Shown here piece after piece: positions 1 to 24,040 of a DNA stretch of 24,040 bases. Origin of the DNA: a virus; the IMG/VR virus record IMGVR_UViG_3300001242_000090, positions 1-24,040 of that record, one strand, 5' to 3'. The notes beneath the pieces are model-generated. The model searched no databases. It was not told the DNA's origin and worked only from the letters and a program-made list of their open reading frames with translations. A program made the position numbers and the translations under genes. Position 1 is the first letter of the stretch. The number at the start of each line of letters is the position of its first letter.

Positions 1-1
1 C

Positions 2-655
2 AATTCAAAAGAAGTCGAAAAAAGATTGTTAAAAATGATTGCCCCCCTCCCGGTAGAAATACCTATAGGCCCCGGTGAAAGTACCGATACCCCCCCCGGT
101 AAAAACACCGAGGATATAATATATAAAAAAGATAATATAGATAATAAAAGAATATATGGCAATGTTCCTGCGGAACAATTGCCGAATGATTCTAATGATA
201 GAAGTCTTAAAGCATGGAGTGAAGTAATTTTAAATAACCCCTCCAAAATTAATTTAAATAAAACCCTCCAAAGAAAAGCAACAAAAGTTCTTTCCAGACT
301 TAATCAACTTGGTTCCAAACCAAGAGGGTTCCGGCCAGTCCCTGAAAATTTGAAATATATAATATCCCGCCTGAAGGATGGATTTTCCGTACAGGATTGT
401 TTCCAAGTTCTTGAAACAAAAATCCATGATCCTTGGTTTGAAGAAAATCCAAAACTTTATAATCCAGAAACATTATTCCGCCCCAAAAACTTCGAAAAAT
501 ACCTGAATGAAAAAGTACAGGACTATGAAAAGAAACAACCAGGGGTAGCCAATGGCTCAGGCATCTCCGGCAATATTGATTATTCACTCAGGCCAGGAAG
601 AGACAAAAAAATAAAAGTCGACAAAACCAATTGGGGGAAATACGATAATGAATGA
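2..655 (+). CDS. Phage replisome organizer-like protein, C-terminal part (5' partial)
   Basis: The frame is open to the left edge of the window, so the gene probably begins upstream. A TTG at 26 is the first start-like codon inside the window but has no clear ribosome binding site. The C-terminal half, with the pattern GFSVQDCF..V...I.DPW followed by LYNPETLF and FEKYLNE, matches the conserved phage C-terminal domain seen in DnaD-like replication initiation proteins (Phg_2220_C type). The N-terminal part is low-complexity and Pro/Asn/Lys-rich and contains a run of eight C at 90-97. The end overlaps the start of the helicase loader by 8 bases, the usual initiator-loader pairing in phages. The role as a replication initiator or organizer is inferred from the domain and the neighbour; I see no origin repeats. 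Confidence 0.7.
   Translation, partial: NSKEVEKRLLKMIAPLPVEIPIGPGESTDTPPGKNTEDIIYKKDNIDNKRIYGNVPAEQLPNDSNDRSLKAWSEVILNNPSKINLNKTLQRKATKVLSRLNQLGSKPRGFRPVPENLKYIISRLKDGFSVQDCFQVLETKIHDPWFEENPKLYNPETLFRPKNFEKYLNEKVQDYEKKQPGVANGSGISGNIDYSLRPGRDKKIKVDKTNWGKYDNE
90..97 (+). repeat. C8 homopolymer tract inside the organizer gene
   Basis: Eight consecutive C encode a Pro-Pro stretch (DTPPGK) in the N-terminal linker. A one-base slip would frameshift the gene before its conserved C-terminal domain. It resembles the tracts near dpdA but the gene is in frame here. Confidence 0.8.
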
Positions 656-1337
656 TTTTGAAGATAAATTCCAAGAAGAAGTCAAAAACCAAAAATGTCA
701 ATGCGGGGATAAAGTAAGTTTCGGCTGCAACGATCAATGCCGGCTTTGCTACTATACCAATAAATTTCAATCCAAAAGTATCTTGACCCATCTTATCGAT
801 GCCGGCACCCCATCAAAAACGGCCCGTAGAGCGATGAGGATAGCCCAGGACGCAGCTGAAAAGGAATGGTCGGTCCTTCCTATCTCTATCCAAGAAAACT
901 TCAAACAGAGCCTATTCCTATCCGGAGAAGCCAGGCAGGGGAAAACGACCGCGGCGGTCTGCTCCATGCTCTATCATATGGAACAATACAATATGGTCAA
1001 GGAGCACCTGAATCCCAGAGCTACCTTTCTTTTTGAATCGTCTCCGCAGTTGATCCAGAATCTTCAGAAATCATTTAAACTCTCCGCCGGGGAAGAGCAG
1101 GCAATCATGGATAGATACAAGAATGTGGATTTTCTGATCTTGGATGATTTTGGAGTGGAGAAACCAACTGAGTGGGCTTTCACGGTAATGTATTTGATTC
1201 TGACCCATCGATACGAAGAGGATAAACAAACTATTTTTACCAGTAATTTCAATATTGACCAGATTGCTAAACGCTATGGAGATGAGCGATTGACCCGCAG
1301 GATCATGGATTGGTGTAATATTTTTGAATTGGCGTAA
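648..1337 (+). CDS. DnaC-like replicative helicase loader (AAA+ ATPase)
   Basis: This 229-residue AAA+ protein has a Walker A GEARQGKTT at residues 93-101, a Walker B FLILDDFG around 162-169, a sensor-1-like TSN at 198-200 and an Arg-rich RLTRRI at 214-219, all typical of DnaC/DnaI loaders. The N-terminus has a Cys cluster (C17, C19, C27, C31, C34) that probably binds zinc, as in DnaI-type loaders. It is expected to load the DnaB-like helicase encoded at 4449-5981. It overlaps the preceding organizer gene by 8 bases, suggesting translational coupling. It is the last gene before an 820-base stretch without protein genes. The family assignment is firm; the exact helicase partner is inferred. 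Confidence 0.88.
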   Translation: MNDFEDKFQEEVKNQKCQCGDKVSFGCNDQCRLCYYTNKFQSKSILTHLIDAGTPSKTARRAMRIAQDAAEKEWSVLPISIQENFKQSLFLSGEARQGKTTAAVCSMLYHMEQYNMVKEHLNPRATFLFESSPQLIQNLQKSFKLSAGEEQAIMDRYKNVDFLILDDFGVEKPTEWAFTVMYLILTHRYEEDKQTIFTSNFNIDQIAKRYGDERLTRRIMDWCNIFELA

Positions 1338-1341
1338 AATA

Positions 1342-1382
1342 AATCAGCAGAAAACTGATTGAAAAAGTATAATAGGATAGAA
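1342..1382 (+). promoter_or_regulatory. Promoter-like repeat, copy A, with inverted repeat
   Basis: TATAAT lies at 1368-1373 within GTATAATAGGATAGAAG. Just upstream is an inverted repeat, AATCAG (1342-1347) and CTGATT (1355-1360), around CAGAAAA. The same block occurs at 17989-18031 with both arms changed together (AATCGG/CCGATT). There is no TTGACA-like -35 at normal spacing. It precedes the RNA-rich stretch at 1470-2116. Confidence 0.6.
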
Positions 1383-1475
1383 GAAAGATCAAAAGTAATT
1401 GAAATTAACCAATATCTGGAAATTAAATGTTTCATTTCTATCATATAGATTGGAGTGGCGAATGGGATTTTACGC

Positions 1476-1612
1476 GGGCTGTCTCAGCAGCTTGGCCGCG
1501 ACCATTGCTCTCCGATAAACCAGGTCTGCTTGGCATCCGCCCCGAAAAGCGGGCCAGACCACGCCAACAAGATTATGGCTAGCTTCAAGCGCCGGCCAGA
1601 CTGAGACTGCCC
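1476..1612 (+). ncRNA. Candidate folded RNA with a long closing stem
   Basis: The two ends pair over a distance of 137 bases: GGGC-t-GTCTCAG (1476-1487) with CTGAGAC-t-GCCC (1601-1612), followed inward by GGCCG (1494-1498) with CGGCC (1593-1597). An internal arm pairs GGTCTG (1523-1528) with CAGACC (1555-1560) around a CCCG/CGGG hairpin. A reading frame exists on the opposite strand but is interrupted by nothing recognisable and has no supporting neighbour. I do not recognise the RNA family. It lies about 100 bases after promoter copy A. The strand is inferred from the direction of all genes here. Confidence 0.4.
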
Positions 1613-1675
1613 ATTTGCGGCGCAAACATAAGTAGCAAGATACTAGAATATAATCTTCTGAGGAGTACTCAAAGA

Positions 1676-1698
1676 CCCCATACCTGTAAAGGATGGGG
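1676..1698 (+). other. CCCCAT hairpin related to the 2088 terminator
   Basis: CCCCAT (1676-1681) pairs with ATGGGG (1693-1698) and CCT with AGG, around a GTAA loop. No T-run follows, so it is not a clear terminator. The left arm CCCCATACCT is shared with the hairpin at 2088-2112. GACCCCATA here could also pair with TATGGGGTC at about 1744-1752. Confidence 0.45.
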
Positions 1699-1712
1699 TT
1701 GAGGCAGTGAAT

Positions 1713-1918
1713 GAGCATGGTGGCGGAATGGCAGACGCTAAACTATGGGGTCATGCGGGATCGGAGACAGAGCCTTGCTGTAAGACAAGTCAGGTAAACA
1801 CTCGGGAAGCAAGGGCGGTCCAAAAACTTGATGAAAATATTAACCAATGTCCCACTGATGTGGTGCTGACTAACATCAAGCATATGCAAGCTGCAGGTTC
1901 AAGTCCTGCCCATGCTCG
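1713..1918 (+). ncRNA. tRNA-like RNA 1 with oversized insert
   Basis: An 8-bp acceptor-like stem, GAGCATGG (1713-1720) with CCATGCTC (1910-1917), encloses a D-arm-like element (TGGCGGAATGGCAGACGC) close to that of leucine tRNAs and a perfect T-arm, GCAGG-TTCAAGT-CCTGC (1893-1909). The element is 206 bases long instead of about 85. Between the D-like and T arms lie further helices: GGATCG with CGGTCC, CCTTGC with GCAAGG, and CTTGATG with CATCAAG. I cannot find a normal anticodon stem-loop. The insert lacks the conserved core sequences of group I introns that I know. CCA is not encoded. An open frame over it (1707-1934) is probably not translated. Confidence 0.5.
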
Positions 1919-1971
1919 CAATTATTTATTTTGAGGACGAGTACAAGCCAATTCAATCTAGGATAGGAGGT

Positions 1972-2092
1972 AGCGCCATGTAGAGCCCCTAAAAAGGGCA
2001 AGCAAGAAATCACACAGGCGATAGCCAACTAAGCAACAGATCACAATCTGATCGGCCCAAAAAGAGCAGGCGCTCAGCAAAGGGCTTGCCCC
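1972..2092 (+). ncRNA. Candidate structured RNA or leader with alternative pairings
   Basis: AGCGCC (1972-1977) pairs with GGCGCT (2069-2074). A local hairpin, GCCC-ctaaaaa-GGGC near 1985-1999, shares its GGGC arm with a longer alternative pairing, GGGCAAGC (about 1996-2003) with GCTTGCCC (2084-2091). The last segment also overlaps the left arm of the terminator at 2088. Mutually exclusive helices before a terminator are the layout of a riboswitch or attenuator, but I recognise no known aptamer. It would act on the small membrane gene at 2160 and the genes after it. Confidence 0.35.
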
Positions 2093-2116
2093 ATACCTTC
2101 CAAGGTTGGGGCTTTT
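2088..2116 (+). terminator. Rho-independent terminator
   Basis: GCCCCA-t-ACCTT pairs with AAGGTTGGGGC (11 bp with one bulge, CC loop) and is followed by TTTT. It closes the RNA-rich stretch that starts at promoter copy A. Confidence 0.7.
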
Positions 2117-2159
2117 GTGGTAAAAACAAAATCACTTCAAAATTCATAAGGAGACCAAA

Positions 2160-2294
2160 GTGAAAGACGATGATTGTACCCCTCTTGATGGAATGGTATG
2201 GTGGGCAAAATGTTTTTGGTTCGTATATCTCACTTTGTCAACGACTATTATAGTTTGTGGAATAATTTATTTAAAACAACTTATCTGGGGATAA
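2160..2294 (+). CDS. Small single-pass membrane protein
   Basis: A 44-residue ORF starts with GTG at 2160, about 6 bases after AAGGAG (2149-2154). The product has an acidic start (KDDD), a Trp/Phe-rich segment and one hydrophobic helix over roughly residues 19-38 (FWFVYLTLSTTIIVCGIIYL). It ends two bases before the next start at 2296, with GGGGATAA serving as the downstream ribosome binding site. I recognise no family. It sits right after a terminator and a folded RNA, and may be expressed by read-through or a promoter I cannot see. Confidence 0.55.
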   Translation: MKDDDCTPLDGMVWWAKCFWFVYLTLSTTIIVCGIIYLKQLIWG

Positions 2295-2295
2295 A

Positions 2296-2508
2296 ATGAA
2301 CGTAAATACGAATCATTTAGTGAATGTTGAATATGATGCTCCAGCACCAGAAGGATATGATTTATTGCCAGGAGGATTGAATCGTGCTGCCCGGAGGAAA
2401 TTGGGCAAAGATAATAGTGCTTATGTCAGCAAAACCTCCGGTGGAAAATTATCTCGATGGGCAGCTAAACAAAGAAAAATCAAAAATGGAATAAACAAGA
2501 AATCATGA
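2296..2508 (+). CDS. Small basic protein, function unknown
   Basis: This 70-residue product is rich in Lys and Arg in its second half (RAARRKLGK, RWAAKQRKIK) and has a Pro/Ala segment near residues 14-26. It could bind nucleic acid, but no known domain is visible. It starts with ATG after a GGGG-containing ribosome binding site and overlaps the next gene by four bases (ATGA), so it is part of the same transcription unit. Confidence 0.6.
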   Translation: MNVNTNHLVNVEYDAPAPEGYDLLPGGLNRAARRKLGKDNSAYVSKTSGGKLSRWAAKQRKIKNGINKKS

Positions 2509-2951
2509 AAATCTGTTCTGATAAATGCCCATTAGATGATTGTTGTGAAGGGGCTTGTTTTCATCCGGAGATGAGGATCGATGCCCCTGGTGAAATTGGA
2601 ATGAATACCCCTGAACCTCCACCAATCAAAAATAATCATCCAGCCGTCTGGGATCTGGTTCAAAAGGACATGGAAGAACGGGATGAGATTGGTAAGCAGA
2701 AGTATAATACCCGGCTGCAGCCTTTCAATGGCCGAGATCCTCTGGTGGATGCATATCAGGAAGTTCTGGATTTGGCGGTATATTTGCGCCAGGCTATTTA
2801 TGAGCGGGACTACCCAAAATGTATGGTTTGCGGGAAACCAGCAACAAACTTTAGCAGGGATGTTCGAGAACTCCCGCCGGATGAAAGCGGATTTAAAACT
2901 ATTGTTCCGGGTTTAATAAACGCCGGTTGTAATGATCATCCTGTTGATTAA
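2505..2951 (+). CDS. MazG-like nucleotide pyrophosphohydrolase with Cys-rich ends
   Basis: The central part, AVWDLVQKDMEERDEIGKQKY followed by FNGRDPLVDAYQEVLDLAVYL, matches the all-alpha NTP pyrophosphatase type common in phages; the Glu/Asp residues would hold the metal. Such enzymes hydrolyse (d)NTPs to monophosphates. The N-terminus has five Cys (C4, C8, C12, C13, C17) and the C-terminus a CMVCG pair and a late CNDH, suggesting zinc sites. It overlaps the preceding gene by ATGA and is followed 14 bases later by thyX, placing it in dNTP metabolism. The substrate cannot be read from sequence. Confidence 0.65.
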   Translation: MKICSDKCPLDDCCEGACFHPEMRIDAPGEIGMNTPEPPPIKNNHPAVWDLVQKDMEERDEIGKQKYNTRLQPFNGRDPLVDAYQEVLDLAVYLRQAIYERDYPKCMVCGKPATNFSRDVRELPPDESGFKTIVPGLINAGCNDHPVD

Positions 2952-2965
2952 AAAAAGGGAAAGCC

Positions 2966-3835
2966 ATGAAAATAATCAAACCAAGCGTTCAGTTTTTCGG
3001 AACAGTACCGACAGAATACAATGCCGCCCTCAAGTTCATTGAGATGGCCGGCAGAACTTGTTATAAGTCAGAAGACAAGATCACTGAAGATAGCGCAGAA
3101 GGATTTGTTAAGAAATTGATCAAGGCTGGGCATCTGGCTATGGTTGAACATTCGAATTTTGTAGTGAAAATACGTAATGTTGAGTGCGATTGGGAATCAA
3201 TAGACTTACCAAATAAATATCTCAATGGCCTTGAAGATACGGTGACCGATTGCGCTTATGTTGGTGGTAATTTGACCGCTTGGTTCAATGCTGTAACTTT
3301 AGAAGGCTTCTCCCCAATATTTGACCCATTCTGCGAATTATATGATGAATTATTCAACTTAGGTTTTACCGAAGGCGGCACTGATCATTGGCAACCCTGC
3401 CCTCACGACGAAATTCCCAAAGAACTCCACAGATACAGTGCCAAGATCATCTGTGATCGCGGAGTCAGTCATGAGTTGGTGCGTCACCGACCTTGTTCTT
3501 TTGCACAAGAAAGTACTAGGTATGTGAATTACGGCGGCAAGGATATGGAATTTATTGAGCCGGCTTACCCTAGTGAGTGGAATTTTTCTGCATACAGAGC
3601 TTTTGATAGAGTCTGTAAAGATGCAGAATACTACTACAACTTGCTACTTGATAATGGTCTCAACCCACAACAAGCCCGAGCAGTCCTGCCTAATGCTCTT
3701 AAGACCGAGATTGTGGTTACGGCCGATGCAGCCGAGTGGTCACATATCAGAAAGCTACGAACAGCTAAGTCGGCTCATCCTGATATGCAGCGAGTTATGA
3801 ACATGATGCCTTGGGAGGAGTTTTTGAATGATTGA
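2966..3835 (+). CDS. thyX: Flavin-dependent thymidylate synthase ThyX
   Basis: The ThyX signature RHRPCSFAQESTR (RHRxxSxxxxSxR) lies at residues 173-185. The protein is 289 residues, slightly long for the family, with extra sequence between about residues 80 and 150. ThyX makes dTMP from dUMP using methylene-tetrahydrofolate, FAD and NADPH. Start is ATG after AAAGGGAAAGCC. The end overlaps the following MazG-like gene by 8 bases. Two pyrophosphohydrolase-like genes flank it, consistent with a module controlling the thymidine nucleotide pool during phage replication. Confidence 0.95.
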   Translation: MKIIKPSVQFFGTVPTEYNAALKFIEMAGRTCYKSEDKITEDSAEGFVKKLIKAGHLAMVEHSNFVVKIRNVECDWESIDLPNKYLNGLEDTVTDCAYVGGNLTAWFNAVTLEGFSPIFDPFCELYDELFNLGFTEGGTDHWQPCPHDEIPKELHRYSAKIICDRGVSHELVRHRPCSFAQESTRYVNYGGKDMEFIEPAYPSEWNFSAYRAFDRVCKDAEYYYNLLLDNGLNPQQARAVLPNALKTEIVVTADAAEWSHIRKLRTAKSAHPDMQRVMNMMPWEEFLND

Positions 3836-4445
3836 TCTGAAACAGAAAGAACTAAAGGAATGGCAAGAGCGAAACTTTCCCCGCTCCCGATATGAAGCAA
3901 TGACCAAGGACCAACTTATTGATATGATCCTTGCCATGCAGTTTACCCTTGGAATGGCCGAAGAGGTTGGTGAAGTAGCGTACCATATCCTGAAAGGAAT
4001 CCAGGCAATCAGGGGCGGGATTAATGGGTTCAATATTAATCAGATTGCCGATGGAGTAGTCGATTCTGGGGTATTTGGTCAGCAACTTCTTTCGCACTTT
4101 GGTGTTGATTCAGAAAAAGAAACTTCCAAGGTTATCGATGAAGTGTTGAAGCGGGATTGGAAAGAAGATCCGAGCGGGGGAAATATGGGGGTGCCAATTC
4201 AACAAATTTCAAATGATAAATTGGTCGAAGTTTGTGATAAATGCTCCAGGGCTTGTTGTTGGTATGGGGAGTTTATGTGCGATGATGCGTATGGCGCTGG
4301 GACTAAAATATTAGCCATTTCTGAATTAAAAAAACTGGAGAATGAAAATGAACATTATTGGTCGGATGAATATATGATCAAAATATTTGGTGAGCCGGCT
4401 CCGTTTGGATACAAGAAGGAAATGACCCGGCGTATTCCGGTTTGA
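3828..4445 (+). CDS. MazG-like pyrophosphohydrolase with C-terminal Cys domain
   Basis: The N-terminal 120 residues resemble the MazG-like superfamily: LKEWQERNFP, a long helix ending GMAEEVGEVAYHILKGIQ with the expected EExxE metal pattern, and a second helix QIADGVVDSGVFGQQLLSHF. The remaining 80 residues have a separate Cys cluster (VCDKCSRACCWYGEFMC), perhaps zinc-binding. It overlaps thyX by 8 bases. Role is probably hydrolysis of (d)NTPs; the substrate and the job of the Cys domain are unknown. Confidence 0.6.
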   Translation: MIDLKQKELKEWQERNFPRSRYEAMTKDQLIDMILAMQFTLGMAEEVGEVAYHILKGIQAIRGGINGFNINQIADGVVDSGVFGQQLLSHFGVDSEKETSKVIDEVLKRDWKEDPSGGNMGVPIQQISNDKLVEVCDKCSRACCWYGEFMCDDAYGAGTKILAISELKKLENENEHYWSDEYMIKIFGEPAPFGYKKEMTRRIPV

Positions 4446-4448
4446 TTA

Positions 4449-5981
4449 ATGAGTTCCCAATTCATCGAACGCCGCATTGCCATCGGCCTCATTACCAACG
4501 ACCAATACCTGCGGGAAATAGCCCCCGTATTTAATGCCGATCTCCTCAAGGATGAAGCGGCAAAAAAGATTGCCTCCTGGTGCATCCGCTATTTCAATAA
4601 GCACGGAAAAGCACCCCTGGAAGATATCGGGATCATCTTCGAATCATATACCAGGAGGGGGAAACTCAATCAGGAAGAATCGGAGGATATTGGTAGCATC
4701 CTTGACGACCTCAGTGATGAATATCAAACCCAGGCCGAGAACAACCCGGAGGTCCTGATTGACGAAACTTTCGCATACTTCGATGAAAACAGGCTAGTTC
4801 GCCTGGCGGATGATATCAAGGCCGAGGCCCAGCGGGGGAACCTGTTAGAGGCCAATGTACTGCTTGCTACTAATAAGCAAATTCAACGGGCGGTAAATAT
4901 AAACCATGACTTCTTCGCCGATGATATTACCAGGACGCAAAAAATATTTGAAGACATCCAGGAGCCAATTGTCGAATACCCTGGTAAGCTCGGGCAACTC
5001 TGGAACCGGCATTTCGTTCGTGGAGGTTTTGTTGGATTACTCGGCCCTGAAAAAACTGGAAAAACATGGTGGCTGGCAGACATTGGATTCCAGGCCCAAC
5101 GAACCGGTAAAAAAGTAGCCTTCTTTGCGGCCGGGGATATGAACCGGGAGGAAATGGAACTCCGGAAATATATCTATATGGCCAGGAAATCCAACGAACT
5201 TGAATATTGCGGGCAATTGATGATCCCGGTGGTTGATTGTTTCTGGAATCAGAATGGTCAATGTCCGGCTGGTTGCGGTGAATCGCCAATCCGGGGAGAT
5301 AAACCACCGGCCTTCAAGGATCTCCAACAAGTTTATAGCGATGCTTTTGAACAATATGGAAGTGACCATACCCCATGCACCAAATGCCAGGGCAAAAAAG
5401 AATTCCTAGGTGCCCCATGGTTCAAGCTCCGAGATAAAATAGTCCCCCTGAACTGGAAAGAGGCATATAATATTGAGCGAAAATTCCAAAAACGATTTCG
5501 TGGGGCTGGTTGGAACTTTGCCGATTATCCGGCTTATACCCTCAGTCCGAAAATGATTGATAATCAATTGGCCATCTGGCACGAAGGCGGCTTTACAGCC
5601 GATGTTGTGTTGATTGATTATCCGGATATCATGGCCCCAGACCTGGAAGACCAGCGAATGGATTTCCGGCAGAAAGAGAATATGAAGTGGTTGAAGATCC
5701 GGGCGTTGGCCCATAAGTGGCATTGCCTCGTTGTTTGCCCTACACAAGCCGATGGAGCCAGTTATGGCAAGGACTGGCTGGATCTCTCCAACTACAGCGA
5801 GGATAAGCGAAAGTACAGCCATACAACGGCCTTCTTTGGTCTCAATCAAACCGATGGGGAAGCCGAGTTGGGGCTATTCAGGATTAATCAATTAATTGTT
5901 CGAAGTGGAAAGCGAGGAAAGAAGTATGCAACTATTTGCCAGCGGCTCGAAATGGGTCGGCCATTTCTAGGATCATATTAA
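4449..5981 (+). CDS. DnaB-like replicative DNA helicase with Cys-rich insertion
   Basis: At 510 residues it has the size and layout of a DnaB-family helicase. An N-terminal helical domain (about 1-150) precedes a RecA-fold motor with Walker A GPEKTGKT (199-206) and Walker B VVLIDYPD (386-393), followed by a Thr-Gln sensor (CPTQAD). A segment of about 75 residues inside the motor carries six Cys, C254, C264, C272, C276, C310 and C313, likely a zinc-binding insertion not found in bacterial DnaB. The gene follows the MazG-like gene by three bases and has no strong ribosome binding site. It should unwind the fork with the loader at 648-1337. Confidence 0.85.
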   Translation: MSSQFIERRIAIGLITNDQYLREIAPVFNADLLKDEAAKKIASWCIRYFNKHGKAPLEDIGIIFESYTRRGKLNQEESEDIGSILDDLSDEYQTQAENNPEVLIDETFAYFDENRLVRLADDIKAEAQRGNLLEANVLLATNKQIQRAVNINHDFFADDITRTQKIFEDIQEPIVEYPGKLGQLWNRHFVRGGFVGLLGPEKTGKTWWLADIGFQAQRTGKKVAFFAAGDMNREEMELRKYIYMARKSNELEYCGQLMIPVVDCFWNQNGQCPAGCGESPIRGDKPPAFKDLQQVYSDAFEQYGSDHTPCTKCQGKKEFLGAPWFKLRDKIVPLNWKEAYNIERKFQKRFRGAGWNFADYPAYTLSPKMIDNQLAIWHEGGFTADVVLIDYPDIMAPDLEDQRMDFRQKENMKWLKIRALAHKWHCLVVCPTQADGASYGKDWLDLSNYSEDKRKYSHTTAFFGLNQTDGEAELGLFRINQLIVRSGKRGKKYATICQRLEMGRPFLGSY

Positions 5982-5992
5982 AAGGAGAGGAT

Positions 5993-6367
5993 ATGTCAAT
6001 CACAGTAACCAAGAAGTTTAGTTTTTGTTATGCTCACCACTTGCCGGAGTATGATGGAGACTGCTCCCGTGTTCATGGCCACAATAGTGCCGTTGAGGTC
6101 GAATTCACCAATGAGTATGGTCAGCTGCCAAGACCATATCCGGGCATGGTAGTCGACTTCAAGGATATCAAGAAAATTGTCGGGCCGATTATTGATCAGC
6201 TTGATCATCGGTATTTGAATGATATTCTTGACCCCTTTAATCCCACCGCCGAGACCATTGCAAATTGGATTGCCGGCCGGATAATGGAGACCCCACTTGG
6301 TCCGGGATTGATCAGGGTGCAGGTTTCGGAAACTGACGATTCTTTTGCCACCTGGAGAAAAGCATGA
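5993..6367 (+). CDS. queD: 6-carboxy-tetrahydropterin synthase QueD
   Basis: QueD converts dihydroneopterin triphosphate to 6-carboxy-5,6,7,8-tetrahydropterin, the second step towards preQ0. The 124-residue product shows the zinc histidines (FCYAHHLP near residue 15, and HGH at 28-30), the catalytic Cys in DCSRVHGH (C24), the LDHRYLND motif (D71, H72), PTAETIANW and the late Glu in VSETDDSF. The start at 5993 is chosen because it is preceded by AAAAGGAGAGG at the right distance; an upstream in-frame extension to 5936 lies in the helicase gene. It overlaps queE by ATGA. Confidence 0.93.
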   Translation: MSITVTKKFSFCYAHHLPEYDGDCSRVHGHNSAVEVEFTNEYGQLPRPYPGMVVDFKDIKKIVGPIIDQLDHRYLNDILDPFNPTAETIANWIAGRIMETPLGPGLIRVQVSETDDSFATWRKA

Positions 6368-7020
6368 AAACGAAGATTAATATCATGTCAATTTTCTTTT
6401 CAATCTCCGGAGAGGTCAATATCTGGCCGCAAGGAGCCCCGACCATATTCATTCGTTTTGCTGGTTGCAATTTGGCTTGCCACTATTGCGATACCAAACA
6501 ATCAATCAATGCTGCCGGTACCCAGATGACTGTCGAAGAAATAGTCGAGCAGGTCAAATCTTTTGATTGTCAGCGGGTTTTGATCACCGGCGGGGAACCC
6601 CTATTACAAAAGAATGGTCTACAGGCATTAATCAGAGAACTTGATATCCAGGGATATGTGACTAGTGTTGAAACAAATGGATCTCTTCCCCTGGATATCC
6701 TTCCTGAGCATCCGGATTGCTGGGTGGTCGATATCAAGATGCCGGGGAGTGGATATTTTGATTCTATGATCCTGCCGGAAAAACACCTGGAAGATGCCGA
6801 AGTCTGGGATAATTTGATTTTCAAATTCCCAATTGAGAATGAACGAGACTTCCAAACCGCGGCCGATATTATAAAGGATCTGAGCGAACACGCGGCCGGA
6901 TTCGCTCTTTCCCCGATTTCCCCCTTGACTGCAATTGAATTATGGGGATGGATGGTCAGAGCCGGATTGACTCATTGTATCCTAAATACCCAGATTCATA
7001 AGTTTTTAAAATTAGAATAG
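6364..7020 (+). CDS. queE: 7-carboxy-7-deazaguanine synthase QueE (radical SAM)
   Basis: The radical SAM cluster motif CNLACHYC (C35, C39, C42) is followed by TGGEPLL at 75-81. The C-terminal SPISP and LNTQIHKFLKLE segments match QueE. The enzyme turns 6-carboxy-tetrahydropterin into 7-carboxy-7-deazaguanine using S-adenosylmethionine and a [4Fe-4S] cluster. Length (218 residues) is normal. The start overlaps queD by ATGA, so the two are translationally coupled. The queC and folE genes follow further on, separated by two unrelated genes and a promoter-like repeat. Confidence 0.94.
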   Translation: MKTKINIMSIFFSISGEVNIWPQGAPTIFIRFAGCNLACHYCDTKQSINAAGTQMTVEEIVEQVKSFDCQRVLITGGEPLLQKNGLQALIRELDIQGYVTSVETNGSLPLDILPEHPDCWVVDIKMPGSGYFDSMILPEKHLEDAEVWDNLIFKFPIENERDFQTAADIIKDLSEHAAGFALSPISPLTAIELWGWMVRAGLTHCILNTQIHKFLKLE

Positions 7021-7024
7021 ACTG

Positions 7025-7045
7025 CCGGCAGAATTATTTTGCCGG
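7025..7045 (+). other. CCGGCA/TGCCGG hairpin after queE
   Basis: A 6-bp hairpin (7025-7030 with 7040-7045) lies just after the queE stop. No T-run follows, so it may be a weak terminator, a protein-binding site or an mRNA end-stabilising hairpin. Confidence 0.35.
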
Positions 7046-7063
7046 AATGTAAAATATTTCCGT

Positions 7064-7101
7064 AGAAAATCATTCGAAAACAGTATAATAGGATAGAAGA
7101 T
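7064..7101 (+). promoter_or_regulatory. Promoter-like repeat, copy B
   Basis: TATAAT at 7084-7089 sits in AGTATAATAGGATAGAAGATA, identical over 20 bases to copy D at 18014-18033. AGAAAA 14 bases upstream of TATAAT is also shared with copy D, but the inverted repeat is not preserved. It lies 73 bases before the 7162 gene and probably drives it. Confidence 0.6.
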
Positions 7102-7161
7102 AAAAATGGTCAGTGTGATCATTTGCCAGGATTTCCAAACCAAGAATAAAGGAGAATTGCC

Positions 7162-7965
7162 ATGAGTGAACCCAAACGCCCCGAATTGATTGCTGCCGCA
7201 AAGGAATTGAACACCCTGCTGGACCCCGATCCCAAGATCAAGACGGTCGGCGTAAAGACTGATGAATTGACCAAGGCTATTGTGGTAGCGGCCGGCCTGC
7301 TCGATAAGGGGGATTCCCTGACGACCGAAACCCACGCCGTCCTCTGCGCCCTGGAAGTTGAGTTACCGGAAGGCCTGGTCATTGCCGCTGCCGATGCGGA
7401 TGATGAAAATGGCGATAATGCCCAGGAAGAGAAAAAGCCCGAGCCGGCAATTGAGCGGGAAGACCTGGTTGCCCTGATCGAAGAAATGAACAAGGTCATG
7501 GATCTGGACCCGGCAATCGAAGCCAGTGAGAAATCAAGCATCGACGGTCTCAAGAAACTGATCCATGATAATTGCTACGATAAGGGCGAGTGCCAGGTCT
7601 TTGATACCGACAAATTCAGCCCCGAAGCATGGGAAACCTTGACGGTCCTGGGTGTCCGGCCGGTAGTTACCAAGAAGGCCAAGGATAAGCCGGCAAAAGC
7701 CGAGAAGGCAGAAAAGCCCGCCAAGGCCGGAAAAGCGGAGAAGGCTGAGAAGCCGGCAAAGGCCAAGAAAGAGAAAAAGGAAAAATCCCCCGGCACCCCT
7801 TCCAATAAGCGGATTGTTTATGACCTCTTTGCGGCCGGCGAGAAGGATCAGGCAAAAATGCTGAAAGCCACGAATGATGCTGTATCCGCCACGACCATCA
7901 AGATTTGGATCTCCATGTGGGCCAAGGGTAAAAACCTGCCGGCAGGTATCAAAGCCGCCGAATGA
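7162..7965 (+). CDS. Basic DNA-binding-type protein with repeated domain and Lys/Ala-rich tail
   Basis: The 267-residue product has two similar acidic N-terminal modules (IAAAKELNTLLDPDPKI near 10-26 and LVALIEEMNKVMDLDPAIE near 102-120), then a stretch of repeated (E)KAEKPAK-type units like histone H1 tails (about 172-212). A compact C-terminal module follows (NKRIVYDLFAAGEKD ... TTIKIWISMWAKGKNLPA) that resembles a helix-turn-helix. It starts with ATG after AAAGGAGAATTGCC and has its own promoter-like repeat. It may be a nucleoid-type or regulatory DNA-binding protein. That function is inferred from composition only. It overlaps the next gene by ATGA. Confidence 0.65.
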   Translation: MSEPKRPELIAAAKELNTLLDPDPKIKTVGVKTDELTKAIVVAAGLLDKGDSLTTETHAVLCALEVELPEGLVIAAADADDENGDNAQEEKKPEPAIEREDLVALIEEMNKVMDLDPAIEASEKSSIDGLKKLIHDNCYDKGECQVFDTDKFSPEAWETLTVLGVRPVVTKKAKDKPAKAEKAEKPAKAGKAEKAEKPAKAKKEKKEKSPGTPSNKRIVYDLFAAGEKDQAKMLKATNDAVSATTIKIWISMWAKGKNLPAGIKAAE

Positions 7966-8369
7966 AACGAATAGCCTTCATAGGTTGTTCAAAGAGGAAG
8001 AAAACCTCCCCCTGCCAGGCAAAGGACCTGTATCAGGGGGAGTTGTTTAAAAAATCTCTTCGTTATTGCCAACAAGAAAAATTCGACGAAATATATATTC
8101 TGTCTGCCAAATATGGATTGGTCTTTTTACAAGATATCATCCAGCCGTACGAAAAAACCCTGAATACATTTACAGAAGACGAAAAGAAAAATTGGTCCGA
8201 TAAAGTAAAACAACAAATTTTAGAAAAGAATATTTCCGGGGAATTTTGGTTCTTTTGCGGAAGCAATTACCATAAACATTTTGAAGGTGAAAAACCTTTA
8301 TTTGGTTTATCCCTTGGATATCAATTAAACTGGTTCAATCAAAAATTAAAAAAGGGGTTCAATCTATGA
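7962..8369 (+). CDS. DUF6884-like protein
   Basis: The pattern IAFIGCSKRK near the N-terminus, KDLYQGELFKKS and then IYILSAKYGLVFLQDIIQPYEKTL matches the DUF6884 family, small proteins with a Rossmann-like fold often seen in phages. The biochemical role is not clear to me from sequence. Its place directly before queC, with ATGA overlaps on both sides, suggests it may act in 7-deazaguanine or nucleotide chemistry, but that is inference from context. Its base composition is more AT-rich than queC next to it, which hints at separate acquisition. Confidence 0.6.
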   Translation: MKRIAFIGCSKRKKTSPCQAKDLYQGELFKKSLRYCQQEKFDEIYILSAKYGLVFLQDIIQPYEKTLNTFTEDEKKNWSDKVKQQILEKNISGEFWFFCGSNYHKHFEGEKPLFGLSLGYQLNWFNQKLKKGFNL

Positions 8370-9028
8370 AAATCGTCTTATCGCTATCCGGCGGGATGGA
8401 TTCCGCCGCCCTGCTCGGGACCCTGCTCGGGACTGGCCATGAAGTTTTTGCCGTCTCTTTCTTCTATGGTTCCAAGCACAATCAGTATGAATTGGAAGCC
8501 GCCCGGAAGCTGACCGAGCATTATGGTATAAAGCGGCAGTCAATGGATATCTCCGGGATCTTCGCCGGGTTCAAGTCGGCCCTGCTGAAAGAGGATTCCC
8601 GGTCGATCCCGGAAGGTCATTATGAAGACCGTACTATGGTACAAACGGTCGTACCTGGGCGGAATATGATCTTCTCGGCTATCCTTGCGGGGTTGGCCCA
8701 ATCATTCGAGTACGACGCGGTAGCGCTCGGTATCCATGCAGGGGATCATACCATCTATCCGGATTGCCGGCCAGTCTTCAAAGAAAGCATGGATCTGGCC
8801 ATTAAAACCGCTTCTGAGTATTCGGTTTCCTTGTATGCCCCTTTCCTGGGAATGAGCAAGGGAGATATCGTCAAGGTCGGGATGGAGCACAAAGTTCCTT
8901 TTAAATTGACCCGCACCTGTTATAAGGATCAGTCTTTGTCTTGTGGAAAATGTGGATCATGTACCGAAAGATTGGAAGCATTCGCCGAGAATGGCCTGGT
9001 TGATCCGATTCAGTATGCGGTAAAGTAA
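8366..9028 (+). CDS. queC: 7-cyano-7-deazaguanine (preQ0) synthase QueC
   Basis: The ATP-pyrophosphatase loop LSGGMDSAAL (SGGMDS at 8-13), VVPGRNM near 95-101, GIHAGDH and the zinc cluster C185, C193, C196 and C199 (CYKDQSLSCGKCGSC) are all present. QueC converts 7-carboxy-7-deazaguanine to preQ0 with ATP and ammonia. Length 220 residues is normal and there is no fused amidotransferase domain (Gat-QueC). The start overlaps the DUF6884-like gene by ATGA. FolE follows after a 12-base gap containing AGGAGG. Confidence 0.95.
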   Translation: MKIVLSLSGGMDSAALLGTLLGTGHEVFAVSFFYGSKHNQYELEAARKLTEHYGIKRQSMDISGIFAGFKSALLKEDSRSIPEGHYEDRTMVQTVVPGRNMIFSAILAGLAQSFEYDAVALGIHAGDHTIYPDCRPVFKESMDLAIKTASEYSVSLYAPFLGMSKGDIVKVGMEHKVPFKLTRTCYKDQSLSCGKCGSCTERLEAFAENGLVDPIQYAVK

Positions 9029-9040
9029 ATAGGAGGCTCC

Positions 9041-9925
9041 GTGAAAAGAATTATTACAAATGAAGAAGTAGAACTTGCTTGCCTGCCAATAATAAAATCA
9101 ATCCCAAAAGATGAACTAGGGTTTGGTGGGCCGAGTTTTTATGGTGTGCCGCGCGGAGGAATTGCCCCTGCATATATGCTGGCCGGATTAACCGATGGTT
9201 CCGTAGCGGATCATCCTAAAAAAGCCGACTATATTATTGATGACCTGATTGATTCCGGCAGTACCCGAGATCGATACGCCAAACTCTATCCCGACACTCC
9301 ATTCATTACTCTTTTTGAAAAAACCGATCCGATGGAATGGCTGGTCTTCCCCTGGGAAGTTACCGAGCAGGGCCATGACACCTCTGCGGAAGATATCCCA
9401 TCTCGTTTTTTAGAATTTATCGGAGAGGATTTAAATCGGGATGGATTAAAAGAAACTCCAAAACGAATGATTAAAGCCTGGAAAGAAATTTTCAGCGGAT
9501 ATGAACAAAATCCATCTGATGTTATAAAAACTTTCGAATCAGATGGATATGATCAAATAGTCCTTTTACGGGATATTGAATTATATTCCATGTGCGAACA
9601 TCACGCATTACCATTTGTAGGCCGGGCACATGTCGCATATATTCCTGGAGGCAAGGTTATCGGTATTTCAAAGCTCGCAAGACTGATTGATATCTTTTCC
9701 AAAAGATTACAAATTCAAGAAAGAATAGGAGATCAGGTGACCTCAATTCTCATGAATGAATTGAATGCCCAGGGAGCCGCCTGCATAATTGAAGCAGATC
9801 ATTTCTGTATCAGAATGAGGGGCGTCGGAAAGCAGCATTCTACTATGGTAACCTCTTCAATGAAAGGCGTATTTTTAACTAAGCCTGAAGCAAGATCCGA
9901 GTTATTGAGTTTGATCCGGTCATGA
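9041..9925 (+). CDS. folE: Phosphoribosyltransferase-like domain fused to GTP cyclohydrolase I (FolE)
   Basis: Residues 1-105 look like a type I phosphoribosyltransferase: YGVPRGGIAPAY near 34-45 and the PRPP-loop motif YIIDDLIDSGST at 64-75. Residues 117-294 are GTP cyclohydrolase I: MCEHHALPF (C185, H187, H188), GISKLARLIDIFSKRLQIQE, a second zinc Cys in ADHFCIRMRGV (C256) and KQHSTMVTSS. FolE turns GTP into dihydroneopterin triphosphate, the first step to preQ0. Start is GTG at 9041 after AGGAGGC. The end overlaps the first MKIYLA ORF by ATGA. The fused domain's substrate is unknown; handling of a purine or deazapurine base is a reasonable guess. Confidence 0.9.
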   Translation: MKRIITNEEVELACLPIIKSIPKDELGFGGPSFYGVPRGGIAPAYMLAGLTDGSVADHPKKADYIIDDLIDSGSTRDRYAKLYPDTPFITLFEKTDPMEWLVFPWEVTEQGHDTSAEDIPSRFLEFIGEDLNRDGLKETPKRMIKAWKEIFSGYEQNPSDVIKTFESDGYDQIVLLRDIELYSMCEHHALPFVGRAHVAYIPGGKVIGISKLARLIDIFSKRLQIQERIGDQVTSILMNELNAQGAACIIEADHFCIRMRGVGKQHSTMVTSSMKGVFLTKPEARSELLSLIRS

Positions 9926-10097
9926 AAATTTACCTGGCCGGCAATACCCCTGATCGAGTAAAAGAAGAAAAGTTATTTCGAAAGAATGGAATTTGCCCCC
10001 CCGCAGACTCATGGCTTATCATTATCTCATCTGTGATAAATCGGTAATGGAGATGTTTAAATATTTCATCCAAGGTTCCATCCAGAAAAAGAAATGA
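9922..10097 (+). CDS. MKIYLAG cassette i: short DpdA-N-terminus-like ORF, out of frame at C7
   Basis: As written, ATG 9922 gives MKIYLAGNTPDRVKEE and stops at 10046-10048. Across the C7 tract (9996-10002) one extra C changes the frame to RRLMAYHYLICDKS and runs to a TGA at 10095-10097. That stop overlaps the next ATG (10094) as ATGA, exactly as neighbouring genes do. The restored product is 58 residues. Its MKIYLAG start and RLMAYHYL motif match the first 30-50 residues of the dpdA product and the other cassettes. The start also overlaps the folE stop. Function unknown; it could be a phase-variable small protein or a partial dpdA copy. Confidence 0.5.
9996..10002 (+). repeat. C7 tract in cassette i
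   Basis: Seven C lie between the MKIYLAG start and the RLMAYHYL motif; C8 (or C5) would join them in one frame. Confidence 0.8.
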
Positions 10098-10257
10098 AGA
10101 TTTATTTAGCCGGGGTTCCGGGGGGGGCAGTCCCGGGTATTGCAAAAGGGAGATTGAACTGATTGATAAAAATCTATTTAAAACCAGATTACATTCTTTT
10201 TATCATCTAAAAATCACGAATAATAGTATAATAAAGCAGAAGAAAAAGAAGTCGTAA
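10094..10257 (+). CDS. MKIYLAG cassette ii: short DpdA-N-terminus-like ORF, out of frame at G8
   Basis: ATG 10094 reads MKIYLAGVPGGAVPG and stops at 10160-10162. With one more G in the G8 tract (10120-10127) the frame continues through KREIELIDKNLFKTRLHSF and YHLK to a TAA at 10255-10257, three bases before the dpdA ATG at 10261. The motif TRLHSFYHL aligns with RLLSFWDI of DpdA and RLLSYHHI of cassette vi. A promoter-like element (copy C) lies within the 3' part of the restored frame. The clean fit of the restored stop to the next start argues that the longer frame is biologically real. Confidence 0.48.
10120..10127 (+). repeat. G8 tract in cassette ii
   Basis: Eight G separate MKIYLAGVP from the TRLHSFYHL motif; G9 would put both in one frame. 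Confidence 0.8.
10208..10242 (+). promoter_or_regulatory. Promoter-like repeat, copy C, before dpdA
   Basis: TATAAT at 10227-10232 in AGTATAATAAAGCAGAAGA, with AAAATCAcGAA upstream matching AAAATCAttcGAA of copy B. It lies about 30 bases before the dpdA ATG, so dpdA may have its own transcript. Confidence 0.5.
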
Positions 10258-10260
10258 ACC

Positions 10261-11293
10261 ATGAAAATCAACTTTGCCGGCACCCCAGGAACGAGAGAGA
10301 GAGAGAGAGAGGAAATGGCAAAGCCTGATTAACAAGCGCCTCCTCTCTTTCTGGGATATTTCTCAAAATCAATTTAACATACCATTTGCCTTCGAATTAT
10401 CTATGGAAACTAAAGTCGACATCTTCCTTGACTCCGGCGCTTTCTCCGCATTTACCCAGGGCGTAGAAATCGATATTAACGAGTATATCGAATTCATAAA
10501 AGCCCATAAGGATCACCTTGAGGTATATGCCAATCTTGATGTTATTGGTTCCCCGGAAGGCACATGGCGGAATCAGCGGCGCATGGAGAAGGCCGGGGTC
10601 AATCCCCTCCCCTGTTTCCATTATGGCGAAGATCCCAAGTGGCTGCAGATGTATTTATCCAGGGGCTACGACTATATTGCCCTTGGCGGCATGGTTCCTA
10701 TCTCAACCCCTGATCTGAGAATATGGCTGGATGATATCTGGAAAAATTACCTGACCGATAAAGACGGGATGCCGATTATCAAGGTGCATGGGTTTGGATT
10801 GACCAGCAACTCCTTGATGCGGCGATATCCCTGGTGGTCGGTAGATAGTACGAGCTGGGTAATGACTGGCCGGATGGGCGGGGTATATGTCCCGAAATTC
10901 AAGGACGGCAAATACGACTATTCAGAAGACTGCTGGAAGGTCCAGGTCAGCAATCGCAGCCCAAGTAAAAACGAGGCCGGCAAACACCTGGAATCCTTTT
11001 CCCCAATTGCCCGGCAGAATATTGAAAAGTATTTTACCGCCAAAGGATTCAAGGTTGGAGTATCCAAATTTAGGACGGTTGATGCCAAATACGAATTAAA
11101 AGAAGATGAGAAATGGAATGGCAAGGAGGCTGGCGGAAAGAGGGAGGTCGAAAAAATAATCGAGGGCGGTCTCTCCAATGATTACAAGCAGCGAGATGAA
11201 CTGAATATTATCTACTTTCTGGATCTGGAAAAGAACTGGCGGGCCTGGCCGTGGCCGTTTCAACCAAAGGTATCGAGGAGTTTTTCGTTATAA
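10261..11293 (+). CDS. dpdA: DpdA-like 7-deazaguanine DNA transglycosylase, frame broken at a (GA)9 repeat
   Basis: The product resembles tRNA-guanine transglycosylase-type enzymes of the phage DpdA group: LDSGAFSAF (the TDSGGFQ-like active-site loop), YANLDVIG, CFHYGED, YIALGGMV, VHGFGLTS and WWSVDSTSW, whose Asp would be the nucleophile. DpdA enzymes exchange guanine in DNA for preQ0 or a derivative. ATG 10261 (MKINFAGTPGTRERE) fits the family start, but that frame ends at 10330-10332. One more GA unit would connect it to KWQSLINKRLLSFWDI and the main frame. A TTG at 10274 is in the main frame but lacks a ribosome binding site and gives an Arg/Glu-repeat start. The gene therefore appears switched off or expressed by frameshift in this sequence. 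The stop overlaps the next ATG. Confidence 0.8.
10293..10310 (+). repeat. (GA)9 dinucleotide repeat in dpdA
   Basis: Nine GA units follow 32 bases into the ATG-initiated frame. Ten units (or seven) would join the ATG start to the DpdA catalytic frame. A dinucleotide repeat is not the usual place for homopolymer sequencing error. Confidence 0.9.
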
Positions 11294-11517
11294 TGCGCAT
11301 TTACCTTGCAACTTGGCTCCTGGAGATATCACAAGGAGAATCCCTGACCAAAGCAAATGGCCGGCATTGCCTCTTGAGTTATTTTCACACCAAAGAAAAA
11401 GAAGCCGATTTTGATCAATACTGTAAAACCGGAACCAATAGAAACAATCAAAAAGATGAAAATATATCTGGCTGGCAACGGGGCGATGCCAAAAGAACAA
11501 AGAGAAAGTCTGTATAA
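11293..11517 (+). CDS. Cassette iv: MRIYLATWL small protein
   Basis: ATG 11293 overlaps the dpdA stop (TAATG). The product begins MRIYLATWLLEISQGESLTK and has RHCLLSYFHTKEKEADFDQY, the same start and LLSY motif as the other cassettes but with a different spacer. It lacks a C or G tract. The current frame runs to 11517. With one extra base in the A5 run near 11450-11454 it would instead end at a TGA overlapping the next ATG (11456), which would match the local ATGA pattern. It may be a separate conserved subfamily of the same small proteins. Function unknown. Confidence 0.5.
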   Translation: MRIYLATWLLEISQGESLTKANGRHCLLSYFHTKEKEADFDQYCKTGTNRNNQKDENISGWQRGDAKRTKRKSV

Positions 11518-11645
11518 TGGTTGCCCCCCCCCGATTGAAGAGGCGGCTTTTATCATTCTTTGAAGTCCAGCCCGGAAGATTTTGTCATTCTCAATGGAAT
11601 TGGTTACATGAAAATATACTTAGCAAGCATCGCACCAGGCCATGA
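11456..11645 (+). CDS. MKIYLAG cassette v: short DpdA-N-terminus-like ORF, out of frame at C9
   Basis: ATG 11456 reads MKIYLAGNGAMPKEQRES, then after a C9 tract (11524-11532) goes to a stop at 11561-11563. With eight C the frame becomes RLKRRLLSFFEVQPGRF and continues HENILSK to a stop at 11643-11645. The motif KRRLLSFFEV aligns with NKRLLSFWDI of DpdA. The restored end overlaps the start of cassette vi by 38 bases, so a second change may have occurred downstream. Function unknown. Confidence 0.48.
11524..11532 (+). repeat. C9 tract in cassette v
   Basis: Nine C separate the MKIYLAG start from KRRLLSFFEV; C8 would put both in one frame. Confidence 0.8.
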
Positions 11646-11829
11646 GGGGGGGGCGGATCTTCCTGCTTTAAAAATCGATAAGCGCCTTTTATCATACCAT
11701 CATATACTCGGGAATAACTTCGGTTCTACTATTGTATTTAACGCCTTAATAGGAGAAGAGCATGCAGTTAAAAAGAACGGAATTGATAGCCGCCCTGGAA
11801 GAAGTAAAGCCAGGACTCGCCCAGCGTGA
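11608..11829 (+). CDS. MKIYLA cassette vi: short DpdA-N-terminus-like ORF, in frame at G8
   Basis: ATG 11608 reads MKIYLASIAPGHEGGADLPA and, across a G8 tract (11646-11653), stays in frame through KIDKRLLSYHHILGNNFGS and a further 30 or so residues. It then runs 68 bases into the sliding clamp gene in another frame, so the true end may differ. This is the only tract-bearing cassette whose start and RLLSY motif are joined in this sequence, i.e. the 'on' state; one base more or less would stop it within about 10 to 12 codons. An in-frame extension upstream to TTG 11560 is probably not used. Confidence 0.48.
   Translation: MKIYLASIAPGHEGGADLPALKIDKRLLSYHHILGNNFGSTIVFNALIGEEHAVKKNGIDSRPGRSKARTRPA
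11646..11653 (+). repeat. G8 tract in cassette vi
   Basis: Eight G between MKIYLASIAPGHE and KRLLSYHHI. Here the count keeps both in frame. Confidence 0.8.
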
Positions 11830-12781
11830 CATAATTGCGCAATCAACCAGCTTTGTTTTTGCTGGGGATTCAATCACAACTTTCAATGATGAGATATCTG
11901 TCTGGAAGCCATTCAAATCCGGAATCGAGGGAGCCGTCCGGGCCAATGAATTGTATTCCCTCCTTTCCAAGATCAAGGACGAGGAAATCGAAATTGGTAT
12001 TGTTGAAAACGAACTGATCATCAAAGGGAAGCGGAGCAAGGCCGGCATCAAACTGGAAGCCGAAATAATGCTTCCGCTGGATGAAGTCGATATCGAACAT
12101 ACCAAATTTACCAAGCTGCCGGATAACTTCCTGAAGGCCATTTCCATTGCCAGTTACTGCGCCGCCAAGGATCTGAGTAAACCCCTTTTGACCTGTGTCT
12201 ATATTGATGGCGAGGTCGTGACTGCTTCCGATGATTTCCGGATCATTCAAGTCAATTTTGATGCAGAGGTCAAATCCGAACCAATTCTGTTGCCGGCATC
12301 GGTTGTCAAATTCTTGGTTAAGTATGATGTCAAGCGTCTGTCCCATTCCCCCGGCTGGATTCATTTCCATGCCAATGCCTGTCCGGGCTTTCTTGACGGG
12401 CTGATTTTTTCAGCCCGGGTCCTGGCTGGCAAATTCCCAGAGGTTGAGCAATTCCTTGAAGTCAAAGGAAAGGAACTCCATTTCCCGGCCGGCGTTTTGG
12501 AAATGCTGGATCGGGCCGGGGTATTTACGGCGGATTCAGCAAGCGGTGATTTCGTATCGGTGATAGTCGAAGACCGAACCATGATCATCAAAGGGAAAGG
12601 GGATTATGGTTGGTTGGAAGAAACGGCCAATTGTAAATACAAAGGGGAGAAAATCGAGTTTGATGTTGACCCTTCTTTCCTGATTGATATCCTCAAGAAT
12701 TTGCGGAAGTGCATTGTCGGGAATGGGGCTTTGTTATTTGAAGGGGATAATTTCAGGCATGTAGTTGCGCTGGTTGGGTGA
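11762..12781 (+). CDS. dnaN: DNA polymerase III sliding clamp (beta subunit)
   Basis: The 339-residue product has the three-domain layout of bacterial beta clamps, with an N-terminal strand MQLKRTELIAALEEVKPGL, internal strands such as GAVRANELYSLLSKIKDEEIE and a second-domain start KLPDNFLKAISIASYCAAKD. It is shorter than the roughly 370 residues of bacterial DnaN. Start is ATG after AATAGGAGAAGAGC. It is followed four bases later by dnaE, and the clamp loader is encoded at 17000. It should tether the phage polymerase. Family assignment rests on overall pattern rather than a strict motif. Confidence 0.8.
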   Translation: MQLKRTELIAALEEVKPGLAQRDIIAQSTSFVFAGDSITTFNDEISVWKPFKSGIEGAVRANELYSLLSKIKDEEIEIGIVENELIIKGKRSKAGIKLEAEIMLPLDEVDIEHTKFTKLPDNFLKAISIASYCAAKDLSKPLLTCVYIDGEVVTASDDFRIIQVNFDAEVKSEPILLPASVVKFLVKYDVKRLSHSPGWIHFHANACPGFLDGLIFSARVLAGKFPEVEQFLEVKGKELHFPAGVLEMLDRAGVFTADSASGDFVSVIVEDRTMIIKGKGDYGWLEETANCKYKGEKIEFDVDPSFLIDILKNLRKCIVGNGALLFEGDNFRHVVALVG

Positions 12782-12784
12782 TAT

Positions 12785-14251
12785 ATGTTTTGTCACCTCC
12801 ATCTCCACAATGAATACTCCGTCCTTGATGGGGTCGGGACTTCCAAACAATATGCCGCCCTGGCTAAAGAACTTGGACAAACTCATCTCGCAATATCAAA
12901 CCATGGAAACATCGACGGCGCGATTGAACACCAGAAGCAATGCCTTGAAGCCGGGATAAAGCCAATTATCGGAGCAGAGATGTATCTTGTTCCGGATATG
13001 ACCCAGAAACAGAAAGGGGAAACTCGCTACCATATAACTCTACTTGTCGAGAATCAAACCGGCTGGCGGAATCTTCTACAACTCCTGACCATTGCCAATA
13101 TTGAAGGGTTCTACCACAGGCCCAGGATCGACCATAAAACCCTCCTGAAGCATATTGATGGCCTGGTAATCCTTTCGGCCTGCTCCATGTCTTATCTGCT
13201 CCTTGATGTCGAAAATTGGATGATCCTCGATTATATTGAGGCGCTTGGAAAGGATCGAGTTTTCCTGGAGGTCATGCCGCATGATATCCCCGAGCAGGTA
13301 AAAGTAAATAAATTGGCTTTGAAGATATCCAAAGAACTCGGGATTCAAATTGTAGCCACTAACGATGTTCATTATCCGACCAATGAGGCAACCAAACATC
13401 AAGAAGTACTCCTGGCCATCCAATCAAAAAGAACCTGGAATGATCCAAACAGGTGGAAATTTAATTGTACCGGCCTCTTTCTCCGCTCAGAAAAAGAAAT
13501 GGTCGAGGCCTTCCAGGATCAAGGTGTTTTGACTGACCACGAGATCCGGAAGGCAATCCGGATGACTGGCAAGGTCGCCAGGCTTTGTGAAAACTTTCGG
13601 ATTGAACAGCAAGAAGTATATCTGCCAAGCATCAAGAAATCTTTTAATGATGAATCAGAATTATTGTTTCTTGAAAATATGGTTTACAAGGGATTGAAAA
13701 GAAGAATCCGCGGGCGAACTTTCGAGGAATTGAAGCCATACAAAGAACGAATCGAAATGGAAATGAAACTGATCATCTCCAAGAAGTTCGTTCGCTACTT
13801 CCTCATCGTTTGGGATCTTATTCAATGGTGCCAAAAGAATAATGTAATGACTGGACCAGGGAGGGGGAGTGCTGGTGGATGCCTTGTTGCTTACCTATTG
13901 TATATTACTGATTGTGATCCCCTCATCTATGGTACAGAGTTCTTTCGGTTTATAGATATAAGCCGGTGTTTTATTGGAGGCACAAAAGTATTAATCAATA
14001 ATGGGGTTAAAAATATTGAAGAAGCAAAAATCGGAGATATTGTTATAAATAAATATGGGGAAGAAGATGAAATTGAAAAGATTAGAAAATTTAATGTAAA
14101 AGAAAAACTTTTGAAAATTTATTTTGAGGATAAATTTATTATTTGCACTCAAGATCATAAATGGATAGTTAAGGATGAGAATGAAAATATAGTAGAAAAA
14201 ATGGCGAAATATTTAAATCCCGATAAGGATAAACTAATAAGGATAAAATGA
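12785..14251 (+). CDS. dnaE-N: DNA polymerase III alpha, N-terminal half plus N-intein
   Basis: Residues 1-394 are the N-terminal part of DNA polymerase III alpha: a PHP domain starting FCHLHLHNEYSVLDGVG, with HYPTNEA and the start of the palm, GPGRGSAGG near 360. Residue 395 is a Cys that begins an N-terminal intein piece of 94 residues. It shows block A (CFIGGTKVLINNG ... AKIGDIVIN) and block B (FIICTQDHKWIV with the T-x-x-H motif), then the gene ends. The break falls after FRFIDISR, just before the catalytic Asp motif that lies in the other half. The intein part is clearly more AT-rich than the polymerase part. The stop overlaps the endonuclease ATG (ATGA). Protein trans-splicing with the product at 15077 should restore the polymerase. 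Confidence 0.92.
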   Translation: MFCHLHLHNEYSVLDGVGTSKQYAALAKELGQTHLAISNHGNIDGAIEHQKQCLEAGIKPIIGAEMYLVPDMTQKQKGETRYHITLLVENQTGWRNLLQLLTIANIEGFYHRPRIDHKTLLKHIDGLVILSACSMSYLLLDVENWMILDYIEALGKDRVFLEVMPHDIPEQVKVNKLALKISKELGIQIVATNDVHYPTNEATKHQEVLLAIQSKRTWNDPNRWKFNCTGLFLRSEKEMVEAFQDQGVLTDHEIRKAIRMTGKVARLCENFRIEQQEVYLPSIKKSFNDESELLFLENMVYKGLKRRIRGRTFEELKPYKERIEMEMKLIISKKFVRYFLIVWDLIQWCQKNNVMTGPGRGSAGGCLVAYLLYITDCDPLIYGTEFFRFIDISRCFIGGTKVLINNGVKNIEEAKIGDIVINKYGEEDEIEKIRKFNVKEKLLKIYFEDKFIICTQDHKWIVKDENENIVEKMAKYLNPDKDKLIRIK

Positions 14252-15090
14252 TGAGAAGGAGGAATCTTCTAAAATCAGGAATTTATTGCATAAAAAATAT
14301 TATCACCAATAAAATTTATATTGGTAGTTCAATAAATTTAAAAAACAGAATAAATGAACATAAGCGTTATTTAAGCAAGAAAACTCATCATAGCAGCCAC
14401 CTACAAAGATCGTGGGATAAATATAAAGAAGAAGCATTTGAATTTAATATTATAGAAAGGGTTTGTAATGAAAAACTTTTAGAAAGGGAGCAATACTGGA
14501 TTAATTTTTATAAGTCATCAAATAGAAAATTTGGTTATAATATTTGTCCGATTGCCGGAAATACCCTTGGGGTCAAAATGTCAGAGGAGGTCAAAAGGAA
14601 AACCTCCGAAAGAACCAAAGGGGAGAAAAATCCAATGTTCGGCAAAACACATACTCCAGAAGTTAGAAAAATATTATCTGATTTTCATACCGGATTAAAA
14701 GTAACTGATGAATTTAGAGAAAAAATGTCTATTGTAACAAACGGAGAAAACAATGGAATGTATGGCCGAAATCACTCGGTAGAAGCAAAAGAATCAATAG
14801 CAACGAAACTAAAACAAAGAGGCGGTTATTTAGGGGAGAAAAATCCTAATTACGGCAAAAAGTGGTCGATAGAACAAAGAAAGGCGATGAGTGAAAGGTT
14901 GTTATCAGAAAAGACTATGGCCGGAGACAATAACCCGAACGTAAAAATAAAAAGTTATAATTATCCAAAAATTCTAAACAGAATTAGAAATAAAGGGAGA
15001 AAAGCAATTCCATTTTTAGCAAAACATTTTGGAGTTTGTCCAGCTACCATAGATAATATATTAAAGAAGGTGGATTGTGAAAACTATTGA
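14248..15090 (+). CDS. Free-standing GIY-YIG homing endonuclease with NUMOD3 repeats
   Basis: A GIY-YIG nuclease domain occupies residues 10-100 (GIYCIKNIITNKIYIGSS; Arg in NLKNRINEHK; the metal Glu in LEREQYWINFY). It is followed by NUMOD3-type DNA-binding repeats (GEKNPMFGKTHT, GENNGMYGRNHS, GEKNPNYGKKWS, GDNNPNVK) and a C-terminal helix-turn-helix (AKHFGVCPATIDNILK). It lies between the two halves of the split intein polymerase gene and overlaps both reading frames (ATGA at the front, 14 bases at the back). It probably cuts inteinless dnaE alleles and drives homing of the whole insertion. AT-rich composition marks it as foreign to the surrounding genes. Confidence 0.93.
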   Translation: MMRRRNLLKSGIYCIKNIITNKIYIGSSINLKNRINEHKRYLSKKTHHSSHLQRSWDKYKEEAFEFNIIERVCNEKLLEREQYWINFYKSSNRKFGYNICPIAGNTLGVKMSEEVKRKTSERTKGEKNPMFGKTHTPEVRKILSDFHTGLKVTDEFREKMSIVTNGENNGMYGRNHSVEAKESIATKLKQRGGYLGEKNPNYGKKWSIEQRKAMSERLLSEKTMAGDNNPNVKIKSYNYPKILNRIRNKGRKAIPFLAKHFGVCPATIDNILKKVDCENY

Positions 15091-16720
15091 AATCAAAGAA
15101 TCCATAAAAATTAAAAAAATAGAAGAGTTTGATTTTGAAGGGTTAGTCTATTCTTTAAAAGTTAAGAATGATCCGTCTTACTGTTTAGAAAACAAAATAA
15201 TAACAAAAAATTGCGACCTTCCTGATATTGATATGGATTTTGAGGACATCCGCCGCGATGATGTTCGTAAATATCTTTCTGAAAAATATGGGGAGTATAA
15301 TGTAGTTGGCCTTTCCAATTTCCTGACCATGAAAGGAAAGGGCGTACTTCGCGATGTAAGCCGCGTTTTCGATATCCCCTTATCAGAGGTCGACTTTGCC
15401 GCCAAGGCGATGGTAGAGGCCGAAGTAGGCCAGGAGATCGAGAAGTCTTTCAGTGAGGTTCCGGAGTGCCGGAGATTCGGTCAGAAATATCCAGAAGTGA
15501 TTGAGGTTGCCCAATCCATCGAAGGACAGATCAGAGGCCATGGTCAGCATGCGGCCGGCGTCTGTATTTCCGAAAAGGATCTCCGGGAAGGTCACAATTG
15601 CAATCTCGTTACCCGGGCCGGTACCATAGTGGCCAATTGGGATATGAGGAATGCAGAGTATTGTGGTTTGATGAAACTGGATATCCTTGGACTTTCAGCC
15701 CTAACCATCTTGAATGAATGCCGACGGATGGTAAAACAGAATCACGGGATTGATATCAATTATAAAAAAATTACCTTCGATGATCCAAAAGTCTTTGCCG
15801 AAATATCCGAGGGCAATACGGTCGGGGCCTTCCAGATTGGTTCAAATGGCCTGACCAATTATTGCAAGGAACTCGGGGTTGAAAATTTTCAAATGCTCTA
15901 TGCAGTAACGGCCTTGTGGCGTCCTGGTCCCATGCAATCAGGGATGACCGAGTTATATTCCAAGCGGAAACGGGAAAAGGCCAAGGTCGAAAAGATTCAT
16001 CCTATTTTTGATAAACTGACGGAGGAAACATTCGGGGTCATTGTTTATCAGGAACAGGTCATGAAAGCGGTCAATCAATTGGCTGGCATCCCTATGTCAA
16101 CTTGCAATAAGATCAGGAAGGTCATGGGCAAGAGTATGGGTCACGCCGCTTTCGATAAATATAAAGACGAGTTCCTGCAGGGTTGTAAAAATCAAGGAAC
16201 GATCCCGGAAAAGAAGGCCATACAAATCTGGGATATGATGTCGAAATTCGGTGGTTACGGCTTCAATCTTTCTCATTCTGTAGAATATTCAATGATTACA
16301 TATTGGGACATGTTTAGCAAAACATATTTCCCCAATGAGTTCCTTGCTTCCTGCCTGACCCTTGGAGATAAGACAAAAAACATTGAATATATCAGGGAAG
16401 CCAGGCGGCTTGGTTTGAAGATCAATCTGCCAAAAATTGGTATTTCAGATGCGGTCAAATGGAATTGTGACAAGAAAGGTAATTTGTATGCCCCATTTAT
16501 TTCCATTAATGGCGTCGGCGAAACCGTAGCTGAAAAGATTGCTGCAGCCAAACTCGGGGAGAAGCAGCGGAAAGGCTTTTTCTCATCGACCCCAAGTGAA
16601 AAGATCCCCGGCGTGAATAAAAACGTAACCGCAATCCTGACCCAGATAAATGCATTTGATCCTGATTATGTGACAACAAGAGATGATCTGAAGAAGTTTA
16701 AATCACTATTTATTTTTTGA
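15077..16720 (+). CDS. dnaE-C: C-intein plus DNA polymerase III alpha, C-terminal half
   Basis: Start is GTG at 15077 after AGAAGGTGG. Residues 1-45 form a C-terminal intein piece (FEGLVYSLKVKNDPSYCLE, ending IITKN). Asn45 is followed by Cys46, the nucleophile of the C-extein. The polymerase resumes with CDLPDIDMDFEDIRR, which carries the palm Asp pair, then RGHGQHAAGVCIS, LWRPGPMQSGM, GVIVYQEQVMKAV and the finger region. It stops at 547, so the spliced alpha subunit is about 896 residues, shorter than bacterial DnaE (about 1160), lacking most of the C-terminal region. The penultimate intein residue is Lys, not the common His. Together with 12785-14251 it makes the replicative polymerase. Confidence 0.92.
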   Translation: MKTIEIKESIKIKKIEEFDFEGLVYSLKVKNDPSYCLENKIITKNCDLPDIDMDFEDIRRDDVRKYLSEKYGEYNVVGLSNFLTMKGKGVLRDVSRVFDIPLSEVDFAAKAMVEAEVGQEIEKSFSEVPECRRFGQKYPEVIEVAQSIEGQIRGHGQHAAGVCISEKDLREGHNCNLVTRAGTIVANWDMRNAEYCGLMKLDILGLSALTILNECRRMVKQNHGIDINYKKITFDDPKVFAEISEGNTVGAFQIGSNGLTNYCKELGVENFQMLYAVTALWRPGPMQSGMTELYSKRKREKAKVEKIHPIFDKLTEETFGVIVYQEQVMKAVNQLAGIPMSTCNKIRKVMGKSMGHAAFDKYKDEFLQGCKNQGTIPEKKAIQIWDMMSKFGGYGFNLSHSVEYSMITYWDMFSKTYFPNEFLASCLTLGDKTKNIEYIREARRLGLKINLPKIGISDAVKWNCDKKGNLYAPFISINGVGETVAEKIAAAKLGEKQRKGFFSSTPSEKIPGVNKNVTAILTQINAFDPDYVTTRDDLKKFKSLFIF

Positions 16721-16726
16721 GGAAAT

Positions 16727-16990
16727 ATGAGCCTTTTTTGGTCACTCCATTGCCGGGATTGCTTCAATTGCAAACAGAAAGTTATCAAGACCGTCGAATC
16801 CCTTGAAGAATTTACCAGCCGGAAAGATAATGAGATCCGGAAGGGATGGAAAGAAAAACTCCTGAAGAATGGCCATCTTGAATTCTATTGGTGTGGTTTG
16901 GAAAGAAATACCCGCCTGCGAACTTCGCCACCCGGGCGAGGGGCAGAAAAAAGAACCGAAACAGAATTTTGTTCATTTATGGATAATTAA
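16727..16990 (+). CDS. Small Cys-containing protein, unknown
   Basis: The 87-residue product has an N-terminal CxxCxxC cluster (CRDCFNC at residues 9-15) and a later Cys in FYWCGLE and one near the end, so a zinc site is possible. The rest is basic and low in recognisable motifs. ATG at 16727 follows GAGGAAAT. It lies six bases after the polymerase and nine before the clamp loader, with GGAGAG for the latter. I recognise no family. Confidence 0.5.
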   Translation: MSLFWSLHCRDCFNCKQKVIKTVESLEEFTSRKDNEIRKGWKEKLLKNGHLEFYWCGLERNTRLRTSPPGRGAEKRTETEFCSFMDN

Positions 16991-16999
16991 GGAGAGATA

Positions 17000-17971
17000 A
17001 TGTCACTTGATACCAGATTTCGCCCGGCAACCCTGCAGCAGATGGTCGGCAATAAAACCACCATTGCGGCCATTCAAGGCCTTTTTGATCGCCGGGAAAA
17101 CTTCCCCCATGCCTTACTTATTTCAGGCCCGACTGGCTGCGGGAAAACAACCATTGGTAGAATCATAACCAATATGTTGGGGGCCAAGAGCGATGACTAC
17201 CGGGAGATCGATTCGGCACAATTCAATGGAATCGATACTGTCCGAGAAATCAAGAATCAGATGCGCTTCAAGCCCAGGCATCCCGAAAGCACCTGCAGAG
17301 TCTGGCTTATAGATGAGTGCCATATGCTCGGGACTGGCGGAGCTAGCGAGAAGAATAAGGCGCAGAACGCCATCCTGAAAATGCTTGAGGATGCCCCCAG
17401 CCATGTTTACTTCATTCTCTGCACTACCGATCCGCAACGTTTATTACCAACCGTCAGGGGCCGCTGTACCAGCTTTGAGGTATCAACAATTGACCGGGAC
17501 TTGATGGCCGGCCTTGTTAAGAAGACCGCCAGGCGGGAGAAGTCGCCGGTATCGGATGCGGTCGTGGAGATGATTGTCGAGAAGGCCGGTGGTCACCCCC
17601 GCAATGCCATGAAGCTGCTGGAAAAAGTAATTGGCTTGACCGAAGAGCAGGCGCAGGAGATTATTGATGAGGAAGAACGGTTTACTTCAGAAGGAATCGA
17701 ATTGTGCCGGGAGCTCCTGAAGGCAAAAAGCCAAACCTCCTGGTCAAAGATTGCGAAGATCTTGAGTGGCTTGAAGAACCAGGACGAGGAAGGTATCCGG
17801 CGACTGGTATTGAGTTATTGCAATTCAATCCTTTTGAAACAGAATAGCCTCCATGCTTTCCTGACCATGGATGAGTTCTCCCAGCCGTTTTATGATACCG
17901 GCAAGGCGGGGTTGACCCTGGCTTGTTACAAAGCGGTTTTCAATGACGAACGAACAGATATTCCTTTTTAA
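17000..17971 (+). CDS. Clamp loader AAA+ ATPase (DnaX-like)
   Basis: The 323-residue protein has Walker A GPTGCGKTT (43-51), the clamp-loader form of Walker B with WLIDECHML (DECH at 105-108), the sensor-1 region ILCTTDP and an RGRC motif at 153-156 corresponding to the SRC arginine finger. It begins SLDTRFRPATLQQMVGN, like the RPxxFxxVVGQ start of clamp loaders. No zinc Cys cluster of bacterial DnaX is visible. Only one loader gene is in the window, so a homo-oligomer or host subunits may complete the complex. Start follows GGAGAGATA. It loads the clamp encoded at 11762. Confidence 0.9.
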   Translation: MSLDTRFRPATLQQMVGNKTTIAAIQGLFDRRENFPHALLISGPTGCGKTTIGRIITNMLGAKSDDYREIDSAQFNGIDTVREIKNQMRFKPRHPESTCRVWLIDECHMLGTGGASEKNKAQNAILKMLEDAPSHVYFILCTTDPQRLLPTVRGRCTSFEVSTIDRDLMAGLVKKTARREKSPVSDAVVEMIVEKAGGHPRNAMKLLEKVIGLTEEQAQEIIDEEERFTSEGIELCRELLKAKSQTSWSKIAKILSGLKNQDEEGIRRLVLSYCNSILLKQNSLHAFLTMDEFSQPFYDTGKAGLTLACYKAVFNDERTDIPF

Positions 17972-17988
17972 TCGGTCAATCAAAAATA

Positions 17989-18033
17989 AATCGGCAGAAA
18001 ACCGATTGAAAAAAGTATAATAGGATAGAAGAT
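17989..18033 (+). promoter_or_regulatory. Promoter-like repeat, copy D, with inverted repeat
   Basis: Inverted repeat AATCGG (17989-17994) and CCGATT (18002-18007) around CAGAAAA, then TATAAT at 18016-18021 in GTATAATAGGATAGAAGATA. It matches copy A nearly base for base, with a paired change in the arms. tRNA-like RNA 2 begins about 17 bases after TATAAT. Confidence 0.65.
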
Positions 18034-18037
18034 AAAT

Positions 18038-18192
18038 TTGCTGGCGGAAGCTAGAAAGCATCTAGCGGTTGGTGTATGATAACGTGAGCCGCAGACCAAT
18101 AATGAACGAACTTCGTTGTTGGTTTCATACCACCGATTGAAAAGCGGGTTAATTCAATAATTGCAGGTTCAAATCCTGTCCGCCGGCAACCA
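18038..18192 (+). ncRNA. tRNA-like RNA 2 with oversized insert
   Basis: A 10-bp acceptor-like stem, TTGCTGGCGG (18038-18047) with CCGCCGGCAA (18180-18189), is followed by CCA-like bases (ACCA). The T-arm is GCAGG-TTCAAAT-CCTGT. At the D-arm position is a hairpin GCTAG/CTAGC without the usual GG loop. The middle holds a long arm, GGTGTATGA with TCATAC(c)ACC, containing AACGAA/TTCGTT and ACCAA/TTGGT, and then ATTGAA with TTCAAT. At about 155 bases it is far too long for a tRNA, and I cannot assign an anticodon. It follows promoter copy D directly, so it is likely the first transcribed element. Confidence 0.5.
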
Positions 18193-18196
18193 AATA

Positions 18197-18371
18197 TGGA
18201 AATAGAAGTGGATGGTATCCACTCCCCCGCTAGCCCCGTGGGGAAAGAACAACGGCTCATCGCAGATAATTTGGAAATTCCGGAAACTCCAAATGGGACT
18301 GGGGTGGTGAGTGATAAATAACGGGGAGTTGAGCAGCAGTTCAGACCGGTTCGATTCCGGCCTATTTCCAA
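18197..18371 (+). ncRNA. tRNA-like RNA 3 with oversized insert
   Basis: TGGAAATAG (18197-18205) pairs with CTATTTCCA (18362-18370). A D-like hairpin GTGGA-TGGTA-TCCAC comes first, a T-arm with loop TTCGATT and stem CCGG/CCGG last. Between them a helix TCCCC(C)G with CGGGGA encloses about 95 extra bases, including CCCC/GGGG and TTTGGA/TCCAAA hairpins. The layout (extended acceptor, D-like hairpin, expanded middle arm, T-arm) parallels RNAs 1 and 2 though the inserts differ in sequence. It ends 22 bases before the next coding start. Confidence 0.5.
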
Positions 18372-18393
18372 CCTTCTTAAAAAGGAATCTAAA

Positions 18394-18972
18394 ATGGAAA
18401 CGACAGAAAATGAAATAGCCGAAAAGTTTGGCCTTGATCCTGCCGAGCTGGAAATTGATTTCGACCAACTCGATGTTGAGTGGGGCAAGCAGAATTCGGT
18501 CCTTGATAAGTACCTCAAGGCCTCCGCTTATTGCGAGAAGTTGGTCAGGAAGGCAGAAGAGAAAATCAAGTTCTTGCGATCTACTCTTGTCCTGGAAGTT
18601 TCTCAAGATCCGGACGGGTGCCTGGGTAAAGGTCAAAAAGCCACCGGAGCGACCATCGAAGCCTATTATCGGACCAATGATGATTACTTGGAAGCCAAGA
18701 CGGAATGGATCGAAGCGCAATATATTTGCGATCTCGTCAACGGCCAGAAATCCAAGGCCTATAATCGAAAAACAATTCTTGAAGAGGCCACGAAGTTGAG
18801 TCTGGCCGGTTGGTTCTCGGCCCCATTGATTCCCCGGCCTCTCAAGGAATTGGTTCAAAAAATCGAGGAGGCAAAACTGAAAAGCACCGATGGCCTGGTA
18901 AGGGCCAAGGTTGATGAAAAGCGAGAACAAAGGAGGGCGCGGAGAAGTCGGCCACCCGTCGATGATGAATAA
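18394..18972 (+). CDS. UvsY-like recombination mediator candidate
   Basis: The 192-residue, mostly helical, charged product has the pattern of a phage family encoded near RecA genes: DFDQLDVEWGKQNSVLDKYL, a coiled-coil CEKLVRKAEEKIKFLRSTL, AYNRKTILEEATKLSLAGWFSAP near residue 130-150, and a basic tail KREQRRARRSRP. Such proteins are often annotated as UvsY-like, helping recombinase load on SSB-coated DNA. The nearby SSB (19152) and RecA (20861) fit this. Start follows AAAGGAATCTAAA. It overlaps the next small gene. The assignment is from pattern memory and context, not a diagnostic motif. Confidence 0.5.
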   Translation: METTENEIAEKFGLDPAELEIDFDQLDVEWGKQNSVLDKYLKASAYCEKLVRKAEEKIKFLRSTLVLEVSQDPDGCLGKGQKATGATIEAYYRTNDDYLEAKTEWIEAQYICDLVNGQKSKAYNRKTILEEATKLSLAGWFSAPLIPRPLKELVQKIEEAKLKSTDGLVRAKVDEKREQRRARRSRPPVDDE

Positions 18973-19177
18973 TATTACAGCTTTGGAATCAGTAGGGCTG
19001 GGGGTATTTATCTGGATAGTATTCCCCATCTGGTTTTATATTGTCATTAAAATGGCTTCGACTGCTTGGTTCCGTGGCCAGTTCGATATTATAAAAGAAA
19101 TGAATAGTTACACCAAAAGCAATCAAAACAACCATAAGGAGGTAAGTACAGATGGCAAGGAAGGAAACAAAGCGTAA
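18962..19177 (+). CDS. Small membrane protein
   Basis: From ATG 18962 (or ATG 18965) a 71-residue product is read. It has a hydrophobic helix at about residues 11-30 (VGLGVFIWIVFPIWFYIVIK) and a polar C-terminal tail (SYTKSNQNNHKEVSTDGKEG). The start overlaps the end of the UvsY-like gene by 11 bases, with AAAGGAGGGCG upstream; the end overlaps the SSB start by 26 bases. A longer in-frame start at 18911 lies in the previous gene and is unlikely. Function unknown. Confidence 0.55.
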   Translation: MMNNITALESVGLGVFIWIVFPIWFYIVIKMASTAWFRGQFDIIKEMNSYTKSNQNNHKEVSTDGKEGNKA

Positions 19178-20462
19178 ATATGGTTCGGCAGCGGACCGGG
19201 CAAAAGCAGCGGCCGCAGTAGCCGGACCGGGAGGTGGGGGCGGGACGATGTTCCAGAATATCCCGCAAGGAACTCAATTTTACAGCCCTGAGGAGGGCAA
19301 AGCCACACTCAGAATTCTACCTTATGTAGTCAGCGACCCGAAGCATCCGGATGGTGAAATGGCCCCGGCCGGCGATATCTGGTACAAGCGTCCATTCAAG
19401 CGCTTCCGGCAGATCGGCCTCGACAAGAAGCCCTACATCAGCCCGAAGTCAATCGGCAAACCATGTCCCATAATAGAGTATTATTCCGCCGCCAAGGCCG
19501 ATCCCTCGATCCCCGATAAGGAAGCGGATCGAGCCAAGCCGCAGGACATGGTCATGTATAATGTGCAGGTATTGGACCCCAAGACCAAAAAATGGTCAGA
19601 TCCAATGTTCTGGTTCTTCTCGTACGCCTGCTTTGAAAAGCCATTCAAGAAAGAGTTGATGGACCCCGACAATGAGGAATATCTGACCTTCATGGATCTG
19701 GAAGGTGGATTTGATATCCGGGTTCGCTGGGAGAAGGAGTCTTTTGCCGGCCATGATTTCCTGGCTGCTGGAAACATTTCATTCATTGAGCGGGATGATC
19801 TTCCGGAAGAAATATTGGATGAAGTGATCAATCTGGATGAAGTTCTTGTTGTCAAATCTTACAAGGAGCTGCAGAATATCTTCCTTGAGATTGATGAGGA
19901 AGAGGATGACAAGGATGACAAGGATGATGACCAGCCGGAAGAAAAGCCGGCCCGGAGAAAGAAATCAGCAGATGCCGAAGAGGAGCCGGAAGAGAAACCA
20001 GCTAGGGGTCGCCGGCAAAAATCAGAACCCGAGCCGGAGGAAGATGAAGAAAAACCGGCCAGACGGACCAGGGCGAGCAAACGGGAAGAGCCTGAGGAAG
20101 AACCAGAACCGGAAAGGCCTGCACGCCGGGGCCGCAAGGTTGAGCCGGAAGATGAATGCCCGCATGGTTTCGTCTTTGGGGATGATTTTGATACCAAGGG
20201 GAAATGCACCAAGTGCAAGGTCTTTGACTCTTGCGAAGCGGAGTTCGATTCTCAAAGCAAACCGGCTGAAAAGCGGTCAGAAAAGGAGAGTAAATCAACT
20301 GCCGGTGCCGGCCGGAAGGGGAAAGCAAAGGTCGATGATGAAGATGAATGTCCGAGCGGCCATAAATTCGGTACCGATTGCGACAATAAACCAGAATGTA
20401 ATGATTGCCCGAAATGGGATGCTTGCATGGACCGCCAGGAGGAAATGGAAGCCGGAAATTAA
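19152..20462 (+). CDS. gp32-like single-stranded DNA-binding protein with acidic tail and Cys motifs
   Basis: The 436-residue protein begins with a basic, Ala/Gly-rich arm, then a region with ATLRILPYVVSD, GKPCPIIEYY and DPMFWFFSYACFEKPF that resembles phage T4 gp32-type SSB cores. The second half is a long tail of repeated acidic and PARR units (EEKPARR, EPERPARRGR). Two similar Cys modules close it: CPHGFVFGDDFD...CTKCKVFDSC and CPSGHKFGTDCD...CNDCPKWDAC. It should coat ssDNA and recruit partners through its tail. ATG 19152 follows AAGGAGGTAAGTACAG. The tail is unusually long for this family. A terminator follows at 20489. Confidence 0.8.
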   Translation: MARKETKRKYGSAADRAKAAAAVAGPGGGGGTMFQNIPQGTQFYSPEEGKATLRILPYVVSDPKHPDGEMAPAGDIWYKRPFKRFRQIGLDKKPYISPKSIGKPCPIIEYYSAAKADPSIPDKEADRAKPQDMVMYNVQVLDPKTKKWSDPMFWFFSYACFEKPFKKELMDPDNEEYLTFMDLEGGFDIRVRWEKESFAGHDFLAAGNISFIERDDLPEEILDEVINLDEVLVVKSYKELQNIFLEIDEEEDDKDDKDDDQPEEKPARRKKSADAEEEPEEKPARGRRQKSEPEPEEDEEKPARRTRASKREEPEEEPEPERPARRGRKVEPEDECPHGFVFGDDFDTKGKCTKCKVFDSCEAEFDSQSKPAEKRSEKESKSTAGAGRKGKAKVDDEDECPSGHKFGTDCDNKPECNDCPKWDACMDRQEEMEAGN

Positions 20463-20488
20463 CCGTTAACTTCAACAATCGGTAATAG

Positions 20489-20524
20489 AAAAGGGGCAGG
20501 GGAATTAACCTCTTGCCCCTTTTT
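20489..20524 (+). terminator. Rho-independent terminator after SSB gene
   Basis: AAAAGGGGCA (20489-20498) pairs with TGCCCCTTTT (20514-20523), a 10-bp stem with a 15-base loop, ending in a T-run. It lies 27 bases after the SSB stop. Confidence 0.85.
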
Positions 20525-20541
20525 AAATAGGAATTCAAGTC

Positions 20542-20871
20542 ATGGCAGATAAAAAAATAAAACTCAATATTGGCAAACCAATCATTATTTCCGCTTCCGT
20601 TTCAAAAGAGCAATTGGAAATATTGGATCTTCTTTCCCTTCATCATCAGACTACCCGCTCTGCCATGTTCGCTAAACTCATAATTGATCATTCTGATATT
20701 GATGCTTCAATCCGGGCAATTGCAGAAAGAGTTGTAGCCAATTATTGTGAAACAAATGTCAATTTTGATGACTTTTTAAGGTCTGCCGGCATTTGGTTGG
20801 AACAGAAGAAAATATCTCAATACTATATTGAACGAATCATCCAAGAGGTCAGGAATCGTTATGCGGCGTAA
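20542..20871 (+). CDS. Ribbon-helix-helix-like small protein
   Basis: The N-terminal part, KPIIISASVSKEQLEILDLLS then HHQTTRSAMFAKLIIDH, has the strand-helix-turn-helix spacing of Arc/MetJ-type DNA-binding proteins. The C-terminal half is helical without known motifs. At 109 residues it is longer than a minimal ribbon-helix-helix protein. It is the first gene after the terminator and overlaps recA by 11 bases, so it may be a regulator co-transcribed with it. DNA binding is inferred. Confidence 0.55.
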   Translation: MADKKIKLNIGKPIIISASVSKEQLEILDLLSLHHQTTRSAMFAKLIIDHSDIDASIRAIAERVVANYCETNVNFDDFLRSAGIWLEQKKISQYYIERIIQEVRNRYAA

Positions 20872-21991
20872 TTCACCAAACGAAGGATACATCGAAGCAA
20901 TCAAGGAAAATCTTGAAGAAGAAGTCCCGGTCCCGGAGAAATATGATGGGGATATCTCCAGGGTGATTTCCACCGGGTCGACTCTTCTTGATTTGGAAAT
21001 AATGGGCAAGCGGGTACGGGGCGGCGGGATTCCCGGTGGAATATTGGTGGAAATCTATGGCCCCAATTCAGGTGGGAAAACCGTTTTGATGTCGGAGATT
21101 GCCGGCGGTATCCAGCGCCAGAAAGGGAAGGTCAAGTTTTTTGATGCGGAAGCCCGCCTGAGCAAAAAGTTTGCCGAGATATTTGATTTTACCGTTGATG
21201 ATTGCGAGTTCGGGGTACCAAATCAGGTAGCCGATGTCTTCTTGCCCCTTATGACCTGGAACCCCGATGGCCCGCCTTGTATCGGCCAGTATAATCGCCG
21301 TCAGAAGAAATGCCGGGAGTGCGGGGATTCGGATACCTGCTCTGATTTTGACCTCGATAATCGACCAATTAACGGCGTATTCATCGATTCCTTTGCCCAA
21401 CTCTGCGGAGAATTGGAGAAGGGCGATGAGGAAATCGATAAGCGGGGATCTGCCAGGGCAAAGGAGTTCAGCCAATGGATGAGGAAACTTGCCCCGAAGA
21501 TTACGGCAAATAAATGGTTGATTGTCGGCAGCAATCAGATCCGGGATAATCAAAAAGCCAAGACCGATTTTGACCCGAAATACGTAACCCCTGGTGGTAA
21601 TGCTGTTCCGCATGCCGCTTCCCTTCGTTTGGAGATTTCCCCTGCAGCCAGGCTCCGGGATGAAAAGACAATCAATGGCAAAAAGGTATATGTCGAGTAT
21701 GGTCATTGCTCCAAAGTCAAAATCATCAAAAATACAGTTTCTGGTCAGAAGGGTTCGGCGGAGATACAGATTGTAGTTGACTACGGCATCGATGATATTA
21801 CGGCCAATCTCCAATACCTGAAAAAGTTTACTCCAGGCTCAAAATACTGGACCGGGGATAATAGTCTGGAAGATGCCATTGAAATGATTGAGCAGGATGG
21901 TCTTGAATTGGAACTGAAAGAAGCGGTCATTGATTTGTGGGAAGAGATCCAAGATAAATTCAAGAAGGATCGGAAGCCGAAAAGGAGATAA
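20861..21991 (+). CDS. recA: RecA-like recombinase with Cys-rich insertion
   Basis: A RecA core shows STGSTLLDLEIMG, GGGIPGGILVEIYGPNSGGKT (Walker A at 67-74), FFDAEARL (the catalytic Glu position), Walker B VFIDS near 173-177 and the DNA-binding loop region IVGSNQIRDN, followed by TPGGNAVPHAASLRLEI. Between about residues 135 and 165 is an insertion with C140, C151, C154 and C160, a likely zinc site absent from bacterial RecA. ATG 20861 is chosen with AGGA upstream; a longer TTG-started frame lies inside the previous gene. At 376 residues the length is near bacterial RecA. It drives strand exchange with the SSB and UvsY-like protein. Confidence 0.9.
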   Translation: MRRNSPNEGYIEAIKENLEEEVPVPEKYDGDISRVISTGSTLLDLEIMGKRVRGGGIPGGILVEIYGPNSGGKTVLMSEIAGGIQRQKGKVKFFDAEARLSKKFAEIFDFTVDDCEFGVPNQVADVFLPLMTWNPDGPPCIGQYNRRQKKCRECGDSDTCSDFDLDNRPINGVFIDSFAQLCGELEKGDEEIDKRGSARAKEFSQWMRKLAPKITANKWLIVGSNQIRDNQKAKTDFDPKYVTPGGNAVPHAASLRLEISPAARLRDEKTINGKKVYVEYGHCSKVKIIKNTVSGQKGSAEIQIVVDYGIDDITANLQYLKKFTPGSKYWTGDNSLEDAIEMIEQDGLELELKEAVIDLWEEIQDKFKKDRKPKRR

Positions 21992-21992
21992 T

Positions 21993-22205
21993 ATGTCAAA
22001 GAAAATTGACTTCGAAATCCAATTCCTAAAAGAGATTGAGAAGTGCCGGAGAAAAGTCGATGCCTGTTCCGCCAATGGGATAATTGCCAAGGACTATGTT
22101 TTCAGTTTAAATGACATAATAATCCGGGCCGAGATCGCCAGCAAAGAAAGACACCATGAATCGATGTTATCCCTCTTCAATGAAATGAAAGCCCTCCGAT
22201 CATGA
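21993..22205 (+). CDS. Small helical protein, unknown
   Basis: The 70-residue product is mostly charged helix (FLKEIEKCRRKVDACSANG, then RAEIASKERHHESML). ATG 21993 follows AAAAGGAGATAAT. No family recognised. It lies directly behind recA in the same unit. Confidence 0.55.
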   Translation: MSKKIDFEIQFLKEIEKCRRKVDACSANGIIAKDYVFSLNDIIIRAEIASKERHHESMLSLFNEMKALRS

Positions 22206-22226
22206 AATATTAATGGAGAAATTATT

Positions 22227-22445
22227 ATGAGCAGTATAGTTAGCATTTTACATTCTCTTGATTTTATTTGCCCCCATTGTGAAGAATATAATGAAATATC
22301 TGATATTGAAGTCTCGGTAATAATCCACGGAACTGATTCTGGCCGACGGAAAGACGAATGCGTATTTAACCATGAATGTGAAAGTTGTAAGGGAAAATTT
22401 AAAATTACTCCTCATATGGATATTGGTGTAGAAAAAATAAAATGA
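22227..22445 (+). CDS. Small zinc-ribbon-like protein
   Basis: Two Cys pairs, CPHC (residues 15-18) and CESC (51-54), separated by a strand-rich segment, make a zinc ribbon likely in this 72-residue product. It starts with ATG after ATGGAGAAATTATT and overlaps the exonuclease gene by four bases (ATGA). Function unknown; zinc ribbons often mediate nucleic-acid or protein contacts. Confidence 0.6.
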   Translation: MSSIVSILHSLDFICPHCEEYNEISDIEVSVIIHGTDSGRRKDECVFNHECESCKGKFKITPHMDIGVEKIK

Positions 22446-23272
22446 AATACCTTGCTTTTGATGTCAATTTCTTTTGTTGGCGGGGATTCCACTCAACCGG
22501 CAATATGCAATACAATGGAGTCGGGACCGGAGCTATTCAATCCTTCCTGACGGCCATCTATTTCCATTGTAAAAAGTTTGGTATTTCATCCCCACTCTTT
22601 TGTTTTGATTCCCGCAAGAACTACCGGAAAGAAATATTCCCCGGGTATAAACATAGACCGCCTGCCAGCCATAAAGAAAAACTGGAACGGAACGAAATAG
22701 TCAAGCAGATAAGTACAATCAGAACCCTTGTCCTGCCGACTATGGGATTCAAAAATATCTGCCAACAAACTGGAATTGAAGCGGATGATATTATGGCCAG
22801 GCTGGTCCGAGATAATCCCCACCAAGTAATCGTCCTGACCGGAGACGAGGATCTTTTGCAATTGGTCGATCAATGTACTTGGTATTCGCCAACGACAAAA
22901 ACTTTAATGAATGAAAAAACCTTCCGGAAGAAATACGGCATTGCCCCAAGAGATTGGCGGATTGTCAAGGCCCTGGCTGGTTGCTCTTCCGATAAGATTC
23001 CCGGCATTAGTATGGTCGGGGAGAAAACGGTTTTGAAATACCTGAACGGAACCCTCAATAAAGATACAATTGTCAGCATGGTTATTGATGATGAAAAGCG
23101 AGCCATGAAAAAGAAAAATGGCATCCTCGTTAATTTACCATTCCCGAAAACGCAATCGGTTGAGATCCAGAAGGATGAATTCAGCCCGGAAGGGTTTGGG
23201 GCTATCTGCGATCTGTTTGGCCTGGAGAAGTTGGCGGAGAAAGTCGATGATTGGGAGATGATGTTTAAATAA
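22442..23272 (+). CDS. 5'-3' exonuclease / flap endonuclease
   Basis: The 276-residue protein has the acidic metal residues of the FEN/T5 D15 family: D7 (FDVNFF), D56 (FCFDS), E113/D115/D116 (GIEADDIMARL), D135/D137 (LTGDEDLLQLV) and D184 in CSSDKIPGISMVGEKTVLKYL, the helix-hairpin-helix region. It removes RNA primers and flaps during lagging-strand synthesis. It overlaps the zinc-ribbon gene by ATGA and completes the phage replication set. Length is typical for phage members. Confidence 0.92.
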   Translation: MKYLAFDVNFFCWRGFHSTGNMQYNGVGTGAIQSFLTAIYFHCKKFGISSPLFCFDSRKNYRKEIFPGYKHRPPASHKEKLERNEIVKQISTIRTLVLPTMGFKNICQQTGIEADDIMARLVRDNPHQVIVLTGDEDLLQLVDQCTWYSPTTKTLMNEKTFRKKYGIAPRDWRIVKALAGCSSDKIPGISMVGEKTVLKYLNGTLNKDTIVSMVIDDEKRAMKKKNGILVNLPFPKTQSVEIQKDEFSPEGFGAICDLFGLEKLAEKVDDWEMMFK

Positions 23273-23283
23273 AAGGGGAAATT

Positions 23284-23535
23284 ATGAGGGATAAATCTTT
23301 TTATCGTATAGTTATATCGCATCGAGCCGCTGTAAAAGCACTTGAAGAAATTAATTGCGCTCTGACGGGAAATGAAAGGCCAAATTTTTATGGATATGGC
23401 TATGCCGATTATAAAGAAATTGGTGGATATGATCCCAGTATTAGAAATATGGCCGATGATATCAGAAGTTTGGTAAAAGAAGTAGAAGAATATCGAAAAT
23501 TAAAAGAGGCATTAATCCCACTTTTTAAAAGATGA
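23284..23535 (+). CDS. Small protein, unknown
   Basis: The 83-residue product has a helical N-terminus (RIVISHRAAVKALEEINCAL), a Tyr/Gly-rich middle (NFYGYGYADYKEIGGYD) and a charged C-terminal helix. ATG 23284 follows AAGGGGAAATT. It overlaps endonuclease VII by four bases (ATGA). No family recognised. Confidence 0.55.
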   Translation: MRDKSFYRIVISHRAAVKALEEINCALTGNERPNFYGYGYADYKEIGGYDPSIRNMADDIRSLVKEVEEYRKLKEALIPLFKR

Positions 23536-24011
23536 TCAAGCAACTCAAACATTCGGAACTCCCGCAACTTCGCAACGATATTCTTCTTGACCAAGATGGC
23601 CGGTGCCCCATCTGCCGAAGACAAATAAATGAATATGAAATTTGCTTGGATCATGAGCACAAAAAGAAAGTAAAAGGGACTGGCCAGATCCGGGGGGTTC
23701 TTTGTCGGGCCTGTAATACCTTCTTGGGGAAAATGGAAAATAATTGCCGGCGATATGGAATTAGCCGAATGCGTCTGCCAAACTTCTTATCAAGGACGGC
23801 CGATTACCTGCGGGAAGACCACAAACCATTTATTCACCCAAGCGAAAAAGAAAAGTCCCCAAAATTGATGAAATCTTCGTATAATAGTCTGAAAGCAAAT
23901 TATTCCGGGAAAGCAAAATTTCCTGAGTATCCAAAGTCGGGAATATTGACGGTTAAATTAAAAAGCCTTTTCCGGGAGTATGGGATCAGGCCAAAATTTT
24001 ACGGGAAATAA
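23532..24011 (+). CDS. Recombination endonuclease VII
   Basis: The fold signature of the His-Me finger nuclease is clear: CPIC (C25, C28), LDHEHKKKVKG (D40, H41, H43), IRGVLCRACNTFLG (C58, C61, N62). T4 endonuclease VII-type enzymes resolve Holliday junctions and branched DNA before packaging. The 159-residue length matches. It overlaps the preceding gene by ATGA and ends one base before the next ATG. A TATAAT in GTATAATAG at about 23880-23888 lies within the gene and might be a further promoter-like element. Confidence 0.92.
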   Translation: MIKQLKHSELPQLRNDILLDQDGRCPICRRQINEYEICLDHEHKKKVKGTGQIRGVLCRACNTFLGKMENNCRRYGISRMRLPNFLSRTADYLREDHKPFIHPSEKEKSPKLMKSSYNSLKANYSGKAKFPEYPKSGILTVKLKSLFREYGIRPKFYGK

Positions 24012-24012
24012 A

Positions 24013-24040
24013 ATGAACAGAAGACAATTCATAAAAACAT
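24013..24040 (+). CDS. Start of a further gene (3' partial)
   Basis: ATG 24013 opens a frame (MNRRQFIKT) that runs off the window, one base after the endonuclease VII stop and with GGGAAATAAA upstream. Too short to identify. Confidence 0.4.

Follow-up and report, generated by a model that had tools for sequence, protein, structure and literature searches.

Candidate phase-variable N-terminal modules of a split viral DpdA that may supply the first two barrel strands to the core in trans

Around the dpdA gene of a viral DNA stretch of 24,040 nucleotides (positions 1 to 24,040 of IMG/VR record IMGVR_UViG_3300001242_000090, hereafter the window) lies an array of six short module genes, for which there is about an even chance that they are phase-variable N-terminal parts of a split DpdA, supplying barrel strands 1–2 to the core enzyme in trans. 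The existence of this module family, its homology to the N-terminal module of DpdA, its linkage to dpdA, and the enrichment and length polymorphism of its tracts are well supported.

The module array and its genomic setting

Each of the six starts listed in the first-pass annotation is present in the window, with MKIYLAG at 9922, MKIYLAG at 10094, MKINFAG at 10261, MRIYLAT at 11293, MKIYLAG at 11456, and MKIYLAS at 11608, and the second motif that it had placed after each of them in differing frames is found ∼23–30 codons downstream in all six (6/6), in frame with the start at 11293 and 11608 and off frame at 9922 (+2), 10094 (+2), 10261 (+1), and 11456 (+1). A finder that paired the start motif with the second motif in any frame returned exactly these six pairs on the + strand and none on the − strand, and in 300 sequences randomised from the window with a first-order Markov model the mean was 0.007 pairs and the maximum 1, a result that, together with the antisense control of the dpdA-first search described below, rules out a chance origin of the pairs.

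All the features described here are on the + strand. Module 1 (subfamily NTPDR, 9922–10097) begins MKIYLAGNTPDR and has its second half, RRLMAYHYLICDKSVMEMFKYFIQGSIQKKK, in frame +2, with the frame break at a C7 tract (9996–10002), and is off in this record. Module 2 (subfamily VPGG, 10094–10257), which opens with MKIYLAGVPGG and has its second half, TRLHSFYHLKITNNSIIKQKKKKS, in frame +2, is also off and contains a G8 tract (10120–10127). Module 3 (subfamily TPG, 10261–10402) runs from MKINFAGTPGT(RE)n to KRLLSFWDISQNQFNIPFAFELS through a (GA)9 tract (10293–10310), and its second half shares the frame of the dpdA core. It had been claimed that only the third start continues into DpdA; this holds for the second half of module 3 and fails for its start, the ATG at 10261 being out of frame with dpdA, which starts at 10403. 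Module 4 (subfamily ATWL, 11293–11517, MRIYLATWLLEISQGESLTKANGRHCLLSYFHT) is without a tract and in frame, and its ATG overlaps the stop codon of dpdA; a count of ATGA overlaps was disregarded because ATGA is forced by a Met-Lys start. Module 5 (subfamily GNGAM, 11456–11645) begins MKIYLAGNGAMPKEQRESLYNG, has its second half, KRRLLSFFEVQPGRFCHSQWNWLHENIL, in frame +1, contains a C9 tract (11524–11532), and is off, and module 6 (subfamily APG(N/H)E, 11608–11829, MKIYLASIAPGHEGGADLPALKIDKRLLSYHHILGNNF) contains a G8 tract (11646–11653) and is in frame and on.

The dpdA core (10403–11293) begins METKVDIFLDSGAFSAFTQG at barrel strand 3 and is predicted to encode a TGT-like DNA 7-deazaguanine transglycosylase, with matches to PHROG 887 (E=6.5e-59) and PHROG 7068 (E=6e-28) and with LFLDSGAFSA, HGFG, and SVDSTSW conserved among its relatives in the core alignment. 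The gene has a conserved start of its own just ahead of the barrel strand (METKVDIFLDSGAF, 10403), and among the loci listed in the searches described below, the core start Met is present in 35 of the 41 in-frame module–dpdA genes vs 27% of control segments (p=6.5e-14). Genes assigned to preQ0 synthesis by Pfam and PHROG lie directly upstream of the array (5936–9925) and comprise a QueD-type PTPS (PTPS/QueD, 5936–6367), a radical SAM protein that is QueE-like by position (6364–7020), QueC (8366–9028), and FolE fused to a phosphoribosyltransferase-like N-terminal part (9041–9925), and downstream of it a DNA polymerase sliding clamp (11762–12781; PHROG 947, E=8e-28) precedes DNA polymerase III alpha.

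The module family and its relation to DpdA

The modules share a layout of β1 (KIYLAG), α1 (RE), and β2 (RLLSYxxI), and in hhalign comparisons the modules fused to dpdA align with the stand-alone TPG/APG modules (99.4%, E=5e-22, 54 columns) and with the ATWL subfamily (97.1%, E=7e-11). The homology spans the whole module, whereas a lack of alignable similarity past the first six residues was what the first-pass annotation had named as refuting its proposal, and on these sequence comparisons the six short open reading frames are well supported as one family of detached copies of the DpdA N-terminal module. A Pfam scan of 11 modules gave no significant match and a PHROG scan of 11 modules gave a single match, of one member to PHROG 887 (DpdA, E=0.0024); as judged by these scans, neither Pfam nor PHROG has an entry for the family itself. 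A tblastn search with three representative modules against 50,697 phage records gave no match, none of the translated small open reading frames beside dpdA in Rhizobium and Vibrio phages is module-like, and a small open reading frame of the Rhizobium phage gave no match to the fused-module profile.

Further loci (numbered with the prefix L) were found by two-motif DNA patterns with no tract required and, separately, by a dpdA-first search, in which 80 loci were listed of 418 dpdA relatives. Among these 80 loci, 154 modules lie on the dpdA strand and none is antisense, and 113/117 stand-alone modules of the loci listed lie −0.7 to +2.6 kb from dpdA strand 3. A search with the module motif only found dpdA on 28/32 virus contigs bearing modules, a linkage that runs against a motif widespread in the absence of dpdA; the records with modules and no dpdA (L021, L025, L030, and L040, of 9.6–22.7 kb) are probably fragments. 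Among the loci listed, 19 of 68 dpdA clusters begin directly at strand 3, 17 of them with one or more stand-alone modules close by, and L091 and L112 have a dpdA without a module and no stand-alone module in the surrounding DNA examined.

The same subfamily can occur in joined and free states. For example, VPGG is stand-alone in the window, has a second half that shares the dpdA frame in L005, L044, and L046, and is separated from dpdA by a stop in L062, and TPG adjoins dpdA in the window and is stand-alone in L005 and L042–L047. This swapping, the residues conserved both in fused and in stand-alone modules (MKIYxAG, RE, and RLxSY), and the similar lengths of a stand-alone module (median 59 aa) and of the fused module from its start to strand 3 (median 51 aa) argue against the alternative, which we regard as rather unlikely, that the modules are phase-variable descendants of the DpdA N-terminus acting alone, for instance by regulating or inhibiting DpdA or in anti-restriction, and not completing the barrel. 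In favor of such solo action, sequence conservation is distinct in each subfamily, the number of modules per genome reaches six among the loci listed, which is more than one core could use at once, and the ATWL and LLSYYD subfamilies are conserved, have few tracts, and were in no case found joined to dpdA, so such subfamilies may do something else. A role as small partner proteins is the best supported of the three that the first-pass annotation had proposed, given the whole-module homology, the fused and separate states, and the linkage to dpdA.

Intact fused DpdA was modeled by AlphaFold2 with pLDDT 90.9, pTM 0.89, and eight barrel-type strands, the first pair of which (residues 2–5, KIYF, and 24–28, RLLSY) corresponds to the module, and the core without a module was modeled with pLDDT 82 and pTM 0.76 and with the module strands missing, both models being single chains of proteins that differ in sequence and alignment depth. 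The best structural matches were TIM barrels for the fused model and tRNA-guanine transglycosylases for the core, with modest Foldseek TM-scores of ∼0.3–0.4 by query, and the profile of fused dpdA gave no sequence match in the PDB. In the predicted fused DpdA, the two strands of the module complete an eight-stranded barrel.

Tracts, reading frames, and module turnover

Five of the six window modules have a tract between the two strands (G8, C7, C9, or (GA)9), and in four of these five the halves are in different frames at the tract, the frame breaks coinciding with the C7, G8, (GA)9, and C9 tracts of modules 1, 2, 3, and 5. Besides these five tracts, the 24-kb window has only one further G/C run of at least 7 or (GA) array, and it is because of such hypermutable tracts, absent from the first-pass annotation, that the second motif had appeared there in one frame or another. 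Across 69 loci, tract density is 4.42/kb in module spacers vs 0.193/kb elsewhere (23-fold enrichment), and 21/44 modules with a tract are off frame vs 7/88 without (p=3.9e-7). In most subfamilies, a G, C, or GA tract lies between the two strands, mainly in the β1–α1 region. Since about half of the tract-bearing members are out of frame, the family is easy to overlook or to annotate as frameshifted fragments. The (GA)n tract could in part reflect coding of a conserved RERE motif.

Both tract length and frame vary among near-identical contigs. With lengths taken from metagenome assemblies, the module 1 tract is C7 in the window (off), C9 in L002 (off), and C8 in L004 (in frame), and the module 2 tract is G8/G9/G8 across relatives, being off with G8 in the window and in frame with G9 in L002. 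Module 3 has 9 GA units in the window, 8 in L002, 5 in L003, and 8 in L004, module 5 has C9 in the window, C8 in L003, and C9 in L006, and module 6 is off with G7 in L040 and has G8 in L003, the second halves being 100% identical. In other phages dpdA itself is affected (G8 off in L007 vs G9 on in L015), and in L055 all recognised modules (3/3) are off frame. As read from these assemblies, phase variation of the modules by tract slippage is well supported. Programmed or transcriptional slippage, whereby the tracts would be read at a low steady level for some in-frame protein, could also accommodate the frequency of off-frame tract-bearing modules in assembled genomes and the coding constraint that persists on their second halves; this explanation is improbable in view of the differences in tract length and frame between near-identical genomes, in which both states are seen, and of the use of G, C, GA, and CT tracts at the same place. 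C and GA tracts are not usual slippage sequences.

In pairs with an off-frame member, mismatches by codon position in the frame of the second half are distributed 617/358/1252, and the second halves retain a coding pattern of evolution when off frame. The frame effect of the tracts, the coding constraint on both halves, and the independent start codon of the core are well supported. Pseudogene decay is largely refuted by the codon-position bias. The wider explanation that the modules are duplicated dpdA fragments decaying through indels, or products of homopolymer assembly errors, would account for the roughly half of tract-bearing modules that are out of frame and is nonetheless very improbable, because this bias is joined by the recurrence of subfamilies and gene order among phages whose dpdA cores are only ∼50–60% identical, by the concentration of indels in tracts at one structural position, and by the 92% of tract-free modules that are in frame.

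Between relatives that are 98–99% identical, modules have been gained, lost, or replaced, and module 5 (GNGAM) is absent from L002 and L004. This turnover, and the fact that the module in frame with dpdA differs between phages, would fit the earlier suggestion that the modules are partial copies acting as recombination donors. Such donors would trade sequence with the 5′ end of dpdA and thereby alter its N-terminus, much as silent cassettes do. The suggestion is quite improbable, since neither a start nor a tract would be required in a silent donor and each module has its own start and a coding-constrained second half. The longest shared exact run between modules (median 8 nt, 95th percentile 14) is equal within and between genomes, so that no excess of shared DNA within genomes and no recent exchange within the array is seen. 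No long repeats were found within 9900–11860, and gene conversion between modules is ruled out by this absence together with the comparison of shared runs.

A possible split barrel and comparable systems

In the proposed mechanism, the DpdA TIM barrel would be genetically split, with the core gene beginning at barrel strand 3 and strands 1–2 (β1-α1-β2-α2, ∼50–60 residues) encoded by small paralogous genes that flank the core on both sides and may include one that shares its frame. Slippage at a tract would determine whether the two parts of a module are read in a common frame, so that each module could be switched independently. We infer that a free module docks in trans on the core and completes the barrel, and because the β–α loops of a TIM barrel form its active-site face, differing modules may alter activity or DNA-sequence preference, by which the virus could vary its DNA modification against host restriction. 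The full version of this proposal, in which interchangeable and independently phase-variable mini-proteins complete the barrel in trans and switch DNA-modification specificity combinatorially, is possible, with a chance somewhat short of even. The array connects hypermodified phage DNA with contingency loci, which were not joined before in the literature searched. If the modules do act in trans, viruses would hold a stock of enzyme parts that can be switched to adjust DNA modification between virus particles, which would help against hosts with varied restriction systems, and a natural TIM barrel would be built from separately encoded, swappable β–α units, with a bearing on barrel evolution. 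Even without the trans step, the modules constitute a viral gene family in dozens of genomes.

Such an arrangement would parallel, in the form of a split barrel, the phase-variable specificity subunits of restriction-modification systems, and no precedent for it was found in the literature searched. Restriction-modification specificity can vary in phase through shuffling of type I hsdS and through repeats in type III mod. If the split-barrel reading holds, the array would work in a like manner, with exchangeable parts of an enzyme that modifies DNA being switched at random. Unlike in those systems, no methyltransferase, inverted repeats, or recombinase is seen beside the array, and the piece exchanged would amount to one quarter of a TIM barrel, with a possible effect on specificity, and not to a target-recognition domain. 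The tRNA-guanine transglycosylases matched by the dpdA core have a TDSGGY strand, which we take to be equivalent to DSGAF of dpdA, and carry strands 1–2 in the same chain, unlike the core, which lacks them.

Simple-sequence-repeat contingency loci give rise to phase variation, as in the poly-G genes of Campylobacter (PMC8355987), and the modules resemble them in having G/C homopolymers or dinucleotide arrays within a reading frame, length polymorphism, on and off states set by frameshift, multiple loci per genome, and independent switching. The modules differ from these loci in that they are viral and form a set of paralogous mini-genes flanking a single enzyme gene, and in that their tracts invariably lie between barrel strands 1 and 2. 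DNA modification by phage DpdA and the preQ0 pathway has been described for Enterobacteria phage 9g, CAjan, and Queuovirinae (PMC6884629). In contrast to the window, four cultured phages examined have the module fused in DpdA, with neither free-module arrays nor tracts. Cultured DpdAs carry the same kind of N-terminal module in this fused form (MKLYLAG, LESYHYI, and KVFLDSGAFSAF), and as in the window, the preQ0 genes, FolE, DpdA, clamp, and polymerase stand in succession in cultured DpdA phages, with a clamp/polymerase gene order of the same kind.

Frame switching at repeat tracts in the modules

The six short open reading frames placed around dpdA by the first-pass annotation (starts at 9922, 10094, 10261, 11293, 11456 and 11608) are all present in the window, an IMG/VR virus record of 24,040 bases, and each reaches its second motif. 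A search for the motif pair in any frame returned exactly these six, with 0.007 expected per randomised window, and none on the opposite strand. In four of these modules, small genes resembling the N-terminal part of the transglycosylase DpdA, the RLLSY-like second motif is out of frame with the MKIYLAG-like start motif, and a simple-sequence tract lies between the two in each case: C7 at 9996-10002, G8 at 10120-10127, (GA)9 at 10293-10310 and C9 at 11524-11532. The module at 11608 contains a G8 tract yet has both motifs in one frame, and the module at 11293 is without a tract.

Across 69 dpdA clusters, module spacers contain 4.42 G, C, GA or CT tracts per kb, compared with 0.193 per kb in the remainder of these loci. 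The two motifs are off frame in 21 of the 44 modules that have a tract and in 7 of the 88 that lack one (p=3.9e-7). Tract carriage differs by module subfamily (TPG, 15/20; ATWL, 2/34; LLSYYD, 0/8). Phase variation of the modules is well supported; unlikely readings of the off-frame modules are decayed genes or sites of programmed slippage. Against decay, mismatches in their second halves number 617, 358 and 1252 at codon positions 1, 2 and 3, which indicates that these halves are still evolving as codons. Against slippage, the tracts themselves vary in length among near-identical contigs (C7/C9/C8, G8/G9/G8 and GA 9/8/5/8), the frame shifting as expected, and two modules with 100% identical second halves carry G8 and G7, again with the expected difference in frame. 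A different group of viruses has the tract inside dpdA itself, with G8 off (locus L007) and G9 on (locus L015).

Several KIYLAG/KIFLAG segments, also with G7-G9 or (AG)n tracts, lie upstream of dpdA in L010, L016, L007 and L014 of another virus group; in L016 they are fused in tandem in one frame (MKIYLAG...MDIYLAG...MNLFLAGG...LESFYY).

Homology to DpdA, linkage and turnover

Eleven representative modules gave no meaningful score in Pfam, and one of them matched PHROGs weakly (E=0.0024), the matched family being DpdA. A profile of DpdA-fused N-termini matched the stand-alone TPG/APG modules over 54 columns (99.4%, E=5e-22) and the ATWL subfamily over 44 columns (97.1%, E=7e-11), and fused and free modules have in common the pattern MKIYxAG, RE, RL(L/I)S(Y/F). 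The modules form a family homologous to the DpdA N-terminal module. A module of this kind is also present in the DpdAs of cultured phages, where all four examined have it fused (e.g., MKLYLAGIYTSNFHKES...LESYHYI...KVFLDSGAFSAF), and the preQ0 genes, dpdA, clamp and polymerase follow the same order in cultured phages as in the window.

A search by the dpdA core alone (from barrel strand 3 onward) returned 418 relatives, and the 80 of these loci analysed hold 154 modules in the same orientation as dpdA, with none antisense; 113 of 117 stand-alone modules fall -0.7 to +2.6 kb from dpdA. Searching by module motif only gave 32 virus contigs, 28 of them with dpdA, and the other four may be fragments. 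Subfamilies (NTPDR, VPGG, TPG, ATWL, GNGAM, APGNE, SGYSVMN and LLSYYD) and their order around dpdA are both recurrent. A less likely reading is that the modules act as independent small regulators.

Among relatives of 98-99% identity, modules have been gained, lost or replaced. The earlier proposal that they serve as recombination donors for the dpdA start is not supported, since modules of one genome share no DNA above background, and exchange therefore appears to occur between viruses and not within the array.

Fused and free modules and the DpdA barrel

The module in frame with dpdA varies by phage, being TPG in the window and VPGG in L005, L044 and L046, and whichever of the two is not in frame stands alone; in L062 a stop codon separates VPGG from dpdA. 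In 19 of 68 dpdA clusters, strand 3 of the core is preceded by fewer than 25 in-frame codons, and 17 of these clusters contain at least one stand-alone module. A Met within 12 codons before strand 3 occurs in 35 of 41 in-frame module-core cases versus 27% of control segments (p=6.5e-14); because it is present even with a module in frame, the core is able to start independently.

The natural in-frame fused DpdA of L105 was predicted (pLDDT 90.9, pTM 0.89) with module strands at 2-5 and 24-28 and later strands at 60-64, 95-97, 134-136, 153-157, 189-192 and 208-211, eight in total; in structural comparison it matches closed TIM barrels best. The L055 dpdA (MKNKISLFLDSGAFSA), which begins at the third strand, was predicted (pLDDT 82, pTM 0.76) without the first two strands, and its best matches are tRNA-guanine transglycosylases. 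These models support the module as barrel strands 1-2, short of proof, since TM-scores were modest and the two models are unlike in sequence and alignment depth. The active face of a TIM barrel is formed by its beta-alpha loops. The occurrence of modules both joined and free, their similar length in the two states, the two strands that the core lacks and the beta-alpha loop position suggest that a free module would complete the DpdA barrel in trans, and that activity or site preference may depend on which module is present.

Phages are known to modify their DNA with 7-deazaguanine by means of DpdA, which protects it against restriction (PMC6884629), and bacteria are known for phase variation driven by repeats (PMC8355987). 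In the open-licence papers searched, neither phase-variable dpdA nor free DpdA N-modules nor such arrays were described, an absence that with this scope is suggestive rather than final.

Neighbouring genes

The dpdA of L132 (420-2315) is open through a long insertion ending ...YVTGN, directly before the conserved SVDSTSW motif, and this looks like an intein at the conserved enzyme core. DNA polymerase III alpha in the window (12785-16720) is broken after ISRCFIGGTKVLINNGVKNIEE..., which likewise resembles an intein; its two parts flank an ORF for a GIY-YIG/NUMOD3 homing endonuclease (14248-15090). At 1713-1922, GAGCATGGTGGCGGAATGGCAGACGC and CTGCAGGTTCAAGTCCTGCCCATGCTCGCA, ~200 bases apart, look like two tRNA ends; ARAGORN and Rfam returned nothing there. 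The gene at 9041-9925 encodes FolE (GTP cyclohydrolase I) with an N-terminal phosphoribosyltransferase-like part of ~110 aa (weak match to PHROG 8995), and a DUF6884/YaaA-like protein (7962-8369) adjoins QueC within the preQ0 gene cluster.
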